From contig VXTR01000012.1 of NCBI GenBank assembly GCA_009837355.1, forward strand, positions 1 to 56,509: a DNA stretch of 56,509 nucleotides, read 5' to 3'. Source of the stretch: Chloroflexota bacterium (GTDB lineage Bacteria > Chloroflexota > Dehalococcoidia > Lucifugimonadales > UBA3495). Under the pieces are notes generated by a model that did no database searches, was not told the DNA's origin, and saw only the letters and a list, made by a program, of their open reading frames with translations. Numbering within the stretch: position 1 is the first letter of the stretch; the number at the start of each line of letters is the position of its first letter. The position numbers were made by a program, and so were the translations under genes. Positions 1 through 56,509 of this stretch are shown in pieces.

Positions 1-217
1 GGGACTGACGGCGACCAAAGTGAATTCCGGAAACCGACCTCAGGCAGGCTACCCAACCAACACCAACCACAGGAGGAACCCCAACGAAACCGACACCACG
101 AAACGGAACCATCCGCCAAACCAACCCTGAAAATCCCCAAGCCCTGCGAACCCTGATTGTGACGGCGCGGCCCCACTGCGAAAGCGAGTACACGCAAGCC
201 GCCGGCACCTTGGAAAA

Positions 218-247
218 ATGACAGCGTGGCGGCCTTTGTGCTACCAT
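218..247 (+). promoter_or_regulatory. putative serA promoter (extended -10)
   Basis: A -35-like ATGACA (218-223) lies 18 bases before a -10-like TACCAT (242-247), which is preceded by the extended-10 dinucleotide TG (GTGCTACCAT). The same GTGCTA-type box recurs before other genes in the window (12625, 13043, about 20070). Transcription would begin near 254. That excludes the longer upstream reading frame and supports the serA start at 369. Confidence 0.45.
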
Positions 248-263
248 CTTGATGCTGTTATCG

Positions 264-309
264 CCGGCAAGCGCCGTTTTTTCACTCCTGATTTGCCGGT
301 TTTTGCCGG
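264..309 (+). promoter_or_regulatory. possible alternative-pairing leader of serA
   Basis: In the predicted 5' leader, CGGC-AAGC-GCCG can form a 4-bp hairpin directly followed by six T. CCGGCAA (264-270) can instead pair with TTGCCGG (293-299, repeated at 303-309). The two pairings exclude each other, as in an attenuator. The terminator stem is short, and no T-box motif or leader peptide was recognised, so this is only a structural suggestion. Confidence 0.2.
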
Positions 310-368
310 CTGCCCTTTTCGCAATTGCACGCACCAATCCGGCGCCGGCCCGGAGGATTTCTGTCTTC

Positions 369-1949
369 ATGCCCAAAGTACTCATTACCGACAACGTGGC
401 CGCCGAAGGCATCGACCTGCTCAAGAATAGCCTGCCCGTCGATGTCAAGCGCGGCCTCTCTCCAGACGAACTCATTGCCGCCATCCCGGAATATGACGCC
501 TTGGTGGTGCGCAGCGAGACCAAAGTTACTGAGCCGGTAATAGCCGCCGGCGCTAACCTCAAAGTCGTCGCACGCGCCGGCATCGGCGTGGACAACATCG
601 ACCTGGACGCCGCCACCCGGGCCGGCGTGGCCGTGGTCAACGCGCCCATCGGCAACACCGTCGCCGCCGCCGAGCACACCGTTGCCCTGATGCTGGCCCT
701 GGCCCGCAACGTGCCCCAGGCCTATGCCTCCATGAAGGAAGGACAGTGGCAGCGTTCCGCTTTTATGGGCATCGAGGTTCGCAACAAGACCCTGGGCATC
801 ATCGGCCTGGGCCGCGTCGGCTCCGAAGTAGCCCGTCGCGCCGCCAGCTTCGGGATGCGATTGGTAGCCTACGACCCTTTCGTCGCTCCCGACTTCGCCG
901 CCCGCATGAACGTGTCGGTGATGCCGTTGGACGACGTGCTGGCGCAGGCCGACTTTATCACCCTGCACACTCCCTTGACGCCGGGCACCACCAAGCTCAT
1001 TTCCGCGCCCCAGTTGGCTATGATGAAACCCGACGCCCGCCTCATCAACGTCGCCCGCGGCGAGTTGGTGGACGAGGACGCGCTATTGAATGCCTTGGAA
1101 AACGGACAGCTGGCCGGCGCCGCCCTGGACGTTTTCACGGAAGAGCCCCCCGGCGATTTGCCTCTGCTCAAACATCCCAAGCTGGTCGCCACGCCCCACT
1201 TGGGCGCGTCCACTGAGGAGGCCCAACGGGAGGTCGCCATCGAGGCCGCCGAGCAGGTGCTGGCCGTACTGGATGGCCAGCCGGCCCGCAACACCGTCAA
1301 TGCCCCCTTCGTGCCCCCGGAAGTTCACGCTATTCTCGCCCCTTACGTCCCGGTGGCGTCCATGGTGGGCCGTCTGCTCACCAGCCTGGCCCAGGGCCAG
1401 TTCGTCGGCGTTACGCTGCGCTACCAGGGCGATATTGCCGAGCACAACACCGCTATCCTGAAAGCCGCCGCACTGGTGGGCCTGCTTTCCCCGGTGAGCG
1501 GTGAAGAGGCGGTTAACGTCATCAACGCGCCGGTGTTGGCCCAGCAGCGCGGTTTGCAAATCACCGAGCAGACCTCCGCAGACAGCAGGGAGTACGCCAG
1601 CCTCATCACCGCCACTCTGCATACCACCGCAGACGACATTACCATCGCCGGCACGTCGATGCGTGACGAGCCGCATTTGGTACGGGTCAACGACTACTGG
1701 ATGGACGTGGCGCCGTCCGCCCCTTACTTGCTGTTCGTGGACAACCAGGACCAGCCCGGCATCATCGGCGCAGTGGGGACCACGGCCGGCCGGCACAACA
1801 TCAACATCAGTTTCATGGAAGTGGGCCGAATCGCGCCCCGCGGCCAGGCCATGATGGTGGTAGGGTCCGACGACCCCATATCCGAAACGGTTCTGGCCGA
1901 AGTCAAGGCCCTGCCCCAGGTGGACAACGCCCGCGTGGTGGCGATGTAA
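369..1949 (+). CDS. serA: D-3-phosphoglycerate dehydrogenase
   Basis: First enzyme of phosphorylated serine biosynthesis: NAD-dependent oxidation of 3-phosphoglycerate to 3-phosphohydroxypyruvate in the cytosol. The 526-residue product starts MPKVLITDNVAAEGIDLL. It shows the substrate-side motif NAPIGNTVAAAEHT, the Rossmann fingerprint GLGRVGSEVA, the catalytic Arg in NVARGELVDED and His in TPHLGAST. An intervening ASB-type region and a C-terminal ACT domain (DQPGIIGAVG) follow, giving the long, potentially serine-regulated form. The frame stays open back to 249, but ATG 369 begins at the family N-terminus, has GGAGG about 12 bases upstream, and lies downstream of the predicted transcription start. 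Confidence 0.95.
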   Translation: MPKVLITDNVAAEGIDLLKNSLPVDVKRGLSPDELIAAIPEYDALVVRSETKVTEPVIAAGANLKVVARAGIGVDNIDLDAATRAGVAVVNAPIGNTVAAAEHTVALMLALARNVPQAYASMKEGQWQRSAFMGIEVRNKTLGIIGLGRVGSEVARRAASFGMRLVAYDPFVAPDFAARMNVSVMPLDDVLAQADFITLHTPLTPGTTKLISAPQLAMMKPDARLINVARGELVDEDALLNALENGQLAGAALDVFTEEPPGDLPLLKHPKLVATPHLGASTEEAQREVAIEAAEQVLAVLDGQPARNTVNAPFVPPEVHAILAPYVPVASMVGRLLTSLAQGQFVGVTLRYQGDIAEHNTAILKAAALVGLLSPVSGEEAVNVINAPVLAQQRGLQITEQTSADSREYASLITATLHTTADDITIAGTSMRDEPHLVRVNDYWMDVAPSAPYLLFVDNQDQPGIIGAVGTTAGRHNINISFMEVGRIAPRGQAMMVVGSDDPISETVLAEVKALPQVDNARVVAM

Positions 1950-2028
1950 GCGACTTGAGATAGACAAACCGGCCCTGTCGCTGTAAAAATGCAGGCCCAG
2001 CACTCCCAAACCTACCGGAGATGACATC

Positions 2029-3081
2029 ATGGCAGACCGCATCGCAATTATGGGCCCCGGCGCCGTCGGCAGCTACGTGGGCGCTTTCCTGGTTCAGGCC
2101 GGCGAGGACGACATCACCTTCATTGACATGTGGCCCGAGCACGTGGAGAAGATGCGCGCCGAGGGCCTGCGGGCCAGCGGTAGCCAGGGCGACTTCACCG
2201 TGCCCGTCAACGCCATGCACCTCACCGACGCCCAAAACATCACCGAGCCTTTCGACTACGCTTTCATCACCGTCAAGTCCTACGACACCGAGTGGGCGAC
2301 GCACTTCATCAAGCGGTACGTGAAGGACGATGGCGCTTTCGTATCCATCCAGAACTGCTGGAACGACCCCACTATAGCCGACATCGTCGGCGCCGAGCGG
2401 CAGTTGGGCTGCATCGCCTCTCACATTGAAGTGGCATTGTGGGAGCCGGCCCACGTCAATCGGGGCGGCGCACCCGGACGCGACCACGGCCACACCGTCT
2501 TCCGTGTGGGCGAATTCACCGGCGCAATCACCGCGCGCTCTGAAGCACTGGCCGCCAAGCTGGACCACATCGACGCCGCCTACGCCACCGACAACCTGCC
2601 CGGCGAGCGTTGGGCCAAGCTCTGCCAGAACGGCATGGGCAACGCCATCTCCGCTATGAGCCAGTTGGGCAGCCAGGAAATGGCCGGCGACGCCCGCATC
2701 CGCCGCATCCGAATCAACCTGGCCAAGGAGGGTTCCCAGGTCGGGCTGGCACAGGGTCTCAGGGTCGTGTCCATCAACGGCACTCCGGCAGAAACCTGGG
2801 CCGAGGCTGATCGGGGCGATGTATTCGAGGAACTGGATGGCAAACTGTCGGAAGCCGGTGGCCGCGTCAACTGGCTGGCGTCCATGGCGCAGGACGTGCA
2901 CAAGGGCCGCAAGTCCGAGGTGGACTTCATGAACGGCCTCATCTGCGAAAAGGGCCGCGAAACCGGCGTGGCTACGCCATATCACGACGCCATCGTTGAG
3001 GCCATGCGTCTGGTGGACAGCAAATCCGTCGCGCCCGGCCCTGAGAACGTTGACCGCATCATACGCGCCGTAGAGGGATGA
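2029..3081 (+). CDS. 2-dehydropantoate 2-reductase family protein
   Basis: Member of the ApbA/PanE ketopantoate reductase family, NADPH-dependent reductases of 2-oxo acids (pantothenate branch of CoA synthesis for true PanE). The 350-residue product has an N-terminal Rossmann motif (IAIMGPGAVGSYVGAF) and the characteristic KLCQNGMGNAIS segment carrying the family Lys/Asn pair. An all-helical C-terminal domain follows. ATG 2029 has CGGAG about 8 bases upstream. It sits 79 bases after serA and ends one base before the next ATG, so it is probably co-transcribed with that gene. The family includes many paralogues that are not PanE, so the substrate is uncertain. Confidence 0.8.
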   Translation: MADRIAIMGPGAVGSYVGAFLVQAGEDDITFIDMWPEHVEKMRAEGLRASGSQGDFTVPVNAMHLTDAQNITEPFDYAFITVKSYDTEWATHFIKRYVKDDGAFVSIQNCWNDPTIADIVGAERQLGCIASHIEVALWEPAHVNRGGAPGRDHGHTVFRVGEFTGAITARSEALAAKLDHIDAAYATDNLPGERWAKLCQNGMGNAISAMSQLGSQEMAGDARIRRIRINLAKEGSQVGLAQGLRVVSINGTPAETWAEADRGDVFEELDGKLSEAGGRVNWLASMAQDVHKGRKSEVDFMNGLICEKGRETGVATPYHDAIVEAMRLVDSKSVAPGPENVDRIIRAVEG

Positions 3082-3082
3082 T

Positions 3083-3562
3083 ATGTACATCACCGTTGAA
3101 CCCGCCGGCCTGATGATGCACACCGTCAAGTTGGTATTCGACCCGGCCGACCCGGCGCCGGAGGACCAGCAAGTGCGCGATTATCTGAGCGAGCACGAAC
3201 TGGAACCCCGTTACCACTGGTACGCTGAAATCGACGGGTTGGAAGGGCGGGAGTGTGAAATTATGCAGTTCGGCGGCTGTTACCTGGGCCGCAATCTGCA
3301 AAACATCGGCCTGATTCAGCGCCAGGTAGTGGAGGAAGAGCTACTCGCCGCTGAGATTGAGCGGCACGTCGCCGCCGGCAATCTCGCTGCTCTTGCCGCC
3401 GCACCCGAGTCTCAACGGCAGAGCGCTATCGCCGCGCTCATCGAAGAGTTCCGAGTTGAAGAGAGCTTCGGCATGAACGACGATAACGAACTGAAGGCGA
3501 CGCTGGACTTGGCCGTCTTGCAGGACGCCGCCGTACGCGCCCTGGCGACGGCCCGCGGCTAG
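3083..3562 (+). CDS. conserved hypothetical protein
   Basis: 159-residue soluble, acidic protein with no signal peptide or membrane segment. The N-terminal half (YITVEPAGLMMHTVKLVFDP) looks like mixed alpha/beta structure and the C-terminal half is helical and Ala/Glu rich. ATG 3083 comes one base after the stop of the ketopantoate-reductase-like gene, so the two are very likely translated from one message. I do not recognise the family; the only functional hint is the coupling to its upstream neighbour. Confidence 0.65.
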   Translation: MYITVEPAGLMMHTVKLVFDPADPAPEDQQVRDYLSEHELEPRYHWYAEIDGLEGRECEIMQFGGCYLGRNLQNIGLIQRQVVEEELLAAEIERHVAAGNLAALAAAPESQRQSAIAALIEEFRVEESFGMNDDNELKATLDLAVLQDAAVRALATARG

Positions 3563-3570
3563 GATCGTTA

Positions 3571-4263
3571 ATGACCGCTGACTCCATCCGGTGGAGCTAT
3601 ACCGGCGCCAGCGGCCCGGCATATTGGGGTAGTCTGTCCGAAGAATATCGAACCTGCGCGCTCGGGGCTGAGCAATCTCCAATCGATATAACCGGCTACA
3701 CACCCGGCGACGGACTGCTGGTTGCGTTCCATTACTTCGGTGTGGCAATCGCTGCCCGCAACAACGGACACACCGCATATCTCGACTACCGGCCGGGCAA
3801 TGCCATTGACGTGGGCGGGCAGCGTTACGAATTGCAGGGCATACACTACCATTCACCCTCGGAGCACACACTGGACGGCGAGAGTTTCGCCGCCGAACTG
3901 CATCTGGTGCATCAGGACACCGATGGGACCTTGGCAGTAATTGGCTTGCTGTACCGTCTGGGAGAGGCCAATCCGTCGGTTCAGCACATCCTCGATGCCG
4001 CACCGGATGGTATAGGCTCGATTGACCTGACGTACGGACCGCCGGCCGCCGACTACGTCCCTGCCAGCACGGACTACTACGGATACGACGGTTCATTGAC
4101 CACGCCACCCTGTACTGAAGGCGTCCGCTGGATGGTCATGCAGTTCGTGGGCACGGTGTCGCAAAGCCAAGTCGAGCGGCTGCAGGAGTTGACTCACGGC
4201 CCCAATAACCGTCCGCTGCAGCCCGTCGGAAGCCGCAGCATAATTGCCGTCGGCGCGCCGTAA
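3571..4263 (+). CDS. alpha-class carbonic anhydrase
   Basis: Zinc enzyme for reversible hydration of CO2 to bicarbonate. The 230-residue protein matches the alpha-CA fold end to end: WSYTGASGPAYWG at the N-terminus, QSPIDI, the N-G-H motif (65-67), zinc ligands H92 and H94 in IHYHSPSEH and H111 in AELHLVH, and the SLTTPPCTEGVRW block. C29 and C181 match the conserved disulfide pair. No signal peptide precedes the domain although bacterial alpha-CAs are usually exported; see findings. It follows the hypothetical gene by 8 bases. Confidence 0.93.
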   Translation: MTADSIRWSYTGASGPAYWGSLSEEYRTCALGAEQSPIDITGYTPGDGLLVAFHYFGVAIAARNNGHTAYLDYRPGNAIDVGGQRYELQGIHYHSPSEHTLDGESFAAELHLVHQDTDGTLAVIGLLYRLGEANPSVQHILDAAPDGIGSIDLTYGPPAADYVPASTDYYGYDGSLTTPPCTEGVRWMVMQFVGTVSQSQVERLQELTHGPNNRPLQPVGSRSIIAVGAP

Positions 4264-4303
4264 CGCTCGATTCCGGTGAAGCGTCGTGGCGATTGCAATA
4301 AAA

Positions 4304-4377
4304 TGGAGCGGGCGATGGGAATCGAACCCACGTAGCCAGCTTGGAAGGCTGGGGCTTTACCACTAAGCTACGCCCGC
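4304..4377 (-). tRNA. tRNA-Gly (UCC)
   Basis: Read on the minus strand it folds as a cloverleaf. The acceptor arm GCGGGCG pairs with CGCCCGC, the D arm is GTAGCTTAGTGGTAAAGC, the anticodon loop CTTCCAA gives anticodon UCC, and the T arm contains GGTTCGATTCC. CCA is encoded at the 3' end (4304-4306). It is antisense to its neighbours, between the carbonic anhydrase and deoxyribosyltransferase-like genes. Confidence 0.95.
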
Positions 4378-4425
4378 TCAGCGCCTACATTATACCCCAA
4401 TAGCGTGTCGCTGCAGGCCCACTCT

Positions 4426-4896
4426 ATGACCAAGACGATCTATCTCGCCAATCCTTACGGCTTTTCCGAGCAGCAGAAAAGCGCCCTGTTGCCGCCCATC
4501 ATCGCTGCGCTGGAAAGCCTGGGTCTGGGAGTGTGGGAGCCCTTTGCGCGCAATAATCAGGTGGACTTCCAGCAATCAGGTTGGGCCTACCGCGTCGGTC
4601 AAAAAGACTTCGCCGACGTAGTTGCCGCCGACGCCATCTTTGCCGTGGTCAACGGAGTGCCACCTGACGAAGGTGTGATGGTAGAACTGGGTATAGCCAT
4701 TGCCTTGGGGAAGCCGACTTTCCTTCTCCGCGACGATTTCCGCCGCGCCACTGATAGCGAGGAGTATCCACTGAACCTGATGCTGTTCACGGGAATACCC
4801 GAACAGGACTGGCGGGATTACTACTACACTTCTATCAACGATATTACCGCAGCGTCGAAAGCTTTGGCCAAGTGGGCCTCGGCAACGAACGGCTGA
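4426..4896 (+). CDS. nucleoside 2-deoxyribosyltransferase-like protein
   Basis: Rossmann-like protein of the nucleoside 2-deoxyribosyltransferase family, which move deoxyribose between bases or hydrolyse nucleoside N-glycosidic bonds. Visible marks are the N-terminal strand IYLANPYGFSEQQKS, the D/N-rich turn VNGVPPDEGVMVELGIAIALGKP with the presumed catalytic Glu of the E-x-G motif, and FLLRDDFR. The product is 156 residues from ATG 4426. A GTG at 4405 would add seven residues without family similarity and neither start has a strong ribosome site. It ends 17 bases before the nitronate monooxygenase gene. Confidence 0.75.
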   Translation: MTKTIYLANPYGFSEQQKSALLPPIIAALESLGLGVWEPFARNNQVDFQQSGWAYRVGQKDFADVVAADAIFAVVNGVPPDEGVMVELGIAIALGKPTFLLRDDFRRATDSEEYPLNLMLFTGIPEQDWRDYYYTSINDITAASKALAKWASATNG

Positions 4897-4913
4897 ACTT
4901 GGACAACTCCACG

Positions 4914-5888
4914 ATGATACGAACCCGTTTCACCGAACTGCTGGGCTTAGACTATCCGGTGATGTCTGCGCCTATGAGCAACCACAGCGGCGGGCGGTTG
5001 GCGACGGCGGTTTCGGCGGCCGGCGGCCTGGGAACCTTCGGCGGCAGCAACGGCTTCGGCGCCGATTGGTTCAGAGAGCAGATAGCGTTCATACGCACCC
5101 AAACCGAACGGCTTTTTGGCGTCGGCTTCATCACACAGTTGATTGAAGGCGCTCCCGAGAACTTCGAGATTGCCCTGGCAGAGGGCGTTCCGGTAGTGAT
5201 ATTTTCTTTCGCCGACCCGCGCCCCTGGATTGAACAGGCCCGGGATGCCGGAGCTGTCGTCATCTGCCAGGTGCAAACTCCCGAGGCTGCGCAAATCGCC
5301 TTGGACTCTGGGGCGGACGTGCTGCTGGCCCAGGGCAATGAAGCCGGCGGACACACCGGTGAAATGAACCTGCTGCCCCTGCTGGTTGAGTTGGTGGAAC
5401 GGCATCCGGACACGCCGGTGCTGGCGGCGGGCGGCATCACATCCGGGAGGGCGCTGGCCGGCGTGCTGGCGACCGGAGCGGAAGGAGCATCCTTGGGTAC
5501 GGCTCTGATGGCTACACCGGAAGCGGTGGAATTGCCCGATGCCTTCAAGGAGCAAGTCCTGCGCTCCGGGGGACAGGATACCGCTTATACTAGGCTTTAC
5601 GACCTGTTGAGTGATGACCCCTGGCCCGAGGGCATCGCCGGCCGCGTGTATCGCAACCTGCTGGTGCGGCAATGGCACGGCAGAGATAGCGAGGTTCTGG
5701 CCCGCCGGGAAGAACTGGCCTCGGACGCGGCGTCGGCCCGCGCCCGTGGCGACCCTGAGCTTGCCTCCGTGTACATGGGCCAGGGCGTCGGCCAGGTGAA
5801 GACAATCCGGCCGGCCGGAGAGGTAATTCAGGACATCTGCACGGCAGCGGAGCAGCTTCTTGCCAGCAGGTTGCCGGGTTACGGCTGA
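4914..5888 (+). CDS. nitronate monooxygenase / 2-nitropropane dioxygenase family
   Basis: FMN-dependent TIM-barrel enzyme that oxidises alkyl nitronates such as propionate-3-nitronate. The 324-residue product begins TRFTELLGLDYPVMSAPMS and shows the flavin-binding barrel, GNEAGGHTGEM with the catalytic His, VLAAGGITSGRAL and GASLGTALMATPEA, all standard family blocks. ATG 4914 is chosen because similarity starts there; an in-frame ATG at 4872 overlaps the upstream gene and adds unrelated residues. Related paralogues include enoyl reductases, so the exact substrate is inferred. Confidence 0.85.
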   Translation: MIRTRFTELLGLDYPVMSAPMSNHSGGRLATAVSAAGGLGTFGGSNGFGADWFREQIAFIRTQTERLFGVGFITQLIEGAPENFEIALAEGVPVVIFSFADPRPWIEQARDAGAVVICQVQTPEAAQIALDSGADVLLAQGNEAGGHTGEMNLLPLLVELVERHPDTPVLAAGGITSGRALAGVLATGAEGASLGTALMATPEAVELPDAFKEQVLRSGGQDTAYTRLYDLLSDDPWPEGIAGRVYRNLLVRQWHGRDSEVLARREELASDAASARARGDPELASVYMGQGVGQVKTIRPAGEVIQDICTAAEQLLASRLPGYG

Positions 5889-5960
5889 GTTGCGCACGCC
5901 GTTGCACTGGGATAGACTGACTGTCAAACATCGCTCAGCTACAGCACAGGAGCCGTCGTA

Positions 5961-7154
5961 GTGACCACCACCGGCAACAAGCCCCCCGTAGCCCAAACTC
6001 CCTTAGAAGCCCGCTCGCAGATTGTCAACATGGTGCGCGATTTCGTACGCCAGGAAGTGGAGCCAGTCGCCGCCGAACACGACGCGCAGGATACCGTGCC
6101 CTATGACCTCATCGACCAGATGAAAGAACTGGGGTTGTTTGGCATTAACGTACCCGAAGAATTCGGCGGCATGGGGCTGGACTACACCACCTTTGCCATG
6201 ATTTTCGAGGAAATCAGCAAGGGCTACATGGCGCTCACGGGAGCCCTCGGCACACACCACATCCTCACCTATGTCCTGTCCAATTACGGAACTACCGAAC
6301 AGCAGCAGCGTTTTCTCCCACGATTGGCCAGTGGAGATATCCGTGGCGGCCTGGCGTTGACTGAGCCCGGTGGCGGGAGCGACGTCGGCGCCCTGCAAAC
6401 CCGAGCCGTGAAAGACGGCGAAGAATACGTCGTCAACGGCTCCAAAATGTTCATCACCAATGCGGACTCCGGCGACGCCTTTTGCCTGCTGGCTCGCACT
6501 GACCCTGACCCATCAATCAAGCACCGTGGATTATCCGCCTTTGTCATCGAAAAAGATGGCAGTGCCGGCTTCAAAGTAGGTCGTCATCTGGATAAGTTGG
6601 GCTACCGGGGACTGGATACCTGCGAGTTGTTCTTTGAAGACTTCCGCATCCCGGTGGAAAATCTGATTGGCGGGGAAGAAAACGTGGGGTTCGGTCAGGT
6701 GATGAGCGGGCTGGAAACCGGCCGTATCAACGTGGCCGCGCGGGCAGTGGGAGTGGCCCAGGCAGCCTTGGACGCTTCCATGCGCTACGTGCAGCAGCGG
6801 GAAACCTTTGGGCAGCCCATCGGCCAGCACCAGGCCATCCAGCTGAAAATCGCCGATATGGCCACCAAGATACAGGCAGCCCGCCTGCTGGTTTATGACG
6901 CCGCTGCCAAGAAAGACAGCGGCGAGCGCATCGACCTGGAATCGGGCATGGCCAAGCTCTTCGCCAGCGAGATATGCGGCGAAGTTGCCATGGAAGCCAT
7001 GCGCATCCACGGCGGTTATGGCTATACCAAAGACTTCCCCGTGGAACGCTACTACCGCGACGCCCCGCTGATGATTATCGGCGAAGGAACCAACGAGATC
7101 ATGCGGCTGGTTATCGCACGGCAACTGCTGAGGCGGCCGGAATACCAGCTGTAG
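5961..7154 (+). CDS. acyl-CoA dehydrogenase
   Basis: FAD enzyme of fatty-acid or branched-chain acyl-CoA oxidation, forming trans-2-enoyl-CoA and passing electrons to ETF. The 397-residue length is standard. Motifs include the flavin-binding block LALTEPGGGSDVGALQT and the C-terminal MRIHGGYGYTKDFPVERYYRDA followed by GEGTNEIMR, with the catalytic Glu in the short/medium-chain position. GTG 5961 is preceded by AGGAG at an 8-9 base spacing. It lies 72 bases after the nitronate monooxygenase and 45 bases before selD. Confidence 0.92.
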   Translation: MTTTGNKPPVAQTPLEARSQIVNMVRDFVRQEVEPVAAEHDAQDTVPYDLIDQMKELGLFGINVPEEFGGMGLDYTTFAMIFEEISKGYMALTGALGTHHILTYVLSNYGTTEQQQRFLPRLASGDIRGGLALTEPGGGSDVGALQTRAVKDGEEYVVNGSKMFITNADSGDAFCLLARTDPDPSIKHRGLSAFVIEKDGSAGFKVGRHLDKLGYRGLDTCELFFEDFRIPVENLIGGEENVGFGQVMSGLETGRINVAARAVGVAQAALDASMRYVQQRETFGQPIGQHQAIQLKIADMATKIQAARLLVYDAAAKKDSGERIDLESGMAKLFASEICGEVAMEAMRIHGGYGYTKDFPVERYYRDAPLMIIGEGTNEIMRLVIARQLLRRPEYQL

Positions 7155-7199
7155 CAGGCAACCTATGCCTGCAGTTCGCTTTGAAAGAGGTCATACTAC

Positions 7200-8252
7200 A
7201 TGACGCAACTCGAAACTCCCATCCGTCTCACCGAGCTTTCTCATTGTGCCGGTTGAGCGGCCAAGCTGAGCCTTGAGGACCTGGGCCAGGTCCTGAGTTA
7301 CGTTCCGCTCCTGTCGCATCCCGACTTGCTGGTGGGGGCCGAAACTGGCGATGACGCCGCCGTCTATCGACTGAACGACGATACGGCGCTCATCGTCACG
7401 GTGGACTTCTTCCCGCCCATCACTGATGACCCTTATGAGTTCGGCGCAATCGCCGCCGCCAACTCGCTGTCCGATGTGTACGCTATGGGCGGCAAGCCCC
7501 TTATTGCGCTGAACGTGGTCGGATTTCCGGCGTCGCTGGACAAGGAGATCCTGGGCAAGACCCTCCAGGGCGGCTATGCCAAAGCCGCCGAGGCCGAATG
7601 TCTTATCGTCGGCGGTCACACCGTGGACGACCCGGAGCCTAAGTATGGACTCTCCGTCATCGGCGTGGTTGAACCTGGTAAGCAGGTCAGCAATGCGAAC
7701 GCCAACCCTGGAGACGTTCTGGTGCTCAGCAAGCCCATTGGAACCGGTATTATCACCACGGCCGGCAAACAGAGCGTCGCCGATGCGAAGGCGCTGGCCG
7801 CCGCGGTGGAAACCATGGCAGCGCTGAACCGGCCGGCGGCGCAGGCAATGACTAAAGTGGGCGTCAACGCGGCCACGGACATTACCGGATTCGGCCTGTT
7901 GGGCCACCTGAAGAGTATGGTGAAGGGCAGCGGCGTGGCCGCCGAAGTGAACCTCTCCGCCGTGCCGGTGCTGCCCGGCGTCCGCGAGTTGTTGGAACGG
8001 GGAGTGGCGCCGGGCGGCACGCATCGCAACGTCAGCAGCGTCAATGATGTGGTGAACTGGGGCGAGGCACTGACCGACGAAGACCGAATGCTACTGTGCG
8101 ACGCTCAAACCTCGGGCGGGTTACTGATGTCCGTTCCCGCCGAACGCGTGCATGCTTTGGTGGCTGCATTGCAAGATGAGGGCGCGCAGTGCGCCGCGAT
8201 AGTCGGTCGTATCACCGAAGGGCCAGCAGGAACGATCGTCGCCACACCGTGA
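7200..8252 (+). CDS. selD: selenide, water dikinase (selenoprotein, in-frame UGA)
   Basis: Makes selenophosphate from selenide and ATP, the selenium donor for selenocysteine and selenouridine. Translation from ATG 7200 (AGAGG about 9 bases upstream) gives MTQLETPIRLTELSHCAG, then TGA at 7254-7256, then AAKLSLEDL, leading without a break into the AIR-synthase-type SelD body (DDAAVYRL, ANSLSDVYAMGGKP, GGHTVDDPEPKYGLSV, TDITGFGLLGHL). The UGA falls exactly where other SelD proteins have the catalytic Cys of SHGAGCGCK. The product is therefore a 350-residue selenoprotein with Sec at residue 19. Automated callers would start at 7326 and lose the active site. Confidence 0.93.
7276..7294 (+). promoter_or_regulatory. 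bacterial SECIS-like hairpin in selD
   Basis: AGGACCT (7276-7282) pairs perfectly with AGGTCCT (7288-7294) around a GGGCC loop, starting 19 bases after the in-frame UGA. A stem shortly downstream of UGA with G at the top of the apical loop fits the bacterial SECIS consensus bound by SelB. Confidence 0.75.
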
Positions 8253-8272
8253 ATCTATCCGGAGCATTTCTG

Positions 8273-8935
8273 ATGACTACTTCCGACCAACGAAGCCAGC
8301 AATCTATAGCCGGACGGCCGGAGTTCGGCCTGAAGCGCCCCGACCAGGTGAAGATTGCGCCGCCGGCCGGTGAGCGGGTACCACCAGGTCAGTTCGTCGC
8401 CAAGACTTTTCCGGTGCTTACGTACGGCGATACGCCGGAGGTTGACCTGTCCACGTGGAGCATACGGGTGTGGGGACTGGTGGGACGCGAGATTGAGCTG
8501 GACTGGAAGCAATTTTGCAGTTTGCCCCAGGTAGTCGTGAACGCCGATTTTCACTGTGTGACCCAATGGTCGGCCCTTGACCAGACTTGGGGAGGCGTTT
8601 GGGTGGGGACCTTGCTGGAGCAGGCCGGGATACTGCCGGAGGCTCGCCACATAATGGCGCACTGTTTTGGAGATTACACTACGAATGTGCCGTTGGATCT
8701 GGTCTTGGCTGAGGGACTGCTGGCGCACCGTCAGAATGGCGCCGAACTGGGCAAGGATCACGGCTGGCCGTTGCGCCTAGTTATTCCCAGCCGCTACGGA
8801 TGGAAGTCGGCCAAGTGGGTCAACGGCATTGAACTGATGGCGGAAGACGCACCCGGTTTCTGGGAGCAGCGAGGCTATAACAACAACGCTGATCCTTGGC
8901 AGGAGGAACGCTTCTGGCCTGAGCTGAGCGGGTAA
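8273..8935 (+). CDS. molybdopterin-dependent oxidoreductase (YedY/sulfite-oxidase-like)
   Basis: 220-residue protein of the sulfite-oxidase molybdopterin-binding fold. The block VNADFHCVTQWSALDQTWGG carries the Cys expected to ligate molybdenum. SRYGWKSAKWVNGIEL near the C-terminus is also typical of the YedY/MsrP-like clade. There is no Tat or Sec signal, so a cytoplasmic enzyme is likely, and no heme partner gene lies nearby. ATG 8273 has CGGAG at an 8-base spacing; the frame is open further upstream but overlaps selD. It follows selD by 20 bases and may share its transcript. The physiological substrate is not evident. Confidence 0.82.
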   Translation: MTTSDQRSQQSIAGRPEFGLKRPDQVKIAPPAGERVPPGQFVAKTFPVLTYGDTPEVDLSTWSIRVWGLVGREIELDWKQFCSLPQVVVNADFHCVTQWSALDQTWGGVWVGTLLEQAGILPEARHIMAHCFGDYTTNVPLDLVLAEGLLAHRQNGAELGKDHGWPLRLVIPSRYGWKSAKWVNGIELMAEDAPGFWEQRGYNNNADPWQEERFWPELSG

Positions 8936-8959
8936 GTTTGCACGGCGCCTGATAAAGAA

Positions 8960-8986
8960 CAGGTGCGGGTTTGAAACTCGCACCTG
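8960..8986. terminator. hairpin terminator between convergent genes
   Basis: CAGGTGCG pairs with CGCACCTG (8 bp), with an inner GTT/AAC extension. On the minus strand the stem is followed by TTCTTTATC, so it best terminates the zinc-ribbon gene, and it may also stop the + strand transcript. Confidence 0.6.
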
Positions 8987-9013
8987 CCTTGGGCTCGGTC
9001 CGGGATGTGAAGA

Positions 9014-9214
9014 CTAGGCGGCGCGCAAGAATTCCTTGGACGGGCGTACCGGCGCGACTTCGGTTTCCGGACGAGTTACCTCGACCGCCTTGGTAGGAGC
9101 GTCCAGATCTCGCTGCAGGCCGCACTGGAGACAGTTGACGAACATCCCGTAGATGTCCCGGCGAAGGTGCAGGTCGCCACCACACTTGGGGCAAGCGTTG
9201 AACTTGAGCTTCAT
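9014..9214 (-). CDS. small zinc-ribbon protein
   Basis: 66-residue protein with two CxxC knuckles (CPKCGGDLHLRR and CLQCGLQ) that should bind one zinc, followed by a charged, Pro/Val-rich tail ending KEFLRAA. ATG 9214 is fixed by a perfect AAGGAGG ribosome site 6 bases upstream; a longer frame exists but lacks this site. It is a single-gene unit ending at the hairpin near 8970. The role is unknown; small zinc ribbons of this kind often bind nucleic acid or other proteins. Confidence 0.8.
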   Translation of the reverse strand: MKLKFNACPKCGGDLHLRRDIYGMFVNCLQCGLQRDLDAPTKAVEVTRPETEVAPVRPSKEFLRAA

Positions 9215-9384
9215 GATAACCTCCTTGCCGATTCTGGGATTTACAGCGCGACTGTACGGGGCAAGTTTGGCTTGGCGACTCAATATACGAAAGGAAGCGA
9301 CAATCGGATTGCAGCGCATGAGGGCAAATCCTTTAGGGTTTCCATGGCAGGGATGAACACTCACGGCGTTGTGAACAGGATTTT

Positions 9385-9413
9385 ATCCCTTGACACGGTC
9401 TGTATCAAGGGAT
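9385..9413 (+). promoter_or_regulatory. HAIR-type operator for HspR
   Basis: Perfect inverted repeat ATCCCTTGA (9385-9393) and TCAAGGGAT (9405-9413) with an 11-base spacer. The core CTTGA-N11-TCAAG has the arrangement of the HAIR element (CTTGAGT-N7-ACTCAAG) bound by HspR. It overlaps the -35 box and spacer of the hspR promoter, a position suited to autorepression. Confidence 0.8.
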
Positions 9414-9418
9414 ATAGT
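9390..9418 (+). promoter_or_regulatory. sigma70-type promoter of hspR-grpE-dnaK
   Basis: Consensus -35 TTGACA (9390-9395), a 17-base spacer and -10 TATAGT (9413-9418). The start would be near 9425. The -35 lies inside the HAIR inverted repeat, so HspR binding would block polymerase. Confidence 0.8.
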
Positions 9419-9428
9419 ATTTCGGAAG

Positions 9429-9450
9429 CAATGTGATATGATTCACATTG
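9429..9450 (+). promoter_or_regulatory. CRP/FNR-like palindrome in the hspR leader
   Basis: CAATGTGA-N6-TCACATTG is a perfect 8-bp inverted repeat containing the TGTGA-N6-TCACA consensus of CRP-type regulators. It begins about 4 bases after the predicted transcription start, where a bound protein would repress. No CRP-type regulator is encoded in the window. Confidence 0.5.
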
Positions 9451-9481
9451 ACGAAGCTCAGCAAGGAGGAACGGGGCAGGG

Positions 9482-9982
9482 ATGCAGCAGCGAAGGCCCG
9501 GACAGGTTCAGGCCGGACGCCCTAGACAGGAATCGTATCCGGCCCCTATAGCCGATACGCCGGCTCTTTGGCCCAATGGCGGGGGACTCGTGCCGAACGA
9601 TAGGATGGCCCGCAACGGCTCGGCTGGTCGCGGTGAGCCCGAGGGTGTGTACATAATATCGGTGGCGGCGCGTCTCTTGGAAATGCACCCGCAAACCCTG
9701 CGCAAGTACGAGCGCCTGGGCTTGATTAACCCCGGTCGCACGGTGGGGATGCTGCGGCTATATTCCGAGGACGACCTGCGCAAGGTAATGCTCATCCGGC
9801 ACCTGATGGACAACTTGGGGTTGAATCTGGCCGGCGTTGAGTTCGCCCTGAAGCTGGTCGACAATCTGAACGTTTTTTCCCGGCGCTTGTCCCGTTCCAC
9901 TGGCGACGCCGCCATTGCCGAGCGGGTCCGGCATGAGGTCGCCCTGCTGTGCGACAGCCTGAGCCTGCCCACCCCGGATTAA
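9482..9982 (+). CDS. hspR: HspR-type MerR-family heat-shock repressor
   Basis: 166-residue transcriptional regulator. The MerR winged helix (about residues 55-125) reads YIISVAARLLEMHPQTLRKYERLGLI followed by LRLYSEDDLRKV, the HspR signature. It ends in a helical stretch and has a poorly conserved ~50-residue N-terminal extension. AAGGAGG lies 12-13 bases before ATG 9482; later in-frame ATGs such as 9605 are alternatives. It heads an operon with grpE (37-base gap) and dnaK under a HAIR-overlapped promoter, so it probably represses its own operon with DnaK as co-repressor, as known for HspR in actinobacteria. Confidence 0.85.
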   Translation: MQQRRPGQVQAGRPRQESYPAPIADTPALWPNGGGLVPNDRMARNGSAGRGEPEGVYIISVAARLLEMHPQTLRKYERLGLINPGRTVGMLRLYSEDDLRKVMLIRHLMDNLGLNLAGVEFALKLVDNLNVFSRRLSRSTGDAAIAERVRHEVALLCDSLSLPTPD

Positions 9983-10019
9983 TCGGGATCATCCATGCAA
10001 CCCACCCAGGAACCGACAA

Positions 10020-10646
10020 ATGTCTACCGACCAAACTAACGAACCCACTGAAGACGGCAACGACGGCGTTCTCGCGTCCGAGTTTTACGTCTCTCAGGAA
10101 AGAGACGGTCAGGAAGTTGATGGTGATGACTTCACCGAAACTCCACCCCTGACACCCGAGCAGGAAGCGGCCATGTTGAGAATGGCTTTAACTGAAGCCA
10201 ACGAGGAAATCGCCCGACAGGCCGACGCCGTGCAGCGAGGACAGGCCGACTTGGCCAATGCCCGCCGCCGCCACGATGAGGAACGACTGAGTATTCAACA
10301 GCAGGCCAACAGCCGATTGCTAGTGCAGCTGCTACCCATCGTTGATGAGCTTGACTTGGCATTAAATCATCTTGAAGGCAACGGTTCTGCCGACGATGAT
10401 TCTCTGTCCGAATCGTGGATTCAGGGCGTACGCCTGATTCAGCGTAAGCTGGCCGGGTTCCTGCAATCTCAAGGAGTAGTTCGCATTGAGACCCTGGGCG
10501 AGCCGTTCAACCCGGAAGTGCATGAGGCAGTGGGAATGACCCAGGTAAGTGATGCGGACTCCGGATGCGTGGTCGAAGTGGTGCGCCAAGGATACCGTCT
10601 GCATGGCCGGGTGGTGCAGGTGGCGCAGGTGGTGGTCAACCAGTAA
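10020..10646 (+). CDS. grpE: nucleotide exchange factor GrpE
   Basis: 208-residue co-chaperone that releases ADP from DnaK. An acidic disordered N-terminus is followed by a long coiled-coil helix (residues ~45-100, rich in E/Q/R/A) and the GrpE beta domain with EPFNPEVHEAVGM and the terminal GYRLHGRVVQVAQVVV. ATG 10020 has AGGA upstream. It sits between hspR and dnaK with a 32-base gap to dnaK, consistent with one heat-shock transcript. Confidence 0.93.
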   Translation: MSTDQTNEPTEDGNDGVLASEFYVSQERDGQEVDGDDFTETPPLTPEQEAAMLRMALTEANEEIARQADAVQRGQADLANARRRHDEERLSIQQQANSRLLVQLLPIVDELDLALNHLEGNGSADDDSLSESWIQGVRLIQRKLAGFLQSQGVVRIETLGEPFNPEVHEAVGMTQVSDADSGCVVEVVRQGYRLHGRVVQVAQVVVNQ

Positions 10647-10678
10647 TTTGAAGAAACCAATTTTGAGGTGTTACGACA

Positions 10679-12559
<1,881 letters not shown>

Positions 12560-12604
12560 AGACCCTTGGGGGGCAAATCCCTTGTAAAGCGGGCTGACGG
12601 GGTG

Positions 12605-12630
12605 TTGCTTGCCGCCGAAAGTGCTATAAT
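12605..12630 (+). promoter_or_regulatory. promoter of the 110-aa gene
   Basis: Perfect -10 TATAAT (12625-12630) with extended -10 TG (GTGCTATAAT). A TTGCTT (12605-12610) could serve as a -35 at a short 14-base spacing. The predicted start near 12637 gives a leader of about 50 bases. Confidence 0.55.
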
Positions 12631-12689
12631 GATGGTGAGCGAGCCATCTGCCGCGGTGGTATTGCCCTCCGTAAATTGGGAGAAATGCA

Positions 12690-13022
12690 ATGAACGCATC
12701 ACAGAAAGACGATGTGGAAGTCGGTGGTCTGGATAACGAGAACCCGATGGTGAACCAGACACCGCTGGGTGTTGAGCAGCAGGCAGGGCCGCAGGTTGAG
12801 GACTACGACATTGAGTCGCTGACCCCGCTGCAGGCTCACTACCTGGAGGCTCTGCGACAGCTGGTAGGCGTTAAGAACGAGTACCAGTCAGCCCCGGACT
12901 ACGAGTCCTGGATGATGGACTCCATCAACCGGTCCATCTACTCGGCGCTGCGCGATTGCATTGAGGCAAAAATCGGCACGATTGCCAAGGAGCTGCTGCA
13001 GCGGGAGCACCACGTCAACTGA
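12690..13022 (+). CDS. conserved hypothetical protein
   Basis: 110-residue acidic protein. An Asn/Gln/Glu-rich, probably disordered N-terminus (residues 1-40) precedes an alpha-helical region, LTPLQAHYLEALRQLVGVKNEY to the end, that looks like a small helical bundle. No cysteine motif or membrane segment is present. GGGAG lies 6-8 bases before ATG 12690 and it has its own extended -10 promoter. Function is not recognised; its place between dnaK and a tRNA cluster gives no clear hint. Confidence 0.7.
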   Translation: MNASQKDDVEVGGLDNENPMVNQTPLGVEQQAGPQVEDYDIESLTPLQAHYLEALRQLVGVKNEYQSAPDYESWMMDSINRSIYSALRDCIEAKIGTIAKELLQREHHVN

Positions 13023-13048
13023 CAAGGCGACGCATTTTGTGCTATAGT
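13019..13048 (+). promoter_or_regulatory. tRNA-Leu promoter
   Basis: CTGACA (13019-13024) and TATAGT (13043-13048) are 18 bases apart, with an extended -10 TG (GTGCTATAGT). The start would be only about 6-7 bases before the mature tRNA 5' end. Confidence 0.6.
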
Positions 13049-13060
13049 CGGCTCAGTAAT

Positions 13061-13147
13061 GCCGAGGTGGTGGAAATGGTAGACACGCGGTCTTGAGGGG
13101 GCCGTGGGCTTTCGCTCGTGTGGGTTCAAGTCCCGCCCTCGGCACCA
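13061..13147 (+). tRNA. tRNA-Leu (GAG)
   Basis: Class II cloverleaf with long variable arm. The acceptor GCCGAGG pairs with CCTCGGC, the anticodon stem CGGTC/GGCCG encloses loop TTGAGGG (anticodon GAG), and the T arm contains GGGTTCAAGTCCC. CCA is encoded. Confidence 0.96.
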
Positions 13148-13212
13148 AGTTGGTTCGGTTGGCTAAGCAACCAAACTAGCGAGCGCGAATAGCGCGTAAG
13201 GAATGGCAGTAA

Positions 13213-13288
13213 GGCGACGTAGCCAAGTGGTTAAGGCGGAGGTCTGCAAAACCTCTATTCGGCGGTTCGAATCCGCCCGTCGCCTCCA
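13213..13288 (+). tRNA. tRNA-Cys (GCA)
   Basis: The acceptor GGCGACG pairs with CGTCGCC. The anticodon stem-loop GAGGT-CTGCAAA-ACCTC gives anticodon GCA, the T arm is CGGCGGTTCGAATCCGCCC, and CCA is encoded. Confidence 0.96.
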
Positions 13289-13349
13289 ATTCCCTCAACA
13301 GGCTGCGACCTGCCCGGGAATAGGCCCACATTGGTACCGCGCCACGCTT

Positions 13350-13378
13350 TTGACAGAGGAAGCGTAGCGCGGTTATTT
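13350..13378 (+). promoter_or_regulatory. possible promoter of second tRNA-Leu
   Basis: Perfect -35 TTGACA (13350-13355), then 17 bases to TTATTT (13373-13378), 17 bases before tRNA-Leu(UAA). The -10 is a weak match. Confidence 0.35.
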
Positions 13379-13395
13379 GTTATCATCGCTTACGT

Positions 13396-13481
13396 GCCGA
13401 GGTGGCGGAACGGTAGACGCGGCGGACTTAAAATCCGCTACCTTACGGGGTGTGTGGGTTCGAGTCCCTCCCTCGGCACCA
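13396..13481 (+). tRNA. tRNA-Leu (UAA)
   Basis: Class II tRNA with acceptor GCCGAGG/CCTCGGC, anticodon stem-loop GCGGA-CTTAAAA-TCCGC (anticodon UAA), a long variable arm, T arm GGGTTCGAGTCCC and encoded CCA. Confidence 0.96.
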
Positions 13482-13557
13482 ATTTCCCAACACGGTCAGG
13501 CTGTGAACTCAAAGAGGGTATCAATGCCTGGTTCCTGATATTGGAGAGTGATTCGGT

Positions 13558-14928
13558 TTGAATATCGACGTATCGGACCGGATGAACTACCTGCGGGAGC
13601 AGTACCACTACGCTTGGCTCGTGGTCGGCATGGGCACCATGCTCAGGGTCACCGCCAATTTCGTCAGCCAGGCCTTCGCCGTCATCCTGGTAGTCCTGCA
13701 GACCGATTTTGCTTGGGGCGTCACCGCCATCGTCCTAGCCCAAGTCTTTAGAAGCCTCGCCAGCGCCCTTCTTTCCCCAGTCTCCGGATGGGTCGGCGAC
13801 CGCTATGGAGCACGCAGGTCCCTGTTTGTTGCGGCTGCCCTCTACGTGGCCGGTATGCTGCTCCTCAGCACCGTGAGCCAGCTCTGGCAGCTTTACATCT
13901 ATTACAGCATTTTGTTGGGATTAGCCCAGGCACTTTTCACGGTCAACATACCTACCACCGTTGCCGCTTGGTTCAAGAGGAAGCTCGGCATCGCCGTCGG
14001 TATCCAGCAGTCCTTTGGGGGCATGGGGGCATCGGTTACCGCCCCGGCCCTGGCGCTGCTGGTGGCCCTGACCGGATGGCAGGTTGGGTTCTGGATCATC
14101 GCCGCGGTGGGTGGAACGATCCTGTTCTCCCTGTTGTTGTTCTTCCACAGCGAACCTGCCGACCGCGGGATGAAGCCGCTGGGAGCCACCGACGACGACC
14201 CGGCGCCGGTGCCGGCCAATTCGGAAATCGCCAGGTTGCGGAGCAAGGTTTTTCTGCGGCACGCCCGCCGGACACGGGCCTTCTGGAACCTTCCGCTCAT
14301 CCACTTTCTCGGCTGCGTGGGTCATGCCATCGTTATCTGGCACGTGGTGTTCTTCGCCACCGAACAGGGATTGACGCTTCCTGAGGCGGCGTGGATCGTA
14401 ACCATATACACCATGGCCAGCGTCAGCAGCCGCCTGTTCATTCCCATCCTTGCCGACCGTTGGGGCGCCAAGATGACAATGATCCTGCCCTATGCTCTAC
14501 AGGGCATTACGGTAGCAATGCTCTTCTGGGCCCAGAGTGCGTGGGAGTTCTACCTGTTTGCCGTACTCTTCGGCATCGGCTTCGGTGGGGAGATGTCCGC
14601 CTTCCTCATCGCCAACCGGCAGTACTACGGCATGGGCCCGGTGCGGTCGATTTTTGGATTCCAGCATCTGGGCTCCGGTTTTGGGATGGCCGTAGGAGGC
14701 CTCATTGGCGGTGTTATTTACGATTTCCGCAATGCCGAAGTTCCGACGCGGTGGCTTGGCTTCATCGACATCGGTGGAGGCTCCTACGACCTGGCTTGGG
14801 TCATCTCCATCGTGGCCAGTCTCGCCGGAGTCGGTTTCATCCTGTTGCTGGAATCATCCTCCCGCGTCCTCATACCCGATTGGGAAGAATCTCTGTCCAA
14901 GGAGGGACAGGCTTCGCCGGCGGCTTAG
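13558..14928 (+). CDS. MFS transporter
   Basis: 456-residue major facilitator with about 12 hydrophobic helices. The MFS motif after helix 2 is recognisable as GWVGDRYGARRSL, with an equivalent LADRWGAKMTM loop in the second half, separated by a ~50-residue charged central loop. The first codon is TTG 13558 with GGAGAG upstream; ATG 13582 is an alternative giving MNYLREQYHYAWLVVG. The solute is unknown. It converges on a second, distantly similar MFS gene (stop-to-stop 26 bases), next to two amidohydrolases, suggesting carboxylate uptake (inference). Confidence 0.88.
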   Translation: MNIDVSDRMNYLREQYHYAWLVVGMGTMLRVTANFVSQAFAVILVVLQTDFAWGVTAIVLAQVFRSLASALLSPVSGWVGDRYGARRSLFVAAALYVAGMLLLSTVSQLWQLYIYYSILLGLAQALFTVNIPTTVAAWFKRKLGIAVGIQQSFGGMGASVTAPALALLVALTGWQVGFWIIAAVGGTILFSLLLFFHSEPADRGMKPLGATDDDPAPVPANSEIARLRSKVFLRHARRTRAFWNLPLIHFLGCVGHAIVIWHVVFFATEQGLTLPEAAWIVTIYTMASVSSRLFIPILADRWGAKMTMILPYALQGITVAMLFWAQSAWEFYLFAVLFGIGFGGEMSAFLIANRQYYGMGPVRSIFGFQHLGSGFGMAVGGLIGGVIYDFRNAEVPTRWLGFIDIGGGSYDLAWVISIVASLAGVGFILLLESSSRVLIPDWEESLSKEGQASPAA

Positions 14929-14954
14929 TGACCCGTGGTTGGGGCGAAGTCGGA

Positions 14955-16292
14955 TTACCCGGAAACACTCGCCGATTCCTTTGGTGGTTCAGGGAGCGGA
15001 GTTCTTGGCGGTTTGGCTGCCAGGGCCATTATCCCAGCCATAAACACGGCCACGGCGAAAAAGGTGAACGGGATGCGGTAGCTGTCGAAATAGTCGAACA
15101 TGAACCCGGCGATTACCGGCCCCAAGGCCTGTCCACCCACCTGCACCGACATCGTCAGCCCCCGGATTGTTCCTAGGTTCTGGCGCCCGTAGTAGTCGGC
15201 CCAGACCAGCCGTATCAGCAGGTGCAGGCCGCCCACGCCGAACCCGATCCCGGCCGCCGAGATTATCTCCGGCAGCACCCAATCGCTCCTCACGGTGCTG
15301 ACCGCGGCCAACGCGACCACCAGTGAAGAGCCCGTCATCAGATATCGGATGGGCATACGGCGGGCCAGGGCTGCCCAGAAGAGGCCCGCCGGCATCTGGG
15401 CCAGAGCGAAGGTGCTCGCGCTGATCGCGGCGAAACGCGGGTCGATTCCCTGGCTGATGTAATGGGAGACCTGGTGCAGACTCAACCCCGCCTGGGCCAT
15501 CATCGCCGCGCCGGAAAAGACCGCCAGGATCCAGAATGCCCGCGTCCGCAACGCCTGTCCTACCGTGAAGTCGATCTCGGCGAAGCTGCCCGAGTTGACC
15601 GAACCCCTGGCTGCCTCAGCGTCCTTGTTTGCCGAGTCTTCTCGCGCCGGGGCCGGATCGGGTTCCAGCCCCATATCCTCCGGTCGCCTCGCCACCAGCA
15701 GGAGGGACGGAACCACCCCCAACGCAAAGGTCAGTATGCCCAGGGTGATCCACGCCGTTCGCCAGTCATACCCCGTGATGATTAGCTGCATCGCCCACGG
15801 CACGATGGCCAGGCCGGCGCCCTTGGCGATGTGGTCCACGGCCAATCCTACCGGACGCCGCCGTATGAACCAGTTGCTGATGGCGGTGGGAAGCCCCATC
15901 TCCAGAGGCCCTGAGAAGATCATCCGCCCCGGCACGTACAGGAGATAGAAGCCCAGCGGATGAGCAACGAAGGCCAGCCCGACGGCTATTGCTCCCGTGG
16001 CGAATGAACCCGCTCCCAGGATAACTCCCGCCCCGTACCGGTCCAACCATCTGCCCACGATGGGCGAAACGAAGACGGCGGCCAGGCCGCCCAGGCTGAC
16101 AGCCCCGGAGAACATCCCCACCGACCAGCCCATGGATTGGGTCATCGGGACGACGAACACCGAAAGGGTTGCCACCGCCATCACAGTTCGGGTGGACAGG
16201 CTCAAGGCTACGCTGTTCCCGGCGACCACCCAACCGTAGTAGAAGGGAAGAGCGTGGGACAGCCTCGTCCGCCAGACGGCAACGTTGGTCAT
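14955..16292 (-). CDS. MFS transporter
   Basis: 445-residue, 12-helix major facilitator starting MTNVAVWRTRLSHALPFYYG. ATG 16292 overlaps by one base the TAA of the upstream amidohydrolase gene (TAATG), so translation is coupled. A longer frame to 16397 lies inside that gene and is rejected. Helix 2-3 loop FVSPIVGRWLDRYGAG is the MFS motif A region, and PEDMGLEPDP in the central loop is common in monocarboxylate-type MFS proteins. Coupling suggests it imports the amidohydrolase substrate or a precursor. Confidence 0.88.
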   Translation of the reverse strand: MTNVAVWRTRLSHALPFYYGWVVAGNSVALSLSTRTVMAVATLSVFVVPMTQSMGWSVGMFSGAVSLGGLAAVFVSPIVGRWLDRYGAGVILGAGSFATGAIAVGLAFVAHPLGFYLLYVPGRMIFSGPLEMGLPTAISNWFIRRRPVGLAVDHIAKGAGLAIVPWAMQLIITGYDWRTAWITLGILTFALGVVPSLLLVARRPEDMGLEPDPAPAREDSANKDAEAARGSVNSGSFAEIDFTVGQALRTRAFWILAVFSGAAMMAQAGLSLHQVSHYISQGIDPRFAAISASTFALAQMPAGLFWAALARRMPIRYLMTGSSLVVALAAVSTVRSDWVLPEIISAAGIGFGVGGLHLLIRLVWADYYGRQNLGTIRGLTMSVQVGGQALGPVIAGFMFDYFDSYRIPFTFFAVAVFMAGIMALAAKPPRTPLPEPPKESASVSG

Positions 16293-17293
16293 TAGATCCC
16301 CAGAAGCGCTTCTAGGTTTTTCCAGGCAATCTTTTCCTTTTCTTCCGCAGACAGGCTCTGCAGCCCGTCCAGCCATCCGGAGGGAGAAGGATCCCAACCA
16401 ACAAAGGGCCAGTCGCTGCCGATGACGACGCGATCGGCGCCGACGCTGTCGATGAGGAAACGCAGGCCAGCCTCACTGCTGGTCAGGAAGTCGTAGTAGA
16501 TTTGGTTCTGGTAGGCGCTGGGCGGCTTGAGAATGTTGACGCGGGCCTCCGAGCGGACTTGCCAGCCGTGATCCAAACGACCCATGGCGAAGCAGGCGCC
16601 GCCGCCGCCGTGAGCGATGCAGACCTTGAGATTGGGACACTCGTCCAGGACGCCGCTGCAAATCAGGGTCGCGACCACCAGGGCGTCTTCCATCACCACG
16701 CCCACGCTGTTGGGGAGGCCGTATCGCAACGTGCGCTCCACCGCGACGATGTTGTCCTGCGGCTGGGGATGGAAGAAGAGCAGGGCGCCCAGGGACTCGG
16801 CGGCCTTAAACAGCGGCAGGAAGCGCGGCTCGTCCCAGTTGAGGCCGTTGACCACCATGTCCAGTTCGGCCCCTTTGAGGCCAAGGGTTTTGACGGCGCG
16901 TTCCAGCTCATCGATGGCGGCGTCAACGTCTTGGAGCGGCAGGGTCGCCAGGCCGACGAACCGGTCGGGCCAGCGCTTGGTCATGCCGGCGATTTCGTCG
17001 TTCACCTCTTTGGACGCTTCAATGGCTTCCCCAGTTTCCCAATGATAGGGGAACAGGGGTGTGTGGATGGAAACGACCTGCATATCCGTCCCCTCGGCGT
17101 CCATGTCGGCCAGCCGCTGCTCCGGCGTGTAGCGAATCTTCGGCGAGTTAATCAGTATCCGCTTGCCGTGCCCTACGATGAATTCCTGGTCGCCTCGAGT
17201 TTCGTGGGTCATTCCATGCCAGGAATGGCCCTGCTCAAATGCGCTCCACAGTACCTGCGGCGCCAAATGGGCGTGTACGTCTATGACTCTCAT
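16292..17293 (-). CDS. amidohydrolase (ACMSD-like metal-dependent decarboxylase/hydrolase)
   Basis: 333-residue TIM-barrel metalloenzyme of amidohydrolase subfamily 2, related to aminocarboxymuconate-semialdehyde and aromatic-acid decarboxylases. Metal-binding marks in order are VIDVHAHL (HxH), the barrel His in LLFFHPQP, CIAHGGGGACF and IGSDWPF with the catalytic Asp. Two in-frame ATGs occur; the second (17293) has AGAGG at a workable 6-base spacing, whereas the first abuts it. It is translationally coupled to the downstream MFS gene and about 35% similar by eye to the next upstream gene. The substrate is probably an aromatic or muconate-type acid (inference). Confidence 0.85.
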   Translation of the reverse strand: MRVIDVHAHLAPQVLWSAFEQGHSWHGMTHETRGDQEFIVGHGKRILINSPKIRYTPEQRLADMDAEGTDMQVVSIHTPLFPYHWETGEAIEASKEVNDEIAGMTKRWPDRFVGLATLPLQDVDAAIDELERAVKTLGLKGAELDMVVNGLNWDEPRFLPLFKAAESLGALLFFHPQPQDNIVAVERTLRYGLPNSVGVVMEDALVVATLICSGVLDECPNLKVCIAHGGGGACFAMGRLDHGWQVRSEARVNILKPPSAYQNQIYYDFLTSSEAGLRFLIDSVGADRVVIGSDWPFVGWDPSPSGWLDGLQSLSAEEKEKIAWKNLEALLGI

Positions 17294-17318
17294 TTTCATC
17301 CTCTGTTGTGGTCAGTGG

Positions 17319-17338
17319 ATTCCCGGGAAAGCGGGAAT
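17319..17338. repeat. REP-like palindrome
   Basis: ATTCCCG-GGAAAG-CGGGAAT, a 7-bp stem in the flank context TGGATTCCCG...CGGGAATGG. It lies in the 64-base gap between the two amidohydrolase genes and resembles a second element at 19987. Confidence 0.5.
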
Positions 17339-17357
17339 GGCGTTATCGTTAGTACAC

Positions 17358-18353
17358 CTAGACGCCCAGCAGGTTTTCCAGGTTCTTCCATAGGATGGCG
17401 TCCTTCTCTTCCTGGGTAATGCTGTCCAAGGACAGTATCCAGGAAACGGGCCAGTCCTGCGCCATGTCGTAGGGCCAGTCGGTGCCGAACACCACCCGTT
17501 CAATACCCACTGAGTCAATGAGAAAGCGCAGGGCTTGCTCGGTGTACACGATGCAGTCATAGTAGAAGCGGTTCAGATATTGACTGGGTGGATGGGCGGC
17601 CAGGCGGTCCGCCTGGGGGATTCGGTCCCAGCCCCGATCCATGCGCCCGGCGCCGTAACAGGCGTAGCCGCCGCCGTGGGACAGGCAGATGCGGAGGTCA
17701 GGGCAGGCGTCCATGACGCCGCCCATCACCAAGGACGCGAAGGTCAGCGTACGGTCGGCCAGATTGCCCACCGAGTTAGGCAGGTGGTAGCGCTTGATGC
17801 GCCGGTCCACGATGGTTTCGCCGCCCTGGTGGAACAGAATCACTGCTCCCAGCTGCTCGGCCGCCTTCCAGAAAGGCATGAACTCCGGATCGTCCAACAG
17901 TTTCCCGTTGACCTTGTCGTCGATCACGGCGCCTTTGAACTCCAACTCAACCATCACGCGCTCCAGCTCTTGGACTGCGGCTGGAACGTCCTGCATGGGC
18001 AGGGTGGCCAGGCCGTGGAAGCGGTCGGGCCATGACATCATCATCTGGCTGATTTCATCGTTGGTTTCTCTGGAGGAGGCCATGGCCAGGCCGGCATCCA
18101 GTTCGTAGTTGTAAAACCCGGAGAAAGGGGAAACGACGTGAATGTCCACCCCCAGAGACTCCATGTCGGCCAGCCGCTGTTCCGGAGTCCAGCTGGCCTT
18201 TGGCGGCAACTGCCCGCGGGAAGTTCCGGACACTACGATTTGTCGGCCCCGCGCATCCTGCTCCCTCCTGATGCCGTGCCAGTCGCCGCCGTTTTCGGTG
18301 GCGCGCCAGAAGCACTGGGGCGTCAGATGGGCGTGAAAGTCGATGCTGCGCAT
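17358..18353 (-). CDS. amidohydrolase (ACMSD-like), paralogue of neighbour
   Basis: 331-residue amidohydrolase-2 family protein. The same metal-site series as its downstream paralogue is visible: IDFHAHLTPQCFW (HxH), VILFHQGG, CLSHGGGYACY and VFGTDWPYDM. ATG 18353 has AGGAG at a 6-7 base spacing. The C-terminus (LWKNLENLLGV) matches the neighbour's LEALLGI, supporting tandem duplication followed by divergence. It lies in a minus-strand series deacetylase, amidohydrolase, amidohydrolase, MFS that looks like one catabolic operon. Confidence 0.85.
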   Translation of the reverse strand: MRSIDFHAHLTPQCFWRATENGGDWHGIRREQDARGRQIVVSGTSRGQLPPKASWTPEQRLADMESLGVDIHVVSPFSGFYNYELDAGLAMASSRETNDEISQMMMSWPDRFHGLATLPMQDVPAAVQELERVMVELEFKGAVIDDKVNGKLLDDPEFMPFWKAAEQLGAVILFHQGGETIVDRRIKRYHLPNSVGNLADRTLTFASLVMGGVMDACPDLRICLSHGGGYACYGAGRMDRGWDRIPQADRLAAHPPSQYLNRFYYDCIVYTEQALRFLIDSVGIERVVFGTDWPYDMAQDWPVSWILSLDSITQEEKDAILWKNLENLLGV

Positions 18354-18375
18354 ATTCGTCTCCTGTCGAATCGCT

Positions 18376-19263
18376 CTATGATCGTTGTCTGGGGTGCTTG
18401 GCCAGGAAGTCGTCGGCCATCTCTTCCAGCGTGACGAACCGCACTCCGTCGTGGGAGCGGATGTACTCCGTGATGCGCTCCAGCATCAGCAGCACTTGGG
18501 GCCGCCCGCTGACGTCGGGATGAATGGTTATGGGGAAAACGGCTTCGTCGTACTCCCGATAGACCCAATCGAACTGGTCCCGCCACATGGATTCGATATC
18601 CCTGGGATTGACGAAGCCGTGGCTGTTAGGCGACTTCTTGATGAACATCATCGGCGGCAGGTCGTCCAGGTACCAGTTGGCGGGAATCTCCACCAGGTCG
18701 GTCTCCTGGCCGCGCTCCAGGGCGTGCATCCAGTAGTCCGCCGGCATGGCGTAGTCAATTTTCGTCCAGCGGTCGCCGACGCGGACGTAGTAGCACTCGA
18801 AGTCGCGGTGCATCAGGCTGTGGTCATACTTGATGCCGTGCTTGAGCAGGAGCTCGTTGGTTACGTGGCTGAACTCCCACCAGGGGGCGACGTAGCCGCG
18901 GGGCCGTTGGCCGGACAGCTCGGTAATCAGGTCAATGCAGCGCAACAGCACCGCTTCTTCCTGCTCCGGCGACATAGAGATGGGATTCTCGTGGGAGTAG
19001 CCATGCATACCCACTTCATGCCCATGTTCCACAATCATCCGGCACTCGTCGGGGAAAGTTTCTATGGAGTGGCCGGGAATGAACCAGCTGGTCTTGATGC
19101 CCAGGCGGTCGAAGAGTTTCAGCAGCCGGGGCGTACCCACCTCGCCGGCGAACAGGCCGCGTGAGATGTCATCGGGCGAGTCTTCCCCGCCGTAGGAGCC
19201 AAGCCAGCCGCCCACGGCGTCCAGGTCAACGCCATAGGCGCACAGGATTTGTTTGTCGGCCAT
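18376..19263 (-). CDS. polysaccharide deacetylase family protein
   Basis: 295-residue NodB-fold hydrolase. The metal triad is visible as the N-terminal Asp pair in [12 protein letters not shown] and H-x3-H in [11 protein letters not shown], with [11 protein letters not shown] and the late [11 protein letters not shown] block. This arrangement, with no signal peptide, matches the PgdA/cyclic-imidase-like clade rather than secreted chitin deacetylases, so an amide or cyclic imide in the cytosol is as plausible as peptidoglycan. ATG 19263 has GGAGG at an 8-base spacing. It is first in the minus-strand series with the amidohydrolases and MFS gene. Confidence 0.82.
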
Positions 19264-19307
19264 CTCATTGCCCTCCTAGACGGCGCTCCGTTTCTGATGC
19301 TGCCCAA

Positions 19308-19673
19308 TCATACCCATGCCGGCAGGTTGGGGCAATCGTGCCGAGGCTCTTGGGGCGGGAGGTCCCAGCGGAAGAGTTCGTCGTACCGGTGGTTCCAAGC
19401 ATAGCGGAGCAGATTGCAGACCATGACGTCGGGGTAGGGGATTTCGTCCTTGCGCCGGCTTTCGTCCAGGTATTCGGCGAGGTTGCCGTAGGAGTTGGAC
19501 CGGATGCGGGCGTCGGTGAAGCGCCGGATGACCTGGGGCGTGTCCGGAGGGTTAGAGCGCTGCCAGTGGTCAGCGACGGCTTCGGCGACGCGGCGGGCCT
19601 GGATGATGGCGAGTTCGCGGGCGAACCGGTGCTTGAGGGCGTTGACACGGCAACGGAGTTGGGAGATGGTCAT
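19308..19673 (-). CDS. hypothetical protein
   Basis: 121-residue basic protein starting MTISQLRCRVNALKHRFARE, helical at the N-terminus, with Arg/Trp/Tyr-rich C-terminal half and no recognised domain. ATG 19673 has GAGG 7 bases upstream. The frame remains open to 19937, but that upstream stretch is repetitive and proline-rich in translation (PPAPLKPSHQPLKTTEI) and probably non-coding. It might be a mobile or lineage-specific gene; function unknown. Confidence 0.5.
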   Translation of the reverse strand: MTISQLRCRVNALKHRFARELAIIQARRVAEAVADHWQRSNPPDTPQVIRRFTDARIRSNSYGNLAEYLDESRRKDEIPYPDVMVCNLLRYAWNHRYDELFRWDLPPQEPRHDCPNLPAWV

Positions 19674-20151
19674 GAGGTTACCTCGCGTGATTGTCAGAGG
19701 GAGAAAATGCGATTTTCCTCTTATTTCCTCTCGTTTCCTCTTATTTGAGTAGGCTTGGGTCGCGGCTTGGGGGTGAAATGAGAGGGTTTTGGGAGTGATT
19801 TCAGTGGTTTTGAGGGGTTGATGAGAGGGTTTGAGAGGAGCGGGTGGCAGGGGTTGGAAGTCCGGTAGTTCGCTGGCGGTGATGGTGATTTGATTGGACA
19901 TATATTCTATTTTAGGTTTGATGATGGAGTGTGTCAAAGGTGGATTGTCAGGATTTGGGGAGTTGCGGCCCCCGCCCGGCCACTGGATGCCGGATCAAGT
20001 CCGGCATAACGGGTGGGGCGCGGGATGACGGCGTGGGTAAGGCTGCCGTCGGATGCGGGCTTTACGTGCTACAATCGCTGGGCGTCTGGGGGGAAGAGGC
20101 AATGGCGTCGCAGGCGAGCTTACGAACGAACACATTGGAGCGTGTGCAGCT
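19674..20151. other. repeat-rich intergenic stretch
   Basis: 478 bases without a convincing gene. 19715-19745 carries three close copies of TTTCCTCTTA/TTTCCTCTCG. 19775-19850 is strongly purine-biased with GAGAGGGTTT repeated. A REP-like palindrome lies at 19987. A GTGCTACAAT extended -10 box near 20068-20077 may serve the dehydrogenase gene at 20152. Confidence 0.5.
19987..20007. repeat. REP-like palindrome
   Basis: ATGCCGGA-TCAAG-TCCGGCAT, an 8-bp perfect stem in the flank TGGATGCCGG...CCGGCATAACG. It has the same flanking layout as the 17319 element but different stem bases, as expected for a family of dispersed extragenic palindromes. Confidence 0.55.
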
Positions 20152-21105
20152 ATGGAAACCGTAGGATTCATTGGTCTGGGCAACATGGGCGGCGGGATGT
20201 CGGCCAACATCCAACGCGCCGGCTACCCCATGATTGTCTATGACCTGCGTGAGGAGGCCGCTTTGCCCCTGCTGGAAGGCGGCGCCCGTCTGGCCAACAC
20301 TCCCGCCGAGGTCGCCGCGTCCAGCGACGTAACCTTCACCTCCCTGCCCGGCCCCTATGAGGTGGAGGCGGTGTCCACCGGCGCCGAGGGCGTGCTGGAG
20401 GGCATAAAGCCGGGCAGCGTGTACATCGACCTGTCATCCAGCCGGCCCACGCTGATCCGGGAGATTGAACCCAAGTTCCGGGCCAAGGGCTGCCACGTGC
20501 TGGACGCGCCGGTGAGCGGGGGCAAGACGGGTGCGGCGTCGGGGAACCTGGCGGTGATGGTGGGCGGAGACCGGGAGGTGTTCGACCAGGTGAAGCCGAT
20601 ACTGGACGCCTTTGGGGACAAGGTGTTCTACGCGGGAGAGATTGGGGCAGGCAGCGTGGCCAAGCTGGTGCACAACATGATTGGGCACAGCGTGCGCCAG
20701 GCGATCGCCGAGGGGCTGACCCTGGGCGTCAAGGCCGGCGTGGAACCGGAGGCGCTGTGGGAATGCGTGCGCCGGGGTTCGCTGGGCCGGATGCGGGTGC
20801 TGCACGAAGGGCTGGTGCGGACGATGTTCCGTGGCGAATTTGAGCCGGCCAGTTTCGCGCTGAACCTGGCGCACAAGGACATTTCGCTGGCGACGGAGTT
20901 GGCCCGGGAGTACGACGTGCCCATGCCGATGTCCACGCTGGCGGAACAGATTGCGTTGCAGGCGATGAACCGGGGCTGGGCGGAATCCGACAGCAGCGTT
21001 ACGGTGCGCTTGCAGGAGGAACAGGCCGGCGTGGAAGTCCGCGCGCCGCACATTGACCCGGCCCGGGCGGGGCGATTCATCACGACGCACCCGGACGATG
21101 AGTAA
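20152..21105 (+). CDS. NAD(P)-dependent 3-hydroxyisobutyrate-dehydrogenase-family oxidoreductase
   Basis: 317-residue beta-hydroxyacid dehydrogenase. The Rossmann motif GFIGLGNMGGGMSANIQRAG opens the protein, DAPVSGGKTGAASG is the substrate-binding block, and KLVHNMIGHS carries the catalytic Lys. The C-terminal helical domain ends with KDISLATELAREYDVPMP. ATG 20152 starts exactly at the domain; upstream codons in frame show no similarity. Substrates in this family include 3-hydroxyisobutyrate, tartronate semialdehyde and 6-phosphogluconate-like acids; the choice cannot be made here. Confidence 0.87.
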   Translation: METVGFIGLGNMGGGMSANIQRAGYPMIVYDLREEAALPLLEGGARLANTPAEVAASSDVTFTSLPGPYEVEAVSTGAEGVLEGIKPGSVYIDLSSSRPTLIREIEPKFRAKGCHVLDAPVSGGKTGAASGNLAVMVGGDREVFDQVKPILDAFGDKVFYAGEIGAGSVAKLVHNMIGHSVRQAIAEGLTLGVKAGVEPEALWECVRRGSLGRMRVLHEGLVRTMFRGEFEPASFALNLAHKDISLATELAREYDVPMPMSTLAEQIALQAMNRGWAESDSSVTVRLQEEQAGVEVRAPHIDPARAGRFITTHPDDE

Positions 21106-21138
21106 AGGTAGGCAAACCGTTCACGCATGGAGCAGCAT

Positions 21139-21558
21139 ATGCAACTGAACACGTATCTGCACTTTGACGACAACTGCCGCGAGGCCTTCGAGTTCTATCG
21201 CTCGGTGTTCGGCGGCGAGTTCGCCTGGGTGGCGACCTTTGCCGACGGACCGGAGGATATGCCATCGGTGCCAGACGGTGAGAAGGATCGCATCATGCAC
21301 GTTTCGCTGCCGATAGGCGATTCGGTATTGATGGGCAGCGACACCACTTCCGCGTTCGGGCCGCCGCCCAACGTGGGCAACAACTACTCGGTCAGCGTCT
21401 CGACGGACAGCAGGGATGAGACCGACCGGCTGTTTGCGGCGCTGTCGGAGGGAGGGAACGTTGCCATGCCGCCGGCAGATATGTTCTGGGGCGATTATTT
21501 TGGGATGTGCACCGACCGATTCGGCGTGAATTGGATGTTGAGCTGCGCGGCGGGCTAG
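21139..21558 (+). CDS. VOC-family (PhnB-like) protein
   Basis: 139-residue glyoxalase/bleomycin-resistance-fold protein of the PhnB/DUF1428-like type. It starts MQLNTYLHFDDNCREAFEFYRSVFGG, with IMHVSLPIGDSVLMGSD in the middle and DMFWGDYFGMCTDRFGVNWML at the end, all hallmarks of PhnB-like VOC proteins. ATG 21139 is preferred because GGAG at 21128 gives a good spacing; ATG 21127 is possible. Its stop overlaps the stop of the convergent acetyltransferase gene within a CTAG. Function is likely small-molecule binding; no metal site was verified. Confidence 0.8.
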   Translation: MQLNTYLHFDDNCREAFEFYRSVFGGEFAWVATFADGPEDMPSVPDGEKDRIMHVSLPIGDSVLMGSDTTSAFGPPPNVGNNYSVSVSTDSRDETDRLFAALSEGGNVAMPPADMFWGDYFGMCTDRFGVNWMLSCAAG

Positions 21559-22745
21559 AAGTTGTAGGGAGTCCAGGGCTTCAGTTGGACGGCAAACATC
21601 CGGTCGGCGCGCAGCAGCGCGCCGGCTGTGTGCTCCGTCACCAAGCCCGCTTGGGCCAGCGTGGTGAAGGTCGCTGCCCCGGTGTAGGCCGAGGCCAGGG
21701 CGCCGATGGGAACGGTCAAGTCCGGGGATGACGCGACGGCGTGACAGTCGGCGCCTTCAAGGTAACCGTCCAGTTCAAAACGGGCAGAGTTCCAGGGGCA
21801 GAAGTCATCGCGGACTTCCAGGGTAAGCCGGTCACTGGCGAGGTACTGACGCAATTCCAAGGCTGCCGCCACATCAACAATTCGCAGCCACAGCCCGTCC
21901 CTGACGAAGCGTTGCAGACGACGGGGGTCGGCCAGCAGCCAGGGCATTGGGTCGTCCAGAGGGCGTTTGATGGCCTCAGTGCGCTCGTAGAGATCGAGGT
22001 CGAAGCAGAACCGCCACAGTGCAGCGGATGCCTGGCGGGTGGCGGCCATCAGCTCGTTGACTATTACCGCGGGCCGCTGGGTGCGATAGTTCACGTAGCC
22101 GTCGATCCTGCCATCTTCGACATAGGCGGCGTAGAACACGCCGCCCGGCCCTCCCTGGGAGTGTATCGGGTCGTGGGCATCACGCTCCCAGTGGTGAGGG
22201 GCCCGCTGGAACACCGCCGGCCGACCCTCGGTACTGCGCCGCATCACGTCGGGCAGCTCCTTGCCGATGTCCTTGGGGTCGATGAAGACGATATGGCCCG
22301 GGCCGTCGAAGGGTTGGGCATATGCGCTGTGCGCTTTTTCGATGCTCCACTGCTCATGCACGGAACCGACGCCGTAGCCGAACCGCCCGTAGATGGCGCT
22401 CTCGGTGGCGAACAGGGCGGCCAGGGGTTCGCCTCGCTCGTGAATGCCGTCAATCTGGTGGCGCATCATTTGGGTCATGATGCCGCGCCGGGTGTGGGTC
22501 GGCTGCACTTCCACGTTGGAGACACCGGCCACTGCGGCGACGCCGCCCGGCACCGACATCTTCAGCAGGTGCGAATGCGCCCCGCCGACAATCTGCCCAT
22601 CTTCAAAGACGCCAATCGACCGCCCCAAGTCAAAGTGCGGTCGTAGCGCCTCCGGGTCATGGTTAAAGCGGTTTCCATGCGCCCGAGACTCCGTGCGCAT
22701 CCACCGCTCAAACTCGTCGGGGGTGATGTTCCTCAGTTCCAGCAT
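21555..22745 (-). CDS. Eis-like GNAT N-acetyltransferase
   Basis: 396-residue protein with the Eis layout: an N-terminal GNAT domain (residues ~1-150, with VSNVEVQPTHTRRGIMTQMM as the acetyl-CoA loop), a second degenerate GNAT segment, and a C-terminal SCP2-like domain. ESAIYGRFGYG is the usual Eis motif. Such enzymes acetylate amines including aminoglycosides and protein lysines; no particular substrate is implied here. The ATG follows no strong ribosome site. It is convergent with the VOC gene with a 4-base overlap. Confidence 0.82.
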   Translation of the reverse strand: MLELRNITPDEFERWMRTESRAHGNRFNHDPEALRPHFDLGRSIGVFEDGQIVGGAHSHLLKMSVPGGVAAVAGVSNVEVQPTHTRRGIMTQMMRHQIDGIHERGEPLAALFATESAIYGRFGYGVGSVHEQWSIEKAHSAYAQPFDGPGHIVFIDPKDIGKELPDVMRRSTEGRPAVFQRAPHHWERDAHDPIHSQGGPGGVFYAAYVEDGRIDGYVNYRTQRPAVIVNELMAATRQASAALWRFCFDLDLYERTEAIKRPLDDPMPWLLADPRRLQRFVRDGLWLRIVDVAAALELRQYLASDRLTLEVRDDFCPWNSARFELDGYLEGADCHAVASSPDLTVPIGALASAYTGAATFTTLAQAGLVTEHTAGALLRADRMFAVQLKPWTPYNF

Positions 22746-22841
22746 TGGGGCAGGCTTCCGGCGTGAAACAGTCTGGCAGACTATACCGGATTGAGAGGTG
22801 TCGCGCCATAGACGAGGGGCGCCGGATGGCGTCGGGCCGGG

Positions 22842-23846
22842 CTAGACAAGCTCCGGGTCGGGATAAAATTGGGCGCAGTAATCACGATAGAGCAGGATCT
22901 CGCCGTAGAAGCGCGGACGGGGCAGGTATTGTTTCCGGCTCCAGATGACCACATCCTGTAGAACGTCCTGCCGTTGCTGGAGGGCGATAAACTTATTCAT
23001 GAGCGGAGCGCGCAGCCGTGTTGGCAGGAATCTCAGGCCGGCCAGCCAGCGGCTGGGGCTGCGCATCTCGCGCACCTGGCTGATCAGGGTAAGGTCGATG
23101 AGAGCGCCGTCAACGGGGGTTGCCAGCACCCACAGGCGAGCGTCCATTCCGATGGACCGTTCGTGTATTTCGACGAAAGAGTAGCCGAGCCCGTAGATAT
23201 GGGCCTTAGCGGAGACGTCGAAGGTGAGGGTCGCGATTCCCGCGATCCTGCGGGCGCGTTTGAAGTCGAAGCGGCTCTCGAGGAGGTGCCGGTCAATCGA
23301 CGTTGTCCCGACTCGGTGCACGTTGTCATACCCGTGCACGTAGCGTAGGTGGGCCATATCGACGGAGTTCTCCGTGGTTTCCTGGGGATGGCCGGGAAAG
23401 CGGACGGTCCAGGTTTCCATTCGGCTCCAGCCGTTTTCCTCCGGCGGGGCCTCTGGAAGGCTCCACTGGGGCCCTCGCCCTTCGATGCCCCACCAGGCGA
23501 AGATGAGGCCGAGGATCTCCCTGGTTTCAAACACGCGCAACCGCACTGATCTGGACGAGTCTCCGAAGGGGGTGGCGGCGCAGGAGCCCGAGGTATCGAA
23601 CTCGAAGCCGTGGAAGGGGCAGACGAGGCGACCCTTAGAAAGACGGCCTCCGGCGGCGGGCGCGAGGTCGGCGCCCAGGTGGGGGCAAACAGCTTCGGCG
23701 ACGCAAATCCGGTCGTTCTCGTCGCGCCAAGCAACGACGTTCCGGCCCATCCAGGTTTTCTGGAGGAGCCTTGCCTTCGGCAGGTCCTGACGGCTGGCGA
23801 TAAAGTACCAGCCCTCCGGAAAGGGGAAAGGCAATCTACTATCCAC
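22842..23846 (-). CDS. Rieske non-heme iron oxygenase (KshA/cholesterol-desaturase-like)
   Basis: 334-residue oxygenase component. The Rieske [2Fe-2S] site is C54-P-H56 (VCPHLGAD) and C76-x2-H79 (CPFHGFEFD). The mononuclear iron region reads PQETTENSVDMAHLRYVHGY with the conserved N/D/H/H residues. The N-terminus (GWYFIASRQDLP) and overall order resemble 3-ketosteroid 9-alpha-hydroxylase and DAF-36-type sterol 7-desaturases, so a steroid or hopanoid-like substrate is plausible (inference). No reductase gene is adjacent. The start is GTG 23846 with only a weak ribosome site. Confidence 0.85.
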   Translation of the reverse strand: MDSRLPFPFPEGWYFIASRQDLPKARLLQKTWMGRNVVAWRDENDRICVAEAVCPHLGADLAPAAGGRLSKGRLVCPFHGFEFDTSGSCAATPFGDSSRSVRLRVFETREILGLIFAWWGIEGRGPQWSLPEAPPEENGWSRMETWTVRFPGHPQETTENSVDMAHLRYVHGYDNVHRVGTTSIDRHLLESRFDFKRARRIAGIATLTFDVSAKAHIYGLGYSFVEIHERSIGMDARLWVLATPVDGALIDLTLISQVREMRSPSRWLAGLRFLPTRLRAPLMNKFIALQQRQDVLQDVVIWSRKQYLPRPRFYGEILLYRDYCAQFYPDPELV

Positions 23847-24031
23847 TGCCAGTTCCAGTAAACATTGGAGAGAAAGTACGACTGCCCGACTATCTCCAGC
23901 CGCCGGCCAGTGGAGCGGTCTTCGCTGGTGGGCCTGACTTGACGGTAGTCAGTACCATTTTTGAAATGTGGATGCGGTGGTAGGCACGAAGGTACACTAA
24001 GCTATCATGGGAGCTTTTTCAAGTGGTCGAG

Positions 24032-25783
24032 TTACCTTTCGCCACTCCATATCAGTGGATTCCCTGTTTCGGAGTCCATGACTTCGGACACATCAGGCGG
24101 ATTACCAGGATCGGCACAGGCTTGGTCCAACCGCGCTTGGGTCAAACCTTTGGCTGCTTGGGAACCGCCTCTGGAAAACTCGACGCCCGACAAATCGGCT
24201 CCGGCAAGATTCGCATTGGTCAGGTCCGCGTCCAAGAAATGCGCTCCGTTCAGGTCAGCCGACATAAGTCGTGCGTCGGTCAAGTTTGCCCGCAGGAAGC
24301 TGGCGCCTGAAAGACATGCGGATTCCAACAACGCCTTGGTGACGGTGGCGTACTGAAAAGTTGCCCTGGACATGTTGGCTCTGAGGAAATTTGTGCCGTG
24401 TAACATCGAGTTCGAGAAATCAACCCCAGACAGGTCCGAGTCCTGGAGCAATGCTCCGGACAAATCGGCAAACCAGAGGCGAATTCGGGAGAAGTTCACA
24501 TTGTAGAATTGGGCCTGAGACAGGTCAGTGTAAGCCAGGAAGGAATCCGTAAGATCCGTATTTGCAAAGTTAGCGCCGGATAGGTTGGAGTGGTGTAAAA
24601 AGGCATTGGTCAGGTTTGCGTCCAACAACTGTGCCCCGCGAAGGTCGGCACCACGTAGGTCCAACCTGAAGTTGGTCTCCCTCTCAAGAGCAATTCGAGA
24701 CTCGGGACGAGAACAAATCGCGTTCATGACGGCCTCTACGTCCTGTGGGATTCCTGGTTCATGACCTTCCCTATTTCCCTCCCGCCTCGACTCGAACATT
24801 TTTTCCTCAGTAGGACGACGGACGAAAGCGCAGAAAAGCCGCATGATTTGGACGTGATATTGTTTCGGGCATTCCTCGGCAAGGCGTTGCAGCGCAAATA
24901 TCCCACCCAACCGGACCGAGAGCGCTTCGCTGCCAAGCATCTCGGCCCCTTTTTGGTAGCGCTCGTTCAGTAAACCTTGCTGAGCGATGGCGGTTTGATT
25001 TTGCGCTGCCGATGCCTGTCTATCGGCTACTACTGCGCGCCATATCGCCAGTGGGATGGCTACTGATCCAGCGACGACCAGCCCAATGTTTCGTATCGTT
25101 GCGCTTCCGGACTCGTTGTAGGTTAACCAATCCCACAGCACTAACACAAGAGCGACTTCAATGACCACGACGACCGTTGACACGGTGACCCAGAACCCGC
25201 GGGACTCTGGCATACGGAGTCTTGAGCGTAGATCGTGAAGTCGCCCAAGGCGGACTGTTCGGCCAGAGGCTTCGTCAAATTCTGCGCCGTTTCTATCTCT
25301 GAGTTCAGTTTCTCCTGATGGCGTGGACACGCTGCCTGGATGCGAGAATCGAAAGAGGGTCACTAATGACCTCAACCATAAGAAGATGAACATCGCGAAA
25401 CCACCAACGAAGAGGACTAGCGACCACCATTGGTCCTGAGGCAGATTCAAGGATGAAGACATCCAGTTCAAAAGGAAGGAAGGCGCTACAATCACCAGCA
25501 TGATAGGTGTAGCCAACTGGGATACCCTGAGTCCCCAACGCCGGAGCGGCGTTACCATCGACGCCGTGGCTAAGAACAGCGACAAGCCGAACAGACCAGC
25601 CGCTATGGCGAGGACTACCAACTCCGAATAGTCCGGGATTGTCAACGTGAGTAGCTTTGTGGCGGCTTGGGGGCCTGCCCACATTTCCCACGACTGAGCC
25701 ATGATAAGAGCACCGAGAAAAGCGGTTACGGCAGAGTTGGCAAGACTATCGTCCCGCATTTCCGCCAGATCCGAAATGTTCAT
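24032..25783 (-). CDS. membrane-anchored pentapeptide-repeat protein
   Basis: 583-residue protein. The N-terminal ~250 residues contain five or six hydrophobic helices in pairs, then a linker (NERYQKGAEMLGSEALSVRLGG followed by a short LQRLAEE helix) common to membrane pentapeptide proteins. From about residue 375 there is a long right-handed beta-helix of A(D/N)LxxA repeats such as LRGADLRGAQLLDANL. ATG 25783 has AGAAGG 5 bases upstream; a GTG two codons earlier is possible. Function is unknown; similar proteins are often near defence genes. It is transcribed away from the restriction locus on the same strand. Confidence 0.85.
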   Translation of the reverse strand: MNISDLAEMRDDSLANSAVTAFLGALIMAQSWEMWAGPQAATKLLTLTIPDYSELVVLAIAAGLFGLSLFLATASMVTPLRRWGLRVSQLATPIMLVIVAPSFLLNWMSSSLNLPQDQWWSLVLFVGGFAMFIFLWLRSLVTLFRFSHPGSVSTPSGETELRDRNGAEFDEASGRTVRLGRLHDLRSRLRMPESRGFWVTVSTVVVVIEVALVLVLWDWLTYNESGSATIRNIGLVVAGSVAIPLAIWRAVVADRQASAAQNQTAIAQQGLLNERYQKGAEMLGSEALSVRLGGIFALQRLAEECPKQYHVQIMRLFCAFVRRPTEEKMFESRREGNREGHEPGIPQDVEAVMNAICSRPESRIALERETNFRLDLRGADLRGAQLLDANLTNAFLHHSNLSGANFANTDLTDSFLAYTDLSQAQFYNVNFSRIRLWFADLSGALLQDSDLSGVDFSNSMLHGTNFLRANMSRATFQYATVTKALLESACLSGASFLRANLTDARLMSADLNGAHFLDADLTNANLAGADLSGVEFSRGGSQAAKGLTQARLDQACADPGNPPDVSEVMDSETGNPLIWSGER

Positions 25784-26051
25784 GCTCACCTTCTAAGTTG
25801 ACGTGTTACGTGGGTCCCAATCAACGACTAGGCGCCCACTACTTCCGGCCATCTCACACTCGCAGAGTCCCAGGAACTGTGCCGATGGCAGGCATAAGGA
25901 ACGGCCTCTCGGCTTATCTACCGGGTGTCGCCCTTGGGGTTTGAGGTTTCGGGTCGGGCCATGCGGTATCCGACGCGAGGCAGAGAGGAGATGTAATTTG
26001 GGTTGCCGGCGTCGTGGTCCCGCTTGAGGTGTAGTTCTTCCCCTCCAATCG

Positions 26052-27602
26052 TCATGGCTGCTGGAGATCGAATCCGATTTGTTGGAGAAGCCCCTGTATC
26101 AAATCGATGTCCGACAATTGCAACCCGCCGATCAACACTGAACAAACAGTGAGGACGACTACCAACCAAGTCAGCTTGTTCACGTTTTTTTGGAGGCGAA
26201 CGTTTTCATAGGCGTTAATGATCGCTCCAGTCTGGGCAAGTTGGTCCCGCACGGCACGTTCAGTGCGCTGAAGCCAATCGCTCCGCTTGGAGATGCGCCG
26301 CTGGAATACTGTTGACAATGTGTCATCGGGAGTGTACAGCTCTGGTTCACACGGAACGAACATCCTGGTTGACCGGGAGTACCAACCTGAGGCGCCAATG
26401 TCATTTGCGAATTCCGTCGAAACCGCTTCAATATCGGGGAGCGAAAATATGTGGTCTTGCAATCGTTGCAGATTGGCTACGCTATTCCCACTCTGCCCAA
26501 ATCGAAAGTCGTCAGAGTTCCTGACCCGGTTGAGAGTTTCGGTAAAGACGTCAAACAGAGACGACCCTGCCCACATGCAGAACAGATCGTGCATGTTCTC
26601 GTCGAGATAAAGAATTTGAGCAAGCTGTCCTTTGTGGCCACCGTAGTCGCCCACCAGTCTCGAAAACCTGGGTTCGTTTGCCGTCAACGTTGAGTAGCGC
26701 AGCGGGGCAGCAAGGTACTGGCGCTGTATCGAGAAGTGCAGTTCTGGTACTGACGAATGTCTCCATGCTTCCCAATTTGCATCAAGCCCCAGGATACGTA
26801 GGTACTCGAGGCCTGCGGCCGAGCGGGATTCACGGTCAGCGAACGGCGTAGCCTTTTGTAAGGTTAAGAACTCACAAATCGGGACTCGCCCGTCAATTGG
26901 GTCGGAAGAAAAAATGCCTGGGATGTGCTCTCGGAACCAGAACGTGAAATCGTCAGAAATTTGCGCCCTGATAAGTTCTATAGCCTCGGTTTTCTGCTCC
27001 CTAGGTGTGTGGGTTGAGAAACCTGCAGCGACGGGGCGGGTGTAGGTATCTCGACTTTTGCGCAATGCGGTGTCGAAGCTGGTCGAAAAATCTTCTTCGA
27101 ACACGAAGCAGATAGCGATACACGTGATCGCGGGTGAAATGCGGTGAGCTTTTGCCAGCGCGTAGGCTACTGTAGGCGGCATATCAACCAAACGACTAGG
27201 ACCAATGAATTTCCTAGGAAGGCCCTTGGGTTCCCAGGTTCCTAGGTTGACCCATCCCCCTCCGTGGGCTACTTTGTGGAATCGCTTGATCCAAGAATCC
27301 AGCGGCTCCGCGTCGTACTCGGATCGGCTACTAGACCTGTTGAAGCTGCTCAGGTTTTCGATTAGTTCGTCCGTGTGGGCTGGCGTATAAAACTCCACTG
27401 CCCAAGCGCAATGCACAACCACCGCCTCATCGTCAGGCGGAGTAGTTAGGCGATTTTCTTCAGGATCGCGCTCTTTATGGAAATCGGCAACCTCGCGTTG
27501 ATGTTGACGCAGCTCACGCCGCGTTTCTCTTTCGCCACGGGACAACCAACGGAAGCCCGCCAACACCTTACGGAAAAATTCTGCCGTCAACTTTTCTCGC
27601 AC
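26052..27602 (-). CDS. hypothetical protein with C-terminal membrane anchor
   Basis: 516-residue protein without a recognised catalytic motif. The N-terminal ~60 residues are very basic and helical; the middle is soluble alpha/beta. The last 50 residues comprise a charged helix and one clear membrane helix (LTWLVVVLTVCSVLIGGL) followed by a short amphipathic tail. The helix-anchor end recalls CorA-like and immunity-type membrane proteins, but the CorA GMN motif is absent. The start is probably GTG 27602 or TTG 27590, since AGGAG overlaps the GTG. It lies between hsdR and the pentapeptide gene on the same strand, so a defence-island role is possible. Confidence 0.6.
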   Translation of the reverse strand: MREKLTAEFFRKVLAGFRWLSRGERETRRELRQHQREVADFHKERDPEENRLTTPPDDEAVVVHCAWAVEFYTPAHTDELIENLSSFNRSSSRSEYDAEPLDSWIKRFHKVAHGGGWVNLGTWEPKGLPRKFIGPSRLVDMPPTVAYALAKAHRISPAITCIAICFVFEEDFSTSFDTALRKSRDTYTRPVAAGFSTHTPREQKTEAIELIRAQISDDFTFWFREHIPGIFSSDPIDGRVPICEFLTLQKATPFADRESRSAAGLEYLRILGLDANWEAWRHSSVPELHFSIQRQYLAAPLRYSTLTANEPRFSRLVGDYGGHKGQLAQILYLDENMHDLFCMWAGSSLFDVFTETLNRVRNSDDFRFGQSGNSVANLQRLQDHIFSLPDIEAVSTEFANDIGASGWYSRSTRMFVPCEPELYTPDDTLSTVFQRRISKRSDWLQRTERAVRDQLAQTGAIINAYENVRLQKNVNKLTWLVVVLTVCSVLIGGLQLSDIDLIQGLLQQIGFDLQQP

Positions 27603-27737
27603 TCCTGTTAAACTGGGTTCATTGTTACGGCCTCTGAACCGGGTATCCAGTCACTATGCATGCAAGTAGACAGAATCCCTCCGCACGGCCCTGCGATGCT
27701 CTGTCGGTTCTTCCACTACGTGTCCGCTGGCGGCAAT

Positions 27738-30700
27738 TTAGGCTAGCACCCACCCTTCTGACAACGCCTCCGCCTGTTCCAACACCGTCAGAGTAGCCTT
27801 CTCCTGCCTGTCGGGCGGGTAGCCGTGCTTGCGCAGGATGCGCCGCACCAGAACACGGAGCTGCGCCCTCACATTCTCCCGCAGCGTCCAGTCGATAGTG
27901 ACGTTGCTGCGGACGGTCTCCACCAACTCGCGGGCGATGGCGCGCAGCGTCTCGTCGCCCAACACCTGCACAGCGCTGTCGTTGGTTTCCAGGGCATCGT
28001 AGAAGGCGAGCTCGTCATCAGTCAATCCGAGCCTTTCACCCCTAGACGCCGCCTCCCGCATCTCCCTGGCCAGTTGGATCAGTTCCTCAATGACTTGCGC
28101 CGCCTCTATCGCCCGGTTTTGGTAGCGGCGGAGGGTCTGTTCCAGCATCTCAGCGAAGGAGCGGGCTTGAACCACGTTAGCGCGCCGGCGGCTTGATAAT
28201 TCGCCTCGGAGCAGCTTTTGCAACAACTCAACCGCCAGGTTGCGCTGGGGCATCCCCTGAACCTCGGCCAGGAACTCCTCGGACAGCACCGATATATCCG
28301 GTTTGTCCAATCCAGCCGCCGCGAAGATGTCAATCATTCCTTCGGACGCCACCGCGCGGGAAACTATCTGTCGCACGGCCAGTTCCAGTTCCTCTTCCGG
28401 GCGTGCCTCTCCCGCGGTCTGCTTAGATAGGGCGGCCAGCACCGCCTGGAAGAAACCCACGTCGTCGCGGATGCGGAAGGTCTCCTCATGTGGCACTGCC
28501 AGGGCAAAGGCTTGGGATAGCTCGCGTACTGCCGTCATGCAACGGTCCTTGCCGTTTTCCTGAGCCAGGATGTGCTCCTGCGCCGCCGGAAGCAATCCCA
28601 GCCGCTCCGACGGTGTGCCGCTGGTCCACTTCGACCAGTCGAAGCCGTGGAACAAGGCAGAGCCAACATCGTACTTCTCCAGCATGACGGCAACCGCTTC
28701 TTCTTTGTCTATGGCAGTCCGTCCGGTTCCCCCGCTCTCGGTGTAGGTGACCAGCGCCTGACGCAGGTCGTTGGCCAGTCCCAAGTAGTCCACCACCAAC
28801 CCGCCGGGTTTGTCCTTGAACACCCGGTTCACCCGAGCGATGGCCTGCATCAACCCGTGCCCCCGCATTGGCTTGTCCAGGTACATGGTATGCAGGCTGG
28901 GCGCGTCGAAGCCGGTAAGCCACATATCCCGCACCAGCACAATGCGGAAGGGGTCGTCAGGGTCCCGGAAACGGTTGGCAAGGGCCTCCCGCCGGGCTTT
29001 GTTCCTCACATGCTGCTGCCACTCCAACGGGTCCGACGCGGAACCGGTCATCACCACCTTGATGGCGCCTTTGGCGTCGTCGTCATGGTGCCATTCCGGG
29101 CGCAGGCGAACCAGTTCGTCGTACAAGTCAACGCAGATGCGTCGACTCATGCACACCACCATCGCCTTCCCCTCCAGCGCCTCCAGCCGCTGCTCGAGAT
29201 GGTCCACGATGTCCTGGGCAATCTGCCTGACCCGGTTTTCGGCGCCGACAATGGCCTCCAATTGCGCCCACTTGGTCTTCAGCCGTTCCTTGAGTTCGAT
29301 CTCCTCACCCTCGGTGGCTTCCTCGAAATCAGGGTCGATAGCCGGCCGTTCGCTTTCGTCCAGTTCCAGCCGGGCCAGGCGGCTTTCGTAGTGAATGGGC
29401 ACCGTGGCCCTGTCCTCCACGGAACGCTGGATGTCGTAGATGCTGATGTAGTCGCCGAACACCGCCCGGGTGTTGGCGTCCTGCAACTCGATGGGCGTCC
29501 CGGTGAAACCGACAAAGGAGGCGTTGGGTAGCGCGTCCCTCATGTGCCGGGCATAGCCGTCAACGAAGTCGTACTGGCTGCGGTGGGCCTCGTCGGCGAT
29601 GACGACTATGTTGCGCCGCTCCGACAGAGTGGGGTAGGTGTCGCCCCGCTCCTCAGGAAAGAACTTCTGGATCGTGGTGAACACCACGCCCCCCGCGTTT
29701 ACCGACAGTTTTTCCCGTAGGTCAGCCCGGCTTTCGGCTTGCACGGGAGGCTGACGCAACAAATCCTGGCAACGGGAGAAGGTAGTGAAAAGCTGGTCGT
29801 CCAAGTCGTTGCGGTCGGTGAGGACAACAATGGTGGGGTTCTCCATCGCCGGCTCACGCACGATGGCCCCGGCATAGAAGGCCATGGTCAGGCTCTTGCC
29901 CGAACCCTGCGTGTGCCAGACTACCCCGATGCGTCGGTCGCCGGGAGCGCCTCCCGGCCTGCTCCCCGTTTCGTACCTGCCGCGAATTGAGCCCGCAGCG
30001 ATTGCCTGCTCCTGTTGCAACTCTGCTGCCCGCAGGGTCTCGCTCACGGCGGCACGAACGGCGTGGAACTGGTGGTAGCCGGCCATCTTCTTGACGAGCT
30101 TGCCGCTCCCGTCGTCATCAAACACGATGAAATCGCGCAGCAGCGCCAGAAACCGCTCCGGGTAGCAGGCGCCCTCCAGCATCACCTGCAGTTCGGTCAA
30201 GTCAAGAGCCGCCAGTGTCTCGCCGGTGACAGTGCGCCAGGGCTTGAACCATTCTCTGCCCGCGCCCAGGACGCCGATACGAGCTTCAAGGCCATCGGAG
30301 ACCATCAGCATTTCGTTCATAGAGAACAAGGTGGGGAGTTCCGCCTGGTAAGTCTGGAGCTGTTGCCAGGCGCTCCAGATGGTGGCGTCCTCGTCGGCAG
30401 GATTCTTCAACTCGATAACGCCGAGGGGCAGGCCGTTGACGAACAAAACAACGTCGGGTCGGCGGTTGTTCCGGTTTCCGCCCACCGTTTCGGTGACGGT
30501 GAACTGGTTGACCGCCAGCCAGTCGTTGACCGCCCAATCGTCAAAGTCGATAACCTTGGCCGGCTCGCCCCGTATATCGCCGTCGGCGGAGCGGTACTCC
30601 ACCGTTACCCCATTGACCAGCATTCGGTGGAAGGAACGGTTGCGGGCCTCCAGCGTCGCCCCTTCGGGCTGAGTCAGTTTGCGGAAGGCGTCGTCAAGGG

Positions 30701-30896
30701 CTGAAGCCGGCAGGGACGGGTTCAATCTACCCAGAGCATCACGCAGCCGCCGCTCCAGTACCACTTGCCCGTAGTCATCGCGCTCCGCGCCCGGTGCACC
30801 AGGCGCGATGTCAGGCCCGTGGGCTGTCTGCCACCCAATGGTGACGAGCCATTCCAGCGTGGCGGCTTCCACGGTTGATTCGGTGAGAGTGGTCAC
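27738..30896 (-). CDS. hsdR: type I restriction enzyme, subunit R (HsdR)
   Basis: 1052-residue restriction/translocation subunit. The N-terminal PD-(D/E)xK nuclease shows [21 protein letters not shown] (D148, E162, K164). The SF2 translocase has Walker A TQGSGKS (329-335), DEAH (435-438), GFTGTPI and the late [14 protein letters not shown] motif VI region. A helical C-terminal domain for binding the methylase core follows. The start is GTG 30896, 15 bases after the PIN-like gene, so it is the last gene of the minus-strand restriction operon. All catalytic motifs look intact. Confidence 0.95.
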
Positions 30897-30911
30897 GGCT
30901 AGCGCTCGCGA

Positions 30912-31307
30912 TTATATCGCCATGGGCCTGAGACTGGGTGTTGATGTTGGGTTGGAGGCAGTGGCACGGTAATGTCGGTTTCCCGAACGCCCTTGGGTAT
31001 TTTCGAGAAACTTGGGCAAAACGAATGACAGGATGCGTAGTTGCTCCCTACCGGTCATGCGGCCGCCGGGTCGATGGATCAATATCGTTCTGACGTTGCT
31101 CGTTTGGAGCAGCGCCTTATGATGTCGTCGCGCGCGGTCATCAGCGTGGACCCACACCGCTCCGCGAGCTTGGCACCAAGCAATGATTTCGGGATCCAGG
31201 GCACCCCTGCGGCCGAACTCTGCCTCGGCAGTGGTAAAGTTGTAGCCCACTAGATTCAACGCATCCGCCACCGCAGGCGTAAGCGACTCATCCAGCAGGA
31301 ATAGCAA
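30912..31307 (-). CDS. DUF5615-type PIN-like protein (putative toxin)
   Basis: 131-residue Mut7-C/PIN-like protein. With TTG 31307 as start the product opens LLFLLDESLTPAVADALNLVGYNF, matching the family's usual MKFLLDENLSP N-terminus, and continues with DPEIIAWCQARGAVWVHADDR, where the acidic PIN-like residues lie. An ATG start at 31373 would overlap the upstream gene by 65 bases and adds unrelated residues. The TTG comes one base after the DUF433 stop, indicating coupled translation. DUF433-DUF5615 pairs are widely regarded as toxin-antitoxin-like modules. Followed 15 bases later by hsdR. Confidence 0.72.
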   Translation of the reverse strand: MLFLLDESLTPAVADALNLVGYNFTTAEAEFGRRGALDPEIIAWCQARGAVWVHADDRARRHHKALLQTSNVRTILIHRPGGRMTGREQLRILSFVLPKFLENTQGRSGNRHYRATASNPTSTPSLRPMAI

Positions 31308-31308
31308 C

Positions 31309-31998
31309 TCATTGGGATTGGAGCCGGAATTCCCAATCACAAGCAGCTTGCACCGCTTTGGGCGACACCCCATACGCGCCGGCCACCCATTCCATTGAGT
31401 CTCCCGCTGCCACCATACCGGCCAGTGAACGAGTAGGGATTCGTGTCCCTTGGACGCATGGAGCGCCGAACTGTACAGAGGGTTTTAGAATTACGCCGGC
31501 ATAAGGCTCCCATGAAATCGCTTTACGGCTTTCCCCGCCGAACGTAAGGCCGTGTATCGGGAGCAGAAACTCCCTCACTATATCGAGAGCAATCTGGCCG
31601 TGGCGGCTCCCCGAAACTAGCCGGCTTTCCCACTCAGCAAAGACCTGCCCTCTGCCGGCCCAAAGGGTTTCAGTGGCAAAGGGATGCCGAACGCCGGTTG
31701 CTTCGCGCAGCCAGCGTTCCGTTCCCCTTATTTCATTCCAACTGGCGCCGGCTGCACGCAGCGCAGCGATGACCCGCATGGAAATCAAGTCATCGAAATC
31801 GATGAGCAGTTCGCGGCCTGCTACTTGCGCCAGTTCGGGGGCGGCAAACCCACGGCGAATCCACCTGACCAGCTTAGTGGAGCGCATAGGGTAGATGGCG
31901 TCAGCGTTCTCAGTTGCACGCAGATAGCGAGCGGCCTCGGCCGGCTCATAGATGCCTTCCCAAACAGGCGTGGTGGCAGGTTCAATTGCAGTCGTCAC
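31309..31998 (-). CDS. DUF433 domain protein (putative antitoxin)
   Basis: 229-residue protein with two parts. An N-terminal MerR-like helix-turn-helix region (IYEPAEAARYLRATENADA, then STKLVRWIRRGF) precedes a C-terminal DUF433 domain (SVQFGAPCVQGTRIPTRSLA to the end). The start is taken as GTG 31998 with GTGGAGG about 9 bases upstream; ATG 32028 would add ten residues. It pairs with the DUF5615 PIN-like gene one base downstream, and the unit lies between the deoxyribosyltransferase/TIR-like gene and hsdR. Confidence 0.7.
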   Translation of the reverse strand: MTTAIEPATTPVWEGIYEPAEAARYLRATENADAIYPMRSTKLVRWIRRGFAAPELAQVAGRELLIDFDDLISMRVIAALRAAGASWNEIRGTERWLREATGVRHPFATETLWAGRGQVFAEWESRLVSGSRHGQIALDIVREFLLPIHGLTFGGESRKAISWEPYAGVILKPSVQFGAPCVQGTRIPTRSLAGMVAAGDSMEWVAGAYGVSPKAVQAACDWEFRLQSQ

Positions 31999-32076
31999 GG
32001 TGGAGCGCCTCCACCTCGAAACTATCATAAGCGTTGGGCATCTGCAACACGCCACCAACACGGGTAAGGGTGGACA

Positions 32077-33063
32077 TTAGCCCCGGTGCTGCTCTGGCCC
32101 TTCACCGATGACAGCCAGGATGCGATTCTTCAGGCTTTCACGCAGCTCTTCGGGAGTGGTCCAGACGATGTGGTTGTAGTGATTGGTGTCGAAATGCAGG
32201 GCACACACCTTATCCTTCCGACAAGTGAAGATGACCGGAATGCCAAGACCATGGGCGAACCCTGCCTCGTAGTAAACACCGCCTCTAGCCCCATCTTTAC
32301 CCTGAGTGAAGTCCGCCACCAGGAACCTTGATCGCCTGATCTCCGCGATGATTTCGTCGTCGATCTTGTTGATATGTTCCTTACGGTCAATTCGCAGCGG
32401 CTTATACCCAGCGTCCCCGATGGCTGGTTCGATACCTTTCTCACAAGCCTCTTTAGTGCTTTCGTGAAACCACATAGCAACAAACGCTTGGGACGAGTCC
32501 AATGCGTCTTCTTCACGCTGAAGCTCGTCCACCCTGGTGTGGCCTTCGACTGACACCCTCCAATTTACATTCCGACCGAACTCAGGGCCAAATGGGTCCC
32601 GTTCCAACCAGCCTTTCTTTTCTAGGTAATCTAAGAGGTACCGGACATCAAGCTGTTCTGTCGATTCAGACCAAGCCAGTATTTCGTCCCAAATTCCCTG
32701 AAGATGGCCAAATTTACCCAAGCTTTGCGACCTGGTGCCCCAAGAAATATACCTAAGCAATCTATCGGCTCGCGCGTGCACTGGTAGTGGTCGTTTGCTA
32801 CGCAATTCCTCGTAGACTCTGAACGTAATTTGCGGCTTGTAGTTCCCGCGGCACCACTGGTCGATAAGCCACGTGGTCAGCCGCGCCTTTCCGCTGTCCC
32901 GCATCGGCTTGACAAAGATATCCAGCATTGCCTCCGTGATCATATAACCCGCGAAAGCGCGTTTCGACTCCTTTACGTCGTAGATTTTCTTCTCTGGGTC
33001 GTAGCTTCCTTCTGCCTCGTATCTAGTTCCCCAAATAGGGCAAGTTTGGATCGGTTCTGTCAT
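32077..33063 (-). CDS. deoxyribosyltransferase/TIR-like Rossmann protein in the restriction operon
   Basis: 328-residue protein. Residues 1-190 are an unassigned, partly helical, winged-helix-like region beginning with CPIWGTRYEAEG. Residues ~190-320 form a Rossmann-like domain: AFVAMWFHES (first strand), SRFLVADFTQGKDGARGGVYYEAGFAHGLGIPVI, and HYNHIVW. The YYEAGFAHGLG motif with E266 corresponds to the catalytic Glu motif of nucleoside deoxyribosyltransferase and TIR-like hydrolases that attack N-glycosidic bonds, including NAD+. ATG 33063 has GGAG at 9 bases and lies 2 bases after the hsdS stop, so the pair is coupled. An NAD- or nucleotide-targeting effector role is inferred. Confidence 0.65.
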   Translation of the reverse strand: MTEPIQTCPIWGTRYEAEGSYDPEKKIYDVKESKRAFAGYMITEAMLDIFVKPMRDSGKARLTTWLIDQWCRGNYKPQITFRVYEELRSKRPLPVHARADRLLRYISWGTRSQSLGKFGHLQGIWDEILAWSESTEQLDVRYLLDYLEKKGWLERDPFGPEFGRNVNWRVSVEGHTRVDELQREEDALDSSQAFVAMWFHESTKEACEKGIEPAIGDAGYKPLRIDRKEHINKIDDEIIAEIRRSRFLVADFTQGKDGARGGVYYEAGFAHGLGIPVIFTCRKDKVCALHFDTNHYNHIVWTTPEELRESLKNRILAVIGEGPEQHRG

Positions 33064-33065
33064 CG

Positions 33066-34694
33066 TTAAGTGCTCCATTGATTTGCGATTATTTCCCCGG
33101 AAACCAGCTTTGGCAGCAACGCATCCCGCTGGGCAGCGAGGAAGCGGGATTCGTGGATGTTTGAAACTATTTTATCGGTCCACTGCCAAACCACTTCAGC
33201 ATAGGACCGAGCAACTTCAAGACCCGGCAACCCGATCTTGTATAAGGCCATATCCTTCCAGTTAGCGCGCGGCATTCTTGTGCCCGTCGACGTGGCGTCG
33301 GTGTAGTCGATAAACTCGGCGCTGGACAAATGGCCTAACGCCAAGCCAAACCAGTCGCTCGGTTTCGGCGAGACGACTACTATATCTGTCGAACAAACCC
33401 CATCTAATGGTGCAACGCCAACTTTGTGGAAGTATGGCCTCAACTTCCCGAACAGGATGTCGCTTTTATGGAATCTGAATTTGCCGCTCGCCAGACCCTC
33501 CGCATGATCCCACTCTGATAGAGCGACGCACTTTCTCGGCATATGCTCAAGGGCGATGTAAGGGGTACCAGGGCCAATATCCTTCGGCTTAACCGCTTGC
33601 CGGCGTTGAGTCGCTACGTCCCCAATCTCGCCTACCGTCCAACCTTCCGGTATCTCTCCCAGCTCCGAATCCACCAGGCGGTCGGGGAACAGGTCCCACA
33701 GATCCAGGGATAGGTAGGGTTCCCGGCCCTCAATCTTGGTGCGGACGGGGCCGAAGTCCACGAACCAGTCCTGGAAGATGGCCCGGGCCATCGCCTCCAG
33801 CGTCTCGTTCAACCGCCGGTTCAGCTCGATCTTGTCGTCCAGCGCGCCGAGGATGTGGGCGATGGCCCGCTGTTCGGGCAGGGGCGGGAGCATGAACCTA
33901 AACTGTTTAATCCGATCTGGAGACGTGTGTTTCACCGTAGTGCCGGTTGCACTGGCAAGGACCTCTTGGCGATAGTCTGCGGTACACATGACATAGTAGA
34001 GGAATCTCGTATCGATCGCTTCGGCTCTCTTGGGAGTAACCTTTCCAAGACGTTGGTTGTGCAAATAGCGGCGTCCCTCTGGCCTATCGGGTACTAGTGC
34101 TGGGTACCCAAGAGTGTCCGACAGTTTGCTCAGGTCGGTCATCGTGACCAGCAAATCACCTTTGCTGAGAACAAATTCTTCGGGCACATGCCCGTCGTAA
34201 AATTTGAACCTCTCACCCTTAAACCCTCCGCCGACGCCGAAGTTACCAGGCGTGAGCAACACGTCGCCTCGAGGTTCGTCGTGTATGTAATCGCCCTTGA
34301 AAGCGAACCCGTGCTTTATATCAACCATGTCCCCGATAGACACCTGGGCCCACCCGCCGTAACCCTTTGACGTCAATTCGAGACCCACATCCTGCACGAC
34401 CACGTAATCCCGCTCTATCTCCCGGTGGAAGCTCTCCGGGAGCCTGGCCCAGTCGTGGGTTTGCACCAAGATGGGGATGTCGGACTGCTCCAGGGCCTTG
34501 ACCAGCTCGACGTACTCGTAGCCCAGTGGTTCCAGGGTGGGGCTGCGCAAAACCAGGTCCAGGTTGCTGCCGTCGTGGCTCCGGCCGTCGACGCGGCTGC
34601 CGTAGGCCCACACCTCCACGCCGGGCACGTGCTCGCGCAGCAGCGCCTCCAGTTCTTCCCGGTAGGGGAGCGGCAAGTTCAGGCGGTCAGTCAT
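33066..34694 (-). CDS. hsdS: type I specificity subunit HsdS fused to an N-terminal nucleotidyltransferase domain
   Basis: 542 residues. Residues 1-105 form an MNT-like nucleotidyltransferase fold: VEVWAYGSRVDGRSHDGSNLDLVL, with the G-S motif (32-33) and a metal-site variant N44-L-D46 in place of D-x-D. From ~113 an HsdS follows: target-recognition domain 1 (~113-270), spacer helix (LPPLPEQRAIAHILGALDD to QDWFVDFGPVRTK), target-recognition domain 2 (~345-500) and a terminal helix. The ATG at 34694 overlaps the PIN toxin gene by 8 bases. HsdS confers DNA sequence recognition on the HsdM/HsdR complex; the nucleotidyltransferase addition is unusual (see findings). Confidence 0.88.
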   Translation of the reverse strand: MTDRLNLPLPYREELEALLREHVPGVEVWAYGSRVDGRSHDGSNLDLVLRSPTLEPLGYEYVELVKALEQSDIPILVQTHDWARLPESFHREIERDYVVVQDVGLELTSKGYGGWAQVSIGDMVDIKHGFAFKGDYIHDEPRGDVLLTPGNFGVGGGFKGERFKFYDGHVPEEFVLSKGDLLVTMTDLSKLSDTLGYPALVPDRPEGRRYLHNQRLGKVTPKRAEAIDTRFLYYVMCTADYRQEVLASATGTTVKHTSPDRIKQFRFMLPPLPEQRAIAHILGALDDKIELNRRLNETLEAMARAIFQDWFVDFGPVRTKIEGREPYLSLDLWDLFPDRLVDSELGEIPEGWTVGEIGDVATQRRQAVKPKDIGPGTPYIALEHMPRKCVALSEWDHAEGLASGKFRFHKSDILFGKLRPYFHKVGVAPLDGVCSTDIVVVSPKPSDWFGLALGHLSSAEFIDYTDATSTGTRMPRANWKDMALYKIGLPGLEVARSYAEVVWQWTDKIVSNIHESRFLAAQRDALLPKLVSGEIIANQWST

Positions 34695-35103
34695 CGTTGT
34701 CCTCGAAGGGGTTCAGCACCGAAACGCCGGTGGGCGCGAAGTCGCGGACGTTGCGGGTGGCGACGGTGAAGCCGTGCTCAAGGGCAGTGGCCGCGATAAA
34801 CAGGTCAACACTTTCGTTGCCAACGGAGGCTGAGAGGCGGCCCCAGCGAGACGCGATAGCAACATCCACCGGCAAAATGCGGTCTGCAAACCATGACAGG
34901 ATTCGCTCATACCACTGCGCCAAGTCACGGGCAAAGTCGGGGTTTTGGCGTGTTTGCCGGGCAATTCCGCGCTCAATTTCCCCCATCGTTATCACGCTGA
35001 GGTAAACGTCCGACGCCTGCTGAGCTTCCAACCATCGTGTTGGGGCAGGATTGCGTTCCGGTCGACGCAGCGCGGATACTACGTCGGTGTCCATCAGAAA
35101 CAT
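34687..35103 (-). CDS. PIN-domain toxin (VapC family)
   Basis: 138-residue PIN-domain ribonuclease. Counting from the GTG at 35106, the acidic triad is D6 (FLMDTDVVS), E43 (SVITMGEIERG) and D101 (GNESVDLFIAATA), the standard VapC spacing. ATG 35103 is preferred because GGAG lies 5 bases upstream; it overlaps the antitoxin stop by one base (TGATG). The other end overlaps hsdS by 8 bases. VapC toxins cleave tRNA or rRNA and are neutralised by the adjacent antitoxin; the target here is unknown. Confidence 0.88.
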   Translation of the reverse strand: MFLMDTDVVSALRRPERNPAPTRWLEAQQASDVYLSVITMGEIERGIARQTRQNPDFARDLAQWYERILSWFADRILPVDVAIASRWGRLSASVGNESVDLFIAATALEHGFTVATRNVRDFAPTGVSVLNPFEDNDD

Positions 35104-35363
35104 CACAACTCCAGGTCGCGAGGTTTCAGCGGGATGCGTTCGAACAAGTCATCCGGCCCACCCTTGGGAATGGCTAACAGGTGCTCGATAAAGTTGGGCG
35201 CGGCGGCTTTCTCCGTCTGGCATAGCCGCTGGTATTCTTCAAAGGCGACCACCACCACCACCGGCTTGCCCCTACGAGTGACCTCCTGGGGTTCTCCGGT
35301 AAGAGCGGCGTCCACCACTGCGCTGAACCGGTTCTTGGCGTCCTGCAATTGCCAGGTAGTCAT
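35103..35363 (-). CDS. Phd/YefM-family antitoxin
   Basis: 86-residue antitoxin. The N-terminal DNA-binding domain reads MTTWQLQDAKNRFSAVVDAAL then PQEVTRRGKPVVVVV, the classic Phd/YefM signature. The C-terminal tail (LAIPKGGPDDLFERIP) should wrap and inhibit the PIN toxin. ATG 35363 has CGGAG 7 bases upstream. Its own -10 box and direct repeats lie just upstream, consistent with autoregulation. Confidence 0.88.
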   Translation of the reverse strand: MTTWQLQDAKNRFSAVVDAALTGEPQEVTRRGKPVVVVVAFEEYQRLCQTEKAAAPNFIEHLLAIPKGGPDDLFERIPLKPRDLEL

Positions 35364-35373
35364 CGTAAGCTCC

Positions 35374-35397
35374 GTCTAGTCTGTCTAGCCTATTATA
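35374..35397 (-). promoter_or_regulatory. promoter and operator-like repeats of the toxin-antitoxin pair
   Basis: Minus strand: -10 TATAAT (35397-35392), followed by two CTAGAC copies separated by AGA (35388-35374) at the expected transcription start. No good -35 is seen. The direct repeats are a plausible Phd operator. Confidence 0.5.
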
Positions 35398-35424
35398 ACG
35401 CGCCCGTTCCGAGAGCCACCATCC

Positions 35425-37011
35425 TCAGAACCCCAACCGCTTCAAGTTCTCAGCGATGGCCGCATCCAACTGGACCGCCTCCGCTTGCTGATCCCGCCAT
35501 TGGGCGACCAGCCGCCCCATCTTCTCCTCAAAGGGCTCGCCATCGTCGGGCTGCGGCTCCGCGCCCACGTAGCGGCCGGGGGTGAGCACATGGCCGTGCC
35601 GGCGGATTTCCTCCAGCGACGCGCTCTTGCAGAAGCCGAGTACGTCGGCGTAATCCCCATCGCCCCCATGATTCCGCCAGGCGTGGTAGGTATCCGCGAT
35701 GCGGCCTATATCCTCCACCGACAAATCCCGGTGGGTTCGGTTCACCATGTGGCCCAGCTTGCGGGCGTCGATGAACAACGTCTCGCCTGATCGCTTCTCC
35801 CTGGCGCCACGGCCCTTGCGGAGAAACCAGAGACAGGCGGGTATCTGGGTGGAGCGGAACAACTGCCCCGGTAGAGCGATGATGCAGTCCACCAAGCCCG
35901 CCTCGACAATGCTCTTGCGGATGTCTCCCTCACCCGACTGGTTGGACGACATGGAGCCGTTGGCCAACACGAAGCCGGCGACGCCCCGGGGCGCCAGGTG
36001 ATGCAAGAAGTGCTGTACCCAGGCGAAGTTGGCGTTGCCCACTGGAGGCACGCCGTACTCCCACCGTTTGTCGTCTCGCAGCCGTTCCCCGCCCCAATCC
36101 GAATCGTTGAAGAATGGGTTAGCCAGAACGTAATCGGCCCGCAAGTCCGGGTGTCGGTCGTTGTGGAAGGTGTCGCCGTGGGAAATCTGGCCTTCAATGC
36201 CTCGGATAGCCAGGTTCATACGAGCCAACCGCCAAGTGGTGTAGTTGGATTCTTGGCCGTAGATGGAAACGTCGCCCCGAGCTTTTCCGCCGTTGCCGTT
36301 GCCGGTAGCGTGGGCGCGGATGAAGTCCATTGACTGCACGAACATTCCGCCTGAACCACAGCAAGGGTCATAGACCCGGCCTTGGTACGGCTCCAGCATC
36401 TCCACCAGCAGCCGCACCACCGAGCGCGGCGTGTAGAACTCGCCGCCCTTGCGCCCCTCGGCCAGTGCGAACTGCTCCAGGAAGTACTCGTACACCTGCC
36501 CCAGCACGTCATTGGCCTGGGCTTCCGCTCCACCGACCTTGATGTTGCTAACCAGGTCCACCACCTGGCCGAGGCGCTGTTTGTCCAGAGCATCCCGGCC
36601 GTACTCCTTGGGCAGCACGTCTTTCAGCGCTTGGTTGTCCCGTTCCACGGCGGCCATGGCGTCGTCCACGAGCCGGCCGATGGTAGGCTGGCGGGCCTGG
36701 TTTTTCAGGTGCTGCCACCGGGCTTCTGGAGGCACCCAGAAGATGCTCTGGGCGCGGTACTCGTCCGGGTCCTCGGGGTCGGCGCCCTGACCCCGCTCGG
36801 CCTCCAGCTTGGCGTAGGCTTCCTCGAAGGCGTCGGAGATGTACTTGAGGAAGATGAGCCCCAGCGCGACGTGCTTGTACTCGGCCGCGTCCATGCTGCC
36901 CCGCAAAGCGTCGGCCATACGCCAGAGGTCGGCGCGGTAGTCAGTGACGGCATCGCCGCCCGAAGCAGTCGCCGAGCCGCCGTTGTTGCGTCTCCTTCGT
37001 GGCGACGTCAC
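35425..37011 (-). CDS. hsdM: type I restriction-modification methyltransferase HsdM
   Basis: 528-residue N6-adenine methyltransferase. A helical N-terminal domain ([26 protein letters not shown]) precedes SAM motif [11 protein letters not shown] (215-224), then [23 protein letters not shown]. The catalytic motif IV appears as NPFF (298-301, [11 protein letters not shown]) instead of the usual NPPF. The C-terminal region ([16 protein letters not shown]) is typical. GTG 37011 follows AAGG/GGTGA context. It is the first gene of the minus-strand restriction locus, 61 bases before the antitoxin gene. The NPFF variant could affect base flipping or be tolerated. Confidence 0.93.
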
Positions 37012-37323
37012 CTTGTTTCACCTTTGCGCCTTATTCGAAAACGCGATTTTCCACTAGCCATATCCATGACGCTCTTGCCTCCGAGGTCGTGTCTGACCTA
37101 CGGCTTACGCTGGCAATGCCCACATCGCTACACCAAGATCATAGGCAACTTGGAGCAAGAATATTCCTCCCGCCGGGCTCCGTCAATGCACCGATGGCGG
37201 CCGACGTGACGACCGACCTTTAAACATACTTGTGCGAACTGCAAGGGTAAACCGCCTAATGGCGCAAGCAACGCCACGCCGCTGCCGCCAACTGACGGAA
37301 GGGAAGGCGTGGGTAAATTGGTA

Positions 37324-37329
37324 TATAAT
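37324..37329 (+). promoter_or_regulatory. -10 box of the GMC oxidoreductase gene
   Basis: TATAAT, no clear -35 at the expected distance. The predicted start near 37336 lies downstream of a GTG at 37309, which supports the TTG start at 37375 for the gene. Confidence 0.45.
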
Positions 37330-37374
37330 TCCCTAATTGAACTGCGTCGATCTCATCACATCAAGAGGCAAGCA

Positions 37375-38940
37375 TTGAAGTACAGCTACATCGTAGTTGG
37401 GGCCGGTTCGGCCGGCGCCATCGTCGCCACCAGGCTTTCCGAAGACCCCGGCACCTCGGTATTGCTGCTGGAGGCCGGCCCCGACTATCCGGACATGGAC
37501 AGCCTTCCCGAAGAGGTGAAGTACGGCTACATGTCGACCAAGAGCGTTTGGGACAGCGACCACAACTGGCAATATCGCGCCAAGGGCGCTGGGGACAACG
37601 AGATCGAAATTCCCCGTGGCAAGGTGACCGGTGGGTCCAGTGCCATCAACGGCCAGATCTTCCTGAGAGGCATCCCTGAGGACTATGACAACTGGGCTGG
37701 CATGGGTAACGAAGAATGGAGTTTCCAGAAGCTGGTACCCTACTTCAACATGGTGGAGACCGACACCACCTACCTAGATGACCCCGGAGACTTTCACGGT
37801 TCCAGCGGTCCCATCATTTGCCACCGATTTCCGGAAGAGCAGTGGCGGCAGGGAAACCGGGTCTGGTTCGAGGCGTGGAAGGACCGGGGGCAACCCTACT
37901 GTGAGGACCACAACGCGCCCGGCACCACGGGAGTGGGACCGATTCCCTTGAACAACCCCAACGGCATCCGGTGGTCCACGGCCATCGGGTATTTGGGCCT
38001 GTCCCGCCACCGGCTGAACCTGACCGTCCGGCCAAACGTGACCGCAAAGCGGATACTGTTCGACGCCACTGGGGAACGTCCCCGGGCAACGGGCGTGGAG
38101 GTGGTGTCTGACGGAGAGGCCTTCGTGGTCGAAGGCGAAGAGATCATCCTGAGCGCGGGCGCCATCGGGTCGCCCCAGATCCTGATGCTTTCTGGAATCG
38201 GCGCAGCGGACCACCTGGCTGAGCATGGCATTGAGTCGATCATCGACGCGCCGGGAGTGGGCCAGAACCTGGCCGACCATCCGTTGATCAATATCCTGTG
38301 GGCCACCAAGCCAGAGGTAGAGCTGGGAAGCTACCTTCCCGGCGCGCAATTGCTGGTGAAGTATACGGCGGACGGGTCGCCTCTGGAAAACGACATGATC
38401 GTGTACTTGAACGGCTCGGCAGGCATAGAACGAAGCAGAGGCGGCCAGCACGGTTCGGCGCTGGGCTTGGGGGCCAATCTCGGATTGAACCTGGCCCTGT
38501 CCAAGGGAGAGGTCAGATTGCGCTCCGGCGACTATCGCGACCATCCGCATCTGAACTACAACCTGCTGGAACACGAAGAGGACCTCCGCAGGTTCCGGGA
38601 AGGCGTCCGCATGGTGGTTGGGCTGGAGGACCACCCGGCCATGGCCGCTGTTATCGAGAAGAGGGTTTACCCCGAGGACTCGGACCTGGGGTCGGACGAA
38701 TCCCTGGATCGGTGGGCGAAACGGTGGGTGAGGACCGGCCACCACGTTTCTTGCACGGCCAAGATGGGGCCAGCCTCAGACCCCATGGCCGTGGTGGACC
38801 AGTACGGAAAGGTATATGGAGCCGAATGTCTGCGAGTAGTGGACGCGTCGGTCATGCCGGAATGCGTCCGCGCCAATATCAACGTAACCGTAATGATGAT
38901 GGGTGAACGGATTGCCGACTTCATCAGGCGGGGATTGTGA
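37375..38940 (+). CDS. GMC-family FAD oxidoreductase
   Basis: 521-residue glucose-methanol-choline oxidoreductase. The ADP-binding motif VVGAGSAGAIVATRLSE begins at residue 6, VTGGSSAINGQIFLRG is the GMC signature 1, and GAIGSPQILMLSGIG is signature 2. The C-terminal catalytic His is in GHHVSCTAKMGP and the conserved Asn in RANINVTVMM. TTG 37375 follows AGAGG by 6 bases and starts exactly at the flavin domain; the frame is open to 37309 but lies before the predicted transcription start. It oxidises an alcohol group; substrate unknown. Confidence 0.9.
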   Translation: MKYSYIVVGAGSAGAIVATRLSEDPGTSVLLLEAGPDYPDMDSLPEEVKYGYMSTKSVWDSDHNWQYRAKGAGDNEIEIPRGKVTGGSSAINGQIFLRGIPEDYDNWAGMGNEEWSFQKLVPYFNMVETDTTYLDDPGDFHGSSGPIICHRFPEEQWRQGNRVWFEAWKDRGQPYCEDHNAPGTTGVGPIPLNNPNGIRWSTAIGYLGLSRHRLNLTVRPNVTAKRILFDATGERPRATGVEVVSDGEAFVVEGEEIILSAGAIGSPQILMLSGIGAADHLAEHGIESIIDAPGVGQNLADHPLINILWATKPEVELGSYLPGAQLLVKYTADGSPLENDMIVYLNGSAGIERSRGGQHGSALGLGANLGLNLALSKGEVRLRSGDYRDHPHLNYNLLEHEEDLRRFREGVRMVVGLEDHPAMAAVIEKRVYPEDSDLGSDESLDRWAKRWVRTGHHVSCTAKMGPASDPMAVVDQYGKVYGAECLRVVDASVMPECVRANINVTVMMMGERIADFIRRGL

Positions 38941-39086
38941 AGTCCGATAGTTCATTCGGGCCCAGTAGAGACAGGACGCTTCAGGGAAGGGGGGACCGAG
39001 CGACAAGGCCGCTGGAGAGCCCCTGTGATGGCATTCAGGGTAAGCCCAAGTTCACCTGACGAATCCAACGAAGGACATCAACCTGT

Positions 39087-42000
39087 TCACCCCCGTTGCG
39101 TTAGTCTTGGGTAGGGCTGCTTCGCCAGGATTTGGGCAATGACCGAGGCCCTCTCCCGCCGGCCCTGGTCATCCTTTGGTCTGGCCGGTTCGTAGAGGTA
39201 CAGGTCCTCGCGGATGTGCCTCGGACTCGACGCCATTTCGATTATGGGAACCATAAAGGCCCAGTCGGTGGCCAGGTCAACCCATTCGCCGTTAACCTTG
39301 AAATCCGCAACGTCAATGGCGTCGAATAGCCGCTTACGAAAACTTCGCAGATGCTGCCAAACGTTGCTGTCCCACCACCGGGGGTTGTCGAACTTCACGG
39401 GATAATGTCCTTCCTTGTCGAGCCTCAGCATGGACCCCACCGTGGCGTCGGCCCCGCCTGCGTACTCTTCAAGCACTCGGTCCACAACGCGCTCGCCAAT
39501 CAGGGCGTCGTCGGCGTCCAACGTGATGATCACGGAGTCGGGGTTGGCGCAAAAGTTGGCGACGGCGTTCCAGGTATTGTACAGCCCTCCCCGTCGTTGT
39601 GGGTTGTGAACCAAAGTCACCCTCTCCCGCAATTCTGACAGCAACACCTCAGCATAGTCTCCAAAACCGTTGGTTGATGCGTCGTCCACGACCACGGCGC
39701 CCCAGTCTCCGTTGCTTTGAGCGACGAGGGACTCGAAGCAGCGTTTGAACCTGGCAGGCTCCACGTTGCGCCCACATATCACGAAAACGACGGGTTCTTC
39801 CCTTTTAGGTCCCGCCCAATCCCAAGCGGTTCCGGCGAGCTCCACGCGTCCGGCTTGGCTGGCGCTGACGTGGCCCCGTTCGACCGAGGCGATAACCTCA
39901 TGCCAACCGTCAACATCTGTTTTCCTTGCGTTAGGCACGTGAATGAACGCAGTGCGGGGGTTTCCCCCTCGGTAGGACCGATATTCGGTTTCGGCGATGA
40001 ACCGGTCAAAGGCCCGGTGCCACGCCAGGTTGAACCGGCATTGCTCCAGGTTGTTCGCCACAGGCAGGACCGACTGCACCCTTTCCCGGTCGAAAAGGCA
40101 AACTCGCACCTCCACCCGCCAATTGCCATTCGGCCCTTCGTGCGAGTAGGGACGAAAAGCGGAACCACAGATGCTCAGAGACGCAAACAGGGCTCTGTGG
40201 TCACCGCGAAGGACATCAACCATCTCGCTCAGATAGTCGTGGTCGGCATCGTTCCTGGCGATAAGCAGGTCGCTGTCCACCTGCAGCACATAATCGCCCG
40301 AGCAGGAGTCGAAACCGAAGAGTGTGGCGAACAGTTGCTGCCCACCGACCGCATGGGTTTCGGTCGATTCATAGCCGAACCACTTCAGGTACGTAGCGCG
40401 AATGACATCCGGGTCGTCGGCAGCATACACCACCTGGTCAACCACGCCGTCTGCCAGCAGGCGGTCCATCGCCCTGCTATGGGCTTCGGCATCAACGTAG
40501 TCGTGCTGGCGGAGAAACGGCCCCTCCGAAGGATCCACCACGATGACCTTCTGGTAAAACCGCGTTGGAGTTTCCAACTGCCTAACCAGGTGCCGAACTA
40601 GTCGTTCAATGATGCGCCATTCCATCAGGCACGTCTTGATCAGCAGGGAGACCTTGTACTTGGGGACGGGCTGCGGAACGAGTCGAAATACCAGGTGATC
40701 GGAAGCGGGAAGAAGATTCCCGGTGTCCGTCCCGTCCAGTTCCACGACCTCGTCAATTCTGAACCCTGCGGCGGCGAAAGCCGACCTGTAACGGGCTACG
40801 CTCCGATGCACTTCGCTTCTGAGCTGCCCACTGGATACTACGGTCTTTTCGTAGACGAAGGTATTCTCGTATCGAGAGTGGGGAGGCAGGTGTCGGGTCC
40901 ACAACTCGGTGGCGTCCGTGGACAGGTGCAGGGGATTGCACACCGAGATGAGGACCTTGCCAGATTCGGCTACCAAGCGGCGCAAATCCTCCAGGACACG
41001 ACGGAACTCAGCGTCGTCGGCGATGGTGCACATCACCCTGCCACAGGCAACGATGTCGAACTTGGCGTCTTCGTCGAGGAGCCTCTCCAGCAGTTCGGCC
41101 CCGCCGTAGAGGGTGGAGCCGGGCTTTTCCAGGCAGCGGGCGATGCAATCGGGGTCAGGGTCATAACCTGAGACAGTGATACCCAAGGCGGCCAGTTTTT
41201 CGGAGAGCCTCCCGTCGCCACAACCGTAGTCCAACACCGCCTCCGGTCTTTCCCCAGCTATCAGTTCCGCCATTGGTTCGTAGTAGAGTTCGTCCAGACT
41301 ACGGGGAGCCAGCGCCCTCCTGAAGTGATCAAAACCGACGAGTTCGGGGAGGTTGTAGTCCGTCAGTGCTCTGGCCATCAGGCTCTTCAGGTCGGAACGG
41401 AAATGAAAACGGTATGAGAGAAAGGCCCGCCGGCACATGTGGTCGAACTCGTCATTGTCACATGGAACGATGTCGGAGCCGTAGTCAATGAGCTTCAACC
41501 CGGACGAGGTCGTCAGCAGGTTGTCCGGATGGATGTTGCGGCAGGCTATTCCGGCCTCCCGAGCCTCCCTTAGAAGGGTGAGCATCTCCTCCAATTGACC
41601 GCCTTCGTATTTGTTACCCGCTTCGTAGGGGTAAACGGCAACTACCTGTTCCCCCCGTCGGCGGACTTCAAGAAGGTCCGGCAGTGTCCGGAACCCAGAG
41701 AGCTTTCCCACCAGCGATTGCAGGAACACGATCCGCTCTTCGCGGTCCCCGGGTTTCCAATAGTGGAAATACTTGTACACCAGTTTCCCGTCGGTCAGCG
41801 CTACGCCCTCCTCTCCGAGGCCCAGACAGGTCAGGTTGTCGGCTCCGAACTCGTCGCGGATATGTGCTTCCGCAACCTGCCGCAACTGGTCCGCGGGCAA
41901 AGGGGTGTTCATTCGGTATCGGTCAACGATCTGGGGCAAGTCGCGGAGAAAGTCCCGGACGACTTGGAAATCGAAATTGCCGGCGCAGCGCTTGAATTCA

Positions 42001-44378
42001 CCGAGCCGCGCGTCGGTAAACGCTGATTCCAACTCAATCACGAACTGGCCTAATCGGGCCGTGTCCTCTGAGAGGTCTCGCGAGTTAAGCCACCACGGTC
42101 TCGGGTACCTGGATGGAATGCTCTGGCAAAAGACCTTGAGCGCGCTGGTCAGCCCCGCAATCCTGATGAAGTTCAACTCATAGGCCGTTAATCGCTGGTG
42201 GAGGTACTTCCGGCACGACTCTATTGCATCGTCGACTTCGCTGTCGGTGAACAGTAGCAGTTCATTGCCTCGCAGGGACTTGCCGCTTCCCTGACCTTGG
42301 CTGGACTTTTGCTGCAACAGGTCCCTCAACGACGAACACACCGCGAATCCCAGCAGGTCCAGCCCCATCGTGGTGAAATCCATCTTGGCCGTGGCGCTTG
42401 CCTTCCTGGCCTGACGTACTGGGAGCCGAGACTGGAGAATGTCTCGGCCCCCGACATGGCGATTCAATAGGCTCCAGACCATATCGCTGCGGCGAAGGTC
42501 AACCCCGTTGACGCTTGGAACGGAATTGGGGAAGTCGCGGAGGGCCTGGACGTCGAACACCAGCGTAGCCGGCCCCCGGTTCGTGGAAGGAAGTAAGGAT
42601 GAGCCCATTCCGCCGGGCTCATCCTGCACCAGGGGCCGGAAGACCTGCACGCCCGACAGAATATCCGGCAGCTGGCCGACCACTTCACGGAAAGTTTCCT
42701 CCGCCGTTGCAGTCTCCATTTCGGCGGCGAACCAGAAGGGACGTTCCAGTTGGCTGGTTCCGCTGCCGGAGAGATCATAGTAGTAGTCCGCGCTACCTCG
42801 CCGCGCCAGCCGGTTTTCAGCGCTCAGGTCAGGCCATCGGGTATCCGGGGACAGCGAGCATAGGAGGTGTAGGTTGTGATACAGGTCCACCAGTTGAGTG
42901 CGGACGCAACTCAGGGCCGGCAGGGGAGGGTCCCCGGTGACCTCGCAGAGGACCGCACCCGCGCCACTTTCCATCAATTCCCTGATGGCCGACACGTAAT
43001 CAACGTCCGCAACCTGCGGTTTTCCGTCGGAGCCGCAGAGTACACCCTCCAGCGTCACGTCGTCGTCCAGAATCCAAACCACGACCCCGGGAAGAGGTTT
43101 TGCTTCCTGGTACAGGTAATGCTGAAGCATGGTGCGGCTTAGCGCAATGCTCTTGCGCCCGGACAGCTGCTCTGGCGACGCCTCGAAAACGCCGGCAGCC
43201 ACATCGGCTGCCTGCTGTTCCAAAGTCCTGAATACAACATCGGTACCCCGACCCCGCGCATTGCCCACCGGTGACCTCAGGGCTTCCCGGGATGCCTCAT
43301 TGGGACCGCCATTCTCCAAAAGGACCACCTTCAGAGTCACGTTCTCGCATACTCCAATCTTCCTTTCCAGAAAGTGGAGAAGCCGGTCCGTATAGTCGGT
43401 ATCCGGTGACGTGATGGCGCCGGCGACTATGACCAGATTGCTGGAGGATTTGCCCATTGGAAAGCTCGGCATTTGAGGGGGCGAAATCTCAACCGATACC
43501 GTGGGGTCGCAGTTGAAAAGCCTCACGCATCGATCGAGGAAGGCCGCACGCTGGCTTATGGACATGCGGCCCCGGTATTTGCGGTAGAAGTGGGTCAGGC
43601 CTGCGCGCTTGGCGTTCCCTCCCGCCGAGGACAACCGTGGTCGGTCATCTTCAGCGAAATGGTGGACGAGGCACTCATTCAGGGGCCCGAAATTCACAGT
43701 CCCCAGGTCGGCCAGCCTGATGCAGATGTCCCGGTCGGTTGTGCTGGTCAGAGCCTCATCGAATAAGCCAGCCTCCAGCAGCTTTCGCAGTCGGACAAAC
43801 AGGTTGGAACCTTGGATATGTGTGTTGCGCACAAGGAGGTCACTGACATCAAGGCTTTCGGGTGGCGACAGCAGGTCTCCTTCCGAGTCGTGGGATTGGT
43901 GAAATACCAGACCGGCGGCTACCATGTCCAGGCAACCATCCAAAACTGCCAACTCGCACTTTTCCAAGTAGGTCCGTTCCCACGAATCATCGTCGTCCAG
44001 AACCGCCACGAAAGCCTCGGGGTCAAGGTCGTACAGACAGGAAAGGGCCGTGTTCCAAGCGCCGGATGCCCCCGGCGTCCGTTGGTTCTCCTGATAGATG
44101 ACCCTGGTGCCGCGGATATCCACGTCTGACAACGCTTTGGCGTTGGCGGGCTTGAGTTCCAAGTCTGAGTCGTCTACCACAACCAGGTAATCAGGCTGAC
44201 GAGACTGTTCGGACACCGACGCAAGGGAGCGCGCGGCCAGCAATTCCGGTCTGTTGTGGGTAGCGATTACGACGGCTATCGAAAGCAAGGGGAATTTCCA
44301 GATTGATGTCCAATGCAATAGGTCATGCCGATGACTAAGGACCGTATGGCGGCGGATTAGTGTCGATGCCGTTCTCAT
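39087..44378 (-). CDS. giant multidomain glycosyltransferase-kinase-methyltransferase
   Basis: 1763 residues. In order: GT2-type segment (~33-260; VVIATHNRPEL, VLDDDDSW); GT-A-like segment with DDD (~315-640; VWILDDDVTLEG); helical linker (~640-845); kinase-like fold (~850-1000; LGEEGVAL, VYKYFHYWK, catalytic-loop NIHPDNLL, and DYG in place of DFG); class I SAM methyltransferase (~1035-1235; VLDYGCGDGRLSE, GYDPDPDCI); third glycosyltransferase-like core (~1240-1500; YVLQVDSDLLIAR); fourth GT2 (~1525-1763; VDDASTNGFG, ITLDADDALIG). No signal peptide or membrane helix. The start is uncertain: ATG 44378 overlaps a TATAAT box, and TTG 44288 would begin at the first GT2 strand. Presumably builds a decorated glycan; the product is unknown. 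Confidence 0.85.
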   Translation of the reverse strand: MRTASTLIRRHTVLSHRHDLLHWTSIWKFPLLSIAVVIATHNRPELLAARSLASVSEQSRQPDYLVVVDDSDLELKPANAKALSDVDIRGTRVIYQENQRTPGASGAWNTALSCLYDLDPEAFVAVLDDDDSWERTYLEKCELAVLDGCLDMVAAGLVFHQSHDSEGDLLSPPESLDVSDLLVRNTHIQGSNLFVRLRKLLEAGLFDEALTSTTDRDICIRLADLGTVNFGPLNECLVHHFAEDDRPRLSSAGGNAKRAGLTHFYRKYRGRMSISQRAAFLDRCVRLFNCDPTVSVEISPPQMPSFPMGKSSSNLVIVAGAITSPDTDYTDRLLHFLERKIGVCENVTLKVVLLENGGPNEASREALRSPVGNARGRGTDVVFRTLEQQAADVAAGVFEASPEQLSGRKSIALSRTMLQHYLYQEAKPLPGVVVWILDDDVTLEGVLCGSDGKPQVADVDYVSAIRELMESGAGAVLCEVTGDPPLPALSCVRTQLVDLYHNLHLLCSLSPDTRWPDLSAENRLARRGSADYYYDLSGSGTSQLERPFWFAAEMETATAEETFREVVGQLPDILSGVQVFRPLVQDEPGGMGSSLLPSTNRGPATLVFDVQALRDFPNSVPSVNGVDLRRSDMVWSLLNRHVGGRDILQSRLPVRQARKASATAKMDFTTMGLDLLGFAVCSSLRDLLQQKSSQGQGSGKSLRGNELLLFTDSEVDDAIESCRKYLHQRLTAYELNFIRIAGLTSALKVFCQSIPSRYPRPWWLNSRDLSEDTARLGQFVIELESAFTDARLGEFKRCAGNFDFQVVRDFLRDLPQIVDRYRMNTPLPADQLRQVAEAHIRDEFGADNLTCLGLGEEGVALTDGKLVYKYFHYWKPGDREERIVFLQSLVGKLSGFRTLPDLLEVRRRGEQVVAVYPYEAGNKYEGGQLEEMLTLLREAREAGIACRNIHPDNLLTTSSGLKLIDYGSDIVPCDNDEFDHMCRRAFLSYRFHFRSDLKSLMARALTDYNLPELVGFDHFRRALAPRSLDELYYEPMAELIAGERPEAVLDYGCGDGRLSEKLAALGITVSGYDPDPDCIARCLEKPGSTLYGGAELLERLLDEDAKFDIVACGRVMCTIADDAEFRRVLEDLRRLVAESGKVLISVCNPLHLSTDATELWTRHLPPHSRYENTFVYEKTVVSSGQLRSEVHRSVARYRSAFAAAGFRIDEVVELDGTDTGNLLPASDHLVFRLVPQPVPKYKVSLLIKTCLMEWRIIERLVRHLVRQLETPTRFYQKVIVVDPSEGPFLRQHDYVDAEAHSRAMDRLLADGVVDQVVYAADDPDVIRATYLKWFGYESTETHAVGGQQLFATLFGFDSCSGDYVLQVDSDLLIARNDADHDYLSEMVDVLRGDHRALFASLSICGSAFRPYSHEGPNGNWRVEVRVCLFDRERVQSVLPVANNLEQCRFNLAWHRAFDRFIAETEYRSYRGGNPRTAFIHVPNARKTDVDGWHEVIASVERGHVSASQAGRVELAGTAWDWAGPKREEPVVFVICGRNVEPARFKRCFESLVAQSNGDWGAVVVDDASTNGFGDYAEVLLSELRERVTLVHNPQRRGGLYNTWNAVANFCANPDSVIITLDADDALIGERVVDRVLEEYAGGADATVGSMLRLDKEGHYPVKFDNPRWWDSNVWQHLRSFRKRLFDAIDVADFKVNGEWVDLATDWAFMVPIIEMASSPRHIREDLYLYEPARPKDDQGRRERASVIAQILAKQPYPRLTQRG

Positions 44379-44469
44379 TATAGCCGTCTGCGGCCACCGT
44401 CGAATAGGATTATTCCCCCGTCCGTTGCGCTGTTCGTAATACCCAGTGCTTGGGAGCAGAGGGGCACCA

Positions 44470-44868
44470 GTGGATTAGACAAACGAACCATGACTGCGGC
44501 ATCACCTGGTTCCTGTCGGAACTGGCCGCCTACGCCCGAGCCGACGCCGGCAGTGAGCCGCAATGCGTCCGTGCCCACCGCTCGTTCCGACCGGCCTTCA
44601 ACCTAGGCTAGGATTCCCTCGCTCCCGACGCCGTGGGGCACCTGTTAGTCAGCGGCCATCACGTGCCCCTCTGCTTCGCGTACGAACTGCGCGCCCTTAC
44701 GTCAAGGGCGTGGCCGCACGTCCACGTCCCTACTCCCGACCCGATGCGCCGGCCAAGGACCACCTACCCTTCATCGACGCCGGCGAACTGGCCACGATTC
44801 TGGGCCAGCCGCCGGCCATGGTGCGCCCCGCCCTGACGGGCCTGCTGCAGGACGGCCTAGCCGCTTAG
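44470..44868 (+). pseudogene. decayed gene relic
   Basis: In one frame the stretch reads ITWFLSELAAYARADAG and so on up to a TAG after FRPAFNLG, then continues in the same frame with DAVGHLLVSGHHVPLCFAYE. Protein-like sequence then moves to another frame (HLPFIDAGELATILGQ to LLQDGLAA, ending 44868). One stop plus one frameshift in an otherwise protein-like stretch suggests a dead gene. The parent family is not recognised. Confidence 0.35.
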
Positions 44869-45326
44869 TAGCGGCTGGCCGCCAAGGCTTCTGCCACCAC
44901 TTCGACCAGCTCATCGGCATCGGGCAAACGGTCCAGTTTCACCCTACGGCCGTCGATGCCGTGGATCGTTGCCGACCCGCCGAGCAGCAGCCTGGCCAAC
45001 CAACCTGAGCTGGTTATCCTGGCAATCCGGCGATGCTCGAACTCGACCAAGCGGCGCCTTTGCCCCCATTCGGCGACGATGATGCGCTTGGTAGTGACCA
45101 CGCATTCGGCATCGGCGTACCTTTCCCGAAGCGCGGACCGTGCGGTGAGGCCTGAAAACAGCCCCGCCACCAGGACGATGATGCCCGGCAGGATGAAGAG
45201 GAGCAGCCCGATCAGGGTACCGGTCGTGATGCCGAGCCAGTAACCCCTGGCGTCAAAGCCGGGTGTGGCCACGTAGACCACCCACTCGTCGGGGCCGAAT
45301 CCGGTCATCGTTCGAGATCGCATCAT
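44865..45326 (-). CDS. membrane protein with PH-like (bPH) domain
   Basis: 153 residues. Two close hydrophobic helices (~29-62, LGITTGTLIGLLLFILPGIIVLVAGLF... split by a Pro-Gly) are followed by a bacterial PH-like domain, AECVVTTKRIIVAEWGQRRR then FEHRRIARITSS and ATIHGIDGRRVKLDRLPDADEL, the usual bPH layout. The function of such proteins is generally unknown. ATG 45326 or the internal ATG 45308 may be the start. It overlaps the stop of the relic at 44868 by 4 bases. Confidence 0.65.
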   Translation of the reverse strand: MMRSRTMTGFGPDEWVVYVATPGFDARGYWLGITTGTLIGLLLFILPGIIVLVAGLFSGLTARSALRERYADAECVVTTKRIIVAEWGQRRRLVEFEHRRIARITSSGWLARLLLGGSATIHGIDGRRVKLDRLPDADELVEVVAEALAASRY

Positions 45327-45513
45327 GGTAAGTTGCCTGCCGCGCTACCGGTTCCGGGAGGCTGGCGTCAACGTTTCCCCAGCCCTTGGCGATGATAGAC
45401 TGGCGGTTGCTTGGGGTCAATTCTGGGACGTCGCCGAAGGGGTACCGTATCGGGGTTCCCCCGTAGGAAGGGAGCATGGTGTGGGCTTGTTTGCCGTTGC
45501 GCTCGATTCGGGC

Positions 45514-45723
45514 TTACCTGGGTTTCTCCAATAGGGCGGAGCAGCCCGGCTCCCGCACGACGTGGTTGACGAACAGCCGGCCGTGGCCGTCGTAGCCGGT
45601 GGCGTAGGCGTACTCCACCTCGGCGCCCCGGGGAATGCGGCCGCCGATGCGCATACTGTCTCCACCCGGCCCACCGGCGCCGCGTAACACCACTCCATTG
45701 CGCCGGCCCTTCTTCCAGGCCAT
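45514..45723 (-). CDS. small hypothetical protein
   Basis: 69-residue basic, Gly-rich ORF (MAWKKGRRNGVVLRGAG..., ending CSALLEKPR). The middle, EVEYAYATGYDGHGRLFVNHVV, looks like beta structure from a real protein. There is no good ribosome site and it sits in a decayed region, so it may be a fragment. Confidence 0.3.
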   Translation of the reverse strand: MAWKKGRRNGVVLRGAGGPGGDSMRIGGRIPRGAEVEYAYATGYDGHGRLFVNHVVREPGCSALLEKPR

Positions 45724-45778
45724 GATCTACAGTTCGACTGGCGTGACGAGTCTCGCTGGAGACCGCCGGAACAGTGCC

Positions 45779-46579
45779 TTATGGTGACTGGTCCTCCTGC
45801 TCTCCATTCAGGTTTCCGGCAGTGTCTACCGTATCGTCAATCTCCTGACCTTTGTCATTTCCTACGGTCACCTTGTTCCCCACCATCTTGGCACCCTCCG
45901 TTGTCCCGCCCACCTGGAATGTTTCATCCGAAGTTTGCTCCCTCGAAATTCGAACCGGATAAGTCCACTTCCAGACCGGCCGCTGCTCCTCGTCCCGGCC
46001 CGGTGTTACCACCTTAGCGTTGTCGTACAAACAGCGGCGCGGCACGCCGCCCGGATACTCGAAAGCGTTGACGTGGCACTGGATGAAGGCGGCGGTGTCC
46101 CCTCGCCTCACTAGTTCCACGTAGCAGGCCCGGGACCAGCCCATGGCCATCACAAAGACCCAGACGCTGCGCCGCTTGCCGTCCTCACTGAGGTACGACA
46201 GGCTGCCCCAGTCCACCTGGGCCTGCTCTCCCGGCGCCGTCTCAAACCGCAGCGTCGCCTCCGGTTGCCGCTTCCGCCGCCGCGGCGACATGTAGCCCTT
46301 CAGGATCGAGTAGCCGCCGCCATATCCCCGCGCCGCCAACTCCCGGTGCAGCACCACGCAGTTTTCCAGCCCCTGGGCCATCCGCCGGTCAATGTACTCG
46401 GTGTGCGCATCCAGCTTCGAGACCCGACGCCGACGCGGCTTGGGCCGCATCGCCTCCGGCGTCTTCAGATACCGCCGCACCGTGTTCCGTGACACGTCCA
46501 ACTCCCGGGCAATCTCCCGGATCGAACGCCCAGCTCCTTTCAACTCGTAAATCTCTTTCACTTGACCCACCTTTAGCAC
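45779..46579 (-). pseudogene. truncated IS21-family transposase (IstA)
   Basis: 266 residues. The N-terminal HTH (GRSIREIARELDVSRNTVRRYL) and the first part of the DDE core are IstA-like: QVDWGSLSY with D123, VFVMAMGWSRACYVE, and GGVPRRCLYDNAK with D186. After about residue 205 the sequence (TYPVRISREQTSDETF to QEDQSP) no longer resembles IstA, and the third catalytic acid and C-terminal domain are missing. No istB follows. The element is therefore inactive and its reading frame has run into foreign sequence. Confidence 0.8.
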
Positions 46580-46683
46580 CTTATCTCAAGCACCTTCGCA
46601 GCGTGTCTGCGGATGATGCCATTGCCTTAGGGTGGGTCAATTCCATTTTGGCGATTTTGCACAGTTTAATATCGGCGGTGACA
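45961..46683 (-). mobile_element. IS21-type insertion sequence remnant
   Basis: Covers the recognisable istA part and its upstream terminal region. On the minus strand the end starts TGTCACCGCCGATATTAAAC at 46683, and GCAAAATCGCCAAAATGGAATT lies just inside. A 5'-TG terminus with repeated A/T-rich motifs before istA is typical of IS21 ends. The other end is lost. Confidence 0.5.
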
Positions 46684-46974
46684 CCGAATCATCAGGACTG
46701 AGAACTGTCTGGAAATCCTGAGCGGTTTCAACTGCGCCCTGGTCAACCTTAACCGAAGTATCCGCCGTTCAACTCCAATCCTCGACTGCCTCGTGCCGGT
46801 CAGTTGAGCCTCAGGCTGGTGATGCACTCAAGGACAATTTTGGCCCGGTGCCAATGCACCGCATTGCGAGGCTTAAAGCGGAGAGGGCAGGGTTGTAGCG
46901 GGCAAGTCACAAAAACGGTGCCCAAACGCACCACAGGACACCGTGGGGGCGTTAGGCCTTGTAGGATGAGCCTC
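46580..46974. other. IS end plus non-coding stretch
   Basis: The first ~100 bases are the istA-proximal IS end. From 46684 to 46974 I see no ORF with coding character, no tRNA and no convincing hairpin. Confidence 0.4.
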
Positions 46975-47814
46975 CTATATTAGGCGGGTTAGTGCTCTCA
47001 GTTCTTCGGTGATGCTCAAATCCAGGCTCTTCTGTCTCGGGTCGCCCCGCCCGCCGATGGAAACGACGAACCTGTATTCCTTCTGATGGGAGAAGTGGGC
47101 GCGTTTAACAAACGGAGTGACAAGTTCCCAGGACGCCTGCGGGAATCTCTGAATTACATCCGAGGGAGACGCCGTATACACCACCGGGCCGTGGTCCACG
47201 AAAACCTCTGGTCGGAAAGTCCACCATATCGGACCTGGACTCTCCAAGTCGCTGGTGCGTAAAGCGTTTCCGAAGTCGATTCCCAGTTGCCTGGCGAACT
47301 CCGAAGGGTCTTCAATGAGCGTCGCGGCATCGTAACCCCGGCAAACATTCGCCCGCATCCCGTCCAGGCGAGTCACCGACCATGGAGCCATCGCGGTGCA
47401 GAGAACCCAGCACTCCTTCCTATGGGTTAAAGTGAGTTGAATGTGGCGTGCGCCGGAAATTGGTATCTGGCCTGCCTCCCTTTGGAAGGTGGCGAAATCA
47501 GTCTCCCGCCGAAAGGTCGCTTCCTCCGCATCACCAATCCCGCACCCGTCGCTCTCCTCCCAGTCACGATAATAGGCAGCTGCGCGTAGTCTGATGTTTC
47601 GGGAGTTGGGTATGGCGTACTGGCTTTCCGAGAATCTGACTATCTTTGGCGTGCCTGCGAGGAAAGCCCGACTCGATACGTTCACCCGACGAACATAGAC
47701 CCGGAAAGCCGTGGGGCTTTCGACGCGCACTTTGTACTCAGTCCTGTAGTGAAGGGCATCGTGCGTTTTTCTGTACTCCTCGGTGAAGGGGATGTCCGCA
47801 ATCTTATAGCTCAT
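46975..47814 (-). CDS. hypothetical protein
   Basis: 279-residue soluble protein starting MSYKIADIPFTEEYRKTHDALH. The C-terminal part contains FVKRAHFSHQKEYRFVVSIGG, a phrase (F-x2-Q-x-EYRF) seen in several uncharacterised proteins of phage-defence or DUF2971-like neighbourhoods. That resemblance is a weak hint only. Composition is less G/C-skewed than the core genes. No partner gene is obviously coupled. Confidence 0.5.
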   Translation of the reverse strand: MSYKIADIPFTEEYRKTHDALHYRTEYKVRVESPTAFRVYVRRVNVSSRAFLAGTPKIVRFSESQYAIPNSRNIRLRAAAYYRDWEESDGCGIGDAEEATFRRETDFATFQREAGQIPISGARHIQLTLTHRKECWVLCTAMAPWSVTRLDGMRANVCRGYDAATLIEDPSEFARQLGIDFGNALRTSDLESPGPIWWTFRPEVFVDHGPVVYTASPSDVIQRFPQASWELVTPFVKRAHFSHQKEYRFVVSIGGRGDPRQKSLDLSITEELRALTRLI

Positions 47815-47884
47815 GCTGGTCCCACGCTGCCTCAGTGTTTCGCTTCAAGATGTCACCACTTATTCTAAGGTAAGGCCGTCCTGT

Positions 47885-48022
47885 TCAGGAAGCGGCGCGA
47901 GGTTTCTCACCTTGGCCCTCCCCCACCGGCATCCAATAACCCACCCGGGCTTCGGTGAAGACGTACCTGGGGTTGCGGGTGTCCTCGCCCAGCTTGGCGA
48001 CCATCGGGCGCATTGGGCTCAT
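47885..48022 (-). pseudogene. stranded fragment of an OmpR-type DNA-binding domain
   Basis: A 45-residue frame, MSPMRPMVAKLGEDTRNP followed by RYVFTEARVGYWMPVGEG, matches the last ~48 residues of the histidine kinase/response regulator at 51320-53719 almost residue for residue. It lacks four residues (LRAK, a 12-base deletion) that lie in the recognition-helix region. Similarity continues through its stop and ends upstream of its ATG. This is the C-terminal scar of a lost paralogue. Confidence 0.7.
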
Positions 48023-48098
48023 GACGGCTTAGGCCTTCCCATTTATCCTCCTTCTAGCGCCGCATGCCTTCGGCCCCTCCCTCGTGTTCGCAATAGCA

Positions 48099-48285
48099 CT
48101 AACGTGCCGCAATCTGAATTTCATCTGTAAGTGGGATGGGGAACTTGCTCGCTGAGAACCCTATGACAGCCGTGTTCGCCAGCTTTTCCCGGACAGGTTC
48201 GATGCGACCCACCGTAACAAGCGTCTCCGGGGCCCTGTCGTCCGTGAAGGCGGTGTTTCGCTTAGATAGGGAGTATTGTCTTCAT
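48099..48285 (-). pseudogene. small gene broken by a +1 frameshift
   Basis: After GGGGAGG, ATG 48285 opens MKTILPI and then meets TAA (48264-48262). Skipping one base continues in the +1 frame as KRNTAFTDDRAPETLVTVGR, IEPVREKLANTAVIGFSASK, FPIPLTDEIQIAAR, and a TAG ending at 48099. The downstream frame has strong protein character and no start of its own, so the gene is either frameshift-dead, mis-sequenced or read by programmed +1 shifting. Confidence 0.4.
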
Positions 48286-48385
48286 TCCTTGGGCACACCT
48301 CCCCAAATTAGCGTTCCAGCCGTGAGCGACCTCAGCAGATGATGGTGCGGCGGACCGGCCACATTCCAATTGAACCAATCCAGGG

Positions 48386-49747
48386 TCACGTCCATCTTGC
48401 GGGGCACCCCGACAAGGCTGCATGGAGTAGCGTTCTCTGGCCTAACTCAAAAGCATCTTCGTAGACTTGGTTCGCGTCTTCTGGCAACATCCCGTTGTGG
48501 ACAACGCCGGTGCGCGCTGCGTAGATGGATTTGGCAGTTCTATCAATCCATTTCAGATCCTTTCGGTCTCCGCCAATGAATTGACGGGCGCGACTGGAGA
48601 GTAGGCTACCTTTCCCTCGCTTAGCATCGAGTTGGTACACAACCTCCAACGCGATCGCGACGTCGAGTACTTTGTCAAAGTCCCCGTGCACACCAGTCCG
48701 CGTGAGCGAGGATGCGAGTCGGGCCAAGGCCAACCTCAGCGGAACATCTTCTTTGCAACTGAGGAGCAATTGCTCGCATTCCGAGAGTTTCTCGTCCGAG
48801 ATAGCTGGAGTCGCAATGGGCTCTATTTTCGTTGTGTTGACACCGAGGAGGTCCCGGACGAACCGTGAGGAATGGAGCCCCTGACCCACGAGATGCTCGA
48901 TCTCACGCTCGACAACGGTTGTGTGTGTTCGGGAACTGCTTACGGGCAGCCGGTGGACTACGGCCAAGACATCCAACAACAGGAGCGCGTCGTCCCTGAA
49001 GGTCAGTGGTCTCTCCGGCCAATCCATGCCATCCATGTCGTATCCAGCTGGGACGATCAATGGTCCCCACTTACTCTCGAAAACAACCGCCCCGATTGGC
49101 TCCCGGTTTATGTCGGTATCGCTCGCTTCAAGCATTAGGCGGAGTCGTTCATCCGGCATAAATCGCCGCACTTCCTCAAATGGAATGATTGACAGGCCGT
49201 TCGGGAAGTCGTGCCTTCTCTCTGCATATAGCCCACGGAAGAGGAGAATCCGGTAGGAACTCAGGTCTTTGTCTTCTCCCCTCTGGATCAACTGGGCAAG
49301 GGCATTGGCAGTGGCTTGGGGTGAGTGTTCGACGGCGTGGTCGACCAGCCCCTTGAGCATGAAAATCAACTGGTGGCAGGGGTTCCGGGATGTACCTAGG
49401 TTCAGCCCCAGAGCCAGCAAGCCCTGGGTCTCTCGGTACACAGCGTTCTTCATCGCGGGGTGTTCGATCAGCACGTTCTGTAGCCTGCTAAGCTGCCCGT
49501 ACACATTCCGCTGATACTCGGAACCCTCAGATGGCGTGTCCACGAGGGACCCCCAGTATCCTGCAATTCTGTCTCGAACCCGGTCTTTCCGGTCGTCGTG
49601 AGAATTCGGCAGCCCATATGCGTCCTCGGTTTGCCGCCTGAGAAAGGAGAGTTCGCGTTCCAACCACCTTTCGTGGTCAACCAGTTCCTGGAGGCACTGC
49701 GACAACCTGCCTTCCCAAACAGTTGGCGTGAATTGCTGCTGAAACAT
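48386..49747 (-). CDS. hypothetical protein with C-terminal HEPN-like (ApeA-type) motif
   Basis: 453-residue protein. The N-terminal ~110 residues are helical and charged; the central part is mixed. The C-terminal ~120 residues resemble ApeA-like HEPN domains: RLALARLASSLTR, DVAIALEVVYQLD, and R412-TGVV-H417, which fits the HEPN R-x4-H catalytic motif of nucleases in defence systems. ATG 49747 has GGAG 10 bases upstream. An RNase-like defence role is inferred from the motif alone. Confidence 0.55.
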   Translation of the reverse strand: MFQQQFTPTVWEGRLSQCLQELVDHERWLERELSFLRRQTEDAYGLPNSHDDRKDRVRDRIAGYWGSLVDTPSEGSEYQRNVYGQLSRLQNVLIEHPAMKNAVYRETQGLLALGLNLGTSRNPCHQLIFMLKGLVDHAVEHSPQATANALAQLIQRGEDKDLSSYRILLFRGLYAERRHDFPNGLSIIPFEEVRRFMPDERLRLMLEASDTDINREPIGAVVFESKWGPLIVPAGYDMDGMDWPERPLTFRDDALLLLDVLAVVHRLPVSSSRTHTTVVEREIEHLVGQGLHSSRFVRDLLGVNTTKIEPIATPAISDEKLSECEQLLLSCKEDVPLRLALARLASSLTRTGVHGDFDKVLDVAIALEVVYQLDAKRGKGSLLSSRARQFIGGDRKDLKWIDRTAKSIYAARTGVVHNGMLPEDANQVYEDAFELGQRTLLHAALSGCPARWT

Positions 49748-49898
49748 AAACGACCATCTCCCCGGGGAGCGCAGATTGGCTTTGATTCACAAACTCTACA
49801 ACAAGAGAACAAGCGCCCTAATTGCAACACGCGTGCTGGGAACCCCAGGGACGCATCCGCCGGTCAACCTAACTCCGTTCGCTGGCGTCATAGTCAGG

Positions 49899-50471
49899 TT
49901 AGTCAAAGTCAGGGTTCCCCGTCAGATGGCTCGTTCTGGTAAACCGCACCCCCGTCTCGGAACCGTGTTTCGGCTCAAAAGAGGCGGGAACTGAAGCCAG
50001 TTCCAACTCTCCCCACGTACCCTGCCAATAGACGGGCTCCCCCTGAATCGGTTTCCTTCGAACTCCATCGTTGAAGTACAGACACAGAAGACGCTCGCCC
50101 ATGAATCCCTTTTCCTCTACCCCGGTACGATTCGGCGCTATTACTATTGTGGGGCCGCGCGGATAAACCTCCCCTGTGCCAAGTAGGATAAGGGGGTCCG
50201 GCGGCGCGTGGAACACCTTGACCTCTTTCCAATTGTCCCGGAGCCCCCTATATCTCCATTCATCAACGGCCCGGATGATGAGGACGGTCACGAGCCACAT
50301 CGGGAGGCTGCTAGGCAACAACAATAGGAGGTTGCGCGGTAAGTCTCCATTGGAGACTATAAACGTGAATTGCAGGGAAGTCCCAATGACGGCTACGCCC
50401 ATGACGGCGTACCCCTCTGCCGTGGTGGGCCAGACTTTGCAGATGCGCCGAAATCGGGAAATCATATACAC
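49899..50471 (-). CDS. hypothetical membrane protein
   Basis: 190 residues with two membrane helices near the N-terminus (GYAVMGVAVIGTSLQFTFIV and LLLLLPSSLPMWLVTVLII). A ~110-residue soluble tail rich in beta structure follows (GPTIVIAPNRTGVEEKGF, then GEPVYWQGTWGELELAS). GTG 50471 is chosen because AGGAGG lies 6 bases upstream; ATG 50465 is also in frame. The frame extends to 50726 but that overlaps the lipoprotein gene. Function unknown. Confidence 0.6.
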   Translation of the reverse strand: MYMISRFRRICKVWPTTAEGYAVMGVAVIGTSLQFTFIVSNGDLPRNLLLLLPSSLPMWLVTVLIIRAVDEWRYRGLRDNWKEVKVFHAPPDPLILLGTGEVYPRGPTIVIAPNRTGVEEKGFMGERLLCLYFNDGVRRKPIQGEPVYWQGTWGELELASVPASFEPKHGSETGVRFTRTSHLTGNPDFD

Positions 50472-50707
50472 AACTACCCTCCTTGAATCACCAAGTGCGC
50501 CATGATGGATACGTCCGTCACTCTGTATGGCAAGTCCAAGATGGCGGCGGTCGACAGATTGAGAACTCCGGAAAACCGGCCGCACTGGTAAGCAGAAAGT
50601 GGGGCTGGTCTCTATCCCCCGTCCTGTCCACACCAATTGGGTCACCAAGTTGGCCGGGACGCAAAAATTGAATAGCTGGCATCCCCTCGGCGAATTGCCG
50701 CGAAGCG

Positions 50708-51157
50708 CTACCGCCCGTCGCGGCAAACCACCATGTGGGAGCCGTCGGAGTTGGTATGCACCGCGTGGGAAGTACCCGCCAGGTCAAAGACCAGCCGGTA
50801 GCCCGGAGTGATGACCTGGGCATACATCATGCCCTCCTGCGGGCATCCCAGGCTGGCGTCGGACCAACCCACTCCCTCGAGGCTATCGAGCCTGAATGCC
50901 CCTTCGCCCACGTTTAACTCGTCGGCCAGAAGCCTCCGTGCCGCAGCCTCTACCTCCCCAGGCACAGTGTCATTGTCCGGCGGCGCCGATGTATCGAGCG
51001 GGAAGGCAGGAGCGCCCGATCCGGCGCCCGGCGACGGCGTTGCCGTCCCTGTCTCCGCGGCCGTCTGCCCATCATTGCCGCCACAGGACGCCCCAGCCAG
51101 GGCGATTGCCGCCGCCAGCGCCATTACGGGTATGAATTCCGACAGCTTCGACCTCAT
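50708..51157 (-). CDS. putative lipoprotein
   Basis: 149 residues. A signal peptide (MRSKLSEFIPVMALAAAIAL) ends in the lipobox LAGASC with the lipidated Cys at residue 25. A Thr/Pro/Gly-rich disordered linker (~27-65) and a small globular domain follow, with WSDASLGCPQEGMMYAQVITPGY and HMVVC, whose two Cys may pair. Such domains occur in secreted proteins of Chloroflexota and cyanobacteria; role unknown. It is the next minus-strand gene after the sensor kinase and may be a cell-surface partner. Confidence 0.7.
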   Translation of the reverse strand: MRSKLSEFIPVMALAAAIALAGASCGGNDGQTAAETGTATPSPGAGSGAPAFPLDTSAPPDNDTVPGEVEAAARRLLADELNVGEGAFRLDSLEGVGWSDASLGCPQEGMMYAQVITPGYRLVFDLAGTSHAVHTNSDGSHMVVCRDGR

Positions 51158-51280
51158 TTATATCAACCCTACCTTTGATTCCAACCAGACCCGCGACGCT
51201 CCCACGTGACCCTCAGCCAGCGATTACGGCGAGGTTGGACAGTCCCACGGTCCCGAATCCCTCGGTGTCAACATTCATTA

Positions 51281-51320
51281 TAGGATAGGGGCGTTCCGCA
51301 TAGGATAGGGGCGTTCCGCT
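51281..51320. repeat. 20-bp tandem duplication
   Basis: TAGGATAGGGGCGTTCCGCA at 51281-51300 is repeated at 51301-51320 with one mismatch at the last base. It abuts the stop codon of the sensor kinase gene and has no visible coding or hairpin role. Confidence 0.7.
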
Positions 51321-53719
51321 CACTGCGGGTCCCGAGGTTCCTCACCTGTTCCCTCCCCCTCCGGCATCCAGTAGCCCACCCGGGCCTCGGTGAAGACGTA
51401 TCTGGGGTTGCGGGCGTCCTCCCCCAGCTTGGCGCGGAGCTTGGCGACCATGGTGCGCATGGGGTTCAGGTTGGCCTCGGGCGGCTCCCTCCAGACCCGC
51501 TCCAGCAGGTGTTCGTAGGTGAGCACCCGCCCGGCGTTGGCCGACAGCTCGGCCAGCATCCGGTACTCCATTGTCGTCAGCGGCGCCGGCTCCCCGTCCA
51601 GGCTCACTCGGTGCAGGGCGTAGTCGATGACCAGGCTGCCCCGCACGTAGGGCTCCAGGGGCTCGGCCACCTCCCTCCGTCGCAGGGCCGCCCCGATCCG
51701 GGCCGCCAGCTCCGTGGGGGAGAAGGGCTTGACCACGTAGTCCACCGCTCCCAACTCGAAGGCCCGGGCGATGGTGTCGTCCCGCCCGTAGGCGGACAGG
51801 AAGATGACCGGCAGGTCGGCGATCCTCAGGATGTCTCGCATCAGCTCGATGCCGTCGGCATCCGGGAACACCAGGTCCAAGAGGGCCAGCCTGGGCCGCT
51901 CCTCCTGCATCAGGTACAGCGCCTCCTGCGGGTCAGCGGTGACCACCGGCTGATAGCCGGCGTTGGTCAGGGTGTCGCGGACGTAGCGCAGTTCCTGGGG
52001 GTCGTCGTCCACCACCAGCACCTTCACCGGCGCCTCCGCTTCACCCCGCTCCTGCCGCGGAGAGTGGTCCGAGGCCGGAGAGGACGGGCCCTGGGCGGCG
52101 GTCTGCACGGAGGGCAGGGTGAAGGTGAACCGGGCGCCCAGACCCGGGCCGTCGCTCTCGCCCCGGATGCGGCCCCCGTGGGCCTCCACGATGCCCTTGC
52201 AGATGGCCAGGCCCAGGCCGGTGTCCCCACCCGGCTCGCCGGACGGCAGCCGCGTGAACTTCCGGAACAGGTCCGGCATCCGCTCCGCCGGAATGCCCCG
52301 GCCCTCGTCGGTCACCGAGAAGGCCACGTGAACCCCATCCCGGGCGGCGTCCACCCGGATCGCCGAACCCTCCGGGGAGTGACGGGCCGCGTTGGACAGC
52401 AGGTTGCCCAGCACCTGCACGATGCGCCGCCGGTCCGCCAGCACCAGGGGCAGGTCCGGCTCCAGGTCGATGGTCAGGCTGTTCCGGCCGCCGCCGCTGA
52501 AGGCGCTCCTGGCCCGGTCCACCAGCGCTGCCACCTCCGCCGGCTCGGGGCTGACCGCTAGCGTTCCGGTCTCGATGCCCGCCACGTCCAGGAGGTCGGA
52601 CACCAGGTCGTTCATGTGGTTGGCCTGGTCCCCGATGATGCGGAAGAACTGGCGCACCACCGCCGGGTCCAGGTCGGCATTGGACTCCAGCACCGTGCTG
52701 GCGGAGCCCTTGATGGAGGTCAGGGGGGCGCGCAGCTCGTGGCTGACCATGGCCAGGAACTCGGCCCGCATCCGCTCCAGCTCCTCCACCCCGGCCAGGT
52801 CCTGCATGGTGACCACCACCGACTCCACCCCGCCGTCCTCGGACAGGATGGGCGTGGCGTTGAGCAGCACCGTGACGCTGCGTCCGTCCGGGACCCGCAG
52901 CACGATCTCCTCGGCGTGGACCGTCTCCTCCACGCTCAAGAGCCCGGCCAGAGGGAACTCCTGCAGGGAGAACTCCCGCCCGTCGGCCCGCCGGAGGGTC
53001 AAAACGCTCAGCAGGTCCACCGGCGACTGGCCGGGACCCCGGAGGCCGTCCACGATGCGGGTGGCCTCCCGGTTGAAGGACGCCGGCGCCCCGGTCCTGG
53101 CGTCGAAGACCGCCACACCCACCGGGGAGGTGTCGATCAGGGTCTCCAACCCGGTCCGGGCCCGCTGTTCCTCCCGGTGGCGGCGAGCGTTGGCGATGGC
53201 CATAGCCGCCTGGGCCGCGAACATGACCAAGGTCTCCTCGTCCTCCAGAGTGAACTCCCGCCCGCCTTCCTTCTCGGCCAGGAAGACGCTGCCGACGCGT
53301 TCTCCCAGGTGCAGCACGGGAGCCGCCAGGAAGGACACCCTGGGGCTTACCGCCAGCGGGGGCTCCAGCTTGGGCAGGCCCAGGGACCGGATGTGGCCCA
53401 GCAGGTCCGCGACCCGCAGGGGGACGGGTAGCCCCGCCAGGTACTGGAAGTGCTCCGGCCAGCCCTGAATTTGCCACACCCTTTCCGCCTCTTCGGCCGT
53501 CATCCCCGAGGAGAGGAAGTCCCCGGCGCTTCCGGCATCGTCGTGCAGGGCGATGACGCCGTAGCGGGCGCCGGTGAGGGCCCGGGCGGAGTCCAGCACA
53601 CCCTGCAAGACGGTGTCGAAGTCCAGGCTCTCGTTGACCCGGAGACTGGCCTGGCTAAGGAGAGCCAGGCGCTCTTCCAATTCCCGTATCCGTTGGTCTC
53701 GCTGGTCGGGCAGGTTCAA
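51320..53719 (-). CDS. GAF-PAS histidine kinase fused to receiver and OmpR-type DNA-binding domain
   Basis: 799-residue soluble one-protein two-component system. In order: GAF (~30-180), PAS (~190-305), HisKA with H327 (FLAMVSHELRAPLTSIKG), HATPase (NLLSNAARHSPEG, DEGRGIP, GDTGLGLAI; ~425-540), receiver (~565-680; DDD at 571-573, phospho-Asp D615 in ALLDLVFPDADG, K664), and winged helix (~690-785; LTTMEYRMLAEL, VGYWMPEGEG). No membrane helix. TTG 53719 is the start, with GGAGG 7 bases upstream. Phosphotransfer H327 to D615 would switch its own DNA-binding domain. Divergent from a LivK-like binding protein; two other fragments of this family lie within 9 kb. Confidence 0.88.
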   Translation of the reverse strand: MNLPDQRDQRIRELEERLALLSQASLRVNESLDFDTVLQGVLDSARALTGARYGVIALHDDAGSAGDFLSSGMTAEEAERVWQIQGWPEHFQYLAGLPVPLRVADLLGHIRSLGLPKLEPPLAVSPRVSFLAAPVLHLGERVGSVFLAEKEGGREFTLEDEETLVMFAAQAAMAIANARRHREEQRARTGLETLIDTSPVGVAVFDARTGAPASFNREATRIVDGLRGPGQSPVDLLSVLTLRRADGREFSLQEFPLAGLLSVEETVHAEEIVLRVPDGRSVTVLLNATPILSEDGGVESVVVTMQDLAGVEELERMRAEFLAMVSHELRAPLTSIKGSASTVLESNADLDPAVVRQFFRIIGDQANHMNDLVSDLLDVAGIETGTLAVSPEPAEVAALVDRARSAFSGGGRNSLTIDLEPDLPLVLADRRRIVQVLGNLLSNAARHSPEGSAIRVDAARDGVHVAFSVTDEGRGIPAERMPDLFRKFTRLPSGEPGGDTGLGLAICKGIVEAHGGRIRGESDGPGLGARFTFTLPSVQTAAQGPSSPASDHSPRQERGEAEAPVKVLVVDDDPQELRYVRDTLTNAGYQPVVTADPQEALYLMQEERPRLALLDLVFPDADGIELMRDILRIADLPVIFLSAYGRDDTIARAFELGAVDYVVKPFSPTELAARIGAALRRREVAEPLEPYVRGSLVIDYALHRVSLDGEPAPLTTMEYRMLAELSANAGRVLTYEHLLERVWREPPEANLNPMRTMVAKLRAKLGEDARNPRYVFTEARVGYWMPEGEGTGEEPRDPQ

Positions 53720-54034
53720 CGCCGCACCTCCAAGGGACGCCGGCGGCCATCAGGGCCGGCCCGGCACCGTAAAAATATGGGTCACCGGGAGCAATTGTAC
53801 CGGCAATTTGGGAAAGTGCCAATAAGTCATAGAAACTGATAGCAATGGTGACGTGGAGGAAATGCCGGGTGTAATAGACTGGTGGCGCTTTTATCCGAGA
53901 GGAGGGGAGGCTGGTTGATGCCCTTAACCCGGCTGCATTGCGATGGTCTTGACGGCGTGGTTGGCGGCTGACGGTCAGCTTGTTGAAGTTGGACATCCTT
54001 TACATTTGCCGGGAGAGACGGTGGAGATAGTGAG
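53720..54034. promoter_or_regulatory. divergent control region (repeat unit copy 1)
   Basis: On the minus strand, -35 TTGGCA (53822-53817) and -10 TACAAT (53799-53794) with a 17-base spacer drive the kinase gene. From 53780 to about 53935 the sequence is repeated at 56219-56374 (constant offset 2439) with roughly 75-80% identity by eye, including this promoter and the core GTGCCAATAAGTCATAGAAA. A + promoter is expected between 53845 and 53880 but is not clear. Confidence 0.65.
53918..53971 (+). CDS. possible 17-residue leader peptide
   Basis: ATG 53918 opens MPLTRLHCDGLDGVVGG and stops at TGA, 64 bases before the LivK-like gene. A good ribosome site (GAGGGGAGG) precedes it. The equivalent position in the downstream repeat unit also has an ATG and encodes the related MSLTRRYSNALDDAAAG, so the short frame is conserved between copies. 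Confidence 0.3.
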   Translation: MPLTRLHCDGLDGVVGG

Positions 54035-56047
54035 ATGACTATGAAACGGATTGCACTACCGGTGGTCGCCGTTATCGTAGCAGCGACCCTGGCCGCTGTT
54101 GCCACCTGGCTGGCGCTGAACGTTCGGGGAGACGCCAACCGGGACGTGCAGGCTCTCGCGGCCGCGATGAGCATCGCCAGGCACGCCGGCGAGTTGGTTG
54201 CCCTCTCCGGCCCCACTACTCCTGAGATGACGCAGGAAGACCTCGCCAAATCCGCGGCGGCGGTAGCCGACCACCAGGCCGCCCTGGCCGCACAACTGGA
54301 CATTTTGGCCGAAACCGGCCATGACGAGCGGGCCGGCGAGATTATGAGGTTAGTCAACGATCTGGAGGCCAACGCGGCGCTCATCCAACAAGGAAGGGAC
54401 CAATTGTTGAAGGAGCTGGTTACGGGGGTAAGAACCAGGCAGCAAATGTCTTTAACCATCACCACAGAATTAACCCCGGCTGCCGTGACCAGCCTGGACG
54501 ACGAATTCTATCGCCTGGTGACCGGCGGTCATGACGGCGGATCAGCCGATTCAGGCAATCTCTCCACAGAGGACGTGCTCCGCTACTCCCACTTGAAAAA
54601 TTTGACGGGAGACGCTGAACGGACAGCCGAAGGGCTCATGGCGGCGAACACGCACCATAATCCTATAGTCGTAGGGCGATTCCTCGAAGGTTTCGAGGCG
54701 AAGGCCGCCGCCGCTGAGCGAGACATTGGATATCTGTCGGAGAATGGAGGCCCCGAGCTGCAGCCCGTCCTCCAACTCATCCAGCAAAAAATATTCGCCC
54801 GCGGGCACCTCCTCGACGTTATGCGACATCGGATCGGCTTGATAACACATGAAAGATCCCTGGTTGCGAATATCGCGAACCTGCAGCTGCGGTTGCTGGA
54901 TGAAATTGACGGTCTGGCCGCCGACGTACAGGGCTACCCACACCCGTCAACAATGCCCGGGGTAGAAGCTGCGGAGCCCGGCGTTACCGACGATGAGATC
55001 AAGTTTGGACAGTCGGCCGCTTTATCGGGGCCGGCGTCGGCCTTGGGAGAAGGGATGCAACTCGGCATCCTGGCCGCTTTCCACGAGGCGAATCGGGCGG
55101 GCGGCATCAATGGCCGGCGGCTGACGCTTAATACGATCGACGACTATTACGAACCCCACTTTGCGTTCTCCAGCGCCGGTCGGCTGATTGAGAAGGAGCG
55201 TGTCTTCGGACTGATCGGTTCGGTGGGCACGCCGACCGCTCGCGCGGTGTTGCCGATAGTGGAGGCCGGCGACGTTCCCTTCGTCGGGGCGTTCACCGGA
55301 GCGCAGCTGCTGCGGGGGGAGGATCAGACCAGCGTGCTCAACGTGCGAGCCTCGTACTACGATGAAACCGAGGCGATGGTGGGTCGTCTGGCAGAGATGG
55401 GCAAGACCAGGGTGGCGGTGCTCTATCAGAACGACTCCTTCGGCCGTGACGGACTGGATGGGGTGAAAAAGGCGCTGGATCAGCGGGATGGCATGAGCTT
55501 GGTGGCATCGTGGTATTACGTTCGCAACACCCTTGCGGTCAAGGCGGCAGCGTATCGTATCGCCGAGGCGGAGCCCGACGCGGTCATCATCATCGGGTCT
55601 TACGCTCCTACGGCCGAATTCATCAAATACGCCCGCCTCAGGCTGGTGGATGACCCCGTCTTCATGGCCGTGTCATTCGTCGGCAGCAGCGCGCTCAAGG
55701 CGCGGCTCACGGAACTCGACCAATCCCTGGCGGACGTTTACGTGGCCGAGGTGGTGCCCCTGCCCAGCGATGAAAGCAGCCAGGTTGTTGCCGAGTATCG
55801 AGCCGCCTTGTCCGCGTACGATTCCGAAGCGGAACCCGGAGTCATCTCGCTGGAAGGCTATATCGTGGGACGCTTGGCCATCGCGCGGTTGCAGGAGTGC
55901 GGCGCCGATGTCAATCGGGAATGCTTCCTTGACGTATTCGATGAAACCACATCTATTGACATAAGCGGTTTTGGCCTCGAATTCGGGCCCATGGATAACC
56001 AGGGGTCTGACAACGTGTTCCTGACGCCAATCGGGCCGGGTGGCTAG
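54035..56047 (+). CDS. membrane-anchored LivK-type binding protein with helical sensor region
   Basis: 670 residues. A short N-terminal membrane anchor (ALPVVAVIVAATLAAVATWL, residues 7-26) precedes a ~270-residue all-helical region (~35-300) resembling four-helix-bundle sensor or chemoreceptor periplasmic domains. A type I periplasmic binding domain follows (~318-665; EIKFGQSAALSGPASALGEG, ANRAGGINGRRL, FGLIGSVGTPTARAVLPIVE, VAVLYQNDSFGRDG), as in branched-chain amino-acid or urea binding proteins. ATG 54035 has GGAG at 8 bases. No ABC permease or ATPase lies nearby, and it is divergent from the sensor kinase, so a signalling role is inferred. Confidence 0.8.
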   Translation: MTMKRIALPVVAVIVAATLAAVATWLALNVRGDANRDVQALAAAMSIARHAGELVALSGPTTPEMTQEDLAKSAAAVADHQAALAAQLDILAETGHDERAGEIMRLVNDLEANAALIQQGRDQLLKELVTGVRTRQQMSLTITTELTPAAVTSLDDEFYRLVTGGHDGGSADSGNLSTEDVLRYSHLKNLTGDAERTAEGLMAANTHHNPIVVGRFLEGFEAKAAAAERDIGYLSENGGPELQPVLQLIQQKIFARGHLLDVMRHRIGLITHERSLVANIANLQLRLLDEIDGLAADVQGYPHPSTMPGVEAAEPGVTDDEIKFGQSAALSGPASALGEGMQLGILAAFHEANRAGGINGRRLTLNTIDDYYEPHFAFSSAGRLIEKERVFGLIGSVGTPTARAVLPIVEAGDVPFVGAFTGAQLLRGEDQTSVLNVRASYYDETEAMVGRLAEMGKTRVAVLYQNDSFGRDGLDGVKKALDQRDGMSLVASWYYVRNTLAVKAAAYRIAEAEPDAVIIIGSYAPTAEFIKYARLRLVDDPVFMAVSFVGSSALKARLTELDQSLADVYVAEVVPLPSDESSQVVAEYRAALSAYDSEAEPGVISLEGYIVGRLAIARLQECGADVNRECFLDVFDETTSIDISGFGLEFGPMDNQGSDNVFLTPIGPGG

Positions 56048-56089
56048 CGCCAACTGGCCGAAAGCGTCCAACGCTACAGGCAGTCTGCA

Positions 56090-56156
56090 GGACTACGTCT
56101 CTGCTCCCAGCATCCAACTCCCGGAGGCGCTGGTCTCGCTCGTCGGGCAGGTGCAG
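56090..56156 (-). pseudogene. N-terminal remnant of a second sensor kinase
   Basis: Minus strand reading from 56156 gives LHLPDERDQRLRELD, matching the first residues of the kinase at 53719 (NLPDQRDQRIRELE). Similarity then stops (~56113), shortly after the end of the LivK-like gene. The position of the native TTG start is CTG here. The remnant sits at the same distance from the repeated control region as in copy 1. Confidence 0.65.
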
Positions 56157-56218
56157 CTCAGCACCTCGAGGGGACGCGAGGCGCCCGGCGGGGCCGCCCC
56201 GCCGGGCGCAACAATCTA

Positions 56219-56356
56219 GGTCACCGGGAGCAATTGTACCCCCAAATTGGAAAAGTGCCAATAAGTCATAGAAATACATAGCAATAGTGACGTGGCAGAA
56301 ATGCCGCATGCCGTAAAATTGGCATCCCTTTTACCCGGACAACGGAGCCCTCTGTG
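56219..56356. repeat. divergent control region (repeat unit copy 2)
   Basis: Direct repeat of 53780-53917. It retains the minus-strand promoter TTGGCA (56261-56256) and TACAAT (56238-56233) with a 17-base spacer and the shared GTGCCAATAAGTCATAGAAA core. It flanks the kinase remnant on the left and the repeated short leader frame on the right. Confidence 0.75.
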
Positions 56357-56509
56357 ATGTCCTTGACTCGGCGATATTCCAATGCTCTTGACGACGCGGC
56401 TGCCGGCGCCGGCGTAACCGCCTGCGCAGCGTTGGTTGTCCGCAACTCCATTGTAGGGGGGCGGCGCCCCCCCGCGGCGGGGGCGCGGGGGGGCCGGGGG
56501 CGGGGGGGG
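56357..56509 (+). CDS. leader-like ORF of second cassette, runs off contig
   Basis: ATG 56357, with CGGAG upstream, gives MSLTRRYSNALDDAAAGAGV and continues without a stop into the G/C-only tail. It corresponds to the 17-residue leader at 53918, which stops after GVVGG. The real end cannot be judged because the last ~50 bases are unreliable. Confidence 0.25.
   Translation, partial: MSLTRRYSNALDDAAAGAGVTACAALVVRNSIVGGRRPPAAGARGGRGRGG
56454..56509. other. low-complexity G/C tail, probable artefact
   Basis: After ATTGTA the sequence consists only of G and C in runs. This is unlike any other part of the window and typical of read-end or assembly artefacts at contig edges. Confidence 0.7.

Follow-up and report, generated by a model that had tools for sequence, protein, structure and literature searches.

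Results

A six-module protein encoded by one intact reading frame

The stretch of DNA analysed here (hereafter the window, 56,509 nt) comes from contig VXTR01000012.1 of a Chloroflexota bacterium (GCA_009837355.1; Dehalococcoidia, Lucifugimonadales, UBA3495). On its minus strand lies an open reading frame for a protein of 1763 amino acids, which contains no internal stops and divides into six predicted modules (Table 1).

Table 1. Position in the window of the gene, its predicted modules and one key codon.
Feature	Residues	Position	Strand	Basis
Whole gene, six modules	1763 aa	39087..44378	-	Intact ORF; nine full-length homologous loci
GT1, predicted GT2-type glycosyltransferase	28-305	43464..44297	-	PF00535; PDB profile matches 9jma (2.5e-9) and 6p61; invariance
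seg2, predicted GT-A core	306-660	42399..43463	-	AlphaFold model; VIA fold matches
seg2, predicted helical tail	661-845	41844..42398	-	Helices in the model, 20-39 residues each
Predicted kinase-like module	846-1036	41271..41843	-	Profile against CK2; column check 13/13
Codon of Asn948 (catalytic-Asp position)	948	41535..41537	-	CK2 HRD alignment; Asn in 13/13
Predicted SAM methyltransferase	1037-1236	40671..41270	-	PF13489 (1.1e-12, Methyltransf_23); PDB profiles
GT3, predicted GT-A fold	1237-1530	39789..40670	-	AlphaFold model and fold search
GT4, predicted GT2-type glycosyltransferase	1531-1763	39090..39788	-	PF00535; TagF 3l7m profile match

An earlier description of this locus, made from the DNA letters alone (the sequence-only reading), proposed four glycosyltransferase-type segments, a kinase-like fold and a SAM methyltransferase in one soluble chain. 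All the motifs that it listed were recovered, namely DDDD128-131 followed by SW, DDD438-440, D1368-S-D1370 and D1621-A-D-D1624 in the four segments, HPDN (950-953) and D965-Y-G967 in the kinase-like block, and D1050-YGCGDG in the methyltransferase. In the alignment of ten full-length members, 201 of the 1763 columns are invariant, and since the motif aspartates, Lys869, Asn948, Asn953, Asp965 and Gly967 are among them, these residues are not there by chance.

A mis-joined frame, which the sequence-only reading had named as a possible objection, or a chimera was ruled out by nine full-length homologous loci in other genomes. Because these homologues match in length and come from independent genomes, the frame is judged to be real and the order of the six modules to be inherited; the expectation that few homologues would share this order also agrees with the nine other loci found. 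The N-termini of the homologues fall near residues 28-33, and for this reason the true start may lie about 30 codons further downstream, although the first 40 codons offer no alternative start triplets other than two TTG. No clear transmembrane stretch was detected by the Kyte-Doolittle scale, in agreement with a soluble protein, and no membrane anchor or exporter for it was found.

Predicted glycosyltransferase and methyltransferase modules

The Pfam family PF00535 (Glycos_transf_2) matched the protein in two stretches (1.8e-31), the best of which (residues 1537-1677) lies in GT4, and the profiles of both GT1 and GT4 matched solved GT2 enzymes in the PDB profile search. With PF00535 above cut-off and a DxD motif in each, GT1 and GT4 are both predicted to be GT2-type glycosyltransferases. 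The DDDD motif and D215/D217 are invariant in GT1, and GT4 carries an invariant DADD (1621-1624) together with D1705. The methyltransferase assignment was borne out by PF13489 and by PDB profile matches to 3g5l (2.6e-10) and WbdD (4azw, 9e-4), which together with the motif I-like DYGCGDG point to a class I SAM-dependent enzyme.

No PDB sequence match was obtained for GT3 or for the second segment (seg2), and therefore models of both were built from sequences of the window and of the loci. The AlphaFold model of GT3 (pLDDT 88) aligned with GnT-I (1fo9) at a VIA Z of 15.0 over 198 residues and matched COLGALT1 in Foldseek (3e-7). Its motifs are D1368xD1370, which is invariant, and WHRxxD at 1453-1458, and on the modelled GT-A fold with its DxD, GT3 is predicted to be a GT-A glycosyltransferase. 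A GT-A fold is accordingly predicted for all four segments that had been read as glycosyltransferase-type (from Pfam and PDB profiles for GT1 and GT4, from modelling followed by fold search for GT3 and seg2), but seg2 is doubtful as a transferase because its closest solved structure is an NDP-sugar mutase. Comparison of module against module by profiles revealed no significant similarity, so the glycosyltransferase modules are not recent duplications of a kind detectable by profile; plain blastp between modules gave a weak match between GT1 and GT4 (0.002) and nothing else.

seg2 is modelled as an MtdL-like GT-A fold

The top fold match of the seg2 model (pLDDT 83) was MtdL (7xpr; VIA Z 20.6, 3.2 A, 299 residues), followed by plant UAM (8cid, Z 16.3) and by GalNAc-transferases and mannosyl-3-phosphoglycerate synthase (Z near 16). 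MtdL is a GT75 NDP-pyranose/furanose mutase of an antibiotic pathway, in which Arg159 is autoglycosylated and essential and whose motifs are DDD109-111, Arg257-x-x-Asp260 and His287-x-Arg289, with the His as Mn ligand (PMC9937993). The likeness of seg2 to GT75 proteins (MtdL, plant UAM) covers the overall fold, including the helical tail, and possibly the motifs and their order: when aligned by MAFFT with GT75 sequences, DDD438-440, R629-R-S-D632 (RRxD, 629-632) and [QH]656-x-R658 lie in register with those of MtdL. Position 656 of the window protein is Gln, whereas MtdL has the Mn-ligand His. The RGYP loop of MtdL was aligned to LExPF of seg2, which left Arg159 without a counterpart; Arg493 and Arg601, both invariant, are the candidates for this role.

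MtdL is a stand-alone enzyme, whereas seg2 is one module of six and shows no significant sequence similarity to it. By sequence, seg2 matched no Pfam family (including RGP) and no PDB entry, its hhalign probability against GT75 (PF03214) was below 1 percent, its score against the GT75 HMM was below that of shuffled sequences, and the pairwise Z of 3.6 among 84 pairs was not significant. GT75 membership on sequence was thus rejected and common sequence ancestry is unsupported. When BFVD was searched with seg2, the matches were uncharacterised viral proteins and generic glycosyltransferases. On its model, whose next family scores Z 16.3, seg2 is best called an MtdL-like GT-A module, either mutase or transferase, and it may make a furanose donor instead of transferring a sugar.

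Separately, a PF03214 (RGP/GT75) protein of bacterial origin was identified at L031:1495-3111 on the minus strand. Its relationship to MtdL is clear (E 9e-20), and the 400 genomes sampled from the phylum contained no other.

An invariant Asn in the kinase-like module

The profile of 13 kinase-like members matched CK2 (6ise) with an E-value of 2.7e-7 over a span running from after the Gly loop to DFG, which bears out the kinase-like fold of the sequence-only reading. Gly853, Gly855, Glu857, Lys869, Asn953, Asp965 and Gly967 do not vary among the 13 members, and a kinase-like fold with Gly loop, VAIK Lys and DFG Asp is predicted from this alignment. The family stretch 'rNihpdN' aligns on 'RDvkpHN' of CK2, which puts Asn948 at the catalytic Asp; the HRD Asp of an active kinase is absent from all 13 members, each having Asn in its place. 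Retention of the Asp of HPDN had been expected as the sign of an active kinase, and this part did not hold, as residue 952 is D, T or K across the family and is not the catalytic position. ATP binding by the module may persist, while ordinary kinase chemistry appears unlikely. A phosphate cap likewise appears unlikely because the true catalytic Asp is the invariant Asn948, and a methyl-only modification of the product is possible.

Distribution and reshuffling of the family

The whole chain, in the same order, was detected at nine other loci from Dehalococcoidia, a Poribacteria MAG and three IMG/VR contigs, with 28-60% identity. Five other genomes of the same order and the Poribacteria contig carry full-length homologues at 47-60% identity, and scanning IMG/VR with alignments of the kinase-like module and of seg2 added L027/L030 (28%) and L028 and L029 (37%). 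Since the Poribacteria copy (L009) is placed by a 10-kb MAG contig, its placement could be a binning error. Incomplete copies were found at L012, which stops after the methyltransferase, at L010, which is split and lacks the first part, and at L020, where GT1 occurs by itself as a 329-aa gene.

The family is rare. Under strict thresholds, and in samples of genomes that count the window's own, it was present in 5 of 50 genomes of the family and 3 of 393 of the class; the kinase-like module was found in 9 of 247 genomes of the order, and seg2 in 1 of 400 of the phylum. No close relative was obtained from E. coli genomes (megablast) and no full-length homologue from annotated phage records. The phage-contig search gave no matches with the window protein's own peptides, L027-L029 with alignment-based peptides, and only L027 again with L027 peptides. 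PHROGs matched the window protein as generic glycosyltransferases only, with no known phage family. As a known defence system the protein was rejected, PADLOC yielding only a generic methyltransferase cross-hit (mad2).

The family is also mobile, and is spread over several phyla and a phage-like genome. The genes adjoining the synthase mostly differ between copies, which indicates repeated gain and loss. The modules themselves are reshuffled or split on gammaproteobacterial plasmids: the order in Pseudoalteromonas donghaensis is GT1, kinase and seg2, without methyltransferase, GT3 and GT4, and in Salinivibrio GT1 is separate and a second protein comprises a GT, kinase, GT3 and GT4, again without methyltransferase. 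Across the reshuffled copies, the partner most often retained is the kinase-like module, which suggests that it matters even without the catalytic Asp. C-terminal additions were also observed. In L027 a SLOG domain is fused to the C-terminus, and the 1964-aa synthases at L028:1412-7303 and L029:5643-11534 end in a histidine-phosphatase domain and are followed on the 3' side by a methyltransferase gene and a SLOG/TIGR00725 gene. Because the LDcluster4 SLOG family is present in 13 of 14 control genomes, this association is weak evidence.

Gene neighbourhoods

Downstream of the gene in the window are a GMC oxidoreductase ORF and, past it, a type I restriction system (HsdM, HsdS, HsdR) whose HsdM lies about 2 kb from the gene; upstream are a small PH-domain-like ORF and an IS30-like integrase ORF. 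No glycan gene cluster is near the gene in the window or in most Dehalococcoidia copies, and a Pfam scan of the larger ORFs around the gene (24-56 kb of the window) revealed no Wzm/Wzt ABC transporter; for this question the homologous loci were viewed as unannotated ORFs.

Genes for a GalU-like uridylyltransferase, a nucleotide-sugar dehydrogenase and a GalE-like epimerase surround the Poribacteria copy; SDR-epimerase-like ORFs of one family adjoin the gene in L016 and L017; and a UDP-glucose-dehydrogenase-like gene follows it in L027/L030. These neighbours support nucleotide sugars as the substrates. The contig L030:1-21397 is temperate-phage-like, with integrase, anti-repressor, replication and HNH genes, and an AccI-type restriction pair is located immediately upstream of its SLOG-fused synthase. 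An ORF resembling S-adenosylmethionine synthetase (phrog_1569) was also noted on L030. The Pseudoalteromonas copy (L013:23388-26505), in a conjugation-related plasmid stretch, is followed by ribA (GTP cyclohydrolase II), an asparagine-synthase-like gene and an arylamine N-acetyltransferase gene, possibly a small-molecule pathway.

Discussion

To our knowledge, only a few O-antigen systems are known to assemble a glycan on a single chain that also carries capping modules. The nearest described are those of Klebsiella pneumoniae, in which O7 ORF6 joins a methyltransferase, a kinase, a coiled coil and two GT2 modules in one chain and O12 has polymerase and terminator on one chain (PMC11231755). 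The window family has the same module types on one chain. However, its module order differs, the catalytic Asp of the kinase is replaced by Asn, an MtdL-like module and an extra GT are added, and neither a long coiled-coil ruler (in the model of seg2) nor nearby ABC transporter genes were seen. The O-antigen analogy of the sequence-only reading stands for the kinds of module present (PMC11231755), and we describe the family as resembling the O7/O12 polymerase-terminators without assigning it to them. Like WbdD (E. coli O9a, Klebsiella O3), it has a methyltransferase adjoining a kinase-like domain, with the weak profile match to 4azw, whereas WbdD has no GT modules and an active kinase. With the chondroitin and hyaluronan synthases K4CP and chlorella virus HAS it shares GT-A folds, two per chain in K4CP, but these enzymes lack kinase-like and methyltransferase modules and HAS is membrane-bound. 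Compared with the O-antigen systems, the present family differs in the order of its modules, in the Asn that always occupies the catalytic position of the kinase-like domain and in a fourth GT-A module that is more mutase-like than transferase-like; it occurs on plasmids and in a phage-like genome as well as in Poribacteria and uncultured Dehalococcoidia.

We consider it probable that the 1763-residue protein is a soluble single-chain glycan synthase that moves between lineages and occurs in a phage-like genome. Folds and motifs, their conservation, the reshuffling and the nucleotide-sugar genes beside some copies are observations; from here on, we infer module activities, acceptor, product and biological purpose. 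GT1, GT3 and GT4, with metal-binding and candidate base aspartates intact, would each add one sugar to a growing short glycan, and seg2 would either add a fourth sugar or provide the neighbouring modules with a ring-contracted (furanose) nucleotide-sugar donor. The SAM module would methylate the product. The kinase-like module would probably still bind ATP and serve as a scaffold, a regulator or an unusual phosphotransfer site, not as a normal kinase. The gene would be a ready-made cassette for glycosylating a surface or a metabolite, carried from lineage to lineage and also by a phage-like genome. The self-contained synthase for a capped glycan that was first proposed keeps its single chain of six modules with GT, kinase-like and methyltransferase folds, but its cap is unlikely to be phosphate, given Asn948.

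A more specific form of this proposal, which we consider less likely than not, is a self-sufficient furanose-glycan synthase with its own GT75-fold mutase, three transferases, a methyltransferase and an invariably Asn-substituted regulatory kinase-like domain, spreading across phyla and temperate phages. The mutase would then be metal-dependent, would interconvert NDP-pyranose and NDP-furanose for use by the transferases, and would represent a new branch of the GT75 fold not recognisable by sequence. The family bears on whether supply and transfer of NDP-furanose can share one chain, and on the role of a kinase-like domain without catalytic Asp within a glycan synthase.

We regard as unlikely a polymerase-terminator like WbdD or O7 ORF6, in which the GTs would polymerise and kinase and methyltransferase would cap the chain with methyl phosphate and so fix its length. 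One chain with these module types is established for O7 ORF6 and O12 (PMC11231755), and the methyltransferase profile reaches WbdD, but the catalytic Asp is Asn in every kinase-like member, Wzm/Wzt were not among the Pfam-scanned ORFs around the window gene, and the model of seg2 gives its tail as several separate helices, each 20-39 residues long and the two longest 30 and 39, which do not look like an extended coiled-coil ruler. Equally improbable to us is that the protein makes a small molecule bearing sugars and methyl groups (a natural product or conflict metabolite) rather than a cell-surface glycan. The genes after the Pseudoalteromonas copy, the fused or adjacent SLOG/TIGR00725 domain and the histidine phosphatase of the phage-like copies, and the antibiotic pathway of MtdL (PMC9937993) would fit such a product; however, four GT-A modules and nucleotide-sugar genes (L009, L027) suit an oligosaccharide equally, and LDcluster4 SLOG proteins are ubiquitous in the control genomes. 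Least likely is a gene of mobile elements or phages that would modify the host surface or the glycan of the particle and thereby keep other phages out, with the restriction genes of type I and AccI type close to two copies as shared defence cargo, as most chromosomal copies have no restriction neighbours and defence-system families match only by a generic methyltransferase cross-hit, despite the temperate-phage-like L030 with AccI genes immediately upstream, the plasmid copies and the HsdM in the window.

Among the other genes of the window, the type I restriction system occupies 27738-37011 on the minus strand, and between HsdS and HsdR are a DUF433 ORF and a PIN-like ORF (a toxin-antitoxin-like pair) and a nucleoside-deoxyribosyltransferase-like ORF. 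The HsdS-like subunit (33066-34694, minus strand) has its specificity domains from residue ~114, and its first ~100 residues bear a weak likeness to a nucleotidyltransferase (NTP_transf_2 / Polbeta, E about 0.002-0.006). The ORF at 51320-53719 on the minus strand encodes an entire signalling chain in one protein, with GAF/PAS, histidine kinase, receiver and winged-helix DNA-binding (Trans_reg_C) domains.
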